This document shows, in pieces, positions 1 to 64,000 of a stretch of DNA of 64,000 nt. Position 1 is the stretch's first letter; each line of letters begins with the position of its first letter. The translations under genes and the position numbers were made by a program. The stretch covers positions 124,001-188,000 of the forward strand of contig NZ_FNIR01000011.1 in assembly GCF_900103975.1 (NCBI RefSeq), in the 5' to 3' direction. Below the pieces are notes generated by a model that saw only the letters and a program-made list of their open reading frames with translations, had not been told where the DNA came from and did not search any database. The stretch is from Klenkia soli. GTDB taxonomy: Bacteria > Actinomycetota > Actinomycetes > Mycobacteriales > Geodermatophilaceae.

Positions 1-164
1 GTCAGCTCACCGGGCACGCAGACGAAGGTCGTGCCCTTGCGGGTGGGCCCGGAGACGACGTAGGAGACGTCGCAGACCGCGCAGTACGGGTGCAGGACGG
101 CGAGGGCCGCCCAGACGTCCGCGCGGCGGTCGGGCACGCGGCGGGTGCCGCTGGCGGTGGTCAT
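1..164 (-). CDS. START/SRPBCC-like protein, N-terminal fragment
   Basis: This is the first 54 codons of a leftward gene that runs off the window edge. The visible protein begins MTTASGTRRVPDRRADVWAA and continues through HPYCAVCDVSYVVSGPTRKG. The phrase in which a residue pattern like 'R.ADVWAAL..LHPY' precedes a beta-strand with a target-binding look is typical of polyketide-cyclase/START-fold (SRPBCC) proteins, but too little is present to be certain. Its ATG overlaps the TGA of the MarR gene by four bases (ATGA, 161-164), so the two are almost surely one translationally coupled transcript. MarR/ArsR-type regulators are often paired with SRPBCC proteins. The ligand is unknown. Confidence 0.5.
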   Translation of the reverse strand, partial: MTTASGTRRVPDRRADVWAALAVLHPYCAVCDVSYVVSGPTRKGTTFVCVPGEL

Positions 165-613
165 GGAGCTCCTGACGACGGGGGGTGCCCACCCATGATG
201 ACCTCGCCCAGCACGGCCCTGGCGGTCGCGTACCGCTCGGGGCCGACCGCGGCCGCCCAGCGGCGCTCGACGGCGCCCAGCTGCTCACCGACCGCCTCCA
301 CCACCTCGCGTCCCCGGTCGGTCAACCGCACCACGCGGGCCCGCCGGTCGGCCGGGTCGGGGCCGACCACGACGTAGCCGCCGTCCTCCAGCGGCCGCAG
401 GGTCTGGGCGAGCGCCTGCTTGGTCAGCCCGCTGACCGCGGCCACCCGGCTCAGCCGCTCGCCGGCGGGCGGCAGGAAGGTCAGCAGCCGGTAGTGCCGG
501 GCCCGCAGGCCCGGGAAGCGGGCCGCGCTGAGCGCGTACAGCTCGGCGCGCAGCCCGAGGAGGACGCGCTCGAGCAGGCTGGTGACCGGGACACCGTTGA
601 CAGGATCGGACAA
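161..613 (-). CDS. MarR family transcriptional regulator
   Basis: A 150-residue winged-helix regulator, the usual MarR length. The centre carries the recognition helix region (SGLTKQALAQTLRPLEDGGY) followed by the wing signature DPADRRARVVRLTDRGRE, which is diagnostic for MarR proteins. The only in-frame start is TTG at 613, because a TGA lies two codons upstream. It is the first gene of a pair with the START-like gene and diverges from the phosphotransferase-like gene at 670, with a 56-bp gap. That gap contains three copies of ACAAG, and autoregulation through it is plausible. MarR proteins usually sense small phenolic or electrophilic ligands; none can be named here. Confidence 0.85.
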   Translation of the reverse strand: MSDPVNGVPVTSLLERVLLGLRAELYALSAARFPGLRARHYRLLTFLPPAGERLSRVAAVSGLTKQALAQTLRPLEDGGYVVVGPDPADRRARVVRLTDRGREVVEAVGEQLGAVERRWAAAVGPERYATARAVLGEVIMGGHPPSSGAP

Positions 614-669
614 GCTGCTTCACCATCTCCCCGACAAGACAAGCACGTTGACCATCCTAGGACGGCGTC

Positions 670-1788
670 ATGACCGACCTGCCCGGCGGTTGCACCCTCG
701 ACCAGCTCACCGCGGACCTGCGCCGGGCGCTCGACCGCCCCGGGCTCACCGTCACCGGCGCCCGCTGCACCCCGGTGGACCACGACGCCAGCGCCCCGAC
801 CACCTCCGGGCTGCACCGGGTCACCGCGTCGACGGCCGCCGACGGCGACGTCCACCTGGTCGCCAAGGGCCTGCAGGCCGCCCGGCACGGCCTGCCCCCG
901 GTGATCCCCTCCCCGGCGCGGGCCCACCTGGACTCCGTCATCCCGTGGCGGCTGGAGATCGACGTGCTGGCCACCCCGCTCGCCCAGCGGCTGCCCGCGG
1001 GCCTCGCCGTCCCGGTGGTGGTCGCCGTCCACGAGCACGAGGACGACCGGGCGACGCTGTGGATGGTCGACGTCGACCCGGTCGACGCGGCCTGGACGAC
1101 GGCGGACACCGAACGGGCCGCGCACCTGCTGGGCCGGCTGGCCGCCCGTCGCCGGCACGATCCCGTACCGCACTTCCCGGGCGGGGACTTCCTCACCGCG
1201 TACTGCGCGAACCAGCTCGACAGCTGGGCGGTGCCCCACATCCTCGACGACGCCACCTGGACGCACCCGGTGCTGGCCCCGCAGGCCGACCTCCGGCCCG
1301 CGCTGACGGCCCTGGCCGGCGACCGGGCCGGCCTGCTCGTCGAGCTGACCACCCTGCCCTGGCTGCCCGCGCACGGCGACGCGACGCCGATGAACCTGCT
1401 GCGGCCGCGGTCGGCACCGGACACCTTCGTCGCGATCGACTGGGCCACGGCCACCCCGGGTCCGGTGGGATGGGACGTCGTACCGCTGGTGTTCGGCCGC
1501 GCCGAGGCCGGGCTGGCCGACGCCGCCGGGCTGGGCGCGGAGCTGGACGTCGCGCTGGCCGCCCACGCGGCCGGCCTGCAGGCCGACGGCGTCGAGGTGT
1601 CCCCCGGCGACCTGCGCCGGTCCGTGCTGACCGCGGCGCTGCTGCGCTACCCGCTGACCAGCCTGCCGCTGGCGGTGGTCGACGGGATGCCCGAGGAGCC
1701 GGCGCACGCCGCCCGCAAGGCGGGGTTCGTGCGGGCGGTGCTGGCGCTCAGCGGCCGTCCACCGACACCTCGAACTCCACCTGGCTGA
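670..1788 (+). CDS. aminoglycoside phosphotransferase/kinase-like family protein
   Basis: A 372-residue protein of the protein-kinase-like phosphotransferase superfamily. Two hallmarks are visible: the catalytic loop HGDATPMNLL (about residue 238), equivalent to the Brenner motif HxDxxxxN, and the metal-binding segment IDWATATPGPVGWDV shortly after, matching the D of DFG. The N-terminal half is diverged and I could not see a clean glycine-rich loop. Members of this family phosphorylate antibiotics, choline, homoserine or sugars, so the substrate is open. ATG at 670 follows AGGACGG. The 3' end overlaps the convergent GntR gene by 41 bp. Confidence 0.7.
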   Translation: MTDLPGGCTLDQLTADLRRALDRPGLTVTGARCTPVDHDASAPTTSGLHRVTASTAADGDVHLVAKGLQAARHGLPPVIPSPARAHLDSVIPWRLEIDVLATPLAQRLPAGLAVPVVVAVHEHEDDRATLWMVDVDPVDAAWTTADTERAAHLLGRLAARRRHDPVPHFPGGDFLTAYCANQLDSWAVPHILDDATWTHPVLAPQADLRPALTALAGDRAGLLVELTTLPWLPAHGDATPMNLLRPRSAPDTFVAIDWATATPGPVGWDVVPLVFGRAEAGLADAAGLGAELDVALAAHAAGLQADGVEVSPGDLRRSVLTAALLRYPLTSLPLAVVDGMPEEPAHAARKAGFVRAVLALSGRPPTPRTPPG

Positions 1789-2485
1789 CGTCGGGCCGCA
1801 GCCGGGAGAACGAGTGCACCAGCGGGTTGCCGTAGCCGTCGTGCACGGTGGTGCGGACGACGAGCAGCGGCGAGCCGGCCACCACCTGCAGCACCTCGGC
1901 CTCCTCGGCGCCGGCGGTGCCGACGTCGACGGCGATGCGCGCCCGGGCCAGGTCGGCCTGGTACTCCCGGCGCAGGAACTCGTACAGCGACCCGTGCCCG
2001 AAGTCCTCGGTGGCGGCCTTGGGGTAGTCCTCGGCCGGCAGGAACGAGCGGACGACGTGGTTGGGCAGGCCGTCGACCGAACGGAGCCGCACCAGCTCGA
2101 CGACCTGGTCGGCGGGCTCCAGGCGCAGCTCGGCGGCCACCGCCGGCGGGACGGGGAGCACCTGCTGGCCGAGCACCGTGGTGCCCACCTGGGCGCCCTG
2201 CTCGGTCATGACGGAGTGGAACCCGGCGATGCGGTGCACGAAGCTCTCGCGGTACTCGTGCCGGATGCCGGGCCGGGTGACGTAGGTGCCGCGGCCCTGC
2301 TCGCGGACCAGGTGCCCGTCGGCGACCAGGCCGTCGACGGCCCGGCGCAGCGTGATGCGGCTGACGCCGTACTCCTCGCACAGCACCGGCTCGGGGGGCA
2401 GCAGCGTGTGCTCGGGCAGGTCGGCGACCCGCCGGCGCAGGTGCTCGCGCACGGCCAGGTACTTGGGTCCGGCGTCGGGGCTCAC
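1748..2485 (-). CDS. GntR family regulator with UTRA domain (HutC subfamily)
   Basis: A 245-residue regulator. The N-terminal winged helix (residues about 8-75) contains LLPPEPVLCEEYGVSRITLR and the wing LVREQGRGTYV, both textbook GntR signatures. Residues about 95-240 form the ligand-binding UTRA domain seen in HutC/FadR-like sugar and amino-acid sensors. GTG at 2485 is the start; MSPDAGPKYLAVREHLRRRV is a normal GntR N-terminus. The neighbours give no obvious target operon: a phosphotransferase converges on it and a TetR gene diverges. A near-palindrome at 2533-2544 just upstream is a candidate operator, suggesting autoregulation. Confidence 0.88.
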   Translation of the reverse strand: MSPDAGPKYLAVREHLRRRVADLPEHTLLPPEPVLCEEYGVSRITLRRAVDGLVADGHLVREQGRGTYVTRPGIRHEYRESFVHRIAGFHSVMTEQGAQVGTTVLGQQVLPVPPAVAAELRLEPADQVVELVRLRSVDGLPNHVVRSFLPAEDYPKAATEDFGHGSLYEFLRREYQADLARARIAVDVGTAGAEEAEVLQVVAGSPLLVVRTTVHDGYGNPLVHSFSRLRPDVSQVEFEVSVDGR

Positions 2486-2530
2486 GCTCGTCGCTCCGGC
2501 TCGGTCACCCCTGAAAGGTACTCGATCGCA

Positions 2531-2546
2531 AGACGTCTGGACGTCA
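2531..2546. promoter_or_regulatory. candidate GntR operator
   Basis: ACGTCTGGACGT (2533-2544), embedded in AGACGTCTGGACGTCA, is a near-perfect palindrome 46 bp upstream of the GntR start. Its core GTCTGGAC resembles the GTCTAGAC core bound by DasR/NagR-type GntR-UTRA regulators. The assignment is inferred from position and symmetry only. Confidence 0.3.
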
Positions 2547-2646
2547 TGACGAAAGCACGCCCCCTCGATCGAGCAGGCTCCTGGTCAGGCAGCGACGGCA
2601 GGTCTAGCATTCCGATCAACTTCAGTTCCGAGATTGGGGCCACGCC

Positions 2647-3255
2647 ATGGAGACCGCTGTGCCGGCCCTGCCCCGACCCGTCGGCCGCCCCCGCGACCCC
2701 GCGCTGGACGTCGCCATCCTCGCCGCCGCCCTGGAGCTGCTGGGCGAGGGTGGCATGGAGACCTGTGCACTGGACGCCGTCGCCCGCCGGGCCGGGGTGG
2801 GCAAGGCGACGATCTACCGGCGCTGGCCGAGCAAGGACGACCTGGTCCGGGACGCCTTCGGCAGCACCGCGCCGGAGCTCCTCCCCGCCGAGGACCAGGG
2901 GTCGCTGGTCGGCGACGCGGTCGGCGTGCTGGCTGCCCTGGCCGCCGCGCTGCGCGCACCCCGCGCCCGGGCCTGGCGGCGCACCGTGCCCGCCCTGGGT
3001 CCGGACTCCCCCCTGCTCCCCGGCCTGCCGACCGGCCCCGTGGGTGACTGGACCGGCGCGGTGGACGGCGTGGTGGCCCGGGCCGAGCAGCGGGGTGAGG
3101 TCGGCCCGGGCACCTTCCCGCCCCTCGCGCTGCGGGCGGCCTGCGCGGTGCTGGTGGAGCGGTGGCTCACCGGCCAGGACCTGGACGAGGCCACCGAGAC
3201 CGCCCTGCTGACCGAGCTGCAGTCGGTGCTCCTCCGACCGCACCTGCGTGGCTGA
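2647..3255 (+). CDS. TetR family transcriptional regulator
   Basis: A 202-residue regulator. The N-terminal TetR helix-turn-helix is clear (residues about 15-62): ILAAALELLGEGGMETCALD, then AVARRAGVGKATIYRRWPSK. The C-terminal ligand domain ends in a run that looks like the TetR_C of AcrR-type proteins. ATG at 2647 is preceded by GGGGCC; no strong ribosome site is seen. It diverges from the GntR gene and is followed by a second, unrelated TetR gene. The target is unknown; no transporter or oxidoreductase gene is adjacent. Confidence 0.87.
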   Translation: METAVPALPRPVGRPRDPALDVAILAAALELLGEGGMETCALDAVARRAGVGKATIYRRWPSKDDLVRDAFGSTAPELLPAEDQGSLVGDAVGVLAALAAALRAPRARAWRRTVPALGPDSPLLPGLPTGPVGDWTGAVDGVVARAEQRGEVGPGTFPPLALRAACAVLVERWLTGQDLDEATETALLTELQSVLLRPHLRG

Positions 3256-3315
3256 CCTCGCCCACCCGGCCGCGTCCACCCCGCCGCACACCTCTCCACA
3301 TGCCACGATGCGCAG

Positions 3316-3891
3316 GTGGAGGCGCGAGACTGGCGGGCGCAGAAACGGGACGCGACGCGTCGCCGGCTGAGTGACGCTGCCTTCGCCCTGTTCGACGAGC
3401 GCGGCTACGAGGTGGTGTCGGTCGGCGACATCGCGCACGCCGCCGGGGTCTCGGTGCCCACCTTCTACGCCTACTTCCGCACCAAGGAGCACGTCGTCCT
3501 GCCCGAGCAGGACCTCGGGTGGATCCACGACCACTTCGCCGACCAGCCCACCGAGCTGGACCTCACCGAACGGATCCGGCGCGGCCTGCACGCGATGGTC
3601 GCGGACCTCCCGCCGCGCACGACCGACGACCTGCTGCGCCGGTGGCGCCTGGTGCTCGCCGTCCCCGCCCTGCGGCTGCGGGCCGTCGACCGGGAGCACG
3701 CGTCGTCCGGCGTGCTGGCGCAGGCGCTGGGCATCGACCTCGCGACGTCCGGGGGCGCGGCCGACACCGTGGTGGTCTCCGCCTGCCTCACCGCCGCGAC
3801 GACGGCCTTCCTGCGCTGGGCCGCCACCGGCGGCGAGGACTCGATCCCCGCCCTGCTCGACGACGCCTTCGTCGCCCTGCGGTCGATCTAG
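3316..3891 (+). CDS. TetR family transcriptional regulator
   Basis: A 191-residue regulator with a standard N-terminal DNA-binding domain: RRLSDAAFALFDERGYEVVS followed by DIAHAAGVSVPTFYAYFRTK. The second half is diverged, as usual for TetR ligand domains, with a C-terminal TetR_C_17-like look (DLLRRWRLVLAVPALRLR). GTG at 3316 is chosen because an ATG eight bases upstream is in another frame and the HTH needs the whole N-terminus. It shares its stop with the convergent metallophosphoesterase: the palindrome CTAG (3888-3891) supplies TAG on both strands. Confidence 0.86.
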   Translation: MEARDWRAQKRDATRRRLSDAAFALFDERGYEVVSVGDIAHAAGVSVPTFYAYFRTKEHVVLPEQDLGWIHDHFADQPTELDLTERIRRGLHAMVADLPPRTTDDLLRRWRLVLAVPALRLRAVDREHASSGVLAQALGIDLATSGGAADTVVVSACLTAATTAFLRWAATGGEDSIPALLDDAFVALRSI

Positions 3892-5087
3892 CCCACCTGC
3901 AGCTCGATGACCGTGATCTCGGGGCGGGCACCGACCCGCATCGGCGGGCCCCAGTACCCCGCACCCGCGGTGACGTAGAGCTGCGTGTCCCCCTGCCGGG
4001 ACAACCCCTCGACCGCTGGCTGGTCCAACCGCACCGCGTAGTCGAAGGGCCACAGCTGGCCGCCGTGCGTGTGCCCCGACAGCTGCAGGTCGACCCCGGC
4101 CGCCCGTGCCTGCTCGACCTGCACCGGCTGGTGGGCCAGCAGCACCACGGGGACGGCGGTGTCCCGGCCGGCGAGCGCGGCGCCCAGGTCCGCCCCGTGG
4201 CCGGTGAGCCCCGACGCGGCCGCCGTGCGGTCGTCGATGCCGGCCAGGTCGAAGGAGCCCCCGCCGCGGCGCAGCGCCACCCGCTCGTTGCGCAGGATCC
4301 CGATGCCCAGGCCGTCCAGGTGCGTGAGCCAGGCGTCGGTGTCCACGAAGTACTCGTGGTTGCCGGTCACGAAGAACGCGCCGTCCCGGCTGACCAGGTC
4401 ACCGAGCGGGGCGACGTCCTCGCGCAGCTCGGCGACCTCGCCGTCGACCAGGTCGCCGACGATCGCGACGGCGTCCGGCGACTGCGCGTTGACCATCTCG
4501 ACCAGCCGCTCGAACCGCCGTCCGCCGTAGGTCGCCGACAGGTGGCCGTCGGAGAAGGTGACGATCCGGTAGCCGGCCAGCGCGGGGTCCAGGCCGGCCA
4601 GCGTGATCGGCACCCGCCGGACCACCGGGGCCGAGTTCGCCGCCCACACCCCGTACCCGGCCGTGCCGACCGCGGCCACGCCGGCGGTGACGGCCAGCGA
4701 GCGGGCCAGGAACAACCGCCGCGGGACGTCGGCCGGCTCCGGTGCGGGCTCCGGCTCGGTCGCCGGGCCGGGCTCCGGGACCGGACGCCGGCGCTGCACC
4801 GCCCGCAGCACCCAGCGCACCGGTTCGAGCACCAGCAGCGCCAGGAAGGCGTAGAAGGCCACCCCCAGCCAGGTGTAGCCCACCCAGTCCAGCGGGGCCT
4901 GCACGCCGAAGGGCAGCGACCGGCGGCCGAGCACCGCCGCGGTGGGCAGGACGGCCAGGACGACGGTGAGCACGGTCAGCCACCGGCGCACCCGACCCGG
5001 TCGCGTGGTGCTGCGCACGAGCCGGAACCACAGCCAGCCGTGCAGCAGCACCATCGCGAGGGCGACGACGGCACCGAAGGCGATCAC
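3888..5087 (-). CDS. membrane-anchored metallophosphoesterase (YkuE/calcineurin-like)
   Basis: A 399-residue protein. The first ~110 residues contain about three hydrophobic helices, followed by a Pro/Glu-rich linker and a further hydrophobic, Tat-like segment (RRLFLARSLAVTAGVAAVG). The catalytic domain (about 165-399) has all metal-binding blocks in order: FSDGHL, IVGDLVDGE, FFVTGNHEYF, LLAHQP and LSGHTHGGQ. The first block reads DGH where DLH or DTH is usual. YkuE-type enzymes act outside the membrane on phosphodiesters such as nucleotides or lipid-linked phosphates; the substrate here is unknown. Start GTG at 5087. Confidence 0.85.
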   Translation of the reverse strand: MIAFGAVVALAMVLLHGWLWFRLVRSTTRPGRVRRWLTVLTVVLAVLPTAAVLGRRSLPFGVQAPLDWVGYTWLGVAFYAFLALLVLEPVRWVLRAVQRRRPVPEPGPATEPEPAPEPADVPRRLFLARSLAVTAGVAAVGTAGYGVWAANSAPVVRRVPITLAGLDPALAGYRIVTFSDGHLSATYGGRRFERLVEMVNAQSPDAVAIVGDLVDGEVAELREDVAPLGDLVSRDGAFFVTGNHEYFVDTDAWLTHLDGLGIGILRNERVALRRGGGSFDLAGIDDRTAAASGLTGHGADLGAALAGRDTAVPVVLLAHQPVQVEQARAAGVDLQLSGHTHGGQLWPFDYAVRLDQPAVEGLSRQGDTQLYVTAGAGYWGPPMRVGARPEITVIELQVG

Positions 5088-5097
5088 CGCCCCATTG

Positions 5098-6924
5098 TCA
5101 GCGCTTGCCGGTGACCCCGTTCAGCACGGGGGCCAGCGAGGGCCACAACGCCCAGAAGTCGCGCTCGGCCTGCATCGCGCGGGCCTCCTCGAGGGCGTGC
5201 AGCCGGCCGTAGGTCCAGGCGTTCTCGCCGGCGGCGAAGGCGGCCAGGCCGACGGTGCGGCACAGCTCGCGGGTGACCACGGTGTCCTGCCGGTCGCCCA
5301 GGACGTCCTGCAGCTGCTTCATCGCGTCGACCACACCCATCACGGCGCCGCTCCTGCGCTTCGCCCCGCCGTCGAGCACCGGCGCGGCGACCTCGGCGGT
5401 GTAGCGCACCCGCTTGCCGGCCTTGCGCACCTCGTGCAGGGCCAGCTCGTACGGGCTGTCGACGGCCTCCTGGCCGGCGCCCTCGGGCTCGGCGAACTCG
5501 GCGTCCTCGGCGGCGTCGACCAGCTTCCGCAGCCGCTTCACCGTGTGCCGAAGGACGTCGGCGACGACGTCGGCGGCGGGCTCGCCGGCCCGCTGGGCCA
5601 GCGGGGGCTGCTCGACCAGCGCGTGCAGGGTGTCCAGCAGCGTCAGGTAGCGGGGGGTGCTCAGCGCGGCCACCGCGTGGCCGGTGCCGGCGGTCTCGCC
5701 CTGCAGCTCGGCCTGCTGCAGCCGGGCGGCCACCGGCCCGAGCACGAACTCCACCGGCTGGGCCGCGACCAGCTCGCGCAGGTGCTCGACGGAGACCTCG
5801 GCGTCGCGGGTGCCCGAGAGCTCCTGGCCCAGCCACCGCAGCTCGTCGCGGACGGCGTCGGTGCGGGTGCGGTCGAGCACGGGGCGGTAGGCGGCCAGGA
5901 TGCTGCGGATCCGGCGCGCGGCGACCCGCACCTGGTGGACGCCGTCGGGCACGTCGGTGCGCACCATCAGGTCGGCCCGCTGCAGGGCGGCCAGCTGCTC
6001 GGCCAGGGCGGCGACGACCACCGCGCCGGCCTTGGGGACGGCGGCCAGGCGGGCCTGCTCCGCGGCCTCGGCCGCGGCGGCCTCGGAGGCCTTCTTCGCC
6101 TTCTTGGCCTCCTTCTTCGCGGCGGCCGCGGCGGCCTTCGCGGCCTGCTCGCGGCGCGCGATCTCCTTGGCCCGGGCCTTCTTGCCCTCGGGCAACGGCT
6201 CCTCGACCACCGGCTCGGGCGCCCCGCCGTCGGTGTCGCCGGTGTCGTCACCGGTGTCGTCGGCCTCGTCGTCGGCCTCGTCCTGCACGGTGGCCGGCGG
6301 CGGCCCGGCCAGCCGGTCGGCCAGCACACGGGTGAGCTTGGCCGCCGACGGCGACGGGCGGGCCCCCGACACGACCAGCTCGGCGCCGACCGCGCCCAGC
6401 AGCTCCTCGTCGCCGTCCACCAGCTCGACCTCGACCTCGCGCCAGGTCGTGACGACGGCGGCCTCGCCGGCGGCCGCGGGCAGCGCGGTCCCGGTGACCT
6501 GGTCGTCGGCGACCTCGACCAGCACGCGGCCGTCCTCGCCGAGCAGGGTCACCACGGTGCGCCGCGTGTGCAGGGTCGCGACCTGCGAGGACGGCGCCCG
6601 GCGGACGACGCCCAGCACCGGGGTCAGCACCGCCCGCGGCGGGGCCTTGACCGCACGGCCCAGCGGCGACCGCAGCTCACGGCGGGCGCCGGCGGCGGCG
6701 GGCAGCTTGAGGTGCCAGCCCTCGTCGGGGCCACCCGTGCGCCGCCGCAGGGTGATCTTCGCGCGGGCCAGCCGCAGGTCAGCGGTGTCGTAGTAGGTGG
6801 CCGCCAGCTCGTGGACGACGGGGGCGCCGACCGAGGCCACCCCGGGCACCCCCGAGAGGTCGGGCAGCGCGAACGTCTCGTCGACGTCGAACTTGCGCTC
6901 GATCTCGGTGTGCTCGGTCGCCAC
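5098..6924 (-). CDS. CYTH and CHAD domain protein
   Basis: A 608-residue two-domain protein. CYTH (residues about 1-210) begins with the signature EIERKF (ExExK) and belongs to the triphosphate tunnel metalloenzyme fold, which hydrolyses inorganic triphosphate, thiamine triphosphate or related substrates. A charged linker of about 90 residues follows, first Asp/Glu-rich, then Ala/Lys-rich and probably helical. The CHAD domain (about 300-600) is a histidine-rich helical bundle that binds polyphosphate granules. CYTH-CHAD fusions are common in actinobacteria and point to polyphosphate metabolism. GTG at 6924 starts the protein directly before the CYTH motif. The upstream gap to 7016 is short. 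Confidence 0.9.
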   Translation of the reverse strand: MATEHTEIERKFDVDETFALPDLSGVPGVASVGAPVVHELAATYYDTADLRLARAKITLRRRTGGPDEGWHLKLPAAAGARRELRSPLGRAVKAPPRAVLTPVLGVVRRAPSSQVATLHTRRTVVTLLGEDGRVLVEVADDQVTGTALPAAAGEAAVVTTWREVEVELVDGDEELLGAVGAELVVSGARPSPSAAKLTRVLADRLAGPPPATVQDEADDEADDTGDDTGDTDGGAPEPVVEEPLPEGKKARAKEIARREQAAKAAAAAAKKEAKKAKKASEAAAAEAAEQARLAAVPKAGAVVVAALAEQLAALQRADLMVRTDVPDGVHQVRVAARRIRSILAAYRPVLDRTRTDAVRDELRWLGQELSGTRDAEVSVEHLRELVAAQPVEFVLGPVAARLQQAELQGETAGTGHAVAALSTPRYLTLLDTLHALVEQPPLAQRAGEPAADVVADVLRHTVKRLRKLVDAAEDAEFAEPEGAGQEAVDSPYELALHEVRKAGKRVRYTAEVAAPVLDGGAKRRSGAVMGVVDAMKQLQDVLGDRQDTVVTRELCRTVGLAAFAAGENAWTYGRLHALEEARAMQAERDFWALWPSLAPVLNGVTGKR

Positions 6925-7015
6925 GGTGCATCCACTCCTGCTCGATCAACGGGTTGAGGTGCGCTTTCTACCGCAACCAGGTGAACGGCAACCCTGTGGT
7001 CGATCATGGGTGCCG

Positions 7016-7969
7016 ATGAGCACCGTGCGGCGAGACCTCCTGCCCCTGGCCGTGGCGACCCCGTGGGCGGTGTGCGCGGGTCTGCGGGTGACCGGTCGGG
7101 AGCGCGGCTGGCCGTGGGTGCCGGCGCTGTCGTTCGTGCCCTACGCGGCCGCGTCGTCGGTGCTCCCGCTCGCCGTCGCGGTGGCCCGCCGGTCCCCCGC
7201 GGCGACGCTGCTCTCGGCCACCGCCGCCGGGGTGCTGGCCGGGGTGACGCTGGCGCGCACCCGCGTCTCGCCGGTGCGCACCGACGGGGCCCGGGTGCGG
7301 ATCGTGTCGGCCAACCTGCTCTTCGGCCGCGCCGACCCCCGTGCCGTGGTCGACCTGGTCCGCTCGGTCGACGCCGACGTGCTGTGCCTGGTCGAGCTGA
7401 CCCCCGAGGCCGACCGGGGGATGCGCGAGGCCGGCCTGGCCGACCTGCTGCCCAGCGAGCACGTGCGGGGGCACCGGCCGGGTGCGCCGCCGGCGGCCGG
7501 CGGGGCGGTCTGGACCCGGCTGGAGGTGCTGGACCGGGGCGGGGCACCCGGCCGGTTCGAGCAGCCCGTCGTCCGGCTGGCCGTGCCCGGGGGGCCGGAC
7601 CTCGAGGTGACCGCCGTGCACACCGACCCCCCGATGTCGGTGCGCCGCACCGCCCGGTGGGAGCGCGAGATGGCCGCGCTGCCCTCCACCGGGGACGACG
7701 TGCTGCGCGTGCTGGCCGGTGACTTCAACGCCACCCGCGACCACGCCGCGTTCCGGCGGCTGCTGGACCGCGGGTACGCCGACGCCGCGACCCGGGCGGG
7801 GCAGGGCCTGGTGCACACCTGGACCCCCGAGCACCGGCCGCAACCGCGGCTGACCATCGACCACGTGCTGGCCGACCGGCGGATCGGCGTCGCGTCGTTC
7901 TCCGTGCACGACCTGCCCGGCAGCGACCACCGCGCCGTGGCCGCCGAACTGGTGCTGCCGCCCCGGTAG
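7016..7969 (+). CDS. endonuclease/exonuclease/phosphatase family protein, membrane-anchored
   Basis: A 317-residue protein. About three hydrophobic segments occupy residues 1-85. The EEP (DNase I-like) fold follows: VRIVSANLLFGRAD (first strand with Asn), LCLVELTPE (metal-binding Glu), VLAGDFNAT (catalytic Asp and Asn) and DHVLADRR to GSDHRAV (Asp-His pair). The catalytic set is intact. Homologues with N-terminal membrane helices are usually described as extracellular or membrane-bound phosphodiesterases; the substrate is not predictable. ATG at 7016 is preferred; a GTG at 7010 is in frame. Confidence 0.85.
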   Translation: MSTVRRDLLPLAVATPWAVCAGLRVTGRERGWPWVPALSFVPYAAASSVLPLAVAVARRSPAATLLSATAAGVLAGVTLARTRVSPVRTDGARVRIVSANLLFGRADPRAVVDLVRSVDADVLCLVELTPEADRGMREAGLADLLPSEHVRGHRPGAPPAAGGAVWTRLEVLDRGGAPGRFEQPVVRLAVPGGPDLEVTAVHTDPPMSVRRTARWEREMAALPSTGDDVLRVLAGDFNATRDHAAFRRLLDRGYADAATRAGQGLVHTWTPEHRPQPRLTIDHVLADRRIGVASFSVHDLPGSDHRAVAAELVLPPR

Positions 7970-7985
7970 GGACCACGATCTGCGG

Positions 7986-9605
7986 GTGCGCGCGCTCGAG
8001 GTCCTCGTGGTGGTCGGTGTCCTGGTGCTGGCCGGGTCGGTGCTTGCTCGGCGGCTGCGGCTGCCCCCGCCCCTCGTGCTGCTCGCCCTGGGCACGGTCG
8101 TCGGCTTCGTGCCCGGCATCGGCGGGGTGGAGATGCCGCCGGACGTCGTCCTGTTCCTCTTCCTGCCGGCGCTGCTGTACTGGGAGTCGCTGACGATCTC
8201 GCTGCGCCAGATCCGGGCCGACCTGCGGGCGATCAGCCTGGCGTCGATCGGGCTCGTGCTGGCCACCGCGGGCACGGTCGCGGTGGTGGCGCACGCGCTG
8301 GGGCTGTCCTGGCCGATGGCGTTCGTGCTCGGCGCGGTGCTGGCACCCACGGACGCCACCGCGGTGTCCACCGTGGCCGGCCTGCTCCCCCGCCGGGCCC
8401 GCACCATCCTGCGGGCGGAGAGCCTGATCAACGACGGCACGGCCCTGGTGATCTTCGGGGTCGCGGTCGGCGTGGCCGTGGGCACGCTGGACGTCGGCCC
8501 GGCCGGGATCGCCTGGCGGCTGGTCGGGTCCTACGCCGGAGGGATCGCGGTGGGCCTGGTGCTGGCCCTCCTCGTGGTCGAGGTGCGCCGCCGGCTGCAC
8601 GACACCCGGCTGGAGAACGTGATGAGCGTGCTCACCCCGTTCCTGGCCTACCTGCCGGCCGAGCTGATCCACGCCTCCGGGGTGGTCGCCGTCGTCACCT
8701 GCGGGCTGACCCTGACCCAGATCGCCTCCCGGGTGATCTCGGCGCGGGCCCGCGTGCAGTCGGCCGGGTTCTGGACGCTGACCACCTTCCTGCTCAACGG
8801 GTCGCTGTTCGTGCTGGTCGGGCTCGAGCTGCACGCCGTGGTCGAGGGCCGTACCGCAGCCGAGCTCTGGACCGGCGTCGCCGCCACGCTGTGGGTCGCG
8901 CTGACCGTCGTGGTCACCCGGCTGGCGTGGGGCAACACCATGCCCTACGTCGTCCGGGCCCTGGACCGCCGCCCGCAGCAGCGGCTGCGCCGGGTCGGTT
9001 TCCGCGGCCGGCTGCCCGGCCAGTGGGCCGGGTTCCGCGGGGCGGTCTCGCTGGCAGCCGCCCTCGCCGTGCCGACGACGACCTCGGCCGGCGGCCCGCT
9101 CGAGGGCCGGGACCTGGTGCTGCTGGTGACCTTCGGCGTCATCGTCGTGCTGCTCGTCGTGCAGGGGTTGACCCTGCCGGCGGTGATCCGGTTCTCCCGG
9201 CTGCAGCAGGACCCGGCCGAGGAGGAGGAGCGGCTGCTGGCCGAGCGGGAGATGACCCGGGCCGGCGCCGAGGCGCTGGAGGGCCGCGCCGCCGAGCTGG
9301 GCGTCCCCGAGGCCGTCGTCGAGCGGGTGCGGGAGTCCTACGAGACGCGGATCCGGCAGCAGCACCTGGAGCAGGTGCTCGCCGACGGTCGGGTGATCGA
9401 CCCCGACCACCGGGCGGCCAAGCAGCGGGTGCTGGCGGAGGCCGCGGTGGAGTCACGGCTGCGGTTGGCCCTGCTGGCCGACAAGCGGGAGACGGTGGTC
9501 CGGCTGCGCGACGAGCACACCATCGACGACGCCGTCATGCGCCGGGTGATGGCCCAGCTGGACGCCGAGGAGGTCCGCCTCCTGGGCGTGGAGGCCGACG
9601 ACTAG
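7986..9605 (+). CDS. Na+/H+ antiporter, CPA1 (NhaP-like) family
   Basis: A 539-residue protein with about 12 hydrophobic helices over residues 1-400 and a cytoplasmic, charged, helical tail. The ion-binding region is recognisable: APTDATAVSTVAGLLPRRAR followed by ESLINDGTALVIFG, the CPA1 pattern with a paired Asp (ND). It probably exchanges Na+ for H+ to control cytoplasmic pH and sodium. GTG at 7986 follows the preceding gene by 16 bp, so co-transcription is likely. It shares a CTAG stop (9602-9605) with the convergent hydrolase. Confidence 0.9.
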   Translation: MRALEVLVVVGVLVLAGSVLARRLRLPPPLVLLALGTVVGFVPGIGGVEMPPDVVLFLFLPALLYWESLTISLRQIRADLRAISLASIGLVLATAGTVAVVAHALGLSWPMAFVLGAVLAPTDATAVSTVAGLLPRRARTILRAESLINDGTALVIFGVAVGVAVGTLDVGPAGIAWRLVGSYAGGIAVGLVLALLVVEVRRRLHDTRLENVMSVLTPFLAYLPAELIHASGVVAVVTCGLTLTQIASRVISARARVQSAGFWTLTTFLLNGSLFVLVGLELHAVVEGRTAAELWTGVAATLWVALTVVVTRLAWGNTMPYVVRALDRRPQQRLRRVGFRGRLPGQWAGFRGAVSLAAALAVPTTTSAGGPLEGRDLVLLVTFGVIVVLLVVQGLTLPAVIRFSRLQQDPAEEEERLLAEREMTRAGAEALEGRAAELGVPEAVVERVRESYETRIRQQHLEQVLADGRVIDPDHRAAKQRVLAEAAVESRLRLALLADKRETVVRLRDEHTIDDAVMRRVMAQLDAEEVRLLGVEADD

Positions 9606-10360
9606 CTGCGGTCGGCCAGGAAGGGGAACCGCTCGCGGACGCGGGTGACCTCGCCCGCGTCGACGTCGGCCAGCAGCACGGTCTCGCCGTCCCCGGCCTC
9701 GGCCAGCAGCTCGCCCAGCGGGCTGATGATCCGGCTGTCCCCGCTGTGCTGCGTGCCGTCGCCGGCGGTGCCGACCCGGTTGACGCCCACCACGTATGCC
9801 TGGTTCTCGATCGCCCGGGCGCGCAGCAGCGTCGTCCAGTGCTCGCGGCGGGCGGCCGGCCAGTTGGCCGGCACCAGGTAGACGTCGGTGTCGGGGGCCA
9901 GGTCCCAGAACACGTCGGCGAAGCGCAGGTCGTAGCAGACGAACAGGCTCACCCGCAGGTCACCGACCTGCACGGTCACCGACTGCGTGCCGGCGCGGAA
10001 GCGCTCGTGCTCGCCGGCGTAGGTGAACGGGTGCTGCTTGCGGTAGCGGTGCACGGTGCCGTCGGGCCCGGCCAGCACGAAGGAGTTGTGGGGAAGGGTC
10101 TCCCCGGGGGCGACCTCCGCGCACGAGCCACCGACCCAGACACCGTGCTGCCGCGCCTGCGCGACCAGCCACTGCGCCGACGAGCCGCCCTCGGGCTCGC
10201 CGATGCCCGGCGTCATGGAGAACCCGGTGGAGAACGTCTCGCTCAGCAGGACCAGCCCGGCGCCCTCGTCGACCGCGCGGGCCACGGGACCGGCCAGGGC
10301 TGCGTGGTTGGCCGCCCGGTCCTCCCAGGCGATGTCGTGCTGGACAGCGGCGATCCTCAT
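9602..10360 (-). CDS. carbon-nitrogen hydrolase, probable omega-amidase
   Basis: A 252-residue nitrilase-superfamily enzyme with the full Glu-Lys-Cys triad: LLSETFSTGF (Glu), YRKQHPFTYAGEHERF (Lys) and LFVCYDLRF (Cys). The segment after the Lys is typical of YafV/Nit2-type omega-amidases, which hydrolyse 2-oxoglutaramate or 2-oxosuccinamate. Its ATG overlaps the TGA of the aminotransferase (ATGA, 10357-10360). Aminotransferase plus omega-amidase is the known glutamine-transaminase/omega-amidase pathway, in which a 2-oxo acid is aminated by glutamine and the resulting oxo-amide is removed. The pathway assignment is inference from family and neighbourhood. Confidence 0.85.
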   Translation of the reverse strand: MRIAAVQHDIAWEDRAANHAALAGPVARAVDEGAGLVLLSETFSTGFSMTPGIGEPEGGSSAQWLVAQARQHGVWVGGSCAEVAPGETLPHNSFVLAGPDGTVHRYRKQHPFTYAGEHERFRAGTQSVTVQVGDLRVSLFVCYDLRFADVFWDLAPDTDVYLVPANWPAARREHWTTLLRARAIENQAYVVGVNRVGTAGDGTQHSGDSRIISPLGELLAEAGDGETVLLADVDAGEVTRVRERFPFLADRS

Positions 10361-11535
10361 GCGGTCAGCCTCGCGACGGCCTCGTCGAGCACCTCGTCGC
10401 GCTTGCAGAACGCGAACCGCACCAGGTCGCGGCCCAGCTCGGCGTGCTCGGGCAGGTAGAACGCCGACATCGGGACGGCGACGACGCCCACCCGGTGCGG
10501 CAGCTCGCGGCAGAACGCCAGGCCGTCGCCGGGCACCCGCACCGTGGCGAAGTAGGTGCCCTGCGGGCTCACCACCGGCAACCCGGCGGCGGCCAGCCCG
10601 GCCACCAGGCGGTCGCGCTTGCCCGCCAGCTCCGTGGCCACCCCGGCGAAGAAGGTGTCGGGCAGCCCGAGACCGGCGGCGATCGCCGGCTGGAACGGGC
10701 CGCCGTTGACGTAGGTGAGGAACTGCTTGGCGGTGCGCACGCAGGTGACCAGCTCGGCCGGCCCGCAGACCCACCCGATCTTCCAGCCGGTGGTCGAGAA
10801 GGTCTTGCCGCCGCTGCTGACCACCAGGGTGCGCTCGCGCATGCCGGGCAGCTCGGCCACGGAGACGTGCTCCGAGCCCGGGAAGACCAGGTGCTCGTAG
10901 ACCTCGTCGGTGACCACCAGCAGGTCGTGCTCGCGGGCCAGCTCGGCGACCAGCTCGAGCTGGGCGCGGTCGAGCACCGTGCCGGTCGGGTTGTGCGGGG
11001 TGTTCAGCAGGACCAGCGTCGTGCGGGGGCCCACAGCGGCGCGCAGGTCGTCGGGGTCGAACGTCCAGGGCGCGGTGGAGACCTCCCCCGGCTCGACCGC
11101 CGGCGGGCGCAGCGGCACCGGGACGGCGACCGCCCCGGCCATCGCGATGCCGGCCGCGTAGCTGTCGTACAGCGGCTCGAGCACCACGACCTCGTCGCCG
11201 GGGTCCAGCAGCCCCAGCATCGCCCCGGCCAGCGCCTCGGTGGCCCCGGCGGTCACCAGCACCTCGGTGCCGGGGTCGTAGACCAGGCCGCGGAAGCGCT
11301 GCACGTGGGCCGCGATCGCCTCGCGGAGCACCGGCAGGCCGGGGCCGGGCGGGTACTGGTCCAGCGGGGTGCCGATCGCGGCGCGGGCGACGTCGAGCAC
11401 CTCGGCGGGGCCGGGGGTGTCGGGGAAGCCCTGCCCGAGGTTGACCGAGCCGGTGGCCACCGCGAGCGCGCTCATCTCGGCGAAGACCGTCGTCCCGAAG
11501 CCCTGCAGGCGCGCGGCCAGGTGCGGGGTGCTCAC
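10357..11535 (-). CDS. PLP-dependent aminotransferase (class I/II), probable methionine/glutamine transaminase
   Basis: A 392-residue fold-type I aminotransferase. Seen are NTPHNPTGTVL, VTDEVYEHLVF and the PLP-lysine block SSGGKTFSTTGWKIGW, whose GKTFSTTGWKIG wording is closest to kynurenine/glutamine transaminase K and YbdL-type enzymes. The start is GTG at 11535 (MSTPHLAARLQGFGTTVFAE), overlapping the preceding small gene by GTGA. A longer frame upstream lies inside that gene. With the following omega-amidase it most likely salvages methionine or other hydrophobic 2-oxo acids using glutamine as donor. Confidence 0.88.
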   Translation of the reverse strand: MSTPHLAARLQGFGTTVFAEMSALAVATGSVNLGQGFPDTPGPAEVLDVARAAIGTPLDQYPPGPGLPVLREAIAAHVQRFRGLVYDPGTEVLVTAGATEALAGAMLGLLDPGDEVVVLEPLYDSYAAGIAMAGAVAVPVPLRPPAVEPGEVSTAPWTFDPDDLRAAVGPRTTLVLLNTPHNPTGTVLDRAQLELVAELAREHDLLVVTDEVYEHLVFPGSEHVSVAELPGMRERTLVVSSGGKTFSTTGWKIGWVCGPAELVTCVRTAKQFLTYVNGGPFQPAIAAGLGLPDTFFAGVATELAGKRDRLVAGLAAAGLPVVSPQGTYFATVRVPGDGLAFCRELPHRVGVVAVPMSAFYLPEHAELGRDLVRFAFCKRDEVLDEAVARLTA

Positions 11536-11759
11536 GACGAGGAGCCTGCCACCCGCGCGAGCACGTCCGGGGGCACCACCCACGGGCGGTCGGGGTAGCG
11601 GTCGAGCACGACCGTCACCTTCGACCGCCCCAGGGACACCACCCGGCCCTCCTCGCCGCCCAGGTAGGCCGGTACCCCGCGGCGGGTGCGGGTGGGGGCG
11701 ATGCGGATCCGGTCGTCCACGGCGATCGGCTGACCGCGGTAGTCCACGAAGTCGGTCAC
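11532..11759 (-). CDS. small conserved-looking protein, 75 aa
   Basis: A 75-residue protein starting VTDFVDYRGQPIAVDDRIRI (GTG at 11759). It overlaps the end of the PucR-like gene by four bases and the start of the aminotransferase by four bases, so both ends are fixed by coupling. The sequence is rich in beta-forming residues and Arg/Val with a G-R-V-V-S-L-G-R-S-K-V-T-V pattern that looks like a small SH3/KOW-type barrel. I recognise no family. Its tight packing argues for a real, translated gene of this operon. Confidence 0.65.
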   Translation of the reverse strand: MTDFVDYRGQPIAVDDRIRIAPTRTRRGVPAYLGGEEGRVVSLGRSKVTVVLDRYPDRPWVVPPDVLARVAGSSS

Positions 11760-13558
11760 AGCTCCGCTGCCAGTCGGCGCAGGGTCAGGGCCAGCTGCAG
11801 CTGCAGCACCCGGTCGGGGTCGCGCCAGTCGGGCCCGAGCAGCTCGGTCACCCGCTCGAGGCGCTGGTAGAGCGTGTTGGCGTGCACGTGCAGCTCGGCG
11901 CAGGTGCGGGCGTGGTGCTGGGCGGTGCGCAGGAACACGTCCACCGTGCTGGCGAGGTCGCGCCCGCGGTCGGCGTCCCACCGCAGCACGGGGCCCAGGG
12001 TGGCGTCGACGAAGGCGTCGAGCTCGCCCCGACCGGCCGGGCTCAGCAGCGCCCGGTACACCCCGAAGCGGGCCGCCGTCGCCGCCGACCCCGGCCGGTC
12101 CAGTGCCCGCAGCAGGGCCGCGGTCTGCGCCGCCTCCCGGTGCGCCGCGCGCACCCCCGCCGCGCCGCCCGCGCAGGGCGCCAGCCCCACCGCGGCCGGC
12201 AGCCCTCCGGTGCCCACCCGCGCGAGGACGTCGTCCGCGGTCGGCCCGGGCAGCAGCACCACCACCGCGCCGGCGTGCTCGACCGACCAGGAACCGCTCC
12301 CGTCGGCCAGCCGGGCCACGACCCGCCCGGCCTGCGCGGCGTCGGCCGGGGTGAGGACGGCGACGCAGGTGACCGCGTCGACGTCGACCCCGGCGGCCCG
12401 CCCCCGGCGCCGCAGGGCGGTGTCGTCCTCGGCGCCGGCCAGCAGCGACTGCAGGAACTCGCCACGGCTGCGGGCGGCGGCCAGCGCCACGGCCCGCTCG
12501 GTGGCCACCACCAGCGCCAGTGAGGTGGCCCCGGCGTCGAGCAGGCCGAGCACCTCGTCGTCGGTGTCGGTAGCGACCCGGCTGGCCACGAGGCAGGCGA
12601 CCGGCCCCTCGGGCAGCACCACCGGCACGAGCACCGAGCCGGCCAGCAGCTGGCGCTGCGGTGTGCCGTCCCACCCCGCGGGCTCACCGCCGGGGCCGGC
12701 GTCCAGCCGGGCGCCGGTGGGGTCCTCGACCCGCACCGCGCCGCCGACCGCCTGCTCGACCGCGCGGGCCACCCCGTCGACCCCGCCGCCGGCCAGCACC
12801 ACGGCGGTGAGCACCTCGCGCAGCTGGCCGGCCCGCTCGCGCCGCTTCCCCTCCCGGCGCAGCTGCACCGCCCCGGCCCGCAGGTCGGCGATCAGCTGGG
12901 CGTTGCCCAGCGCGACCGCGGCGTGCGCGGCCAGGGCCGCGAGCAGCTCGACGTCGTGGTCGGCGAACCGGCGAGGCCGGCGGTCGGCGGCCAGCAGCAC
13001 CCCGGTCGTCTCGCCGCCGACCTGCAGCGGGACGCCGAGGATGCCGCCCAGCTGCTCGCTGCGGGCGGCGCCGTCGACGTGCTCGAGCCGCCGGACGCCG
13101 GTGTCGGCCAGGTAGTCCGCCGTCCACACCGGGCGCCCGGTGCGCAGCACCTCGCCGCCGATGCCCTCGCCCTCGCGCAGCACGATGCCGCGCAGCGCCG
13201 AGCCCATCGACCCGTCGGAGACCTCGATCCGCAGGCCGTCGGGGTGCCGCAGCATCAGGTAGGAGACGTCGGCGCCCAGCAGCCGGCGCGACTGCGCAGC
13301 CACCTCCTGCAGCAGGTCGGCCGGGTCGTGCAGCCCGACCAGCCGGCGGGCCAGGTCGTCGAGCACCGCCAGCTCGCGGGCCTGCTGCCGGCCCGCCGCC
13401 AGCCGGGCGTGCACCTCCTCCGCCGCCGCGGCGTCGGCCTCGACCCGCTCGCGGTCGGCGCCGGGTTCGGCCAGCAACCGGGCCCGGTGCCGCTGCAGCT
13501 CACCGGCGGGGACGTCGGCGGCCAGCAGCCCGGGCCACGAGTCAGGTGCGTGCACCAC
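11756..13558 (-). CDS. GAF-domain regulator with PucR-type C-terminal HTH
   Basis: About 600 residues. A GAF-like sensor (roughly 70-230) carries LGADVSYLMLR, GEGIGGEVLRTGRPVW and LGVPLQVGGETTGVLL. A second, looser sensor region follows, and the C-terminus has the PucR/CdaR helix-turn-helix: TAQHHARTCAELHVHANTLY then QRLERVTELLGPDWRD. Such proteins control amino-acid, purine or aromatic metabolism. It heads a four-gene overlapping operon with the 75-aa protein, aminotransferase and omega-amidase, whose expression it may set. GTG at 13558 (or 13555) is used; an upstream in-frame extension would run into the divergent promoter region. Confidence 0.8.
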   Translation of the reverse strand: MVHAPDSWPGLLAADVPAGELQRHRARLLAEPGADRERVEADAAAAEEVHARLAAGRQQARELAVLDDLARRLVGLHDPADLLQEVAAQSRRLLGADVSYLMLRHPDGLRIEVSDGSMGSALRGIVLREGEGIGGEVLRTGRPVWTADYLADTGVRRLEHVDGAARSEQLGGILGVPLQVGGETTGVLLAADRRPRRFADHDVELLAALAAHAAVALGNAQLIADLRAGAVQLRREGKRRERAGQLREVLTAVVLAGGGVDGVARAVEQAVGGAVRVEDPTGARLDAGPGGEPAGWDGTPQRQLLAGSVLVPVVLPEGPVACLVASRVATDTDDEVLGLLDAGATSLALVVATERAVALAAARSRGEFLQSLLAGAEDDTALRRRGRAAGVDVDAVTCVAVLTPADAAQAGRVVARLADGSGSWSVEHAGAVVVLLPGPTADDVLARVGTGGLPAAVGLAPCAGGAAGVRAAHREAAQTAALLRALDRPGSAATAARFGVYRALLSPAGRGELDAFVDATLGPVLRWDADRGRDLASTVDVFLRTAQHHARTCAELHVHANTLYQRLERVTELLGPDWRDPDRVLQLQLALTLRRLAAEL

Positions 13559-13658
13559 CCGAGTGTGGCCCCGGGTGGAGGGGTTCTCCACCCCCGCCGC
13601 CCGGGCCCGGTGACCCCCTCCGTGTGCGGGCCGGGGCGCACGGGTGTCCACTCGAGGG

Positions 13659-15101
13659 GTGACGACGACCACGGCGACGACCCCGGCGACGGCCACCACG
13701 ACGGCCAGCACGACGGCCAGCACGACGGCCAGCACGACCCTGGTCGACGAGCTGCGCGCGGCCCTGCCCGACGGCCAGCTCGTCGACGACCCGCAGATCG
13801 CCGCGTCCTACCGGCACGACGAGGCCGAGTGGGCGCCGTACGGGACGCCGCTGGCCGTCGTCCGGGCGCGCTCGACCGCCGACGTCCGGGCCGTCGTGCT
13901 GGCCTGCCTGCGGCACGGCGTCCCGCTGGTCACCCGCGGGGCGGGCACCGGGCTCTCGGGCGGGGCGAACGCCGTCGAGGGCTGCGTGGTGCTCAGCACC
14001 GAGCAGATGACCGCGGTGCTGGAGGTCGACCCGGTCGAGCGGCTGTGCGTGGTCCAGCCCGGCGTGGTCAACGACGACCTGCGGGCGCACGTCGCCGGCT
14101 TCGGCCTCTGGTACCCGCCGGACCCGGCGAGCTCGCCCTGGTCGACCATCGGCGGCAACGTGGCCACCAACGCCGGCGGGCTGTGCTGCGTGAAGTACGG
14201 CGTCACCCGCGACTTCGTGCTGGGCATGGAGGTCGTCACCGGCACCGGCGAGGTCGTGCGGCTGGGCCGCCGCACGGCGAAGGGCGTCGCCGGCTACGAC
14301 CTCACCGGGCTGATGGTCGGGTCGGAGGGCACCCTCGGGGTCGTCACCGAGGTGACCCTGCGGCTGCGCCCGGCCCGGTTGCCCGAGCACACGGTGGCCG
14401 GCTACTTCGACTCCGTGGTCGCCGCCGGCGAGGCCGTCCGCGCGGTGGGCGCGGCGGGCATCACGCCGTCCGCGCTGGAGCTGGTGGACCGGCACTGCCT
14501 GGCCGCCGTCGACGCCTGGAAGAACATGGGCCTGTCCACCGAGGCGCAGGTCGTGCTGCTGGGTCGCACGGACACCCCCGGCGCCGCCGGGGAGGCCGAG
14601 GCCGACGCGCTGCTGGCGTGCTTCGAGTCCGCCGGCGCCACCTGGGCGGCCCGCTCGACCGACCAGGAGGAGGCCGACGCGCTGTTCGCCGCCCGTCGGC
14701 TGGCCTACCCGGCGCTCGAGCGGCTGGGCCCGGTGCTCACCGAGGACGTCTGCGTGCCGATCGCCGCGGTGCCCGCGGTGCTGGGCCGGATCGAGGAGAT
14801 CGCCGCCGAGCACGACGTGCTGATCGCCAACATCGCGCACGCCGGCGACGGCAACCTGCACCCGCTGATCATCACGCCGCCCGGCGACGAGCCGGCCCGG
14901 GCCCGCGCCCAGCTGGCCTTCGACGAGATCATCGTCGCCGCGCTCGCCGCCGGCGGCACGGTCACCGGCGAGCACGGCGTCGGGCTGCTGAAGCGCCCGG
15001 GGCTGGCCGACGAGGTCGGACCGGCCGTGATGGCCATGCAGCGCGCGGTCAAGCAGGCGCTGGACCCGGCCGGGATCCTCAACCCCGGCAAGGTCGTCTA
15101 G
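13659..15101 (+). CDS. FAD-linked oxidase, glycolate oxidase GlcD/D-lactate dehydrogenase-like
   Basis: About 480 residues. The FAD-binding PCMH domain shows VTRGAGTGLSGGANA, WSTIGGNVATNAGG and VGSEGTLGVVTEVTLRLRP. The C-terminal cap ends with NIAHAGDGNLHPLI and GTVTGEHGVGLLKR, the flavoprotein family's substrate and metal-binding His motifs. It oxidises a 2-hydroxy acid such as glycolate or D-lactate. GTG at 13659 with GAGGGG in front is used; GTG at 13644 is an alternative. The first ~28 residues are almost only Thr and Ala and include a 12-bp tandem repeat (13698-13733), odd for this family. It shares a CTAG stop (15098-15101) with the convergent ribonuclease. Confidence 0.87.
   Translation: MTTTTATTPATATTTASTTASTTASTTLVDELRAALPDGQLVDDPQIAASYRHDEAEWAPYGTPLAVVRARSTADVRAVVLACLRHGVPLVTRGAGTGLSGGANAVEGCVVLSTEQMTAVLEVDPVERLCVVQPGVVNDDLRAHVAGFGLWYPPDPASSPWSTIGGNVATNAGGLCCVKYGVTRDFVLGMEVVTGTGEVVRLGRRTAKGVAGYDLTGLMVGSEGTLGVVTEVTLRLRPARLPEHTVAGYFDSVVAAGEAVRAVGAAGITPSALELVDRHCLAAVDAWKNMGLSTEAQVVLLGRTDTPGAAGEAEADALLACFESAGATWAARSTDQEEADALFAARRLAYPALERLGPVLTEDVCVPIAAVPAVLGRIEEIAAEHDVLIANIAHAGDGNLHPLIITPPGDEPARARAQLAFDEIIVAALAAGGTVTGEHGVGLLKRPGLADEVGPAVMAMQRAVKQALDPAGILNPGKVV
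13698..13739 (+). repeat. 12-bp tandem repeat in the oxidase N-terminus
   Basis: ACGACGGCCAGC occurs three times without a mismatch (13698-13733), followed by half a unit (ACGACC). It is in phase with the reading frame and encodes a repeated Thr-Thr-Ala-Ser block, so copy-number change would not break the gene. Confidence 0.85.
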
Positions 15102-16483
15102 GCCGGCTCGAAGCGGACGGTGCGGGTGGCCGGGCCGGCCTGGGTCAGCCGCACCCGGACGACGTCCCCCGGCGTCAGCCGGCCGTCGCACCGGGCCTGC
15201 ACGGCCAGCTCGGTGAGGACGACGGTGGACCGCTTCTCCTCGGCGTCGAGGACGACGGCCTCGAACACCTCGCCCACGCGGCCGGCCAGCAGCGTGGCCT
15301 CGACCAGGTCGACCACCGCCCGCTCCACCGCGTGGGTGCGCCGGTCGGAGGCGGCCATCAGCGCGGGCAGCTCGGGCAGCGCCGCCCGCAGCTCGGCCGA
15401 GGGCTGCTGCCCCGCGGCCAGCGCCAGGCACACCTCGGTGCCGAACCGGTCGACCAGCCGGCGCAGCGGCGCGGTCACGTGCGCGTACGGACCGCCGACC
15501 CCGCCGTGGCCGGGCTCGGCCGGGAGCTCGCCGTCGACGGCGGTGTAGCCGGCACCCCGCAGCAGCGACGTGGCCGCGTCGAGGAAGGCGGCGTGCCGGG
15601 GCGTCGCCGGGTCCAGGGTCGCGATCACCTCGCCGGGGCCGGCCCCCTCGGGCCACGCGACCCCCAGCCCGGGGGCCAGCCGGCGCAGCGCCTCGACCGC
15701 GCCGGGATCGGGTGCGGGCAGGGTGCGCAGGATGCCCACCCCGCCGTCGAGCATCAACCGGGCGGCGCACCGGCCGGTCAGCAGCGAGATCTGCGCGTTC
15801 CAGCCCTCGACGTCGGACTGGCCGCGGAAGACGACGGTCCACCCGCCGTCCGGGCCGGGCTCGACCTCCTGGGACGGCGTGCCCAGCTCGATCGCCCCCC
15901 GGTCGCGAGCCCGCGCCTGCAGCAGCCGGCCGATCTCGGGCAGCAGCTCGAGCTCGGCGGGCAGCCGTTCGCCGACGGACGCGTAGTCCAGCTGCGCACG
16001 GCTGCGCACCCGGGCCCGGCGGAGGTCGACCGCGGTCACCTCGCCCTGCGCGTCGAGGTCGATGGTCCACAGGGCCGCCGGGCGGAGCTGGTCGGGCAGC
16101 AGGCTGGCCGCGCCCTCGCTCAGCTGCGGCGGGTGCAGCGGGGTGCGGCCGTCGGGGCAGTAGACCGTCTGGCCGCGGCGGCGGGCCTCGGCGTCGACCG
16201 CGCTGCCCAGCGGGACGAACGCGCCGACGTCGGCGATGGCGTAGCTCACCCGGTAGCCGGTCGCGGTGCGGGCCAGGTGCATCGCCTGGTCCAGGTCGCG
16301 GGCACCGGGCGGGTCGACGGTGACCAGCGGCAGGTCGGTGGCGTCGTGGTCGGGCAGCGGAGGTGCGGCGGCCACGCGGTCGGCCTCGGCGAGCACGTCG
16401 GGCGGGAACGCCTCGGGGACGTCGAACTCCGCCCGGATCGCGGCGAAGTCGAGCGGACCGGAGACCTTCAGCACGCGAGCCAC
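15098..16483 (-). CDS. RNB-domain ribonuclease (RNase II/R family, short form)
   Basis: About 461 residues, well short of RNase R. The RNB catalytic block DPPGARDLDQAMHL (residues 57-70) carries the acidic cluster, followed by YRVSYAIADVGAFV. Further RNB features include GPYAHVTAPLRRLVDRF near residue 345. There are no obvious cold-shock domains at the N-terminus, and only a short S1-like end. It should be a 3'-5' exoribonuclease. GTG at 16483 is the assumed start; GTG at 16474 is possible. It diverges from the glycosylase gene, and a parS site (16493-16506) lies in the 43-bp gap between the two starts. Confidence 0.85.
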   Translation of the reverse strand: MARVLKVSGPLDFAAIRAEFDVPEAFPPDVLAEADRVAAAPPLPDHDATDLPLVTVDPPGARDLDQAMHLARTATGYRVSYAIADVGAFVPLGSAVDAEARRRGQTVYCPDGRTPLHPPQLSEGAASLLPDQLRPAALWTIDLDAQGEVTAVDLRRARVRSRAQLDYASVGERLPAELELLPEIGRLLQARARDRGAIELGTPSQEVEPGPDGGWTVVFRGQSDVEGWNAQISLLTGRCAARLMLDGGVGILRTLPAPDPGAVEALRRLAPGLGVAWPEGAGPGEVIATLDPATPRHAAFLDAATSLLRGAGYTAVDGELPAEPGHGGVGGPYAHVTAPLRRLVDRFGTEVCLALAAGQQPSAELRAALPELPALMAASDRRTHAVERAVVDLVEATLLAGRVGEVFEAVVLDAEEKRSTVVLTELAVQARCDGRLTPGDVVRVRLTQAGPATRTVRFEPA

Positions 16484-16492
16484 CCCGCCACG

Positions 16493-16506
16493 GTTCCACG
16501 TGGAAC
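16493..16506. promoter_or_regulatory. parS site (ParB binding)
   Basis: GTTCCACGTGGAAC is a perfect 14-bp palindrome identical to the sites at 46105 and 60038 and one base from the actinobacterial parS consensus GTTTCACGTGAAAC on each arm. It sits between the divergent rnb-like and nei-like genes, about 44 kb from parAB. Confidence 0.85.
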
Positions 16507-16526
16507 GTGCGCGGTACACAGGGCGC

Positions 16527-17372
16527 ATGCCCGAAGGACACATGATCCACGTGGACGCGCGCCGGTTCGACGAGGCGATGAGCGGCCACGTGGTGCACAC
16601 CGACAGCCCGCAGGGCCGGTTCGCCGACGGGGCCGCGGCCCTGGACGGCCGCACCCTGCGCGGCACCGAGGCGTGGGGCAAGAACCTCTTCCTGCGGTTC
16701 TCCGGCGACTCCCCGCAGTACCTGCACGTGCACCTGGGCCTGATCGGTGGCTGGACCTGGTGGGACGCCGACCACCAGCAGCTGTCCGGCCGCCCGGTGG
16801 TGAAGGCCGACTCCAGCAACGTGCGGCTGCGGCTCCGGGTGGGGCGCGGGGACGCCGCGCGCAGCGCCGAGCTGCGCGGCGCGATCACCTGCACGCTGGT
16901 CGACGAGGAGGGCCTGGACCGCGCCGTGGCCAAGCTCGGCCCCGACCCGCTGCGCGACGACGCCGACCCCGCGCTGGCCTGGGCGAAGGTGCAGAAGTCG
17001 AAGAAGCCGATCGGCGGGCTGCTGCTGGACCAGGCGGTGACCGCCGGCGCCGGGCTCATCTGGCGGGCGGAGGTGCCCTACCTGGCCGGCGTCGACCCGC
17101 ACCGACCCGGGGTCGACGTCACCGAGGACGAGTTCACGACCATGTGGTCGGAGATGCGCCGGGTGATGCAGGCGGCCGTCGAGCGCGGCGGCAAGGAGAT
17201 CACCACCGACCCCGCCGACCGGCCGGAGACCGACGGCCACGTCAGCCGGGACGACGCCTTCTACGTCTTCCGCCGCGACGGCGAGCCCTGCCTGCGCTGC
17301 GGCACGGAGATCCGGGTCGCCGAGATGGGCACCCGCAAGGTCTGGTGGTGCCCCGTGTGCCAGCCGGGCTAG
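16527..17372 (+). CDS. Fpg/Nei family DNA glycosylase (endonuclease VIII-like)
   Basis: A 281-residue base-excision repair enzyme. The N-terminal MPEGH has the catalytic Pro2 and Glu3 that become exposed after Met removal. The helix-two-turn-helix region is near residues 155-180 (GLLLDQAVTAGAGLIWRAEV), and the C-terminal zinc finger has CLRCG at about 255 and CPVC at about 276. MPEGH instead of MPELP puts it with Nei2-type actinobacterial enzymes, which remove oxidised pyrimidines and nick abasic sites. ATG at 16527 is unambiguous because Pro must be residue 2. A parS lies 20 bp upstream. Confidence 0.92.
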   Translation: MPEGHMIHVDARRFDEAMSGHVVHTDSPQGRFADGAAALDGRTLRGTEAWGKNLFLRFSGDSPQYLHVHLGLIGGWTWWDADHQQLSGRPVVKADSSNVRLRLRVGRGDAARSAELRGAITCTLVDEEGLDRAVAKLGPDPLRDDADPALAWAKVQKSKKPIGGLLLDQAVTAGAGLIWRAEVPYLAGVDPHRPGVDVTEDEFTTMWSEMRRVMQAAVERGGKEITTDPADRPETDGHVSRDDAFYVFRRDGEPCLRCGTEIRVAEMGTRKVWWCPVCQPG

Positions 17373-17383
17373 AGGCCCGGCGA

Positions 17384-17456
17384 GTTGATCATCGTCTGGT
17401 GCAGGCCGGACGCCCGGGCGGCCGGCGCGTCCCACCTGCAGCTGCCGATGATCAAC
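17384..17456. repeat. long imperfect inverted repeat, possible terminator
   Basis: GTTGATCATCG (17384-17394) pairs perfectly with CGATGATCAAC (17446-17456). Inside it TGCAGG (17400-17405) pairs with CCTGCA (17435-17440), and GGACGC (17408-17413) with GCGTCC (17427-17432). The result is an extended stem over 73 bp between the convergent nei-like and S4 genes. There is no T-tract. It may act as a terminator or be a copy of a dispersed palindromic element. Confidence 0.6.
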
Positions 17457-17471
17457 AGGTGGGGGGCGTGG

Positions 17472-17687
17472 TCAGGCGATGCGGAAGTCGCCCAGGCCCT
17501 CGACGGTCACGACGTCGCCGGCGCGCAGCTGGCGGCCGCGACGCTCCTCGGGCTCACCGTTCACGGTGATGTCGCCGCTGGTCAGGACATCCTTGACCTG
17601 CGCGCCGGTGGGCACGGCGTCGACGAGCTTGAGCAGCTGACCGAGGCGGATGACGTCCTCGCCCGGACGGAGGTCGACGGTCTGCAC
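17472..17687 (-). CDS. S4-domain RNA-binding protein (YbcJ-like)
   Basis: A 71-residue protein consisting of one S4 RNA-binding domain. The pattern IRLGQLLKLVDAVPTGAQVK then GDITVNGEPEERRGRQLRAG and DVVTVEG matches the small S4 proteins of the YbcJ/YlqH type found next to many actinobacterial genes. GTG at 17687 is taken as start. A CTG at 17696 overlapping the stop of the MOSC gene (CTGA) would add three residues. It is the second gene after the MOSC protein. The RNA target is unknown. Confidence 0.8.
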   Translation of the reverse strand: MQTVDLRPGEDVIRLGQLLKLVDAVPTGAQVKDVLTSGDITVNGEPEERRGRQLRAGDVVTVEGLGDFRIA

Positions 17688-17692
17688 GGGGA

Positions 17693-18397
17693 TCAGTCCA
17701 CCACCAGCTCGTCGCCCACCGCGATCCGGCCACCCGTGGCGGGCATCGCACCCACCGAGAGGGTGCCGTCGTGCTCGCGGTGGATGGTCTTCAGCACGCC
17801 GGTGTCCCGACCGATCCCGCCCGGTTGCGGGCGGGTGGTCATCACGCAGCGCGGCACCGGCTCGCCGACCTCCAGCACCGCCGTGCCCAGCTGGACCTGC
17901 CGGCCGACCAGGTCGTCCTCGCCCGATCCGTCCAGCACGACGTTGGCCCGGAACCGCCGCGGTGACCAGGTGCCGGTGGAGCCGGTCGACAGCAGGGTGA
18001 TGCGGGCGGTGGCGTTGTCGTGGAAGGCTCCGTCGGCCCCGGAGAACGGGTTCCAGCGCGACTCGGTGTCGACGTCGGCCGGGTTCTCGTAGGTGCGCGG
18101 GCCGGTGAAGGACGCCGGCCGCAGCTCCACCGCCCGGCCGACCCACGCCGACAGGACGGCGTCGTCGTCGGTGACCGTGCCGTCGGGCAGCACCACCTCG
18201 GGTCGACCCCCGGTCGCCCGGGCGGCGGCGAAGAGCAGGTCGGGGACCCGGCGGGCGGTCAGCCCGAAACCGGTGCCGGTGTCGAACAGCGCCCAGCCGC
18301 GATCGCCGTCGAACCCCTCGGGGCCCACGTCGACGGCGGCGCACCGCTCGCCCTGCAGCGACTTGACCGGGTAGCGCCAGAGCTCGAGGACCCGCAT
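17693..18397 (-). CDS. MOSC domain protein with beta-barrel N-terminus
   Basis: A 234-residue protein. The N-terminal MOSC_N segment starts VLELWRYPVKSLQGERC, and the MOSC domain contains RFRANVVLDGSGEDDLVG and VGEPVPRCVMTTRPQPG with the conserved Cys. MOSC proteins of this form bind molybdenum cofactor and resemble mARC/YcbX, which reduce N-hydroxylated compounds using an electron-transfer partner; no ferredoxin domain is attached here. ATG at 18397. It is upstream of, and overlaps or abuts, the S4 gene. Confidence 0.88.
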   Translation of the reverse strand: MRVLELWRYPVKSLQGERCAAVDVGPEGFDGDRGWALFDTGTGFGLTARRVPDLLFAAARATGGRPEVVLPDGTVTDDDAVLSAWVGRAVELRPASFTGPRTYENPADVDTESRWNPFSGADGAFHDNATARITLLSTGSTGTWSPRRFRANVVLDGSGEDDLVGRQVQLGTAVLEVGEPVPRCVMTTRPQPGGIGRDTGVLKTIHREHDGTLSVGAMPATGGRIAVGDELVVD

Positions 18398-18419
18398 GCC
18401 CCCAGTGTGGCGCGGCCGG

Positions 18420-20273
18420 TCAGCCGGCGGGGGTCCAGGACAGCGTCCAGCTGCCCGACCAGGTCTGCTCGGGAGCCAGCACGACCAGGTCGGCGCCGTC
18501 GGCCAGGGCGTTGGGCGGGCAGGTCATCGGCTCCACCGCCAGGCTCCGCCGGCGCTGGCCCGCGGGCAGGGTGTCGCCGGTGTAGACCTGCAGCCAGGGC
18601 CAGCTCCGGTCGACCGCCAGCTCCAGCGCGCCGGCCGGGCCGCGCAGCCGCACCCGCGCCCACCCGTCGTCGTCCCGGGTGAGGTCGGTGAGCGCGTCGT
18701 CCAGCGCACGGTCGCCGATCGTGCCGACGGCGCCGTCGAAGGGACGCCGGCCACCGGTGGGCAGCCCGCCGTCCAGGTCCAGCGACGTGCTGGCCGGGAC
18801 GTCGAGGTCGGCGGCGCCGACGTCGCCGTCCTCGTCAGAGCCGACGTGCAGGTAGGGGTGCATGCCGACGCCGAACGGGGCGTCGTGCGTGCCGGCGTTG
18901 CGCACCCGCACGGTGACGGTGAGCCGGCCGGGGTCCAGCCGGTAGTCCAGCGCGACGGCGAGCCGGAACGGGTAGCCCGAGCGCGGTTCGAGCACGGTGC
19001 CGACGGTGACGGTGTCCTGGGTGCGGGCCAGCACCGAGAACGGCTGCCAGGAGAGCAGTCCGTGCATCGCGGAGCCCTCGGCGGTGACGTCGAGCTGCAG
19101 GTCGGCGCCGGCCCAGGACCAGCGCCCGTCGCGCAGCCGGTTGGGCCACGGCAGCAGCAGGCCGCCCCGGCGGCCCTTCGGCACCACGCCCGTGGGGTAG
19201 CCGTCCAGGACGTCCCAGTCGCCCACCGCGAGCCGGCGCAGCCCACCGCCGCGCAGGTCGACCGCCACCCGGGCGGCGCCCCGCTCGAGCCAGGCCCCCA
19301 GCGGCTCCGTGGTCGGCCAGGCCTCCTCGTCCGGGCCCACCCCGGGGGTGCCCAGCAGGTCGGCGAGGACGTCGAGCACCTCGGCCCGGCGGACGGCGGC
19401 GGCCGGTGCGATCTCGGTCAGCCCGAAGTAGCCGTGCACCAGGCCCGGTCCGGGCAGGTGGACGACGTGCACCCCCGCGGCGGCCAGCTCGACGGCGTAG
19501 GTGTCGCCCTCGTCGCGCAGCGGGTCGAACTCCGCGGTGGCCACCACGGCCGGGGGCAACCCGGTGAAGTCGGTGCCCAGCGGCGCGACGGACGCGTCGG
19601 CCCCGTCGGGCAGGTACCAGTCCCAGAACTGCCGCATGTCCGACCGCTCCAGGAACAGGCCGGTGCCGTTCTCCTCGACCGAGGGCATGGTCATGGCCGG
19701 GTCCAGGCCGGGGTAGGCCAGCAGCTGCGCGGCCAGCACCGGCCCGTCCTCGTCCCGGCAGCGCAGGGCCACCCCGGCGGCGAGCCCGGCGCCCGCGCTG
19801 TCCCCGGCCACCACCAGCGGGGCGGTCGGCCACCGGTGCGCGGCCCACCGGACCGCGGCGAGGCAGTCCTCCAGCGGTGCGGGATGCGGGTGCTCGGGGG
19901 CCAGCCGGTAGTCGACCGCCAGCACCGTGGCGCCCAGCCGGTTGGCCACGGCCCGGCAGACCGGGTCGTGGGTGTCGAGGTCGCCGACCGCCCAGCCCCC
20001 GCCGTGCAGCCAGACCACGACCGGCCGGGTCTGCCCGCCGACCCGGCCCAGCCCCGACCGGTAGATGCGCACGCCCAGGTCACCGCCGGGACCGGCGATG
20101 GTGCGGTCCTCGACGTCGGCGACCGGCTCGGGCCGGTACCCCTCGCCCCTGCGGGCCAGGGACAGGGCGCGGTAGCGCTGCCGGTCGACGGCGGCGTCCC
20201 CGCTGACCAGGGGGGTGGCGCCGAGCTCGGCGAGGCGCTGCAGGAACGGCACGAAGTGCGGGTCGATCGGCAC
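18420..20273 (-). CDS. fusion: alpha/beta-hydrolase (HSL-type esterase) plus aldose 1-epimerase-like domain
   Basis: One uninterrupted frame of 617 residues. The N-terminal domain (about 1-310) is a hormone-sensitive-lipase-type esterase: oxyanion motif HGGGW at 90-94, nucleophile elbow GDSAG at 157-161 (Ser159), Asp250 and His280 in GLVHGYFG. From about residue 322 the protein becomes a galactose-mutarotase-like beta-sandwich, with LLLPWPNRLRDGRW, GVGMHPYLH and EPMTCPPNALADG. Normally these are separate proteins. A combined action on acylated sugars is plausible but unproven. ATG at 20273. The gene diverges from the DUF2510 gene. Confidence 0.85.
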   Translation of the reverse strand: MPIDPHFVPFLQRLAELGATPLVSGDAAVDRQRYRALSLARRGEGYRPEPVADVEDRTIAGPGGDLGVRIYRSGLGRVGGQTRPVVVWLHGGGWAVGDLDTHDPVCRAVANRLGATVLAVDYRLAPEHPHPAPLEDCLAAVRWAAHRWPTAPLVVAGDSAGAGLAAGVALRCRDEDGPVLAAQLLAYPGLDPAMTMPSVEENGTGLFLERSDMRQFWDWYLPDGADASVAPLGTDFTGLPPAVVATAEFDPLRDEGDTYAVELAAAGVHVVHLPGPGLVHGYFGLTEIAPAAAVRRAEVLDVLADLLGTPGVGPDEEAWPTTEPLGAWLERGAARVAVDLRGGGLRRLAVGDWDVLDGYPTGVVPKGRRGGLLLPWPNRLRDGRWSWAGADLQLDVTAEGSAMHGLLSWQPFSVLARTQDTVTVGTVLEPRSGYPFRLAVALDYRLDPGRLTVTVRVRNAGTHDAPFGVGMHPYLHVGSDEDGDVGAADLDVPASTSLDLDGGLPTGGRRPFDGAVGTIGDRALDDALTDLTRDDDGWARVRLRGPAGALELAVDRSWPWLQVYTGDTLPAGQRRRSLAVEPMTCPPNALADGADLVVLAPEQTWSGSWTLSWTPAG

Positions 20274-20411
20274 GGGGTCACCTCACCACGGGCGCGGACG
20301 CCGGGCGACCGCTCGGCTGTGGGTTCGCTGCCAATCCGGCGATCACCGGTCCGTCACGGCGACGATCGCGCCTACGGTGCCGGCGTCGCAGCACGCCGTC
20401 CAGGAGGAACC

Positions 20412-20795
20412 ATGACCGCACCGGCCGCCGGCTGGTACCCCGACCCCCACGGCACCGGTGGCACCCGCTGGTGGGACGGCGGCGCCTGGACCGAGCACGC
20501 CGCTCCCCCACCCGCACCCTGGACCCCGGCCCCCGCCCCGTGGAGCTCGACGACCACCGCCCCGGCGCCGACCGGCTGGCGGCGCCACCGGTACAGCCTG
20601 CTCGTGGTGCTCTTCGCCGCCGTCTACCTCGGGCTGGCGCTGACCGTGCACATCGCGGTGCTCGGCGTCCTCCCCGCCCTGATGGCTGCCCGGGCGGTGC
20701 AGGCCGAGGAGCCGCTGGCCGGCGGTGCGGTGGTCATCGCGATCGCCAGCGTGCTGCTGGCCATCGCCGGGTTCGCCGGGCTCTGGCGGTTCTGA
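20412..20795 (+). CDS. DUF2510 membrane protein
   Basis: A 127-residue protein. The N-terminus has the DUF2510 motif GWYPDPHGTGGTRWWDGGAW, followed by a Pro/Thr-rich linker and two hydrophobic helices (about 60-80 and 95-122). An exact AGGAGG (20402-20407) lies five bases before ATG. DUF2510 is an actinobacterial module of unknown function usually attached to membrane segments. No partner is evident; the next gene also encodes a small membrane protein. Confidence 0.85.
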   Translation: MTAPAAGWYPDPHGTGGTRWWDGGAWTEHAAPPPAPWTPAPAPWSSTTTAPAPTGWRRHRYSLLVVLFAAVYLGLALTVHIAVLGVLPALMAARAVQAEEPLAGGAVVIAIASVLLAIAGFAGLWRF

Positions 20796-20882
20796 CGCGA
20801 CCCCGGCCCGTGACGGGTCGAGGGGTGGATCGGTGACAGACGTCAGTGGTGCCGGGCGCCCTCCCCGGCGAAGACTCGGGTC

Positions 20883-21296
20883 ATGCCCGAGACCACGTTG
20901 CGAGCCGCAGACTCAGACCGCGCCACCGTCGCCGAGGTCCTCGGCACCGCGATGAAGGACGGTCGGCTGACCGTCGAGGAGTACGACGAGCGCCTGGCCG
21001 CCGCCTACGCGGCGCGCACCCACGCCGACCTCGCCGTCCTCACCGCCGACCTGCCGGTGCCCCGGGCGGCGGCCGCGCCGGCCGGCGGGCCGACCTACGG
21101 CAGCTGCGGGGGCGGTGACCTGCGGAACGCCTGGCGCGGGTACGCGACGGTCGCGCTGGTCGTGTGGGCGGTCTACCTGATGTCGTCGCTGGCCGGCGGC
21201 TTCGGCTACCCGTGGCCGGTCTGGGTCGTCGGGCCCTGGGGCGCCGTCCTGCTGGCCCGCACCCTCGGCACCCGCGGAGCGCTCGCCCGCCGCTGA
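20883..21296 (+). CDS. DUF1707 (SHOCT-like) membrane protein
   Basis: A 137-residue protein. Residues 5-58 form the DUF1707 domain, with the pattern LRAADSDRATVAEVLGTAMK, DGRLTVEEYDERLAAAYAAR and LAVLTADLP. Two hydrophobic segments occupy about 85-130. The family is widespread in actinobacteria and of unknown function; the N-terminal domain is related to short helical oligomerisation motifs. It is followed by a strong palindromic terminator. Confidence 0.88.
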   Translation: MPETTLRAADSDRATVAEVLGTAMKDGRLTVEEYDERLAAAYAARTHADLAVLTADLPVPRAAAAPAGGPTYGSCGGGDLRNAWRGYATVALVVWAVYLMSSLAGGFGYPWPVWVVGPWGAVLLARTLGTRGALARR

Positions 21297-21317
21297 CCAG
21301 CCGGACCGCCAGCAACG

Positions 21318-21355
21318 ACGAGAGGCCCCACCCGGATCCGGGTGGGGCCTCTCGT
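21318..21355. terminator. bidirectional terminator, 38-bp perfect palindrome
   Basis: A perfect palindrome centred between 21336 and 21337 with arms ACGAGAGGCCCCACCCGGA and its complement. It lies between the DUF1707 gene and the convergent tRNA-Leu, so it can end both transcripts. Confidence 0.9.
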
Positions 21356-21363
21356 CTGCACTG

Positions 21364-21446
21364 TGGGCAAGGGGGGAGTTGAACCCCCACGTCCTTTCGG
21401 ACACACGGACCTGAACCGTGCGCGTCTGCCATTCCGCCACTTGCCC
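21364..21446 (-). tRNA. tRNA-Leu (anticodon CAG)
   Basis: Reading the minus strand, the acceptor GGGCAAG pairs with CTTGCCC and the anticodon loop TTCAGGT sits between CACGG and CCGTG, giving anticodon CAG. A long variable arm (TGTCCGAAAGGACG) marks a class II tRNA, and GTTCAAC is the T loop. Length is 83 nt. The discriminator is A, and CCA is not encoded. Confidence 0.93.
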
Positions 21447-21458
21447 TGGCGAGGGAGA

Positions 21459-21464
21459 ACACTA
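21459..21464 (-). promoter_or_regulatory. possible -10 box of tRNA-Leu
   Basis: TAGTGT on the minus strand lies 13 bases upstream of the tRNA 5' end. No convincing -35 hexamer is visible at the usual distance. Confidence 0.3.
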
Positions 21465-21585
21465 GCAGTCGGCTCCCGAGGGTTTCCGCCGGGGCGTCGC
21501 GGGCTCACCGGGCGTCCTCGACGCCTGGTCACGGTTACGATCGGCCCTCAGTCAGCGGGAGGTCAACCGAGCGTAGGGAGCGACT

Positions 21586-22458
21586 GTGGGTGTGCTGCAG
21601 CGCTTCGAGCGTCGCCTCGAGGGCATGGTCGGCCTGGCGTTCGCCCGGGTCTTCAAGGGCAAGGTGCACCCGGCCGAGATCGCCAAGGCCCTGCAGCGCG
21701 AGGCCACGGAGCAGCGCAAGGTCATGGGCGAGGGCCGGGTGCTGGTCCCCAACGTCTACGACGTCCGCCTGGGCCCCACCGACTACGAGAACCTCTCCGA
21801 GTGGTCCGAGCAGCTGGCTGCCGAGCTGGCCGACATGGTCGCCGAGCACGTGGCCGACGAGGGCTTCCAGACCTTCGGCGACATCCAGGTCCGCCTCGAG
21901 CGGGACGACGAGCTGCACACCGGTGTGTTCGAGGTCGCCTCGCACGTCGCCGACCCCGGTGCGGCCCGACCCGAGCGCCGCGCCCGGTTGTCCGCCGGCC
22001 TGGACGACGACTGGGGCGGCCCGGTCCCGGGGCACAACACCGGCGCCCCCGCCGTCCCGCCGCCGGTCCCGCCCGTGGCCGGGCGCCCGCCGCTGCCCCC
22101 GCTGCCCTCCATCCAGGGCCGTGGGCCGGCCGGCCCGTCGGTGGTCGGCCGCTCCGGCCAGCGCCCCGGCGTGAGCCACGTGCTCGTCGTCGACGGTCCC
22201 GGCACCCGGCACGTCCTGGGCCCCGGCAGCAACGTCATCGGGCGCGGCACCGAGGCCGACATCCGGCTCCCCGACACCGGGGTCAGCCGCAAGCACGTCG
22301 ACGTCGTCCTCGAGGGTCCCGTGGCCGCCGTCCAGGACCTCGGCTCGACCAACGGCACCCTGGTCAACGGCCGCCGCGTCGGCCGCCAGCCGCTCAGCGA
22401 CGGCGACGTCATCCGCATCGGCCACTCCGTGCTGGTCTACCGGCAGGACGGCGCATGA
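21586..22458 (+). CDS. fhaA: FHA-domain protein FhaA (DUF3662 plus FHA)
   Basis: A 290-residue protein. DUF3662 (about 1-115) begins MGVLQRFERRLEGMVGLAFA and holds FKGKVHPAEIAKALQREATE. A Pro-rich linker follows, then a C-terminal FHA domain with SNVIGRGTEADIRLPDTGVS, RKHVDV and DLGSTNGTLVNGR. FHA domains bind phosphothreonine. In mycobacteria FhaA is recruited by phosphorylated PknB substrates and helps control peptidoglycan synthesis. GTG at 21586 with TAGGGAG upstream is used. It heads the operon fhaA-fhaB-pstP-rodA-pbpA-pknA-pknB, in which the first five junctions overlap or nearly touch. Confidence 0.95.
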   Translation: MGVLQRFERRLEGMVGLAFARVFKGKVHPAEIAKALQREATEQRKVMGEGRVLVPNVYDVRLGPTDYENLSEWSEQLAAELADMVAEHVADEGFQTFGDIQVRLERDDELHTGVFEVASHVADPGAARPERRARLSAGLDDDWGGPVPGHNTGAPAVPPPVPPVAGRPPLPPLPSIQGRGPAGPSVVGRSGQRPGVSHVLVVDGPGTRHVLGPGSNVIGRGTEADIRLPDTGVSRKHVDVVLEGPVAAVQDLGSTNGTLVNGRRVGRQPLSDGDVIRIGHSVLVYRQDGA

Positions 22459-22916
22459 CCGCCGAGATCGTGCTGCAGGTCTTCCGGTTCGGGTTCCTGC
22501 TGCTGCTCTGGCTGTTCATCTTCGCGGCGTTCCGGGTGGTCCGGGCCGACCTGCTGGGCGGGCGCGCCGGGCGGGTGGCCTCGGTGCCCCCGCGCGCGCA
22601 GGCGGGCAAGAAGAAGGGCGCCCGCGGGCCGAAGAACCTCTTCGTGACCGCCGGCCCGCTGTCGGGCACCCGCATCACCCTCGGCGAGCAGGCCATCCTG
22701 ATCGGCCGCGCCGACGACTCCACCCTCGTCCTCACCGACGACTTCGCCTCCTCGCGGCACGCCCGGCTCACCAACCGCGGTGGCCAGTGGTACGTCGAGG
22801 ACCTCGGCTCCACCAACGGCACCTACCTGGACCAGCAGCGCGTGCAGGGCCCGCTGCTGGTGGCCCAGGGCCAACCGATCCGGATCGGACAGACAGTGCT
22901 GGAGCTCCGCTCATGA
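22455..22916 (+). CDS. fhaB: FHA-domain protein FhaB
   Basis: A 153-residue protein with one N-terminal transmembrane helix (about 8-27, LQVFRFGFLLLLWLFIFAAF), a Lys-rich stretch, and an FHA domain (ILIGRADDSTLVLTDDFASS, RHARL, DLGSTNGTYLD). It is the phosphothreonine reader linked to the rod and division machinery in mycobacteria (FhaB/FipA). ATG at 22455 overlaps the fhaA stop (ATGA), and its own stop overlaps pstP in the same way. Confidence 0.95.
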   Translation: MTAEIVLQVFRFGFLLLLWLFIFAAFRVVRADLLGGRAGRVASVPPRAQAGKKKGARGPKNLFVTAGPLSGTRITLGEQAILIGRADDSTLVLTDDFASSRHARLTNRGGQWYVEDLGSTNGTYLDQQRVQGPLLVAQGQPIRIGQTVLELRS

Positions 22917-24322
22917 CGTTGGTGCTGCGGTACGCCGCCCGCTCGGACCGCGGCCTGATCCGCGGCAGCAACCAGGACTCCGTCTACGCCGGCCCGCGGT
23001 TGCTCGCCGTCGCCGACGGCATGGGCGGCCACGCCGCCGGCGACGTCGCCAGCAAGGTGGTCATCGCGGCGCTGGAGCACCTGGACGACGACGCCCCCAC
23101 CGGCGACATGCTGTCCTCCCTGCGCAACGCGGTCTTCGACGGCAGCGAGCACCTGCGCGAGGTCATCCGCGAGTCCCCCGAGCTCGAGGGCATGGGCACC
23201 ACGCTGACCGCGGTGCTGTTCGCCGGCGGCCGGCTGGCCCTGTGCCACGTCGGCGACTCCCGGGCCTACCTGGTCCGCGACGGCCAGCTCTCGCAGATCA
23301 CCCACGACGACACGTTCGTGCAGACCCTGATCGACGACGGCCGGATCACCGAGGACGAGGCCAACAGCCACCCGCAGCGCTCGCTGCTGCTGCGTGCCCT
23401 CAACGGCCAGGAGGTCGACCCCGACCTCTCCATGCGCGAGGCGCGCGCCGGTGACCGGTACCTGCTGTGCTCCGACGGCCTGTCCGGCGTGGTCAGCCAC
23501 GAGACGATGGCCGAGGCGCTGCGCGACCCCGACCCGCAGGCCACCGCCGACCGGCTGATCGAGCTGGCGCTGCGCAGCGGCGGCCCGGACAACATCACCT
23601 GCATCGTGGCCGACGTCGTCGACGACGACGGCAGCTCCCGCATCGACCCGGTCGTCGACGGCGCCGCGGGGGACAACCGCGGGCAGCGCGAGGTCGACCC
23701 CCGCTCCGCCGCCGGCCGGGCCGCGCTGGCCGACCCGAGGCCGGCCACCCCCACGGCGTCGGTGACCACCGCGAGCCCGCCGGTGAAGCGGCGCCGACCG
23801 CTGCGCACCGTGCTGGTCGCGCTGGGCGTCGTGGTGGTCCTCGGCGCCGCAGCGGTCGGCTTCTACGCCTTCGTCGGCAACCACTGGTTCGTCCGCTCGG
23901 TCGACGAGGGCGACGTCGGCGTCTACCGCGGCATCAACGCCTCGCTGGCCGGCATCGACCTCTACCGCCTGGACACCGCCACCGACCTGGCCTGGACCGA
24001 CCTCACCCTGGCCGCGCGCAGCCGGGTCGGTTCCGGGATCGACGCCAGCGACCGCGAGGACGCCGACCGGATCCTGGCCAACCTGCTCGAGCAGCGGCTG
24101 CCGCTCTGCCGCACCCCGGAGTCCACCCCGACCTCCGGCTCGGCGTCGGCCACGGCGTCGGCCACGGGGTCGACGACGGGCGCACCGACCACCGTCGACC
24201 CGGGCGCCACGGGCACCCCCAGCGGCACCGACCCGACGAGCACCGCCCCGGCCACGACCACGCAGACGACGACGTCGAGCCGGACGCAGGAGCCGGGAGT
24301 GGACTGCCGGGAGGCAGGCTGA
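22913..24322 (+). CDS. pstP: PP2C-type serine/threonine phosphatase PstP
   Basis: A 469-residue protein. The PP2C domain (about 5-240) has the metal-binding Asp35-Gly-Met-Gly-Gly-His motif (VADGMGGHAAGD), VGDSRAYL, LLCSDGLSGV and GPDNITCIV. A transmembrane helix follows around 300-322 (RTVLVALGVVVVLGAAAVGF) and then an extracytoplasmic domain with a Thr/Ser-rich tail. It dephosphorylates PknA, PknB and their substrates. The stop overlaps the rodA start (TGATG). Confidence 0.95.
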   Translation: MTLVLRYAARSDRGLIRGSNQDSVYAGPRLLAVADGMGGHAAGDVASKVVIAALEHLDDDAPTGDMLSSLRNAVFDGSEHLREVIRESPELEGMGTTLTAVLFAGGRLALCHVGDSRAYLVRDGQLSQITHDDTFVQTLIDDGRITEDEANSHPQRSLLLRALNGQEVDPDLSMREARAGDRYLLCSDGLSGVVSHETMAEALRDPDPQATADRLIELALRSGGPDNITCIVADVVDDDGSSRIDPVVDGAAGDNRGQREVDPRSAAGRAALADPRPATPTASVTTASPPVKRRRPLRTVLVALGVVVVLGAAAVGFYAFVGNHWFVRSVDEGDVGVYRGINASLAGIDLYRLDTATDLAWTDLTLAARSRVGSGIDASDREDADRILANLLEQRLPLCRTPESTPTSGSASATASATGSTTGAPTTVDPGATGTPSGTDPTSTAPATTTQTTTSSRTQEPGVDCREAG

Positions 24323-25764
24323 TGGCCGCCCCCGTACCGGCCGTCGGCCCGGGCACCGACCCGAAGAACGCCGCCCCGGGCGTCACCACCCCACCCAAGC
24401 GCCGCGGCACCGAGCTGGTGATGCTCGGCTTCGCGGTGCTCATCACGCTGGCCGCGCAGACGATCGTCGACATCACCATCACCGGCTCCCCCAGCCCCGA
24501 GATCGCCACCTTCGGGCTGTGGTTCTCCGGCATCTGGGTGGCCGCCCACCTCGTGGTCCGCAAGGTCGCGCCCTACGCGGACCCGTTGCTGCTGCCCTGC
24601 ATCGCGGTGCTCACCGGTCTCGGCCTGTCGATGATCCACCGTCTGGACATCGCCACGAACGCCCTGGGCGAGTCCGTCTCCAGCCGGGAGGACGCCCCCA
24701 CCCAGCTGCTGTGGGCCACCGTCGGGCTCGTGGTGTTCGTGGGCGTGCTGCTGGTGGTGCGCGACCACCGCGCGCTCGCCCGGCTGGCCTACACGATCGG
24801 GCTGGTCGGCCTGGTGCTGCTGGCCGTCCCGGCGGTGCTGCCCTCGGCGCTGTCCGAGGTCAACGGCGCCAAGATCTGGATCCGGGTGGCCGGGTTCTCG
24901 ATCCAGCCCGGTGAGTTCGCCAAGATCTGCCTGGTCATCTTCTTCGCCGCCTACCTGGTCGACAAGCGCGACGTGCTCGCGCTGGCCAGCCGTCGCGTGC
25001 TCGGCCTCGAGGTCCCGCGCGCCCGCGACCTGGGCCCGGTGCTGGTCGCCTGGGGCGTCTCGATCCTGGTGCTGGTCTTCGAGCGCGACCTGGGCAGCTC
25101 GCTGCTGCTGTTCGGCATCTTCGTGGTGATGCTCTACGTGGCCACCGAGCGGGTGTCCTGGCTGGTCATCGGCGTGCTGCTGTTCTCCGCCGGCGCGACC
25201 CTGGCCTACCGGCTGTTCGGGCACGTGCGGCTGCGCGTGGACACCTGGCTGGACCCGTTCGCCTACTACCCGGACGGCGGTGGCTACCAGGTCGTGCAGT
25301 CGCTGTTCGGCCTGGGCACCGGTGGCCTGTTCGGCGCCGGCCTCGGCGGCGGGCGCCCCGACCAGGTGCCGGTGGCCAAGAGCGACTTCATCGCCGCCGC
25401 GATCGGCGAGGAGCTCGGGCTGTTCGGGCTGGTCGCCGTCGTCGTGCTGTACCTGGTGCTCGTCGAGCGCGGGCTGCGCACCTCCCTCGTCGTGCGCGAC
25501 GGGTTCGGCAAGCTGCTGGCCGCCGGCCTGGCGTTCGGCATCGCCTGGCAGGTGTTCGTCGTGCTCGGCGGTGTGACCGGACTGCTGCCGCTGACCGGGC
25601 TCACCACCCCCTTCGTGGCCTACGGCGGGTCGTCGCTGGTGGCGAACTTCGGCCTGGTCGCGCTGCTGGTGCGCATCAGCGACGCCGCCCGGCGCCCGGC
25701 CGCCCCGCCGGCGCCCCCGGCCCCCAAGCTGGGCGAGGCGCTCACCGAGGTGGTGCGGCCGTGA
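24322..25764 (+). CDS. rodA: SEDS peptidoglycan glycosyltransferase RodA/FtsW family
   Basis: A 480-residue polytopic protein with about 10-12 helices. SEDS hallmarks include KIWIRVAGFSIQPGEFAKI, FERDLGSSLLLFGIFVVMLY and the C-terminal GLTTPFVAYGGSSLVANFGL. It polymerises lipid II into glycan strands together with a class B penicillin-binding protein, here the overlapping next gene. The ATG shares one base with the pstP stop. In mycobacteria the orthologue at this place is RodA, needed for elongation. Confidence 0.94.
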   Translation: MAAPVPAVGPGTDPKNAAPGVTTPPKRRGTELVMLGFAVLITLAAQTIVDITITGSPSPEIATFGLWFSGIWVAAHLVVRKVAPYADPLLLPCIAVLTGLGLSMIHRLDIATNALGESVSSREDAPTQLLWATVGLVVFVGVLLVVRDHRALARLAYTIGLVGLVLLAVPAVLPSALSEVNGAKIWIRVAGFSIQPGEFAKICLVIFFAAYLVDKRDVLALASRRVLGLEVPRARDLGPVLVAWGVSILVLVFERDLGSSLLLFGIFVVMLYVATERVSWLVIGVLLFSAGATLAYRLFGHVRLRVDTWLDPFAYYPDGGGYQVVQSLFGLGTGGLFGAGLGGGRPDQVPVAKSDFIAAAIGEELGLFGLVAVVVLYLVLVERGLRTSLVVRDGFGKLLAAGLAFGIAWQVFVVLGGVTGLLPLTGLTTPFVAYGGSSLVANFGLVALLVRISDAARRPAAPPAPPAPKLGEALTEVVRP

Positions 25765-27212
25765 ACGCACCGCTGCGCAAGGTCGCGATCAGCGTGCTGG
25801 TGCTGTTCACCCTGCTGATCCTCAACGCCAACTACATCCAGGTGGTGCGCTCCTCGGAGCTGCGCTCGGACCCGTCCAACACCCGGATCCTGGCCGAGGA
25901 GTACGACCGCGAGCGCGGGCAGATCGTGGTCGACGGCAACCCCGTGGCCCAGTCCGTGGCCACCGACGACACGTTGACCTACCTCCGCCAGTACCCGCAG
26001 CCCGACCTGTACTCGACGGTCACCGGCTACTACTCCCTGGTCTACGGCAACAGCGGGATCGAGGACGCCGAGGACGAGATCCTCTCCGGTTCCGACGACC
26101 GGCTCGCCTTCCGCCGGATCGCCGACCTGTTCACCGGTCGCGACCCCTCCGGCGGCAACGTCGAGCTGACCCTCGACGCCGCCACCCAGCAGGCCGCCTT
26201 CGACGCCCTCGGCGGCGTCCGGGGCGCGGTCGTCGCGCTGGACCCCGAGACCGGTGCGGTGCTGGCCATGGTCAGCAGCCCGACCTACGACCCCGGCCAG
26301 CTGTCCAGCCACGACCCCGCCGCGATCCGCGCGTACTCGGACTCCCTGAGCGCGATGGACCCCGACCCCCGGGTGAACACCACGGTCTCCGAGCGCTACT
26401 CCCCCGGCTCGGTCTTCAAGCTGATCGTGTCGGCCGCGGCCCTCGAGGACGGCTACACCCCCGACACCGTCGTCCCCGCGCCGCAGTACTACACCCCCTC
26501 GGACAGCAGCCGGGCCATCCCCAACTTCGGCAACGAGGTGTGCGACCCCAGCGGTGAGCAGTCCCTGATCCAGGCGCTGACGATCTCCTGCAACACGGCG
26601 TTCGCCGGCCTGGGCGTGGAGCTGGGCGAGGACCGGGTCCGCGAGGCGGCCGAGGCGTTCGGCATCGACGAGGGCGGCTTCACCATGCCGCTGCCGGTCG
26701 TCGAGAGCACCGTGGGCGACGTCGACGGCAACGCCCAGCTGGCCAACGCGTCCATCGGCCAGCAGAACGTGCAGATCACCCCGCTGCAGGGCGCGATGAT
26801 CGCCGCCGCCATCGCCAACGACGGCGAGCTGATGACCCCGTACCTGGTCGACCAGCTGCAGGCACCCGACCTCAGCGTGGTCGACCAGACCACGCCCGAG
26901 GTCCGCAGCCAGCCCGTCTCGGCCGACGTCGCCGAGCAGCTGCAGGAGATGATGGTCAGCGTGGTCGAGAACGGCTCCGGCCGCCGCGCGCAGATCGACG
27001 GCTACACCGTGGGCGGCAAGACCGGCACCGCCCAGACCACCACCGACGGCGACGACAACCAGTGGTTCGTCGGCTTCGCCGGCCCCGACGGCGACCCGCA
27101 GATCGCCGTGGCCGTCTTCGTCGAGGGCGGTCAGGGCACCGGCGGCGACCTGTCGGCACCGGTCGCCCAGCAGGTCATGTCCGCGTACCTGGCCGCTCAC
27201 GGGGGCAACTAG
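25761..27212 (+). CDS. pbpA: class B penicillin-binding protein PbpA
   Basis: A 483-residue transpeptidase. One N-terminal membrane helix (about 7-25) precedes a dimerisation region and the catalytic domain with SPGSVFK (nucleophile Ser217, Lys220), SCN (276-278) and KTG (420-422). It cross-links peptidoglycan and is the usual partner of the SEDS protein encoded just before. GTG at 25761 overlaps the rodA stop (GTGA). All active-site motifs are intact. Confidence 0.95.
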   Translation: MNAPLRKVAISVLVLFTLLILNANYIQVVRSSELRSDPSNTRILAEEYDRERGQIVVDGNPVAQSVATDDTLTYLRQYPQPDLYSTVTGYYSLVYGNSGIEDAEDEILSGSDDRLAFRRIADLFTGRDPSGGNVELTLDAATQQAAFDALGGVRGAVVALDPETGAVLAMVSSPTYDPGQLSSHDPAAIRAYSDSLSAMDPDPRVNTTVSERYSPGSVFKLIVSAAALEDGYTPDTVVPAPQYYTPSDSSRAIPNFGNEVCDPSGEQSLIQALTISCNTAFAGLGVELGEDRVREAAEAFGIDEGGFTMPLPVVESTVGDVDGNAQLANASIGQQNVQITPLQGAMIAAAIANDGELMTPYLVDQLQAPDLSVVDQTTPEVRSQPVSADVAEQLQEMMVSVVENGSGRRAQIDGYTVGGKTGTAQTTTDGDDNQWFVGFAGPDGDPQIAVAVFVEGGQGTGGDLSAPVAQQVMSAYLAAHGGN

Positions 27213-27214
27213 CC

Positions 27215-28627
27215 ATGGCACTGCACATCGGCAGCATCCTGGCCGGGCGGTACGAGATCACCGCCCCCATCGCCACCGGCGGCATGGGTGAGGTCTGGCA
27301 GGCCACCGACCGCACCCTGGGCCGCACGGTCGCGGCCAAGGTGCTCAAGAGCGAGTACACCGGCGACCGCAACTTCCTCGAGCGCTTCCGCAACGAGGCC
27401 CGGCACACCGCCGGGCTGACCCACGCCAACATCGCCTCGGTCTACGACTACGGCGAGATCCAGGACGACGACGGCCGCACGCTGGCCTTCCTGGTCATGG
27501 AGTACGTGGAGGGCGAGCCGCTGGTCGCGATCCTCGACCGCGAGATCACCCTGTCCCCCGAGCGCACCCTCGACGTCCTGGCCCAGGCCGGCGAGGGCCT
27601 GTCCGCCGCCCACCGGGCCGGTGTGGTGCACCGCGACATCAAGCCGGGCAACCTCATGGTCCGGCCCGACGGCGTCGTGAAGCTGACCGACTTCGGCATC
27701 GCCTGGGCCCGCGACGCCGCCCCGCTGACCCGCACCGGCATGGTGGTGGGCACCGCCCAGTACCTGTCCCCCGAGCAGGCGCAGGGCTTCCAGGTCACCG
27801 CCGCCTCCGACGTCTACTCCCTCGGGGTGCTCGGCTACGAGTGCCTGGCCGGCAACCGCCCGTTCGACGGCGACTCGCAGGTGGCCATCGCGCTGGCCCA
27901 GATCAACCGGCCCCCGCCCCCGCTGCCGGCCGCCGTCCCCGCGCCGGTGCGGGCGCTGGTCGAGAAGGCGCTGGCCAAGGACCCCGCCGCCCGGTTCGCC
28001 GACGGCGGCGCCTTCGCCGAGGCCGCGCGCCGGGTGGCTGCCGGCGGGCCGGGCCCCGAGACGGCGGCCACCACCGCCTTCATCCCCGCCGTGGGCGGTG
28101 GCAGCACGCAGATGATCGGCGCCGCGGGCGCCGCCGCCGCGACCACCGGGCCGGCGACCGCTCCGCGCGCCATGCCCCCGCTGCAGGGCCCCCCGGTCGA
28201 CGACCAGGTCGACAGCTGGGACGACGACGAGCCGCGGCGCCGGTCGCCGTGGCCGTGGGTGGCGGCCGCGGCCGTCGTGCTGCTGGTGCTCGGCGCCGTG
28301 CTCGCCTTCACCCTGCTGGGCGGTGGCGACGACGAGGGCTCCCCGGGGACGACGACGACCCCGGCCACCACCACCTCCGCGCCCCCGACCACGAGTGCGG
28401 CCACCACGACGCAGGAGAGCTCGGCGGAGCAGACCACCGAGGAGTCGCAGGAGCAGACGACGGAGCCGGAGGAGACCACGCAGGCTCCGCCCCCGGCGAC
28501 CACCACGCAGGCACCCACGACGACCCGGACCACGACGACGTCGTCCTCGACGTCCTCGGCCCCCACCACGACGGCGGCCACGACGACCACCGAACCTCCA
28601 CCCGCCGGCGGGGAGACCCCTCCGTGA
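27215..28627 (+). CDS. pknA: serine/threonine protein kinase PknA
   Basis: A 470-residue Hanks-type kinase. The glycine loop ATGGMGEVW, the lysine in AAKVLK, HRDIKPGNLM and DFGIA are all present, and the activation loop continues to GTAQYLSPEQA. A single transmembrane helix (about 348-368) is followed by a ~100-residue Thr/Ser/Pro-rich outer tail without PASTA domains, as expected for PknA. It regulates cell shape, division and wall synthesis. ATG at 27215 lies two bases after the pbpA stop. Confidence 0.95.
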   Translation: MALHIGSILAGRYEITAPIATGGMGEVWQATDRTLGRTVAAKVLKSEYTGDRNFLERFRNEARHTAGLTHANIASVYDYGEIQDDDGRTLAFLVMEYVEGEPLVAILDREITLSPERTLDVLAQAGEGLSAAHRAGVVHRDIKPGNLMVRPDGVVKLTDFGIAWARDAAPLTRTGMVVGTAQYLSPEQAQGFQVTAASDVYSLGVLGYECLAGNRPFDGDSQVAIALAQINRPPPPLPAAVPAPVRALVEKALAKDPAARFADGGAFAEAARRVAAGGPGPETAATTAFIPAVGGGSTQMIGAAGAAAATTGPATAPRAMPPLQGPPVDDQVDSWDDDEPRRRSPWPWVAAAAVVLLVLGAVLAFTLLGGGDDEGSPGTTTTPATTTSAPPTTSAATTTQESSAEQTTEESQEQTTEPEETTQAPPPATTTQAPTTTRTTTTSSSTSSAPTTTAATTTTEPPPAGGETPP

Positions 28628-28718
28628 CCACCCCCAGCACGTCCCCGGTCCGCCCGACCGGATCGCCTACGCTGCCTGGTGGCCCGGGGACCCCGGCCGC
28701 CGCCCGAGAGGACCGTCG

Positions 28719-30496
<1,778 letters not shown>

Positions 30497-30500
<4 letters not shown>

Positions 30501-30531
30501 GCGGTCGGGGGGCCGGCCCCCGACCGCTCAG
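30497..30531. terminator. bidirectional terminator between pknB and trpG
   Basis: CTGAGCGGTCGGGGG pairs with CCCCCGACCGCTCAG around the short loop GCCGG. The hairpin contains the stop codons of both convergent genes, so each transcript would end immediately after its coding region. Confidence 0.88.
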
Positions 30532-31199
30532 CCGACCGCGGTGAGCAGGCGCTTCGCGGCGGCCGAGGCGGACTCGACCAGGGCCGGGTCGGGGGCCAGG
30601 CCGCACCGGCCCAGCCAGGTGGCCAGCAGCTGGTGACCGCCCTCGGTGAGCACCGACTCGGGGTGGAACTGCACCCCCTCGATCGGCAGCTCGCGGTGCC
30701 GCAGGGCCATGACGATCCCCGACGGTGTGCGACCGGTGACCTCGAGCTCGGCCGGCATGGTCGAGGCCTCGACGGCCAGCGAGTGGTAGCGGGTCGCGGT
30801 GAACGGGGAGGGCAGGTCGGCCAGCACCCCGACCCCGTCGTGCACCACCTGGCTGGTCTTGCCGTGCAGCAGCTCGGGCGCCCGGACGACGTCCCCCCCG
30901 AAGGCCTCGGCGATCGCCTGGTGGCCCAGGCAGACCCCCAGGACGGGGACGCCCGCCTCGGCGGCGGCCCGCACCATCGGCACGGTCACCCCGGCGTCGG
31001 TCGGGGTCCCGGGGCCCGGCGAGAGCAGCACGCCCGCGACATCCAGATCGCCGAGCTCGTCGACGGTCACCGCGTCGTTGCGGCGGACCACGCTGGGGAC
31101 GCCGAGCTGGCCCAGGTACTGGACCAGGTTGTAGACGAAGCTGTCGAAGTTGTCGACGACCAGCACCCGCGCGTCCGTGCCCATGGTTCGCTCGCTCAC
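30528..31199 (-). CDS. trpG: glutamine amidotransferase, anthranilate/aminodeoxychorismate synthase component II
   Basis: About 223 residues. Class I amidotransferase motifs are complete: LLSPGPGTP, VPVLGVCLGHQAIAEAFGG (nucleophile Cys) and VQFHPESVLT (His, Glu). It supplies ammonia for anthranilate or 4-amino-4-deoxychorismate synthesis, and which one cannot be decided because no trpE or pabB is in the window. GTG at 31199 overlaps the stop of the small membrane gene (GTGA) and has GGTGG upstream; ATG at 31184 is the alternative. Confidence 0.92.
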   Translation of the reverse strand: MSERTMGTDARVLVVDNFDSFVYNLVQYLGQLGVPSVVRRNDAVTVDELGDLDVAGVLLSPGPGTPTDAGVTVPMVRAAAEAGVPVLGVCLGHQAIAEAFGGDVVRAPELLHGKTSQVVHDGVGVLADLPSPFTATRYHSLAVEASTMPAELEVTGRTPSGIVMALRHRELPIEGVQFHPESVLTEGGHQLLATWLGRCGLAPDPALVESASAAAKRLLTAVG

Positions 31200-31354
31200 C
31201 GGTCCACCGTCACGTCGTTGAAGGGCAGCTTCGGCTCGACCCACGGGAAGACGACGAACAGCAGCAGGGCGCACACGGCCAGCACGAGCACCAGCGCCTG
31301 CACGCTCTTCACCGCCGTCCCGCCGGGGAGGTGCCGCCAGATCCAGGTGTACAT
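31196..31354 (-). CDS. 52-aa single-pass membrane protein
   Basis: A 52-residue frame: MYTWIWRHLPGG, a hydrophobic helix (about residues 16-36) and a short polar tail ending LPFNDVTVDR. Its ATG (31354) overlaps the sortase stop (TGATG) and its TGA overlaps the trpG start (GTGA), so it is embedded in a coupled operon. A charged N-terminus before the helix suggests the tail faces outside. I recognise no family. Its position between a sortase and trpG suggests a small envelope protein of this conserved cluster. Confidence 0.75.
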   Translation of the reverse strand: MYTWIWRHLPGGTAVKSVQALVLVLAVCALLLFVVFPWVEPKLPFNDVTVDR

Positions 31355-32331
31355 CAGCCCTCGCTCAGCGCCGGCGGCCCGTCGGGGGCGTCGGCCTTCG
31401 GGATCGGGTCGCCGTCCAGCACCGCGTGCACGATGAGCCGCTCGCGGGCGGAGAACTTCGGGTGGCAGGTGGTCAGCGTCAGGTACGCCCCGCTGGCCGG
31501 GCCGTCGAGGGCCCCGTTCGGGGTCGGGGCGATGACCGACACGTCGGTGGGCAGCACGATCTGCTGGGCCGGGATGCCGCTGGGGTCGTCCTCGGCCAGC
31601 ACCCGGTAGACGTACCAGGTGTCCTCGGTCTCGATGACGATCGGGTCGCCGGACTGCAGCTGGTCCAGGTCGAGGAAGGGCGAGCCCTTGCCCACCCGGT
31701 GGCCGGCGAGGGCGAAGTTGCCCTGCTCGCCGGGCATCGCGGAGTCGACGTAGTGGCCCGGGCCCTCGACCAGCTCCTGCTCGTCGGTGCCCTCGAGGAT
31801 CACCTTGACGTAGTCGGGACCGAACCGCGGGATCCGGATGAAGGCGAACCCCTCGCCCAGGGGCACCTCGGAGATGCCGCCGCCGGGGAGCGTGGGCACG
31901 GTGGGGTCGTCGGACCCGGTGTCCCAGTCCGCCCGCAGGTCCTGCGACAGGGCGTCCTGCTTGCGGTCGCTGGTCAGGTCGGTGATCCAGACCTCGTAGA
32001 CCACGAACAGCAGGACGACGAGACCGGCGGTGACCAGCAGCTGACCGACCCCGCGCACCCCGGTGCGGACCAGGTCACCGCGGGTGCGGGTGCGGCGGGG
32101 GGCGGCGTCGTCGGTGGTGCCGGGGTCGTCGGTGGTGCCGGGGTCGCCCTGGTCGTCCGGGTCCACGGGCTCGTCGTGCGCCGGGGCGGCCAGCGGCTCC
32201 CGGGGGACATCGGGCACCCGGGCCTGCCGGACGGTGGCGTCGGCCCCGACCGGCTGGGGCAGCTGGGGGTCGGCCGGTTCCTCGGGGGCGTGCCGGCCGC
32301 GCCGGGGGCGCCCGGCGTCCTCGTCGTCCAT
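31354..32331 (-). CDS. srtE: class E sortase
   Basis: A 325-residue transpeptidase. A disordered acidic N-terminus (1-90) is followed by a transmembrane helix (about 95-115, GVGQLLVTAGLVVLLFVVYE) and the sortase barrel. The catalytic His lies in FALAGHRVGKGSPF, the nucleophile in TLTTCHPKFSARERL (TLTTC motif) and the Arg in the same segment. Class E sortases of high-GC actinobacteria anchor LAXTG-type proteins to the wall. ATG at 32331 is chosen. It sits just before the small membrane gene and trpG, as in Streptomyces-like gene orders. Confidence 0.92.
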   Translation of the reverse strand: MDDEDAGRPRRGRHAPEEPADPQLPQPVGADATVRQARVPDVPREPLAAPAHDEPVDPDDQGDPGTTDDPGTTDDAAPRRTRTRGDLVRTGVRGVGQLLVTAGLVVLLFVVYEVWITDLTSDRKQDALSQDLRADWDTGSDDPTVPTLPGGGISEVPLGEGFAFIRIPRFGPDYVKVILEGTDEQELVEGPGHYVDSAMPGEQGNFALAGHRVGKGSPFLDLDQLQSGDPIVIETEDTWYVYRVLAEDDPSGIPAQQIVLPTDVSVIAPTPNGALDGPASGAYLTLTTCHPKFSARERLIVHAVLDGDPIPKADAPDGPPALSEG

Positions 32332-32357
32332 GGTCCCTCCCCGCCCGGCAGCAGGTC

Positions 32358-33161
32358 TCAGCCGGCGGCCGAGGCGTACTGCAGGTCCAGCGCGCCATCG
32401 TAGGCGGGCAGGTCGACCTGGGAGGAGTCCTGCACGCGGTAGGTGAGACCGAACCGGTCCACCGCCTGCTGCAGCGCCGCCACCTCGCGGGACTCGCCCA
32501 ACCGGTCGCGCATCGCGTCGGCGTCGCCGACGGCCGTGACCACGAAGGGCGGGGAGTAGGTGCGGCCCTGGAGCAGCAGCACGTTGCCCACGCAGCGGAC
32601 GGCGCTGGTGGCGATCAACCGCTGGCCCATGATGGCCACGCCGTCGGCTCCCGCGGCCCACAGCGCGTTGACCACGCCCTGCACGTCGGACTGGTGGATG
32701 ACCAGGTCGTCGACGTTGGCCCCGCGGGGCAGCGTGCCGCTGTCGGTCTCCGGGGCGTCGTCCAGGGTGACCTCGAGCCCGGCCCCGCTGACGGCGGTGA
32801 ACCCGGCGGAGGCCTCCTCGGCCGCACCGGCGGCCGCCGCCGCGGCCACGGCCCCGTTGCGACCGGCCTCGGCCGCGGTGAGGGCCTCGGAGCGGTCCTG
32901 CAGCTGGCCGAGCTGGGCCTCCTGCGCGTCGTTGTCGGCGGTGAGCTGCCGGATCAGCTGCGACAGCTCGGTGACGTCGCCGGCCCGCAGATCCGTGCCC
33001 CGTGCGGTCTGCCCGGACGTGGCGAACAGCATCCCGGCCGCGAGCGCGACCACCGGGACCAGGGCGTCCCACGCGGTCCGCCGGCGGCGTGCCCTGGCTC
33101 TGCGCACGGGACCTCCCGGGGACGACGACGGCGCGCGGTGCGGGCCGTCGGCCCACGTCAC
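32358..33161 (-). CDS. DUF881 membrane protein
   Basis: A 267-residue protein with a basic N-terminus, one helix near residues 33-48 (ALVPVVALAAGMLFATSG), a coiled-coil stretch (about 65-105) and the DUF881 domain, including DDAPETDSG, VDDLVIHQSDVQGVVNALWA and GVAIMGQRLIATSAVRCVGN. Orthologues occur next to crgA and trpG in mycobacteria (Rv0012 position). The function is unknown but the placement implies division or envelope work. The start at 33161 reads GTG. Confidence 0.88.
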   Translation of the reverse strand: MTWADGPHRAPSSSPGGPVRRARARRRRTAWDALVPVVALAAGMLFATSGQTARGTDLRAGDVTELSQLIRQLTADNDAQEAQLGQLQDRSEALTAAEAGRNGAVAAAAAAGAAEEASAGFTAVSGAGLEVTLDDAPETDSGTLPRGANVDDLVIHQSDVQGVVNALWAAGADGVAIMGQRLIATSAVRCVGNVLLLQGRTYSPPFVVTAVGDADAMRDRLGESREVAALQQAVDRFGLTYRVQDSSQVDLPAYDGALDLQYASAAG

Positions 33162-33290
33162 GTCCCCCGCAGCTTAGGCTGGGGGCGATCCGGACCGGCC
33201 ACGACGGCCGTTCCCCCGTCCGGTCAGCCGGGTCCGACCGCAGGTCGGGGGCGGCGAGCCGGCGCTCATCGAGCTCGAGGAGTCCTCGCG

Positions 33291-33563
33291 GTGCCCAAGT
33301 CCAAGGTGCGCAAGAAGTCGGTGTACACCCCGCCGGAGGGGGTGCTGCCCTCCAGCGCCACCCGGGCGCGCGCCGCGCAGCCCAGCCCCCGCTGGTACGC
33401 CCCCCTGATGATCGCGCTGATGCTGGTCGGGCTGATCTGGATCGTCGTCTACTACGTGGCCGGCGACAAGATCCCGTTCATGGTCTCGCTGTCGGCGTGG
33501 AACTTCGCGATCGGCTTCGGCGCCATGGTCGCCGGGCTGGTCATGAGCATGCGCTGGCGCTGA
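33291..33563 (+). CDS. crgA: cell division protein CrgA
   Basis: A 90-residue protein with two transmembrane helices. It shows the family's features: an N-terminal basic KSKVRKKSVYTPP, then SPRWYAPLMIALMLVGLIWI and the closing helix WNFAIGFGAMVAGLVMSMRW. CrgA is specific to actinobacteria and coordinates FtsZ, FtsI and other division proteins. GTG at 33291 with GAGGAG upstream. It converges on the CAAX protease gene with only six bases between the stops. Confidence 0.95.
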   Translation: MPKSKVRKKSVYTPPEGVLPSSATRARAAQPSPRWYAPLMIALMLVGLIWIVVYYVAGDKIPFMVSLSAWNFAIGFGAMVAGLVMSMRWR

Positions 33564-33569
33564 GCGCCC

Positions 33570-34352
33570 TCAGTCGTCCAGCTGGGGCCGCTCGGCCTCG
33601 ATCGAGGGCTGGTCGTCGAACAGCGCGGGCAGGAAGCGCAGCATGAGCGTCGACCAGACGAGGTGGGTCAGCACCGGCGCCTGGATCCCCCCGGTGATCC
33701 TGCGCTGCCACCCGAACAGGGCGCCCATCACCACCGAGGCCAGGACCAGCGCCGGGTTGCGGGTCGCCGTCGTGGCCAGCGCGTAGACCGCGGTGGACTT
33801 CGCGACCGGGTGGGTCGTGCCGGCCGCGGCGTAGAGCGCCCCCCGGAAGAAGACCTCCTCGGCCATGCCGTTGGCCAGCGTGGTGGTGGCGACCAGCGCC
33901 GGGTTGCCCTGGTGGGCGTAGCGCAGCACCCGGGTGACCGCGGCGTTGAGGACCGGGATCCGGCGGGCCACCAGAGCAGCGCTGTAGAACACCCCGAAGA
34001 TGCCGACCCCGGTGACGACCGGTGTGATCACCGGTCGGTGCAGCACCTCCTTCGAGGACCGCATCCACCCCAGGTGGAGCGGACCCGAGGCGATGCCGCC
34101 GGCGACCCACGTGCCGGCGACGGCCATCGTCAGGCCGTAGAACTCCTTGGAGTCCGGCTTCTGGGACAGCGAGACCCCCAGCAGCCCGGCCCCGAGCACC
34201 GAGACCCCGGCGGTGACCCGCCTGCGGCGCCGGAAGGCCTGGTCGGACTCGCGGTGGTCGCGGGGTACCGGGTCGATCAGCCAGGGCGGTGCGTGGCGGG
34301 CCAGGGCCGCCACGGTGCGGTCCAGCGGCCCGCTGGCCCGCCGTCGGCTCAC
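33570..34352 (-). CDS. CPBP family (CAAX-like) intramembrane protease
   Basis: A 260-residue polytopic protein. The motif MAEEVFFRGALYA (EExxxR) and a later conserved His segment (APVLTHLVWSTLML) mark the type II CAAX prenyl-protease/bacteriocin-processing fold. In bacteria without prenylated proteins these act as intramembrane proteases or accessory factors of unknown substrate. GTG at 34352 overlaps the stop of the NmrA-like gene (GTGA). Confidence 0.87.
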   Translation of the reverse strand: MSRRRASGPLDRTVAALARHAPPWLIDPVPRDHRESDQAFRRRRRVTAGVSVLGAGLLGVSLSQKPDSKEFYGLTMAVAGTWVAGGIASGPLHLGWMRSSKEVLHRPVITPVVTGVGIFGVFYSAALVARRIPVLNAAVTRVLRYAHQGNPALVATTTLANGMAEEVFFRGALYAAAGTTHPVAKSTAVYALATTATRNPALVLASVVMGALFGWQRRITGGIQAPVLTHLVWSTLMLRFLPALFDDQPSIEAERPQLDD

Positions 34353-35296
34353 GAGCGCGCGCCCCGGGCCAGCAGACCGCCGTGCCGGGGGCTGTCGCCG
34401 GCGGCCTCCCGGCGCTCGGCGGCACGTTCGCCCAGCGCGGTGAGCACCGCCTGGTCGTAGCCCATCGGCTCGAACGGGACCACCTGCCGGATGCTGTCGT
34501 CCTTCACGACCACCTCGTTGGTCATCGAGTCGATCAGCGACTTGCCGGTCTGCAGGTCGACGTCGGTCACCAGGGACAGCCAGCGGGCCGACAGCTGCGG
34601 GGTCAGGAACGGCACGGGGACGACGAACATGTGGCGGCCCTGGATCTCGGCCACCCGGGTCATCATCTCCAGGTACTCCAGGACGTCGGGGCCGCCGACC
34701 TCGAACACCCGCCCCTCGGCCTCGGGGGCCTCCAGCACACCCACCAGGTACCGGACGACGTCGGCGACGGCGATCGGCTGGGTCCGGGTGTGCACCCAGC
34801 GCGGGGTGATCATGGCCGGCAGGTGGGCGACCAGCTGCCGGGTCAGCTCCCAGGACACCCCGCCGTGGCCCACGACGATGCCGGCGCGCAGCACGGTCAC
34901 CGGCACCCCGCCCTCGCCCAGCAGCTGCTCGACCTCGCGGCGGCTGCGCAGGTGGTCGGAGAGGTCGTCGGCGTCCTCGCCCAGCCCGCCCAGGTAGATG
35001 ATCCGGCGCACCCCGGCGTCGGCGGCGGCGCGACCGAACGACCGGGCAGCCGCGGCGTCCTCCTGCACGAAGTCGGCGTCGCCCAGGCTGTGCACCAGGT
35101 AGTAGGCGGCGTCGCAGCCCTCCAGCGCACTCCGCAGCGACGCCTCGTCGGAGACGTCGCCGGCGACCGCCTCCCCGGCGCCGCGGTACTTCTCCGGACG
35201 CCGGGTCATCGCCCGCACCCGGTGCCCCTCCTCGACCAGGGCCGGCGCCAGCCGACCACCCACGAACCCGGACGCTCCAGTCACCAGAACCTGCAC
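34349..35296 (-). CDS. NAD(P)-binding NmrA/atypical SDR protein
   Basis: A 315-residue atypical short-chain dehydrogenase. Its N-terminus VQVLVTGASGFVGGRLAPAL has the TGxxGxxG nucleotide motif, and YLGGLGEDADDLSDHLRSRR follows in place of the usual YxxxK. The family (YwnB/NmrA-like, often annotated as nucleoside-diphosphate-sugar epimerase) includes redox sensors and real oxidoreductases. A close paralogue is encoded at 46137-47056. GTG at 35296. Upstream is a 477-bp non-coding stretch with DnaA-box-like sequences. Confidence 0.82.
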   Translation of the reverse strand: MQVLVTGASGFVGGRLAPALVEEGHRVRAMTRRPEKYRGAGEAVAGDVSDEASLRSALEGCDAAYYLVHSLGDADFVQEDAAAARSFGRAAADAGVRRIIYLGGLGEDADDLSDHLRSRREVEQLLGEGGVPVTVLRAGIVVGHGGVSWELTRQLVAHLPAMITPRWVHTRTQPIAVADVVRYLVGVLEAPEAEGRVFEVGGPDVLEYLEMMTRVAEIQGRHMFVVPVPFLTPQLSARWLSLVTDVDLQTGKSLIDSMTNEVVVKDDSIRQVVPFEPMGYDQAVLTALGERAAERREAAGDSPRHGGLLARGARS

Positions 35297-35773
35297 ACGT
35301 CCAGCGTCGCGGTTGCCGGCCGGCACCGCAGTCCGAGTGCGACGAACCGGTCCGGTCGGTGTCGAGATGTCGACCACGTCCGCGGTCCCGACGTGTGCAC
35401 AGGCCGACGACCTGATCCACAACGCCGATGACCGACCACCCCCAGGTTTGTCCACCGCGTGTGGAGGGAGCCGAGCCGCGCACCCGCCTCCGACCTGCAC
35501 CGTTGTCCTCCGTGTGACGGATGGGGCAGCAGGTCCACCCGCGTAACTACATCCCTGTTCTTCTGTCCCCACCTGTGCACACAGGTGTGGACGAATCGAC
35601 TCCAGGACCGTGACCACCCCGTCCGGGGGTCGGTCACCGGGCGTGTCCGGAGCGTGATCACGCATGGTGAGGACGACGAACGTCCAGGTCGGACGGCGCG
35701 TCCCGGGGTCGGCACCCCGCCCTGTGGACAACCGGGTGCGCGCTGTGGAGGGACCGCCTGGGAGGCTGGCCCC
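35297..35773. other. non-coding gap with a DnaA-box-like cluster
   Basis: No gene is seen in these 477 bp. They hold a perfect actinobacterial DnaA box on the minus strand (TGTGGACAA, 35723-35731) and near matches TTGTCCACC (35448-35456), TGATCCACA (35413-35421) and TGTGGACGA (35586-35594). They also hold the palindrome CCTGTGCACACAGG (35572-35585). GGACGAATCG-CTCC (35589) is shared with the dnaA-dnaN gap (about 54025). Promoters for both flanking divergent genes must also be here. Confidence 0.5.
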
Positions 35774-36202
35774 GTGCAGTGGTCCACCCGACGCGCCGAG
35801 ACGCTCGCGGCCGGCGCCGTGGCGGTCCTCCTGGGGGCCGGGGCACTCCTGGTCGACCAGCTCGGGCGGGTGCTCGTCGGCGCCGCCGCCCTGCTGCTGC
35901 TCGGGGTCGTCGTCCGGGACCTGGTCCTGCGACCGCGGCTGCGGGCGGACGAGGGGCAGGTCGTCGTCCGATCCCTGACCGGCACCACGGTCATCCCCCG
36001 CGACCGCCTGCTGTCCCGGGTCCGCACCGCGCGGCGGCTCGGGCTGCGCACCACCACCCTCGAGCTCGAGGACACCGCCGACGACACCGTGCTGGTGGTG
36101 CTCGGCCGCCGGGACCTCGGCGCCGACCCGGCGCAGGTGGGCGCCGAGGTCCTGGGCCACCGTCCCGGCCAGCCGGGACCGGGCCGGCGCAGACCGGGCT
36201 AG
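35774..36202 (+). CDS. PH-domain membrane protein (Rv0010c-like)
   Basis: A 142-residue protein with two N-terminal hydrophobic helices (about 10-48) and a small bacterial PH-like domain with QVVVRSLTGTTVIPRDRLLS and TTTLELEDTADDTVLVVLGR. Orthologues of this type (low-molecular-weight antigen CFP-6 family) sit in the same neighbourhood, near ppiA and crgA, in mycobacteria. The function is unknown. GTG at 35774. It shares a CTAG stop (36199-36202) with the convergent rhomboid gene. Confidence 0.82.
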   Translation: MQWSTRRAETLAAGAVAVLLGAGALLVDQLGRVLVGAAALLLLGVVVRDLVLRPRLRADEGQVVVRSLTGTTVIPRDRLLSRVRTARRLGLRTTTLELEDTADDTVLVVLGRRDLGADPAQVGAEVLGHRPGQPGPGRRRPG

Positions 36203-37071
36203 CGCAGACCGCCGAAGGTCAGCACGAGGAGCACGGCGACGACCACGGCGACCCCGGCGACGGCCAGGGCACGGCGGCGGCCGGCCCACAGCAGGACGGC
36301 GGCGGTGACCGCACCGGCCACCAGACCGCCGAGGTGGCCCAGCAGCGAGACACCGGGCAGGAAGCTGATCACCAGGTTGATGGCCAGCAGCGTGAGCAGA
36401 CCTCGGAGGTCCTGCTTCTGCTTGACCAGGACGACGCCGAACGCGCCGAGCAGGCCGTAGATGGCGCCCGAGGCACCGACGACGCCGCCCAGGTAGCTGC
36501 CGAACAGCTGGAGCGAGGCAGCGCCGCCGAGGGCGGCGACCAGGTAGACGGTGAGGTAGCGACCCTTGCCCAGCAGCCGTTCGAGCTCGGAGCCGAACAG
36601 CAGCAGGGCCAGCATGTTCAGCGCGAGGTGCACGATGCTGGCGTGGGTGAAGGCGCTGGTCAGCACCCGCCACCACTCGCCCTGGTCGATCAGCACCGGG
36701 GCGGTGAGCAGCTGGCCGGTCAGCGGGGAGTTGAACGAGCTGATCGGGTTGCCGCCGGAGAGCAGGGCGGCGACCGCCGTGGCGATGCCGACGGCGACGT
36801 TGAGCGCGACCAGCACGAGGGTGACCGGGCCCCACCGCCGGCCGGCGACCCGCACACCGGTGGAGCGCTTGGGCGCCCGGACGGTGCGCCGGGCCTCGGC
36901 GAGCTCCTCGGGGCACTGGAAGCCGACCGAGGCGGGGTTCATGCACTCCGGGCAGATCGGCCGACCGCAGCGGACGCAGGAGATGCGGGTGGGCCGGTCG
37001 GGGTGCCGGTAGCAGGTGGTGGCCGGGGGCGCGGGCTGACCCGCACCCCCGGGTCCGTCGGTGGTGCTCAG
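36199..37071 (-). CDS. rhomboid family intramembrane serine protease with N-terminal zinc-binding motif
   Basis: About 290 residues. Residues ~20-44 form a B-box-like zinc motif (CYRHPDRPTRISCVRCGRPI then CPECM), usual in actinobacterial rhomboids. The membrane domain has the catalytic pair: GASGAIYGLLGAFG (Ser) and a later His in SLLGHLGGLVAG, plus HLALNML. No ATG, GTG or TTG lies in frame between the zinc motif and the end of ppiA. The best start is CTG at 37071, which overlaps the ppiA stop (CTGA) and has GAGGTG eight bases upstream. It is translationally coupled to ppiA. Confidence 0.9.
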   Translation of the reverse strand: MSTTDGPGGAGQPAPPATTCYRHPDRPTRISCVRCGRPICPECMNPASVGFQCPEELAEARRTVRAPKRSTGVRVAGRRWGPVTLVLVALNVAVGIATAVAALLSGGNPISSFNSPLTGQLLTAPVLIDQGEWWRVLTSAFTHASIVHLALNMLALLLFGSELERLLGKGRYLTVYLVAALGGAASLQLFGSYLGGVVGASGAIYGLLGAFGVVLVKQKQDLRGLLTLLAINLVISFLPGVSLLGHLGGLVAGAVTAAVLLWAGRRRALAVAGVAVVVAVLLVLTFGGLR

Positions 37072-37610
37072 CTGCGCTGCACCTCGACCGAGGTGATCAC
37101 GACGTCCTCGAGGGGCTTGTCGCCGCGCGCGGTCGGGACCTTGCCGATGGTGTCGACGACCTTGCGGGACTCGTCGTCGGCGACCTCGCCGAAGATCGTG
37201 TGCTTGTTGTTCAGGTGCGGGGTGTTGGTCGTGGTGATGAAGAACTGCGAGCCGTTGGTGCCCGGGCCGGCGTTGGCCATGGCCAGCAGGTAGGGCTTGG
37301 AGAACTGCAGGTCGGGGTGGAACTCGTCGCCGAACCGGTAGCCGGGGCCGCCGGTGCCCTGACCGAGCGGGTCGCCGCCCTGGATCATGAAGCCGTCGAT
37401 GACCCGGTGGAAGATCGTGCCGTCGTAGAGCTTGTCGGTGGTCTTGGCCCGGGTGCGGGGGTCCACCCACTCGCGGCTGCCCTCGGCGAGCTCGGCGAAG
37501 TTGGCGACGGTCTTGGGGGCGTGGTCCGGGAACAGGTCCACGGTGATGTCGCCGTGGTTGGTGTGCAGGACTGCGCGCCGCGCAGGAGTCGATTCGGTCA
37601 CGCGCTCCAT
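37068..37610 (-). CDS. ppiA: cyclophilin-type peptidyl-prolyl cis-trans isomerase
   Basis: A 180-residue cyclophilin. Signature blocks are IFHRVIDGFMIQGGDPLGQG and NGSQFFITTTNTPHLNNKHT. There is no signal peptide, so it acts in the cytoplasm on proline bonds during folding. The ATG at 37610 is used; a GTG at 37601 would shorten it by three residues. Position next to tRNA-Ala and tRNA-Ile and upstream of rhomboid matches other actinobacterial origin regions. Confidence 0.94.
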   Translation of the reverse strand: MERVTESTPARRAVLHTNHGDITVDLFPDHAPKTVANFAELAEGSREWVDPRTRAKTTDKLYDGTIFHRVIDGFMIQGGDPLGQGTGGPGYRFGDEFHPDLQFSKPYLLAMANAGPGTNGSQFFITTTNTPHLNNKHTIFGEVADDESRKVVDTIGKVPTARGDKPLEDVVITSVEVQRS

Positions 37611-37635
37611 CGTCCCACCTGCGGCGATGCGCTGC

Positions 37636-38181
37636 TCAGACGGCCCCGACGACGGCCTGCGCGATCTCCCGCGCCTGCAGGCTGGACTCCTGGTTCACCG
37701 TGACCACCACGACCAGGGTGCCGTCGGCGACGGCCAGCACCGTCTGGTCGGTGCCGACCGCGATCCCCCCGCCGTCGGCGATGTCGTCGACCGCCGTCCC
37801 CCCGATGCCGGCCACGCGCTCGACGGCGGCGGTGCGGGCGGCGATCGGGTCGGCGGCCTGGGTGATCTCGACGGTGAGCGCCGGTTCGCCGTCCGGCTTG
37901 GCGAACGTGCAGCCCGGCGGTGGCCCCCCGGGCACCCCGGTGGTGGTGACCGTGGGGGTCTTCTGGCCGACGACGTCCTCGACCTGCGCGGTGGCCAGGT
38001 AGGGGCAGTCCTGCTCGGTGGTGACCGGCTCGGCCGTGGTCGGGGCTGCCGTCGTGGTGGGGGCCGGCGCGCTGGTCGTGGTGGCCGCCGTCGTCGAGGC
38101 GGGGGGATCGACGGGCGGGGTGGGCGAGCTGCACGCGGCCAGCAGCACGCCGAGCGCGGGGAGCAGCAACCGTCGGGACAC
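37636..38181 (-). CDS. secreted lipoprotein of unknown function (DUF3558-like)
   Basis: A 181-residue lipoprotein. The N-terminus VSRRLLLPALGVLLAACSS has two Arg, a hydrophobic core and the lipobox LAAC. A ~35-residue Thr/Pro/Ala linker follows, then a globular domain with two Cys (DCPYLATAQVEDVVGQ and GCTFAKPDGEPALTVEI) likely to form a disulfide, resembling DUF3558/DUF2020 lipoproteins. The start GTG at 38181 is only two bases after the 3' end of tRNA-Ala, leaving no room for a ribosome site unless it lies within the tRNA. Confidence 0.78.
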   Translation of the reverse strand: MSRRLLLPALGVLLAACSSPTPPVDPPASTTAATTTSAPAPTTTAAPTTAEPVTTEQDCPYLATAQVEDVVGQKTPTVTTTGVPGGPPPGCTFAKPDGEPALTVEITQAADPIAARTAAVERVAGIGGTAVDDIADGGGIAVGTDQTVLAVADGTLVVVVTVNQESSLQAREIAQAVVGAV

Positions 38182-38183
38182 TG

Positions 38184-38256
38184 TGGAGACGAGGGGAATC
38201 GAACCCCTGACCCCCGCCTTGCAAAGGCGGTGCTCTACCAATTGAGCTACGTCCCC
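38184..38256 (-). tRNA. tRNA-Ala (anticodon TGC)
   Basis: On the minus strand GGGGACG pairs with CGTCTCC, and the anticodon stem CCGCC-TTTGCAA-GGCGG gives anticodon TGC. GTTCGATT is the T loop. Length is 73 nt with discriminator A; CCA is not encoded. The gyrA-tRNA-Ile-tRNA-Ala order is the same as in mycobacteria. Confidence 0.95.
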
Positions 38257-38285
38257 GAGGGGCGGTGCGGGCACCGCCACGGGTT

Positions 38286-38426
38286 CTAGCGCTGGGTGGT
38301 GCGGACGGCGTCGGGGCCGCTGGTGGCCTCGGCCCAGAGGTCCTGGTCGCCCTTGGCCGCCGTCCGCTTGCGGACGGCCAGCACGGCCCCGGCGGCCAGT
38401 GCCACCGCGGCGACCTTCTTCAGCAC
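38286..38426 (-). CDS. DLW-39 family small protein
   Basis: A 46-residue protein: MLKKVAAVALAAGAVLAVRK, then basic residues and the family-naming DQDLW motif (GDQDLWAEAT). One short hydrophobic helix is present. GTG at 38426 follows GAGGAGG at seven bases. The family is small, actinobacterial and of unknown function, usually found between tRNA-Ile and tRNA-Ala near gyrA, exactly as here. Confidence 0.88.
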   Translation of the reverse strand: MLKKVAAVALAAGAVLAVRKRTAAKGDQDLWAEATSGPDAVRTTQR

Positions 38427-38479
38427 GGGGGTGCCTCCTCGCCGGACGACGTGCGTGGGTGGAGCTGGGCAGTGCACGG

Positions 38480-38553
38480 TGGGCCTGGGAGGACTTGAAC
38501 CTCCGGCCTCATCCTTATCAGGGATGCGCTCTAACCGTCTGAGCTACAGGCCC
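38480..38553 (-). tRNA. tRNA-Ile (anticodon GAT)
   Basis: GGGCCTG pairs with CAGGCCC, and the anticodon arm ATCCC-TGATAAG-GGAT gives GAT. GTTCAAGT is the T loop. Length is 74 nt with discriminator A; CCA is not encoded. A possible -10 (TATGGT) lies at 38567-38572 on the minus strand. Confidence 0.95.
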
Positions 38554-38576
38554 GCGAACCTCGGAAACCATACCTG

Positions 38577-38605
38577 GACCCCGCGCGGCTCCGCCGCGCG
38601 GGGTC
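38577..38605. terminator. hairpin terminator after the DUF3566 gene
   Basis: GACCCCGCGCGGC and GCCGCGCGGGGTC form a perfect 13-bp stem with loop TCC, seven bases beyond the DUF3566 stop (minus strand) and before tRNA-Ile. There is no T-run, which is common for high-GC actinobacteria. Confidence 0.85.
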
Positions 38606-38611
38606 CTCGGC

Positions 38612-39535
38612 TCAGTCGCGCTCGGAGAGCGTGACCTCGAGACCGCCGACCAGGTCGGAGCACAGGTTGTAGATGAACGTGCCGACGGTGCACAGCGCCG
38701 TGAACAGCACGATGTTCACCGCACCGATCACCGCCGCGCCGCCGAAGACGATCCCGGGGGTGATCACGTCGGAGGGACCGGAGTCACCCGACGTCGAGCC
38801 CAGCTGGCCGATCAGGTCGTTCAGGGTGGAGAACACGCCCAGGCCGTTCAGCACGCCGTAGAGGACGCCGACGGCGACCATCCAGACGAAGAACAGCGCG
38901 ATGGCCAGCACCAGCGAGATCTTCAGCGCCGACCAGGTGTCGATGTGCCGGAGCTGCAGGCGGGCCCGGCGGGGCCCCCGGCTGCCCGAGCCGCGGACCT
39001 TGCCCCCGGGGCGGTCGCCCTCGGACCCCTCGGAACCCCGCCCCTCGGCCGGCCGGCCGACGACCGACGGGGGCCGGTTGCCCGACTGCCGGGGGGCGCC
39101 TGCGGCGTCGCGGTTGGCCGGGCGGGCACCGGTCTGCGGCGCTCCCTGCCGGGCGGCGCCCACGGTGGCGGCCGGTGCTGCGGGTGCGGCGGGGCGCTGG
39201 CCCGCGGGACGGGCGGCCTGCTGCCCGGCCGGGCGGCCGGCCGACTGCGCGGGCTTCCCCGCCGGCTTGGCGGCGGGCTGGGTCGGCCCGGCCGGGGCCT
39301 GACCGGCGGGCGTGGCGGCCGGCGGCGTGCTGGCCGACGGCTGCTTGGCCGGCGACTGCTTGCCGGGGGTGGCTCCGCCCCAACCCGGTGCCGTGCCGGT
39401 GCCCTTCGCGCCGCCGACGGGCTGCCCACCGGAGGAGGAGCGTGCCGGCTCCTCGGGGGTGATCGCCGCGGTCTCGGGGTCGGCCGCCGCCGAGGAGTCC
39501 TCGGTGCGCACCGAGGACTGGGTCCGGTCGCTCAT
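38612..39535 (-). CDS. DUF3566 transmembrane protein
   Basis: A 307-residue protein. Residues 1-185 are a disordered Ala/Pro/Gly/Gln-rich region. The C-terminal DUF3566 domain has LQLRHIDTWSALKISLVLAI, then ALFFVWMVAVGVLYGVLNGL and a second helix near the end (GAVNIVLFTALCTVGTFIYN). Orthologues follow gyrA in mycobacteria (Rv0007) and in Streptomyces. The function is unproven. ATG at 39535. A 230-bp gap separates it from gyrA. Confidence 0.9.
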   Translation of the reverse strand: MSDRTQSSVRTEDSSAAADPETAAITPEEPARSSSGGQPVGGAKGTGTAPGWGGATPGKQSPAKQPSASTPPAATPAGQAPAGPTQPAAKPAGKPAQSAGRPAGQQAARPAGQRPAAPAAPAATVGAARQGAPQTGARPANRDAAGAPRQSGNRPPSVVGRPAEGRGSEGSEGDRPGGKVRGSGSRGPRRARLQLRHIDTWSALKISLVLAIALFFVWMVAVGVLYGVLNGLGVFSTLNDLIGQLGSTSGDSGPSDVITPGIVFGGAAVIGAVNIVLFTALCTVGTFIYNLCSDLVGGLEVTLSERD

Positions 39536-39765
39536 GCCGCTCTCCGTCCCGGGGTCGGTGTCCCGCCCCCGTCGCGCCCGGCCGCCACCCGGTCGGGCGG
39601 CGACCGCACATCGGTGGTCGCTCAGCCGTGCCCGGGGCGGACCCTGCGGTCCGTCCCGGTCGACGGCATTCGCCCCAGCCTAGGCGTCGGGGTGCGGCGT
39701 GCACCCGATCCACCTGCCCGGCACGCCGCGCACCCCGCCAGGGCAAGGTGCACGGCTTGCCGGAC

Positions 39766-42252
39766 TCAGAGGGTCTGCTGGTCGCCCGTCTCGGGCTCCA
39801 CGTCGTCCGTCGTCCGGGCGATGGCGACGATCGAGACGTCCTCGGGCAGGTTCATGAGCTTGACGCCCATGGTCGCGCGGTCCTTGTTGTGCCGGACGCC
39901 GTTGACCGGGGTGCGGATGACGCCACCGCTCGACGTGATGGCGTACAGCTCGTCGCCCAGCACGACCGACAGCGCACCGACCAGCACGCCCTTGCGGGAC
40001 TTCGGGTCGGCGGTGAGCACGCCCTTGCCGCCGCGGTTCTGCTCCGGGTAGTTCTCGATCCCGGTCCGCTTGGCGTAGCCGCCCTCGGTGGCGACCAGGA
40101 CGTCGACACCCTCGGTCACCACGATCATCGACAGCAGCTGGTCGTCGTCGGCCAGGGAGATGCCGCGCACCCCCTCGGTCGCCCGGCCCATGGGGCGCAG
40201 CTGGGCGTCGTCGGCCTTGAAGCAGATGCTCATGGCCTTGCGGGTGACCAGCAGCAGGTTCTGCTCGGGGTCGATCAGCGCCGCCCCGACCAGCTCGTCG
40301 CCGTCGCGCAGGTTGATCGCGATGACGCCACCGCTGCGCGGGGAGTCGAAGTCGGTCAGCCGGGTCTTCTTGACCTGGCCGTTGGCCGTGGCCAGCACCA
40401 GGTACGGGGCGACCGCGTAGTCCTTGATCTGGATGACCTGGGCGATCTTCTCGTCGGGCTGGAAGGCCAGGATGTTGGCCACGTGGGCGCCGCGCGCGGT
40501 GCGGGCGGCCTCGGGCAGCTCGTAGGCCTTGGCCCGGTAGACCCGGCCCTTGTTGGTGAAGAACAGGATCCAGTCGTGGGTCGACCCCACGAAGAACTGC
40601 TGGATCAGGTCGTCCTGCTTGAGGGTGGCCCCCATGACGCCCTTGCCGCCGCGCCGCTGCGAGCGGTAGAGGTCGGCCTTGGTGCGCTTGGCGTAGCCGG
40701 TGCGGGTGATCGTGACGACCACCTGCTCCTCGGCGATGAGGTCCTCCATCGACACGTCGCCGTCGTGCGCGACGAACTGGGTGCGGCGGTCGTCGCCGTA
40801 CTTGTCGACGATCTCCTTGAGCTCGTCGCGGACGATCTGCCGCTGCCGCTCCGGGGACTCCAGGATGGCCTGCAGGTCGGCGATGATCGCTTCGATCTCG
40901 GCCAGCTCGTCGAGGATGCGCTGGCGCTCCAGCGCCGCCAGGCGACGCAGCTGGAGGTCCAGGATCGACAGCGCCTGGATCTCGTCGACGTCCAGCAGCT
41001 CCATCAGCCCGGTGCGCGCGGTCTCGGCGGACTCGCTGGCGCGGATGAGGGCGATGACGGCGTCGAGCTGGTCCAGGGCCTTGGCCCAGCCGCGCAGGAT
41101 GTGGGCGCGCTCCTCGGCCTTGCGCAGGCGGTAGCGCGTGCGGCGCTGGATGACCTCGATCTGGTGGATCACCCAGTACCGGACCAGCTCGTCCAGCCGC
41201 AGCGTGCGGGGCACCCCGTCGACGATGGAGAGCATGTTGCAGCCGAAGGAGGTCTGCAGCTGGGTGTGCTTGTAGAGGTTGTTCAGCACCACCTTGGCCA
41301 CGGCGTCGCGGCGCAGGGTGATGACCAGTCGCCGGCCGACGCGGTCGGAGGACTCGTCGGCGATCTCGGAGATGCCCTGCAGCCGGCCGTCCTTGACCTG
41401 CTCGGCGATGTTCTCGGCCAGGTTGTCCGGGTTGACCTGGTAGGGCAGCTCGGTGACCACCAGCTGCACCCGGCCCCGGGAGTCCTCCTCGACGGCGACG
41501 ACGGCACGCATGCGCACCGCGCCGCGACCGGTGCGGTAGGCGTCCTCGATGCCGTCGCGGCCGACGATCAGGCCGTGGGTCGGGAAGTCCGGGCCCTTGA
41601 CCCGCTCCATGCACGCGGTGAGGGCCTCCTCGGCGGGGGCCTCGGGGTGGTCGAGCATCCAGAAGACGGCCTCGGCCACCTCGCGCAGGTTGTGCGGGGG
41701 CATGTTGGTCGCCATGCCGACGGCGATGCCGGCCGAGCCGTTGACCAGCAGGTTGGGGAACCGGCCGGGCAGGACCAGCGGCTCGGTCTTGGTGCCGTCG
41801 TAGTTGCCCTGGAAGTCGACGGTCTCCTCGGTGATGTCCCGCAGCATCTCCATGGCCAGCGGGGTCAGCCGGGCCTCGGTGTACCGCATGGCCGCGGCCG
41901 GGTCGTTGCCCGGCGAGCCGAAGTTGCCCTGCCCGTCGATCAGCGGGTAGCGCATCGACCAGGGCTGGGCCAGCCGCACCAGGGCGTCGTAGATCGCGGT
42001 GTCGCCGTGCGGGTGGTAGTTGCCCATCACCTCGCCGACGACGCGGGCGCACTTCACCGTGGCCCGGTCGGGGCGGAAGCCCTGGTCGTACATGGCGTAC
42101 AGCACGCGGCGGTGCACCGGCTTGAGGCCGTCGCGCACCTCGGGGAGCGCGCGGCCCACGATCACGCTCATCGCGTAGTCGATGTAGCTGCGCTGCATCT
42201 CCTGCTGGAGGTCGACCGGTTCGATGCGGTCGGTGGTGGGGCTCTCCGTCAC
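39766..42252 (-). CDS. gyrA: DNA gyrase subunit A
   Basis: An 828-residue type IIA topoisomerase subunit. The catalytic tyrosine is Tyr124 (AMRYTEARL). The quinolone-resistance region reads [19 protein letters not shown], with Thr at the position of E. coli Ser83 and Asp at that of Asp87. The GyrA box QRRGGKG is present in the C-terminal beta-pinwheel, which makes it gyrase and not topoisomerase IV. With GyrB it introduces negative supercoils. GTG at 42252. A 143-bp gap to gyrB contains a DnaA-box-like TTGTCCACC (42283-42291). Confidence 0.98.
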
Positions 42253-42395
42253 GGTTCAGTTCTCCACAGGTCAGTGCACAGCGGTGGACAAAACCCCAGG
42301 TCGACATGGGGTTGGGACGACGTCCGAGTGGCGGGCAGATGGACGATGGGTTACCGCGTCGTCCACCGGGGCCCGGATCAGCCCGGATCGCCCCG

Positions 42396-46032
<3,637 letters not shown>

Positions 46033-46104
46033 CGGGTGCACCTCTCGCCGGGGTCGGTGCCGGAGAGCGTGGCCCTGCCCCGGTCGGCCCGCCACTCGGG
46101 GCGC

Positions 46105-46118
46105 GTTCCACGTGGAAC
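46105..46118. promoter_or_regulatory. parS site (ParB binding)
   Basis: GTTCCACGTGGAAC, a perfect 14-bp palindrome identical to the sites at 16493 and 60038. It lies in the 104-bp divergent gap between the APC permease and the NmrA-like gene, 14 kb from parAB on the far side of dnaA. Confidence 0.88.
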
Positions 46119-46136
46119 CACCGGAGACTGGCCCGA

Positions 46137-47056
46137 TGCGGGTCCTGGTCACCGGAGCGTCCGGGCACGTCGGCGGGGCCCTGGTGCCGGCCCTCCTCGC
46201 CGCCGGCCACGAGGTCGCCGTCCTCACCCGGGACGCCGGGCGGCTCGCCGACCGCCCCTGGCTGCCCGACGTGCGGGTGGTCGTCGGGGACGCCGGGGAC
46301 GACGACGCCCTCGCCCGCGCCTGCGCCGGGGTCGACCTCGCCTACTGGCTGGTGCACGCCCTCGACGCCGGACCCGGCTTCGCCGCCACCGACCGCGCCC
46401 ACGCCCGCGGCCTCGCGCGGGCCGCCCGCCGGGCCGGGGTCTCCCGCCTGGTCTACCTGGGCGGGCCGCGCCCGGTCGACGAACCGCTGTCGGACCACCT
46501 GCGCTCCCGCGAGGAGGTCGGCGCGCTGCTGCTGGCCTCCGGCGTGCCGACGGCGGTGCTGCGCGCGGCGATCGTGGTCGGCGCCGGGTCGGCGAGCTTC
46601 GAGATGCTGCGGCACGTCACGGAGCGGGTGACCGTGCTGCCCGCCCCGGCCTGGGTGCGCACCCGGGTGCAGCCGGTCGCGCTGCGCGACGTCGTCACCG
46701 CGCTGGTCGGGTGCACCGGCCTGCCGGCCGACGTCAACCGGGCCTTCGCCGTCGCCGGGCCCGACGTCATGACCTACGCCGACCTGGTGCGGCGCTACGC
46801 GGCCGTCGCCGGGCTCGGCCGCCGGTGGTTCCTCCCGGTGCCCGTCGGGAACCCGGCGCTGGCCGCCCTGGGCATCGACCTGCTCACCCCGGTGTCCCGG
46901 CAGCTGGCCCGCTCGCTGGTGGAGTCGCTGGCCAACACGGTGGTCGCCGGCGAGGACGACCTGGCGCAGCTGATCGGGTCACCCCCGCGGCTGGGGTTCG
47001 AGGCCGCCGTCCGGGAGGCCCTGCACCCGAGCGGCGGGGGTCAAACCAGCAGCTGA
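46137..47056 (+). CDS. NAD(P)-binding NmrA/atypical SDR protein (paralogue)
   Basis: A 306-residue protein starting MRVLVTGASGHVGGALVPAL. It is a clear paralogue of the protein at 34349-35296: both have AYYLVH or AYWLVH, YLGG, LSDHLRSR-EV and VTVLRAGIVVG-type blocks in the same order. The nucleotide-binding TGxxGxxG is intact. The substrate is unknown; no catalytic YxxxK is evident. ATG at 46137, 18 bp after a parS. Its 3' end overlaps the convergent ABC exporter by 16 bp. Confidence 0.82.
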
Positions 47057-48813
47057 GCCGTCGCGAGCTCGCGGTAGAGCGGGTCGGTCTCGACCAGTTC
47101 GTCGTGGGTGCCGACGGCGACCACGCGGCCGCCCTCCAGGACCACGATCTGGTCGGAGTCGCGCACGGTCGAGAGCCGGTGCGCGACCACCAGCAGCGCC
47201 CGGTCCTGCGCCGCGGTCGCAAGCGTCTGCCGCAGCAGGGTCTCGTTGCGGGCGTCCAGGCTGGCGGTGGGCTCGTCCAGCAGCAGCAACGCCGGTCGGG
47301 CCAGCAGCGACCGCGCGATGGCCAGCCGCTGCCGCTCGCCGCCGGACAGCAGCACGCCGTCGTCGCCGACCAGCACGTCCAGCCCCAGGTCGGAGCGGGC
47401 CACCACCGGGGTCAGCCCGACGTCCTCGAGCACCTGCCACAGCGCCGGTTCCGGCGTCTCGGGGGCGGCCAGCAGCAGGTTCTCGCGGATGGTGCCGGCC
47501 AGCACCGGCGCCTCCTGCTCGACGTAGCCCATCCGGGCCCGCAGCAGCGAGCGCGGCAGGTCCAGCACGTCGGTGCCGGCCCACCGGATGCTGCCCCCGC
47601 TGAGCGGGTAGAAGCCCTCGACCAGCGCGAGCAGCGTCGACTTGCCCGCGCCCGAGGGCCCGACCAGTGCCGTCCGGGTCCCGGCGGGGACCGAGAACGA
47701 GACGTCGTGCAGCACCCGGGTGCCGTCCGGGTAGTCGAAGTCCACCCCGCGCAGCTCGAGCAGCGGGACGGGGTCGCCGGACGCGGGCAGCCGGGGGGCG
47801 GTGGTCGTGCCGGGGCGGGCGGGCCGGTCGTCGTCCTCGGGGGTGAGGGCGAGCACCTCCTGCACCCGGGCCAGGGCACCCAGCCCGGTCTGCAGCTCGG
47901 TGTAGGCCCGGATCACCTGGCCCAGCGGCTGGATCAGCAGGAACAGGTAGAGGATGAACGCGATCAGGTCCGAGATGCCGATGGCGCCGCTGGCCACCCG
48001 GTAGCCGCCGACGCCGAGCACCGCCAGGAACGCGCCCTGGATCGCGATGCCGCTGGCCGGGGCCACCAGCGCCTGCAGCCGGGCGACGGCGACCCCGGCC
48101 CGGAAGGCCTTCTCCGCCGAGCCGCCCACCGTGTCGACCTCGCGGGCGGTGGCCCCGCTGGCCCGGATCGTGCGGACGGCGGACAGCGCCCGCTCGACCG
48201 ACGCGCTCATCGCACCGACCTGCTCCTGGGCCTGCCGGGACAGCACCCGCACCCGCCGGGCCGCGGCGATCGCGGTGGCCACGCCGATCGAGACCGAGGC
48301 CAGCGTGACCAGCAGCAGCCACCCGTCGACCAGCGCCATCGCGATGAGCGCGCCGATGCCCAGCACCAGCGAGCCACCGACCTCGACGACCCCGCTGGTG
48401 ACCGTGGCGCGCAGCAGCGTGGTGTCCGAGCCGACCCGGCTCATCAGGTCCCCGGTGCGGCGCCGGTCGTACTCCGCGACCGGCAGCCTCAGCAGCCGGT
48501 CGGCCAGCGTGCGCCGGGTGGTGAGCACGACGCCCTCGGCGGTGCGCTGCAGCAGGTACTGCTGGCCGGCGCCGAGCACCGCCGCCGCGACCAGGACGAC
48601 GACCAGCGTGGCCACCCCGGGCAGCAGCGCACCGCCGGAGCCGACGGCGTCGACCACCCGGGAGACCAGCAGCGGCTGGGCGAGGGCGGCCGCGGCCGAC
48701 ACCAGCGACAGCACCGCGGCCGCGACCAGCGCCCGGCGGTGCGGGCGGAGCAGCGGGAGCAGCTCGCGCAGGCCCGCGCCCTGCTGGGGGGTCTGCTGGG
48801 GGGTCTGCGTCAG
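47041..48813 (-). CDS. ABC exporter, fused membrane and ATPase domains
   Basis: About 590 residues. An N-terminal six-helix type I exporter domain starts GLRELLPLLRPHRRALVAAA. The ATPase has Walker A VGPSGAGKSTLLALV, signature LLSGGERQRLAIARS, Walker B LLLLDEPTASLD and VVAHRLSTV. No ATG, GTG or TTG occurs before the middle of helix 1 (first is GTG at 48714), so CTG at 48813, four bases beyond the upstream gene's stop, is the likely start. It may export lipids, peptides or drugs. The protein works as a homo- or heterodimer; no partner gene is adjacent. Confidence 0.88.
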   Translation of the reverse strand: MTQTPQQTPQQGAGLRELLPLLRPHRRALVAAAVLSLVSAAAALAQPLLVSRVVDAVGSGGALLPGVATLVVVLVAAAVLGAGQQYLLQRTAEGVVLTTRRTLADRLLRLPVAEYDRRRTGDLMSRVGSDTTLLRATVTSGVVEVGGSLVLGIGALIAMALVDGWLLLVTLASVSIGVATAIAAARRVRVLSRQAQEQVGAMSASVERALSAVRTIRASGATAREVDTVGGSAEKAFRAGVAVARLQALVAPASGIAIQGAFLAVLGVGGYRVASGAIGISDLIAFILYLFLLIQPLGQVIRAYTELQTGLGALARVQEVLALTPEDDDRPARPGTTTAPRLPASGDPVPLLELRGVDFDYPDGTRVLHDVSFSVPAGTRTALVGPSGAGKSTLLALVEGFYPLSGGSIRWAGTDVLDLPRSLLRARMGYVEQEAPVLAGTIRENLLLAAPETPEPALWQVLEDVGLTPVVARSDLGLDVLVGDDGVLLSGGERQRLAIARSLLARPALLLLDEPTASLDARNETLLRQTLATAAQDRALLVVAHRLSTVRDSDQIVVLEGGRVVAVGTHDELVETDPLYRELATAQLLV

Positions 48814-48817
48814 CGGG

Positions 48818-49801
48818 TCATCGCCCGGCGCCGAGGGCGGCGGTGACCGCGGCCAGGATGCGGGCGTGGTGCTCGACCAGCAGCGGGCGGTGGCCGTCGG
48901 GCCGGATCGCGGCCACGAAGCCGACCGCCGACCAGAGCTCGTCGCCGTCGTCGGAGCCCAGCAGGGCCTGCCGGACGACGGGGTCCTCGACCACCCGGCG
49001 CAGCTGCGGGGAGTCCTCGGCGGCCAGCAGCACCCAGCGGGTGTCGAACTCGGGGTCGCCGCTGGGGATCTGCAGCAGCCCGCCGGTGCCGTGCCGCCAG
49101 AAGCGGGCCGGGGTCAGCCGGAAGCCGGGCAGCTGGCCGAGCACCGGAGCCGCCGTGACGGCGTGGGTGGCCACCCAGCCGCGGCCGTAGGGCGACACGA
49201 TGTCGAACGCGACGAGGTCCAGGCCGTCGGCGCGGCCGCGCAGCACGTTGCTGGGCACCTCCGACGTCGCCGGGCGGACCGGCGCCGACCGGGTGAGCTC
49301 GACCAGCAGCTCGTCCTCCTTGCCGGTGCCGTCCGACGCCGTCCAGCCGTAGGCCTGGCCCCACGCCGCGAGGTCACCCGCGCCGCCGCCCTTGGGCTGG
49401 AAGGCCTGCTGCACCTCCGACAGCTTGCGGGGGCCGCGGCCGAACAGGCCGCCCAGCAGACCGCCGCGCTTCTCCTCCTGCGGCGGGGCCTGCGGGGTGT
49501 CCCAGGGCTGGGGCTGGGGCTGGGGCTGGTCCCAGCCCTGCTGGCGGGCCGGGGGCGGGGTGGCCTCCCAGTCCTGCTGCGGGGCCGGCGGGGGCACCGG
49601 CGGCTGGGCGGGTCGGTCGGGTGCGGCGTCGGGCAGCGACCAGCCCGGCGGTTCCCAGGCCCGGTCGGCCGGCCGCTCCGGTGCCGCACCGGGGGGCGGG
49701 GTCGAGCCCTCGCCGAGGTGGGCGGGCTCGGACCACCCGCGCTGGTCCTCGGGGCGGTCGTCGAAGCCCTCGGAGCCGTCGCCGTTGCGGGGGGTGCTCA
49801 T
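48818..49801 (-). CDS. protein of unknown function with Pro/Gln-rich N-terminus
   Basis: A 327-residue protein I do not recognise. Residues 1-130 are disordered and rich in Pro, Gln, Asp and Trp (repeated QPQPQPQPW-like text). A Gly/Leu hinge GLLGGLFGRGPRK follows, then a compact domain (about 145-327) with AAWGQAYGWTASDGTGKEDE, YGRGWVATHAVTAAPVLGQL and RFWRHGTGGLLQIPSGDPEF. No membrane helix or signal is visible. ATG at 49801. It lies between dciA and the ABC exporter, and its stop is followed after four bases by the exporter start, so the two are probably co-expressed. Confidence 0.7.
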   Translation of the reverse strand: MSTPRNGDGSEGFDDRPEDQRGWSEPAHLGEGSTPPPGAAPERPADRAWEPPGWSLPDAAPDRPAQPPVPPPAPQQDWEATPPPARQQGWDQPQPQPQPWDTPQAPPQEEKRGGLLGGLFGRGPRKLSEVQQAFQPKGGGAGDLAAWGQAYGWTASDGTGKEDELLVELTRSAPVRPATSEVPSNVLRGRADGLDLVAFDIVSPYGRGWVATHAVTAAPVLGQLPGFRLTPARFWRHGTGGLLQIPSGDPEFDTRWVLLAAEDSPQLRRVVEDPVVRQALLGSDDGDELWSAVGFVAAIRPDGHRPLLVEHHARILAAVTAALGAGR

Positions 49802-49838
49802 CTGCTGCTCTCTCTCGGTGGGTCGGGGGTGCGGCGGG

Positions 49839-50348
49839 TCAGCCGTAGGTGTCGCGCGGGCCGCGCCCGCGGACGGTGCGCGGACCCTTCTTCCAGCTGG
49901 GTGCCGTCGGACCGACAACGCGCAACCGGGTCACGACGTCCCCGCCCACCTGGTTGTGCAGCTTGCCCAGGATCGTCGGTGCCATCATGCGCAGCTGGGT
50001 CGCCCAGGCGGTGGACTCGGCGACCACGGTCAGCTCGCCCTCGCTGAGCGACTGCGGCGCGCAGTGCGCGGCGATGTCGGCGCCGACCAGGGAGTCCCAG
50101 CGGCCGAACACCGAGCCCACCTTCGTCCGCTCGCTCCAGTCCTCGGCGGTGACCAGGGAGTCGACCAGCGAGCTCAGCGTCTGCGGGTCGTCGGCGCCCG
50201 GGTGCGCCCCGCTCCAGGACCGCTTCGGCCCGGCGACCCGGCGCCGGGTGAGCCGGGGGCGGGCGGCCGAGGCGGCCCGGGCGGCGTCCAGCGCGGCCCG
50301 GGCGATGTCGCTGGGTCGGGCCGGGCGCTCGCCGGGCTGGTCAGCCAT
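49839..50348 (-). CDS. dciA: DciA-type (DUF721) protein, helicase-associated
   Basis: A 169-residue protein with the DUF721 domain (about 60-145): [40 protein letters not shown] and [20 protein letters not shown]. DciA is the widespread ancestral loader or partner of replicative helicase DnaB. The N-terminus is basic and disordered. ATG at 50348 overlaps the end of recF by eight bases, the standard actinobacterial recF-dciA arrangement. Confidence 0.93.
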
Positions 50349-51549
50349 GCGACCCAGCGTCCTCCACCGCGCCGGGCAGCGGGACCCCGACCGGCTCGGT
50401 CTCCGGCGGGAGCACCGTCGCCGTCCCGTCGGCCACCTGAACCCGGGTCGCCCGCAGGGCCACCGGCACGTCCTCGGCCACCGCAGCGGTGATCAGGCAC
50501 TGCTCGGCGGTGCCCGCCACCTCGGCCAGGGCGGTGCGCCGGCCGGCGTCGAGCTCGGCGAACACGTCGTCGAGCACCAGCACCGGCTCCTCGCCGTCGG
50601 CGCGCAGCAGCGCGAAGCAGGCCAGCTTCAGCGCGAGGGCGAACGACCACGACTCGCCGTGGCTGGCGTAGCCCTTCGCCGGGGCCGGGCCCAGGTGCAG
50701 CACCAGGTCGTCGCGGTGCGGACCGACCAGGGTGACCCCGCGGTCGACCTCCTCCTTGCGGCGCTCCTCGACCCGGCGGGCCAGCGCCGCGGTCAGGTCG
50801 GCCGCGCTGGGCACCCCGATGCCGGGCAGGAACGCCGTGCCGTCACCGGCCAGCGGCACCGTGCTGGTGTAGCCGAGCCGGGCCCGGTCGGCACCCTCGC
50901 CGGCCACGCCCTCGTAGGCGGCGGAGACGTGCGGGTCGAGGTCGGCGGCCAGCTGCAGCCGGGCGGCCAGCAGCTGACCACCCAGGTCGGCGAGGTGGCC
51001 GTCCCACACCTCGAGCGTGGCCAGCGCGTTTCCCCGCGCCAGCTTCGCCGTCTTCAGCAAGGCGTTGCGCTGCTTGAGCACCCGGTCGTAGTCCGACCGG
51101 ACGCCGGCCAGCCGCGGGGTGCGGCTGACCAGCAGGTCGTCCAGGAAGCGCCGGCGCTCGGTCGGGTCGCCCCGGACCAGCGCGAGGTCCTCGGGGGCGA
51201 AGAGCACCGTCTTGACCAGGCCCAGCAGCTCCCGCGGCCGGGGCAGCGGGGCGCGGTTGACCCGCACCCGGTTGGCCCGGCCGGGGTTGATCTCGACCTC
51301 GACCAGCAGCTCGCGGTCGTCCTTGCGCAGCGCCGCCCGCACGACCGCCTGCTCGGCCCCGTGCCGCACCAGCGGGTTGTCCGAGGACACCCGGTGGCTG
51401 CCCAGCGTCGCCAGGTAGCCGACCGCCTCGACCAGGTTGGTCTTGCCCTGGCCGTTGCGGCCGACGAAGACCGTCGGACCCGGCGTCAGCGCCAGGTCCA
51501 CGGCCTCCCAGCTCCGGAACGACCCGAGCTGGAGATGTCTCACGTACAC
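50341..51549 (-). CDS. recF: DNA replication and repair protein RecF
   Basis: A 402-residue SMC-like ATPase. It starts [20 protein letters not shown], with Walker [21 protein letters not shown] at about residue 29, signature [17 protein letters not shown] and Walker [18 protein letters not shown]. RecF loads RecA at gapped DNA with RecO and RecR. GTG at 51549 begins one base beyond the gnd stop. Order dnaN-gnd-recF-dciA is normal for actinobacteria. Confidence 0.97.
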
Positions 51550-51550
51550 G

Positions 51551-52474
51551 CTAGGCGGGGTCTTCGACCTCGCGGGCCTTGACCGCGTGGCCGCCGAACT
51601 GGTTCCGCAGCGCGGCGACGGCCTTCATGGTCGGGCTGTCGTCCTGCCGCGAGGAGAACCGGGCGAACAGCGACGCCGAGATCGCCGGCATGGGGACGGC
51701 GTGCTCGATGGCCTGCTCGACGGTCCACCGGCCCTCACCGGAGTCGGCCGCCCAGCCGGTGATGTCGTCCAGGCCCGGGTCCTCCTGCAGCGCGCGGACC
51801 AGCAGGTCCAGCAGCCACGACCGGATGACGGTGCCCTGGGTCCAGGACGCGATGACGCCGGGGACGTCCTCGACGAGGTCGACGGCGGCCAGCAGCTCGT
51901 AGCCCTCGCCGTAGGCCTGCATCATCGCGTACTCGATGCCGTTGTGGACCATCTTCGCGAAGTGCCCGGCGCCCACGGGGCCGGCGTGCACGAAGCCTGC
52001 GCCCTCGCCCGCCGGGGAGTCGCTCTCCTTGTCGACCGGCGGCTTGAGGGCGTCGAAGATCGGCTGGACCTTGGCGACGTCCTCCTTCGAGCCGCCGACC
52101 ATCAGCGCGTAGCCGTTCTGCAGGCCCCAGACGCCACCGGACACCCCGGCGTCGACGTAGCCGATGCCCTTGGGGGCCAGCAGGTCGGCGTGCACCTGGT
52201 CGTCGGTGAACTTGGAGTTGCCGCCGTCGACGACGACGTCGCCGGCCTCGAGCAGCTCACCGAGCTTCTCGACGGTCTCGCGGGTCGGGTCGCCCGCGGG
52301 CACCATCACCCAGACCACGCGCGGCGAGGTCAGCGCACCGACCAGGGACTCGAGGCTGTCGACGTCCTGCAGCTCGGGCGAGCGGTCGTAGCCGACCACC
52401 TCGTGCCCCGCCCGGCGCACGCGCTCGCGCATGTTGCCGCCCATCTTGCCCAGTCCGATCAGGCCCAGCTGCAC
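51551..52474 (-). CDS. gnd: 6-phosphogluconate dehydrogenase, decarboxylating (short form)
   Basis: A 307-residue enzyme with N-terminal Rossmann motif [13 protein letters not shown] and the catalytic region [20 protein letters not shown] containing the essential Lys and Asn. It oxidises 6-phosphogluconate to ribulose 5-phosphate and CO2 in the pentose phosphate pathway. The short (about 300-aa) form corresponds to GntZ-type enzymes, often NAD-linked. GTG at 52474. Location between dnaN and recF is conserved in actinobacteria. Confidence 0.95.
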
Positions 52475-52577
52475 AGCGGTTCTCCTCGAGTCGGTGTCCT
52501 CCCGGGGCGGGCGGCACTGCCCTCCGGCGTCGTCGTGCACATCGTGCTCGCCCCGGTCCTGCGTCGCGCGTCGGGTC

Positions 52578-53720
52578 TCAGCCCGGCAGGCGGACCGGCA
52601 TGATCAGGTAGCGGTAGGAGCCGGGGCGGACGGCGCCGTCCTCGCCCGGTTCCTCGTGGCCCGAGAGCACCGCGGGCTTGAGCGCGCTGGTGAAGTCCAT
52701 GCGGGCGCGGTCGGTGTGCACTGCGGCCAACCCGTCGAGCAGGAAGGTCGGGTTGAACCCGATGGTCAGCGGGTCGCCGTCGAACTCGACGTCGCAGCTC
52801 TCCTCGGCCTGGCCGTCGTCGTCGGTGCCGCCGGCCCGCAGGGTGACCTGGCCGGGGGTGAACTCGCAGCGCAGCGGCGTGCCGCGCTCGGCGACCAGGG
52901 CCACGCGCTTGGCGGCGTCGGTGAACAGCCCGACCGGCAGCAGCGCGTGCGACGCCGACTCGTTGGGCATGATCGCGCGGTACTTCACGAACTCGGCGTC
53001 CAGCAGCCGGGTGGTGGTCTGCCGGTCCTTGCCCGACAGGCCCAGGATGCCCTCGCCGGAGCCACCGGAGGACAGCGACAGCACGACCTCCGGTCCGCTG
53101 GTCAGCGTCTTCGCCGCGTCGGCCAGGGTGCGGGCCGGGACCAGGACGGCGGCCGACAGCCCCGAGGTCTCCGGACGCCAGGCGAACTCGCGGACGGCCA
53201 ACCGGTAGCGGTCGGTGGCGGCCAGGGTGACCCGGTCGTCCTCGATCTCCAACCGCACGCCGGTGAGCATCGGGAGGGTGTCGTCGCGCCCGGCGGCCAC
53301 CGCGACCTGCGCGACGGCCTCGGCGAAGGCGTCGCTGTCGACGCTGCCGGCGGTGGAGGGCAGCGAGGGCAGGGACGGGTAGTCCTCGACCGGCAGGGTC
53401 GGGAGGGAGAAGCGGGCGTTGCCGCAGCGGATCTCCAGCCGCGAGCCCTCGGCGGTGACCTCGACCGGGTGCGGGGGCAGCGCGCGGGTGATCTCGGCCA
53501 GCAGGCGACCGGGCACCAGGGCCTTGCCGTCGTCGGTCGAGCTGACGTCGACCTCGGACCGCGCCGACACCTCGTAGTCGAAGCCGGAGACCGAGAGCGT
53601 GCTGCCCTGGACCTCCAGCAGGATCCCGGCCAGGACGGGGACCGACGGGCGCGGCGGCAGGCTGCGCGCCGTCCACGCCACGGCGTCGGCGATCACCTCG
53701 CGTGCGACCCGGAACTTCAT
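52578..53720 (-). CDS. dnaN: DNA polymerase III beta sliding clamp
   Basis: A 380-residue clamp. The start MKFRVAREVIADAVAWTARS is diagnostic, and the three clamp folds follow with PMLTGVRLEIEDDRVTLAAT DRY-type sequence and a C-terminus SYRYLIMPVRLPG that matches the family ending (LIMPVRL). ATG at 53720 is preferred; GTG at 53732 is in frame. It is separated from dnaA by a 586-bp non-coding gap. Confidence 0.97.
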   Translation of the reverse strand: MKFRVAREVIADAVAWTARSLPPRPSVPVLAGILLEVQGSTLSVSGFDYEVSARSEVDVSSTDDGKALVPGRLLAEITRALPPHPVEVTAEGSRLEIRCGNARFSLPTLPVEDYPSLPSLPSTAGSVDSDAFAEAVAQVAVAAGRDDTLPMLTGVRLEIEDDRVTLAATDRYRLAVREFAWRPETSGLSAAVLVPARTLADAAKTLTSGPEVVLSLSSGGSGEGILGLSGKDRQTTTRLLDAEFVKYRAIMPNESASHALLPVGLFTDAAKRVALVAERGTPLRCEFTPGQVTLRAGGTDDDGQAEESCDVEFDGDPLTIGFNPTFLLDGLAAVHTDRARMDFTSALKPAVLSGHEEPGEDGAVRPGSYRYLIMPVRLPG

Positions 53721-54306
53721 CTCGTCGTCCACCCCTGCTCGTCGTCGTACCGGTCCTGCTGCGGGCGACAGTCTCCCCTGCCACGGAGCCCGGCGTCGAA
53801 TCCCCCTCCTGCGGCCTGCGCTGTTGTTCCCGGGCCTCCCGGTCGACACGTCGACCGGCCCTGCACACCCAGTGTGTGGTTCGAGAACTCCTCGTCAGAC
53901 ATCCCTCATCACCGTCATCACAGGTGTGGGTACTGGGGACCGGGGCCGTCCGCGCAGGTCATCGGGGGTGCAGGCCTGTTCGCACGGTGTGGGCCGGTGA
54001 CCGTCCACCTGGGGTCGACATGGGGACGAATCGGCTCCCGTCCACCGGTGACCGCCCCGCTCCACCCCTGGTCCACCCTCTCTCCCGGGTCCACCCCCGG
54101 TCCGTCCCCAGGGCACCCCTCCGGGGGACGGAGCTGGGGGGAAGCTGGGTACGCAGCCGGTCGACATGGGGATGCGGGTTCCCCAACCTGTGCACAGCTC
54201 TGGGGACAAGTCGACGGAGCCGACGAAGTCGACGCTGTGGGTCCGGCCGCGTCGCAGGGTCCCGGTGCGCGCGGAGCGTGTGCCGGGGGGCGACGTGGTC
54301 CTTCTC
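53721..54306. other. candidate replication origin segment (dnaA-dnaN gap)
   Basis: No gene is seen in these 586 bp. GTCCACC occurs four times in the same orientation (54003, 54040, 54071, 54089), TGGGGACAA (54201-54209) is one base from a DnaA box, and GTCGACATGGGG occurs twice (54014-54025 and 54160-54171). In Streptomyces and Mycobacterium oriC lies exactly in this gap. Boxes are more degenerate and GC-rich than in those species, and I see no AT-rich unwinding element. Confidence 0.6.
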
Positions 54307-56022
54307 CTACTGGCGGGCGCGCGACTTGATGCGGGCGGTGAGCTCCGTGACCTGGGTGTAGGTGGCGCGGCGCTCGCCCATCAAGCCGGTGATCTTCTTG
54401 ACCGCGTGCATGACCGTGGTGTGGTCCTTGCCGCCGAACGAGGCCCCGATGCGCGGCAGCGACAGCTCGGTGAGCTCGCGGCACAGGTACATGGCGATCT
54501 GCCGGGCGTTGACCAGCGTGCGCGACCGGTTGGCGCCCTGCAGCTCCTCCATCGTCACGGAGAAGTACTCGGCGGTGGCGGCCATGATGATCGCCGCGGT
54601 GATCTGCGGGCCCTGCTCGTCGCTGATCAGGTCCTTGAGCACGAGCTCGGCCAGCGCGAGGTCGACCGGCTGCTTGTTCAGGCTGGCGAAGGCGGTGACC
54701 CGGATCAGTGCGCCCTCGAGCTCGCGGATGTTGGTCTGCACCTTGCTGGCGATGAACTCCAGCACCGGGTCGGGGGCCTGCAACCGCTCGCCGTAGGCCT
54801 TCTTGCGCAGGATCGCGATGCGGGTCTCGAGGTCGGGCGCCTGGACGTCGGTGATCAGGCCCCACTCGAAGCGGGTGCGCAGCCGGTCCTCCAGCGTCGT
54901 CAGCTTCTTCGGCGGGCGGTCGCTGGTGATGACGATCTGCTTGCTGGCGTTGTGCAGCGTGTTGAAGGTGTGGAAGAACTCCTCCTGGGTGCGCTCGGCG
55001 CGCTCCAGGAACTGGATGTCGTCGATCAGCAGGAAGTCGATGTCCCGGTAGCGACGGCGGAAGTCCTCGGCCCGGCCGGAGTGCACCAGGTTGATGAACT
55101 CGTTGGTGAACTCCTCGGTCGAGACGTACCGGACCCGCACGTCGGGGAACATGCGTGCCGCGTAGTGCCCGATCGCGTGCAGCAGGTGGGTCTTGCCCAG
55201 CCCGGAGTCGCCGTAGACGAACAGCGGGTTGTAGGCCCGCGCCGGCGCCTCGGCCACCGCGACGGCCGCGGCGTGGGCGAACCGGTTGCTGTTGCCGATC
55301 ACGAAGCTGTCGAAGACGTACTTGGGGTTCAGGCCCAGGTCACCGCCGCTGGAGCGACGGTCGCCGAACTGGGACGGCGCGCCGGTGCCCCGGCCGCCGG
55401 ACGAGCCGGACGTGCTGCTGTCGTCGGCGTCCCACGGGGCCGGGCGCCGGGGGTCGCTGCGGGGGGAGTCCCAGGGGGCCCCGTTGCCGCGGGACCAGTC
55501 GCGGCCGTCACCGGACTCGGGCAGCCAGACGTCGCTGCGGGCGGCATCGGTGCGCACCCCGAAGGCGCTGCGGCCGTCGTCCTCCTGGGCGCGGGCAGCA
55601 CGGTCCTCGGCGTCCCGGTCGCGCTCGGCCCGCTCGCGGGCCTCGGCGTCCCGCTGGTCGCGGTCGGTGTGGTCCTCGCGGTCCCACTCGGACCGCCGCG
55701 GGGGGACGTCGCGGGCCGGTGTCTCGCGGACCGGGGGGACGTCGTCGGCGGGGACGGACGGCGGCACGTCCTCCAGCTGGACGGCGACCTTGGTCTCCCG
55801 GCCGAACTCGGCGGTCAGCGCATCGGTCAGCGCCGTGCGGATGCGGGACTCCAGCACCGTCTGGGTGAACTCGTTGGGCGCGGCCAGCACGAAGACGCCC
55901 TCGACCAGGCCCAGCGGGCGGGTCAGGTTCAGCATGGCGTTCTGCTGACGGGTCAGGTCACCGGACAGCCGTGCCCGGATCCGGTCCCAGACCGGTCCCA
56001 GCTCGCTGGTGGTGTCGACCAT
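54307..56022 (-). CDS. dnaA: chromosomal replication initiator DnaA
   Basis: A 571-residue initiator. Domain I is 1-90. Domain II is a long charged linker (about 90-228) rich in Asp, Arg and Glu. The AAA+ domain III has Walker [12 protein letters not shown] (271-281) and Walker B LLIDDIQF (331-338). Domain IV ends with the DnaA-box recognition signature [15 protein letters not shown] (530-544). ATG at 56022 gives [20 protein letters not shown]. It is flanked on both sides by DnaA-box-like clusters. Confidence 0.98.
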
Positions 56023-56630
56023 CGACTGCCGTCCCTTCCGTCCCCGTGTGTGCCTGCTGCGCGTCCGCCGGTCCGGCCGCTCGTGCCCCGTCCGGTCCAC
56101 CGGTGTGGACCGGGTCAGGCACCCCGGGTCCACACGGCTGTCCACAGAGTGTGGACGACGGGTGGGGACGTGCTGTGGTCGATGGTGGTCGGGCTGCCCG
56201 CTGCCGGGTGATCCGCCCTGCTCAGCGGGCTGCACGCGGTTGTGGACCGAGCACGGTGCCGGGCGTGGTCCGGAGGTCCCCGATCCGCGTCCCGGGATCG
56301 TGCCGTCGGGCCGTGGGCTCGGCGACGCTAACAGCTCCATCCACAGGCGGGCAACGACACCGGTGTGCTTCGCCGGCGCCGGCGGGCGGTGGCTCCGGCC
56401 GTGGCCGACCGCCGCCGGGTGGGCCGACTCGGCTATGCTTCTCGGCGTCTGCGACCAGCGGGCGGTTCCCGCGTGCCCGGCATGCGGTGGGCCGGTCCTG
56501 GTGGCAGCACCACCAGCCTCGGTGCTGGCAGGGGTCTCGCGCAGTTCGTCGTGCCCGACCTCCCGCCTGCTCCGCCGCGTGACCACCTCGACGGTGGTCA
56601 CCGCCTCGTCGTCACCAGTGGGAGTACCTC
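56023..56630. other. dnaA-rpmH gap with DnaA-box cluster
   Basis: No gene is seen in these 608 bp. Two head-to-head pairs stand out: CCGGTCCAC/GTGGACCGG (56092-56113) and GTCCACA-GAG-TGTGGAC (56140-56156). Single boxes are GGGTCCACA (56127-56135), TGTGGACCG (56241-56249) and CCATCCACA (56337-56345). The gap carries the divergent promoters of dnaA and rpmH, and could be autoregulatory or part of oriC. Confidence 0.6.
56434..56439 (+). promoter_or_regulatory. possible -10 box for rpmH
   Basis: TATGCT in the context GGCTATGCTTC, 192 bases before rpmH, is the best -10 hexamer in the gap. No good -35 is visible. Confidence 0.35.
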
Positions 56631-56768
56631 GTGAGCAAGCGCACGTTCCAGCCGAACAACCGTCGCCGGTCCAAGACCCACGGCTTCCGGCTCCGGATGC
56701 GTACCCGCGCCGGCCGCGCCATCCTTGCCGGCCGCCGCCGCAAGGGGCGCGAGAAGCTCTCCGCCTGA
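56631..56768 (+). CDS. rpmH: 50S ribosomal protein L34
   Basis: A 45-residue ribosomal protein, [20 protein letters not shown] followed by [20 protein letters not shown], matching L34 throughout. GTG at 56631. It is the first gene of the rightward rpmH-rnpA-yidD-yidC-jag-rsmG cluster that is found beside oriC in most bacteria. Confidence 0.98.
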
Positions 56769-56769
56769 C

Positions 56770-57141
56770 GTGCTGCCTGCGCAGGCCCGCCTGCGCCGGC
56801 GTCCGGAGTTCACCGTGGTCGTCCGCTCCGGCCGGCGTGCCGGGCGTCCGACCCTGGTGGTGCACTACCTCCCCGAACGGCCCGTCGTCCCCGGCGGGGG
56901 TCTCACCGACCCCCCGAGCGGACCACGGGCCGGTTTCGTGGTGGGCAAGGTCGTCGGCAACTCGGTCCGTCGGCACCGGGTGACCCGCCAGCTGCGGCAC
57001 CTGGTCCGCGACGAGCTGCACCGGTTGCCGCCGGCGGCCGACCTCGTCGTCCGGGCCCGGCCCGAGGCCGGGGACGCCGACCTCGCGACCCTGCGCCGCG
57101 ACCTCGGTCGCGGCCTCGACCGCGTGCTGGACCGGGCATGA
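56770..57141 (+). CDS. rnpA: ribonuclease P protein component
   Basis: A 123-residue basic protein. The family's RNA-binding motif appears as [20 protein letters not shown] (the RNR region). It supports the RNase P RNA in 5' maturation of tRNAs. GTG at 56770 starts one base after the rpmH stop, and the stop overlaps yidD (ATGA). Confidence 0.95.
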
Positions 57142-57455
57142 GCCTGCCCGCCCGCGCCCTGCTGGGCGCGATCGGCTTCTACCGCCGGGGCATCAGCCCG
57201 CTGCTGGGCCCGCGCTGCCGCTTCACCCCGACCTGCAGCGAGTACGCGCAGGAGGCCGTGCAGGTGCACGGCGCCGCGCGCGGTGCCGGGCTGGCGGTGG
57301 TCCGGATCGTCAAGTGCGCCCCGTGGCACCGCGGTGGCATCGACCTGGTGCCGGCGCCCCGCCGGTCACGCGGAACCGCCCAGCTGATCCACTCGTCGGA
57401 CACAGGGACCCGCTCCCCCGACCCTGCCGCCCCCACGGAGGCCCGCGTTGCTTGA
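57138..57455 (+). CDS. yidD: membrane protein insertion efficiency factor YidD
   Basis: A 105-residue protein. YidD signatures are [31 protein letters not shown] and [14 protein letters not shown]. It assists YidC-dependent membrane insertion. ATG at 57138 overlaps the rnpA stop, and the last eight bases overlap yidC. The C-terminal ~25 residues are a low-complexity extension. Confidence 0.95.
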
Positions 57456-58557
57456 CTGGCTGTACACCGCGATCGCGTGGGTGATGAAGCAGTGGCACGC
57501 ACTGTTCTCCACCTTCCTCGACCCGGCCGGCGGCATCGCCTGGGCCCTGTCGGTGGTCATGCTCGTGGTGACCATCCGCGTCCTGCTGTTCCGGCTGTTC
57601 GTCAAGCAGGTCAAGAGCCAGCGGGCGATGCAGGAGATCCAGCCCGAGATCCAGAAGCTGCGCAAGCAGTACGGCAGCGACAAGCAGGGCTTCAGCCAGG
57701 CCATGATGGCCATGCAGAAGGAGCGCGGGGTCAACCCGCTGGCCGGCTGCCTGCCGATCCTGCCCCAGATCCCGATCTTCATCGGCCTGTTCCACGTCCT
57801 GCGGCGCATCGCCCCCGGCAAGCAGGGTCTGTACAGCTGGGACTTCGACCTCACCCAGCAGGCGGCGAGCGCCAAGCTGTTCGGCGCCCCGATCGCGGCC
57901 TCGTTCAACATGATGGAGCCGAAGAAGAGCGCCATCCTCGCGCTCACCGACGGCAGCTACGTCAACATCCGCATCGTGGCGATGATCTTGATCGTCATCA
58001 TGTGCTTCACGACCTTCTACACCCAGAAGCAGATCCAGAAGCGCTCCGGCCCGGTCGAGGGCCAGGCCGCCACGATCCAGAAGCTGCTGCTCTACGGCAT
58101 GCCGATCAGCCTCTTCGTCTCGGGCTTCTTCTTCCCGATCCTGGTGCTGCTCTACTGGTTCACCAACAACCTGTGGACCCTGGGCCAGCAGTTCTACATC
58201 CTCAAGAAGCTGCCCCCGCCCGGGTCGCCGGCCGCGCTGGCCAAGGCCGAGGCCGAGAAGCCGAAGATCGACCCCAAGCTGCTGGCGCCCAAGCCCGGTG
58301 CCAAGCCCGTCCGCCCGCGCAAGGGCCCGGCCGCCACGTCCGTCGCCGACCCGACCGAGGCCGCCGAGGCCGACCAGGCCGACCAGGACCTCGACGCCGG
58401 CACCCGGGCGGTCGACCCGGCCCCCGAGAGCGGCAGTGCGTCGAGCACCGGCGGCGCGTCGAGCAGCGGCGCGGCGCGGGCCGGTGGGTCCAGTCGTCCG
58501 CGGGCGTCGGGCGGCACGGCCGGACCGGCCAACCGGGGCAAGCGCAAGCGGCGCTGA
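57448..58557 (+). CDS. yidC: membrane protein insertase YidC
   Basis: A 369-residue insertase of the Gram-positive type, without the large periplasmic domain. It begins with TTG ([20 protein letters not shown]) overlapping yidD. Helix 2 holds the conserved hydrophilic-groove Arg ([15 protein letters not shown]), followed by [20 protein letters not shown] and [20 protein letters not shown]. The C-terminal ~110 residues are a basic, Ala/Ser-rich disordered tail that may contact ribosomes. Confidence 0.96.
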
Positions 58558-58565
58558 CCCACCCC

Positions 58566-58584
58566 GGGCGCGGACGACGCGCCC
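58566..58584 (+). terminator. hairpin between yidC and jag
   Basis: GGGCGCG and CGCGCCC are separated by GACGA, nine bases after the yidC stop. There is no T-run. It may be a partial terminator or an mRNA-stabilising stem inside the operon. Confidence 0.4.
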
Positions 58585-58638
58585 CCTCCCACCTCCGGGC
58601 CCCGCCCCGGCCGCCGGCACTCCCGTAGGAGAGACCCC

Positions 58639-59286
58639 GTGAGCACACCGCAGAGCAGCACCGAGAACGTCACCGACGCCGCCTCCGACACCTCGCCCGA
58701 CACGGACACCGACACCGACACCGTGCTGCCCGACGCCGACCCGGTCGACGCCGACGCCGTGGTCGAGCCCGCCGTGGTCGTCGAGACCGACGACGAGGAC
58801 GAGGACGAGGACGACGAGGAGGCCGACGACCTGCTCGTCCAGGAGGGCGACGTCGCCGGGGACTACCTCGAGCGGTTGCTGGACATCCTCGACGTCGACG
58901 GCGACATCGACCTGGACGTCGAGGGTGACCGGGCCTCGGTGGCGGTCGTGGGTGGCGAGCTGCGCACGCTCATCGGGCCGGACGGCGCGACGCTCGAGGC
59001 GCTGCAGGAGCTGACCCGGCTGGCCGTGGCGCAGTCCACCGGGACCCGCAGCCGGCTGATGCTGGACATCGGTGGTTTCCGCGCCAAGCGCCGGTCCGAC
59101 CTCACCGAGCTCGCCGGCCAGGCCGCGTCCCGGGTGGCCGCCAGCGGGACGTCCGAGCGGCTGGCCCCGATGAACCCGTTCGAGCGCAAGGTGGTGCACG
59201 ACGTCATCTCCGCGGCCGAGGGTGTGCGCAGCGAGTCCGAGGGCGAGGAGCCGAACCGCCGCGTCGTGGTCCTGCCCGCCTCGTGA
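58639..59286 (+). CDS. jag: Jag/KhpB RNA-binding protein
   Basis: A 215-residue protein. The first ~75 residues are strongly acidic and disordered (long Asp/Glu runs). A KH domain follows ([20 protein letters not shown] to [20 protein letters not shown]), and then an R3H domain with [20 protein letters not shown], which contains the Arg-x3-His motif. Jag/KhpB binds RNA and affects cell elongation in Gram-positives. GTG at 58639 has TAGGAGAG upstream. Confidence 0.92.
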
Positions 59287-59939
59287 CCGACCCGCAGGTC
59301 CCCGGTCTCCCGGACGAACCGGCCCTGGCGGCCGGCGCGTTCGGGGACCGGTTGCCCCAGGCCCGCCGGTTCGTCGAGCTGCTGGCCACCGACGGCGTCG
59401 AGCGCGGTCTGATCGGGCCGCGCGAGGTGCCGCGGCTGTGGGAGCGGCACGTGCTGAACAGCGTCGCCGTCGCCGAGGCCGTGCCGCACGGGGCCCGTGT
59501 GGTGGATGTGGGCAGTGGGGCCGGGCTGCCGGGCATCCCGCTGGCCCTCGCCCGACCCGACCTCGCGATGACCCTGGTCGAGCCCATGGCCCGCCGGGTC
59601 GAGTTCCTGGGCGACGTGGTCGCCGACCTCGGTGTCGAGTGGCGGGTCGTGCGCGGCCGCGCCGAGGAGAAGTCGGTCGCTCGCGCGGTCGGCGAGGTCG
59701 ACGTCGTGACCGCGCGGGCCGTGGCTCCCCTCCCCCGCCTCGTCGGTTGGGTGCGGGGGTTGCTGCGGCCGGGTTCGCAGCTGGTGGCCCTGATCGGCGC
59801 CTCGGCCGCCGCCGAGGTGCCCGGCCTGGTCCCCGAGCTGACGGCGGCCGGCATGCGGGACGTCCACGTCCGTGCCGTGGGCAGCACGCTCGGCGACGCC
59901 GCCACCCAGGTCGTCGTCATGACGCGCGGCGGCCGCTGA
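59283..59939 (+). CDS. rsmG: 16S rRNA (guanine-N7) methyltransferase RsmG
   Basis: A 218-residue methyltransferase. The SAM-binding motif [20 protein letters not shown] and [16 protein letters not shown] mark RsmG (GidB), which methylates G527 of 16S rRNA. Loss gives low-level streptomycin resistance in related bacteria. GTG at 59283 overlaps the jag stop (GTGA). It is the last gene before the parS pair. Confidence 0.95.
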
Positions 59940-60001
59940 GCAGTGGGGTTCGGTCGACTCGTCGACCCGTACGCTGACCGTGGAACACATCCACGGCAGG
60001 C

Positions 60002-60015
60002 GTTTCACGTGGAAC
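60002..60015. promoter_or_regulatory. parS site upstream of parA
   Basis: GTTTCACGTGGAAC differs by one base from the perfect palindrome and combines both arm types (GTTTCAC and GTGGAAC). It lies 62 bp upstream of parA. Confidence 0.88.
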
Positions 60016-60037
60016 TGGCTACAGCGACCCGACGTGC

Positions 60038-60051
60038 GTTCCACGTGGAAC
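60038..60051. promoter_or_regulatory. parS site upstream of parA
   Basis: GTTCCACGTGGAAC, perfect palindrome, 36 bp after the start of the previous parS and 26 bp before the parA ATG. A pair at this place suggests ParB autoregulation of parAB. Confidence 0.9.
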
Positions 60052-60076
60052 ACGATCGGGTGAGGAGGACTTCGGC

Positions 60077-61132
60077 ATGACGGACCCGGGCGAGCGGCTG
60101 CGCAGCAGTCTGGCCGCCGATCTGCCGCCGGCCGCAGCCGAGTTCGACAGCCCCATCGCGATGGAGGCCATGCGGGCCACCCGCGTGCTGCACGCCGGTG
60201 ACCAGGACCCGTTCCCGGCCCCCGGCCGGATCCGGGTGCTGACGATCGCCAACCAGAAGGGCGGAGTTGGCAAGACGACATCCACGGTGAACCTCGGCGT
60301 CGCCCTCTCGCTGTTCGGTCTCCGGGTGCTGGTCATCGACCTCGACCCGCAGGGCAACGCCAGCACCGCCCTCGGGGTCGAGCACGTGGTGGGCACACCG
60401 TCGATCTACGACGCCCTGGTGGGTGAGGCCACGCTGGCCGAGGTCACCCACCCCACCACGGCCTCCCCCAACCTGCGCTGCGTCCCGGCCACCATCGACC
60501 TGGCCGGCGCCGAGATCGAGCTGGTCAGCGTCGTGGCCCGCGAGCACCGGCTGCGCCGGTCGATCGAGGCCCACCTGCACGCACTGCCCGCCGAGGAGCG
60601 CCCGCACTACGTGCTCATCGACTGCCCGCCCTCGCTCGGGTTGCTCACGCTGAACGCGCTGGTGGCCGGGGACGAGGTGCTGATCCCCATCCAGTGCGAG
60701 TACTACGCGCTCGAGGGGCTGGGTCAGCTGCTCTCGAACATCGAGCTCGTCCGCGCGCACCTGAACCCGGGCATCGTGGTGAGCACCATCCTGCTGACCA
60801 TGTACGACGGCCGCACCAAGCTCGCCGACCAGGTCGCCGACGAGGTGCGCAACCACTTCGGCGAGCTGGTGCTCAGCTCGGTCATCCCCCGCAACGTGCG
60901 GGTGAGCGAGGCGCCCGGCTACGGGCAGTCGGTGCTCACCTACGACCCGGGTTCACGTGGATCCACCAGCTACGTCGAGGCGGCCCGCGAGCTCGCCGTC
61001 CGCGGGGCCGACCTCGGTCCCCTCGTCCCCGTGCAGCAGGCCCCTGCTGCCGTGGCACCCGTCGCGGCCCCGCCGCTGAACGCGCTCGTCCTCGGTCAGT
61101 CCGCGGCGGCCCGATCCCAGGAGGACTCATGA
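60077..61132 (+). CDS. parA: chromosome partitioning ATPase ParA
   Basis: A 351-residue Walker-type ATPase. The deviant P-loop KGGVGKTT (61-68, in [15 protein letters not shown]), [13 protein letters not shown] and [17 protein letters not shown] are intact. It forms nucleotide-dependent DNA-bound dimers that move ParB-parS complexes. The first ~50 residues are an extension common in actinobacterial ParA. ATG at 60077 follows GAGGAGG. The stop overlaps parB (ATGA). Confidence 0.97.
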
Positions 61133-62157
61133 GCAAGCGTGGCGGTCTCGGCCGGGGCCTGGCGGCCCTCATCCCGACCAGCGCTCCGGCGCCCACGGCC
61201 ACGCCGGCGGCCAAGGCCGCCGAGGCGGTGGAGGCCGCTGCCGAGCGGGCCGCGGCCGGTCTGGGTCCGGTGTCGGCGCCGGTCACGCTGGCTCCGGTCG
61301 CCGACCTGCCGGCCGACGTCGTCGGCGTTCCCGGTGCGTCGCTGCGCGAGGTGGCCGTCGGGGACGTCGTCCCCAACCCGAAGCAGCCGCGGCTGGTCTT
61401 CGACGACGAGGCGCTGGAGGAGCTGACCTACTCCGTCAAGGAGTTCGGTCTGCTGCAGCCCATCGTGGTCCGCGAGCGCGCCGAGGGCGGCTACGAGCTC
61501 ATCATGGGCGAGCGGCGCCTGCGGGCTGCCCGGGCCGCCGAGCTGGAGACCGTGCCGGCGATCGTCCGGGACACCTCCGACGACGCGATGCTGCGCGACG
61601 CCCTGCTGGAGAACATCCACCGGGTGCAGCTGAACCCCCTCGAGGAGGCCGCGGCCTACCAGCAGCTGCTGGAGGAGTTCGGCGCCACCCACGAGGAGCT
61701 CGCGTCGAAGATCGGTCGGAGCCGCTCCCAGGTCACCAACACCATCCGGCTCATGAAGCTGCCGGTGAAGGTGCAGACCCGGGTCGCCGCCGGCGTGCTC
61801 TCGGCGGGCCATGCCCGGGCGCTGCTCGGTCTGCCGACGAACGAGGCCATGGACGCCCTGGCCACCCGGATCGTCGCCGAGGGCATGAGCGTGCGTGCGA
61901 CCGAGGAGGCCGTCGCGCTGGCGGTCGCCCACCAGCCCGAGGCGAAGCGGAAGTCCGGGCGCACCATCACCGCCCCCGGGGTCGAGGACCTCGCGCACCG
62001 GTTGTCCGATGCGTTCGAGACCAAGGTCAAGGTGCAGATCGGCCGGGCCAAGGGTCGGATCGTCGTCGAGTTCGGCTCGGTGGACGACCTGCAGCGGATC
62101 GTCGGCATGATGGCCCCCGACATCACCGGCCGGAGCCAGACACCGCCGCCCGCCTGA
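61129..62157 (+). CDS. parB: chromosome partitioning protein ParB (CTPase, parS-binding)
   Basis: A 342-residue protein starting [20 protein letters not shown], the ParA-stimulating peptide. The CTP-binding ParB/Srx fold has [20 protein letters not shown] and [17 protein letters not shown]. The central helix-turn-helix [20 protein letters not shown] binds parS, and a C-terminal dimerisation domain ends the protein. Four parS sites are present in this window. ATG at 61129. Confidence 0.97.
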
Positions 62158-62180
62158 TTGCGTCACTGACGCAATCAGGC
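62152..62180. terminator. bidirectional terminator between parB and ddl
   Basis: GCCTGATTGCGTCA (62152-62165) and TGACGCAATCAGGC (62167-62180) form a perfect inverted repeat around one base. It includes the stop codons of both convergent genes. Confidence 0.88.
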
Positions 62181-63146
62181 GCGGGCGGCGGCCTGACGCA
62201 GCAGGGTCGTCAGGACGTCGCCGAGCCGGTGCCCGGCCGCCTCGACGGCCATGGGGAACATCGACGTCTCGGTGAGCCCGGGCGAGACGTTCACCTCGAG
62301 GAAGTGCACCGCGCCGTCGGCGTCGACGATCAGGTCGGTGCGCGACAGGTCGGCGAGCCCGAGCTCCTCGTGCACGGTGACGGCCACCTCGGCGGCCCGG
62401 CGGGCGACGTCGTCGGGCACCCGGGCGGGCGAGTGGTACTCGGTGAGGCCCGGTGTGTACCGGGAGGTGTAGTCGAACACGCCGGACTCGGGGGTGATCT
62501 CGACGGCGGGCAGCGCGTGCGGCCCGTCACCCAGGTCGACCACCGAGACGGCCAGCTCGATGCCCTCGACGAACCGCTCGACCAGCACCGTGTCGCCGTA
62601 GGCGAAGCAGCTGACCATGGCGGCCGGGAGGTCCTCGACCCGGCTCACCTTCTGGGCCCCGAGGGCGGATCCGCCCGAGGCGGGCTTGACCATGAGCGGC
62701 AGCCCGAGCCGGGCCACGATGAGGTCGAGCACCGCACCGGCACCCAGCTCGCGGAAGGTGGAGTGCGGGAGCGCGACCCAGTCCGGGGTGGTCACCCCGG
62801 CGGACCGGACGACGGACTTGGCCGCCGGCTTGTCCCACGCCAACCGGCAGGCCGCGGCCGGAGACCCGACGTAGGGGATCCCGGCCAGGTCGAGGACAGC
62901 ACGCACGGCGCCGTCCTCACCGGTGGAGCCGTGCAGGGCGATGAACACCGCGTCGGCGGGCGCCGCAGCCAGCCCGGGGAGCAGGTCGCCGTCGGCGTCG
63001 CGCAGCTCGGCATCCAGCCCGGCGCGCAGCAGGGCCTCGACCACCTGGGTGCCCGAGGACAGGCTGACCTCGCGCTCGAAGGTCAGCCCACCGGCCAGCA
63101 CCACGGCGCGCAGCAGGTCGGTCTCGACGTCGGCGGGTGCGCTCAC
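62175..63146 (-). CDS. ddl: D-alanine-D-alanine ligase family (ATP-grasp) protein
   Basis: A 323-residue ATP-grasp ligase. It shows ALHGSTGEDGAVRAVLDLAG and IPYVGSPAAACRLAWDKPAA of Ddl, MVKPASGGSALGAQKV for ATP binding, and the metal site HFLEVNVSPGLTETSMFP. Ddl makes the D-Ala-D-Ala end of peptidoglycan precursors. It is shorter than typical Ddl (about 350) and diverged, so a different D-amino-acid or peptide ligase is possible. GTG at 63146 overlaps the stop of the aminotransferase (GTGA). Confidence 0.78.
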   Translation of the reverse strand: MSAPADVETDLLRAVVLAGGLTFEREVSLSSGTQVVEALLRAGLDAELRDADGDLLPGLAAAPADAVFIALHGSTGEDGAVRAVLDLAGIPYVGSPAAACRLAWDKPAAKSVVRSAGVTTPDWVALPHSTFRELGAGAVLDLIVARLGLPLMVKPASGGSALGAQKVSRVEDLPAAMVSCFAYGDTVLVERFVEGIELAVSVVDLGDGPHALPAVEITPESGVFDYTSRYTPGLTEYHSPARVPDDVARRAAEVAVTVHEELGLADLSRTDLIVDADGAVHFLEVNVSPGLTETSMFPMAVEAAGHRLGDVLTTLLRQAAARA

Positions 63147-64000
63147 GGCTGGTCCCCGATCTGGTCGGTCGACGCCGGGCCGACCAGCGAGGGGCTGGCC
63201 GGCGTGCTGCCGACCCTGCGGAAGGTCCCGGTGTCGACCCCGTCGAAGGTGGAGTGCAGGTCGAGCTCGGCCTCGACCACCCGGGCCAGCCGGCGCACCC
63301 CCTCGCGGATCTGGTCGGGCTCGGGGTAGCAGTAGCTCAGCCGCATGTACTCCTTGCCCTGGCCGTCGGCGTAGAAGCCGATGCCCGGCACGTAGGCGAC
63401 GTGCGCACTCACCGCGCGGGGCTGCATGAGCTTGGCGTCCAGGCCGCGCGGGAGCTTCAGCCACACGTAGAACCCGCCGTCGGGCTTGGTCCAGGTGGTG
63501 CCCGGCGGCATGAGGGCGCTCAGGGAATCCAGGCAGGCGTCGCGGCGCTCGCGGTAGAGCTCGATGAAGGTCTTGATCTGCTGCTGCCAGGGCTGGGTGT
63601 CCAGGTACCGGGCGACGGCGTACTGGGTCAGGGACGGCGGGCAGAGCACCTGCGCCTCGGTGGCCAGCACGAGCTTCTCGCGGACCGCGAGCGGGGCCAG
63701 CACCCAGCCCACGCGCAGACCCGGGGAGAAGGTCTTGGAGAACGAGCCCAGGTAGATGACCCGCTCGGCGTCGCGCGCCCGCAGCGCCCGCATCGGCTCG
63801 CGGTCGAAGCCGAGCAGGCCGTAGGGGTTGTCCTCGACCACGAGCAGGTCGTAGCGGTCGGCGATCTCCATGACCTTGCCGCGGCGCTCCTCGGTGAGCG
63901 TGATGCCGGCGGGGTTGTGGAAGTTGGGGATCGTGTAGAGGAACTTGACCTTGTCACCGCGCGCCCGGCACTCGATGAGCGCGTCCTCGAGCGCCTCGGG
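63143..64000 (-). CDS. PLP-dependent aminotransferase, C-terminal part (gene leaves window)
   Basis: The visible 285 residues are the C-terminal part of a class I/II aminotransferase. Upstream of MEIADRYDLLVVEDNPYG the frame continues to the window end with KFLYTIPNFHNPAGITLTEE. The PLP-lysine site is YLGSFSKTFSPGLRVGWVLA. This wording fits 2-aminoadipate/MocR-related transaminases (LysN/KAT type). It forms a coupled pair with the ligase downstream. The 5' end lies beyond position 64000. Confidence 0.85.
   Translation of the reverse strand, partial: PEALEDALIECRARGDKVKFLYTIPNFHNPAGITLTEERRGKVMEIADRYDLLVVEDNPYGLLGFDREPMRALRARDAERVIYLGSFSKTFSPGLRVGWVLAPLAVREKLVLATEAQVLCPPSLTQYAVARYLDTQPWQQQIKTFIELYRERRDACLDSLSALMPPGTTWTKPDGGFYVWLKLPRGLDAKLMQPRAVSAHVAYVPGIGFYADGQGKEYMRLSYCYPEPDQIREGVRRLARVVEAELDLHSTFDGVDTGTFRRVGSTPASPSLVGPASTDQIGDQP

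Follow-up and report, generated by a model that had tools for sequence, protein, structure and literature searches.

The non-coding gap of 477 bp between an NAD(P)-binding gene and a PH-domain gene of Klenkia soli probably holds one copy of a DnaA-binding control site that stands on its own and is ancient in Actinomycetota; this site normally lies just 3' of crgA and near oriC. We identified it in a contiguous stretch of 64,000 nucleotides (hereafter the window; all coordinates refer to it unless stated otherwise), and binding of DnaA to the element in Klenkia and its family is predicted from the sequence. How replication is timed in Actinobacteria, including mycobacteria and Streptomyces, is an open question, and to our knowledge these bacteria lack the IHF/Fis/SeqA/Hda system of Escherichia coli. 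A short element of DnaA boxes, retained at a single position through much of the phylum, is a ready experimental target. In the open-licence literature we found no report of the wide conservation of this site or of the dyad described below; an earlier report elsewhere is possible.

DnaA boxes in the gap

The gap contained four DnaA boxes with at most one mismatch to TTGTCCACA/TTATCCACA, where 0.14 were expected from 300 shuffles, and 12 with at most two mismatches, where 1.9 were expected. Neither count was reached in any of the 300 shuffles, and we therefore regard the cluster as real. These four are part of the 13 boxes at this stringency in the whole window. The corresponding counts were one and six in the dnaA-dnaN gap (over 53850–54306), and two and seven in the rpmH-dnaA gap; the 477-bp gap is the densest of the three DnaA-box clusters, above both gaps that flank dnaA. 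The preliminary description had placed the cluster about 18 kb from dnaA, in agreement with the 18.5 kb that separate it from this gene at 54307–56022 (−). The perfect box that it named, TTGTCCACA at 35723–35731 (−), is the sole exact copy within the window, and the near matches were likewise present: TTGTCCACC at 35448 (+), TCGTCCACA at 35586 (−) and TGATCCACA at 35413 (+), the last with one mismatch to TTATCCACA. The proposed palindrome CCTGTGCACACAGG is not a perfect one; it forms the centre of an inverted repeat whose 13-nt arms (35565–35577 and 35580–35592) are 92% complementary across a 2-nt spacer. The features of the locus are collected in Table 1.

Table 1. Coordinates of the element, its boxes and its neighbours in the window
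Feature	Position	Strand	Basis
Entire non-coding gap, from the NAD(P)-binding gene (−) to the PH-domain gene (+)	35297..35773		sequence
Conserved core of the element	35392..35603	+	31-sequence alignment A1, profile R1
Box-like motif TGTGCACA, near-invariant within the family	35394..35401	+	alignment A1
DnaA-box-like TGATCCACA; TCCACA invariant in 31/31	35413..35421	+	alignment A1, box count
TTGTCCACC followed by inverted TGTGGA; TTGTCCAC and TGTGGA invariant in 31/31	35448..35465	+	alignment A1
CCGACCTGCA, own copy of the family motif CTGACCTGCG	35490..35499	+	alignment A1
Klenkia version of the 18-bp dyad, AACTACATCCCTGTTCTT, with a degenerate right arm	35545..35562	+	cross-family alignment
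Inverted repeat GTCCCCACCTGTG-CA-CACAGGTGTGGAC with two box-like halves	35565..35592		inverted-repeat search
DnaA box TCGTCCACA, one mismatch, the element's inverted box	35586..35594	−	box scan
Exact DnaA box TTGTCCACA, outside the deep core	35723..35731	−	box scan, own-genus loci
crgA (cell division), usual upstream neighbour of the element	33294..33563	+	PF06781, E 8e-37
CAAX-protease (Rce1-like) gene, start approximate	33570..34370	−	PF02517
NAD(P)-binding gene, between crgA and the element	34349..35296	−	neighbour comparison
PH-domain membrane protein gene (bPH_6)	35774..36202	+	PF10756
dnaA-dnaN gap, probable oriC, for comparison only; dnaN start inferred	53721..54306		family conservation

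The exact box was found in five of nine loci of the own genus and at the same place in none of 20 loci from other genera, one of which (L026) carried an exact box at another place in the core. The exact box is thus the least conserved of the boxes, and the conserved ones are the imperfect ones. Across the whole genome the pattern TTGTSCACA matched 16 times, compared with 14 for its reversed control, so the exact box alone is unremarkable. A simple consensus scan limited to sigma-70-type sites revealed no sigma-70-like promoter or terminator-like site in the gap, and no Rfam family came near its gathering score there. The family profile described below also gave a weak reversed match at 35564–35761 (−; E 3.5e-4), which overlaps the right half of the element, so that the element is partly symmetrical.

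Conservation of the element and its place beside crgA

A DNA search of 97 relatives matched 61 of them at E ≤ 1e-3, and the matches in other genera of the family (f1, presumably the Geodermatophilaceae) centred on 35436–35600. We aligned 31 family copies (alignment A1), having dropped L001 (dnaA) and L031 (NAD gene only); mean column identity over the core was 78%. The strings TCCACA, TTGTCCAC, TGTGGA and TCCCCA were invariant in this alignment, and GTAACTACA was nearly so. At E ≤ 0.01 a profile of 212 positions made from it (R1) picked up 105 of the 112 family genomes, with 100 of these at E ≤ 3e-16 and five weak, and had no match in the remaining seven. In the 20 loci from other genera (L011–L030) the non-coding core was 69–85% identical in its matched part, and in the six of them where a PH protein was found this was 47–56% identical to the own copy. 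Conservation of the boxes among relatives had been proposed beforehand as a check on the finding, and the boxes proved to be conserved, which favours it. The string TGACCTGCG(G), at 35490–35499 inside the element, recurred in the own family, in family f23 and in a number of Streptomyces loci, L295 among them.

The segment adjoins crgA in the loci from other genera, with DUF881 and trpG beyond, and a PH gene was recognised on its far side in 6 of the 20. The CAAX-protease and NAD(P)-binding genes stood beside the element in all nine own-genus loci and in none of those 20: two genus-specific genes came between crgA and the element, and the element survived the separation. Order-wide, R1 matched 112 of 298 genomes at E ≤ 0.01; no match outside the family was stronger than 1e-15, and those found there were weak and partial. 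We inspected 20 weaker loci, 19 of them from other families and one from our own: 15 lay at the crgA place, between the ppiA/PH side and crgA/DUF881/trpG, three lay at dnaA/dnaN and two could not be placed. This led us to choose crgA as the anchor for wider comparison.

A search of 118 class genomes found CrgA in 112. We examined 69 crgA loci (29 + 40) from genomes with CrgA, and 65 had at least one box within 600 bp after the gene, the four with none belonging to families f16, f18, f40 and f41. Altogether 182 boxes fell in the 600 bp after crgA, as against 12 in the 600 bp before its stop. They were concentrated close to the gene: the first 300 bp, available for 67 loci, held 175 boxes (shuffled mean 5.0, maximum 10, 20 shuffles), including 62 exact ones where shuffling gave 0.3, and the next 300 bp (66 loci) held two. 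All 80 named Streptomyces crgA loci had two or more exact boxes in the 400 bp that follow crgA, compared with five boxes in total in the upstream control of the same 80 loci, and the Streptomyces element holds a string similar to CCGACCTGCA.

A second profile (R2, 62 positions), made from a cross-family alignment with at most three loci per family (A3), matched 112 of 118 whole class genomes at E ≤ 0.05. Among the best 99 of these 112, the best match lay −1 to 223 bp after crgA in 87, elsewhere in nine, and in a genome without crgA in three. Our own genome counts among the nine, since two intervening genes place its best match 1982 bp after crgA. Of the crgA-bearing genomes, 63 had no part in R2 training; 39 of these had their match near the gene, eight had it elsewhere and 16 had none among the matches listed. 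Phylum-wide, R2 matched 47 of 100 genomes at E ≤ 1e-3, including 39 of the 91 from outside the class. Twenty out-of-class loci were drawn from these 39 genomes, mostly the strongest matches; a crgA-like ORF lay within 400 bp upstream in 16 (at 321–374 bp in four of them), on the other side in one, and was not found in three, two of which lay upstream of dnaE, as judged with a crgA profile that included six of those same loci.

What follows crgA and the element is less constant. By rough ORF calls the next gene is convergent in 44 of 66 class loci and co-directional in 22, and ten next genes that we checked, six rhomboid and two thiolase genes (convergent), one zinc-ribbon gene and one PH gene, differed in kind from family to family.

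The 18-bp dyad and its other settings

Alignment across families revealed a composite plan, in which a dyad, AATYACAC-N2-GTGTRATT, stands a few bases before a direct box TCCMCA, with an inverted box TGTGGAYAAC further on and often an additional direct box between the two. Of 87 loci, 72 passed a dyad score and 15 failed; L210, which is not a true dyad, and L242, a borderline case, passed and were both excluded from A3. We saw no convincing dyad in three loci of family f31 or six of family f33, all of which retained their boxes; that f33 is Streptomyces follows from the named loci. In Klenkia the dyad is degenerate. When the dyad pattern was searched with at most one mismatch in eight genomes, a symmetrical site counting twice, it matched in seven, 0–12 times per genome; the reversed control did as well or better in two (13 against 12 in G063, 2 against 0 in G387), so the pattern alone is not specific there.

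We inspected 20 R2 loci chosen for lying away from crgA. In 14 of them the dyad and box stood 56–208 bp upstream of nrdR on the same strand; the remaining six (families f40, f41 and f47) were without nrdR, one of them lying 1.6 kb from crgA. At nrdR the dyad adjoins a string such as ACATCTAGTA, which we take to resemble an NrdR box. The nrdR promoter of our own genome (G000:C23; about 1367–1411 of locus L294) has the same order as these 14 loci with a weaker dyad: dyad-like GTTACAGAGATGTCGTT, then box CGTCCACAGG, beside CAACATCTAGTA. Dyad and DnaA boxes also occurred upstream of dnaE in two out-of-class loci (L388, about 2551–2604, and L394, with the match on the (−) strand). Separately, a near-perfect dyad was seen upstream of a WhiB-family gene (about 1501–1514 of L272), with no DnaA box in the adjoining sequence shown.

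As possible owners of the dyad we considered the NrdR box and the BldD, GlxR/CRP and WhiA motifs, and none appeared to fit. The MtrA half-site is given as n-A/G-T-a-A-C-a (PMC6265350), and GTAAC in the family copy partly resembles it, which leaves MtrA a possible owner. We tentatively suggest, while holding it doubtful, that the dyad is the site of an unrecognised actinobacterial factor acting with DnaA, and that the pair marks a small replication regulon of crgA, nrdR and sometimes dnaE. If so, the pair would join a DnaA control site at crgA, dNTP supply through the nrdR promoter and, in some lineages, the polymerase through the dnaE promoter. IHF and Fis are the cofactors for datA and DARS in E. 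coli; on this view the crgA site would play the part of datA/DARS throughout the phylum, with a cofactor of its own.

Possible functions and comparison with known systems

DnaA has been located at the mycobacterial Rv0010c-Rv0011c site by IDAP-seq, EMSA and M. smegmatis ChIP-seq (PMC7738170; Hicks et al. 2020), and this site is among five regions, rpmH-dnaA and oriC included, that were bound both in vitro and by ChIP-seq (PMC7738170). Mutations in its inverted box pair gave longer cells and higher isoniazid resistance, as dnaA mutations do (PMC7738170). The authors leave the function of the site open and saw no obvious correspondence in other bacterial species (PMC7738170). This DnaA binding, the wide conservation of the boxes and the frequent setting between convergent genes lead us to read the element as a DnaA control site. 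Several DnaA molecules would assemble on it, perhaps with a second protein on the dyad. The element lies 14–18 kb from the dnaA-dnaN gap in four family chromosomes and 18 kb from it here; a site so near oriC would double early in the replication round and thereby alter the usable DnaA free for oriC. The near-oriC position, measured in one family, may also be passive, riding on conserved gene order.

It is possible, if short of probable, that such a control site acts as a sink or inactivator in the sense of datA, and this appears somewhat likelier than reactivation of the DARS kind: the place near oriC favours an early-doubling sink, whereas the phenotype of the mycobacterial mutants favours a helper. 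Against a simple sink, the rate of initiation is said in the discussion of PMC7738170 to be unchanged in the site mutants, which such a sink would not predict. A DARS-like form of the same explanation, in which the boxes would promote release of ADP, we consider unlikely. DARS sites of E. coli are far from oriC; on the other hand, the mycobacterial site mutants resemble dnaA mutants, as expected if the site helps DnaA (PMC7738170), and a group of three boxes, two direct and one inverted (0, +13, +23), recurs in several families, with the own copy differing; DARS cores have three DnaA boxes (PMC4245941), on which ADP release depends.

We think it rather unlikely that the element is instead a transcriptional switch, with DnaA and a protein bound to the dyad regulating crgA, the PH gene or an antisense transcript. 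The element does lie upstream of a co-directional gene in our own genome, in certain genera elsewhere in the family (PH in 6 of 20 loci) and in family f8 (6 of 6), a promoter role is possible in the 22 of 66 class loci with a co-directional next gene, and such a role is natural for the dyad and box at nrdR and dnaE. However, the element remains constant while the next gene is convergent in two-thirds of the class loci and of different kinds; an element retained next to changing downstream genes, and frequently located between gene ends, is unlikely to serve flanking promoters. In addition, the sigma-70 scan of our own gap found no promoter-like site, and expression of the genes flanking Rv0010c-Rv0011c is reported as unchanged in M. 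tuberculosis dnaA mutants (PMC7738170).

It is very improbable that the element belongs to a dispersed origin, serves as an alternative one or is an origin remnant. In Actinobacteria oriC is usually next to dnaA or dnaN, and the element adjoins neither gene. The dnaA-dnaN gap is conserved across 25 aligned family genomes, our own among them, and holds box-like strings as well as an AT-richer stretch. The box vocabulary of the element is like that of oriC, in that R1 weakly matched the dnaA-dnaN gap in three family genomes (G044, G048 and G052). The segment that the preliminary description found to be shared with the dnaA-dnaN gap, GGACGAATCG-R-CTCC, does lie at exactly two places of the window, 35589 and 54024; we did not accept homology on the strength of this 15-mer, which is kept in few relatives and, being absent from both gaps in most of those shown, is weak evidence of common origin. 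Also within the dnaA-dnaN gap, at 54244–54304, lies a dispersed repeat of about 60 bp, copies of which, about 80–95% identical, occur in several places in our own genome and in relatives.

Strand composition was examined in 400 kb of each of four single-contig family chromosomes. The minimum of the raw cumulative GC skew fell near 31–36 kb in the window and about 5 kb from the element in G005, but about 140–158 kb away in the other three chromosomes. At fourfold sites, minus-strand genes between the element and dnaA had a skew of −0.11 to −0.18 (errors 0.03–0.04) in the four chromosomes and leading-strand genes left of the element a less negative one of −0.06 to −0.10, as an origin at the element might give; this lean is within about one to two standard errors, with 9–12 genes per genome, and leading and lagging genes right of dnaA showed no consistent difference. 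Oligomer skews mostly leaned to dnaA, but they follow gene strand. With a weak fourfold-site lean and oligomers leaning the other way, we rejected an origin at the gap as deduced from the raw window skew and used skew as evidence in neither direction. Among the roles first suggested for the gap, off-origin DnaA control, whether datA- or DARS-like, is the best-supported kind, and the origin remnant is not supported, since the dnaA-dnaN gap is conserved, the 15-mer is not retained by most relatives, and an element that is old, maintained and under selection is no remnant. A chance cluster in a long gap, which the near-equality of genome-wide box and reversed-control matches might have suggested, is refuted by the shuffles and by strong conservation in 100 of 112 family genomes and across class and phylum.

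Read as a DnaA control site, the element can be set beside several known systems. In E. coli, datA promotes IHF-dependent hydrolysis of DnaA-bound ATP, and its deletion leads to over-initiation. The gap resembles datA as a DnaA-box cluster outside oriC and in its possible site for a second protein (compare IHF), and differs in its neighbour genes. With DARS1 and DARS2 it would share a small group of boxes and perhaps a site at which another protein binds.

Streptomyces DnaA-box clusters outside oriC were reportedly described by Smulczyk-Krawczyszyn et al. in 2006; the strongest of them is said to be D78, at another locus, and the cluster H69 may be the crgA site. Off-origin clusters near oriC restrain initiation in Streptomyces (as cited in PMC5742627 and PMC4585315). 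Like these published clusters, the Klenkia boxes are off-origin, and a cluster stands beside crgA in every Streptomyces locus of our set; the Streptomyces crgA cluster is without the dyad.

The closest counterpart is mycobacterial. We take Rv0011c to be crgA and Rv0010c to be the PH gene. Gene order and the plan of its boxes suggest that the Klenkia element is the counterpart of the Rv0010c-Rv0011c DnaA site. Both have the neighbourhood of crgA, site and PH gene, with two extra genes on the crgA side in Klenkia, and each carries, close to oriC, a box cluster that includes an inverted pair. The plan of the Klenkia site is that of the crgA-adjacent site of other families (alignment A3, with R2 matches at the same place), and the loci of f8, probably Mycobacteriaceae, carry the same dyad-plus-box plan. 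The inverted repeat is about 180 bp upstream of the PH start in Klenkia and 65 bp upstream of Rv0010c in mycobacteria (PMC7738170), and Klenkia differs further in its family-specific boxes, its extra exact box and a DnaA binding that is predicted. The puzzling Rv0010c-Rv0011c site thereby gains a wide evolutionary frame and, in the dyad, a second conserved module for which a protein can be sought.
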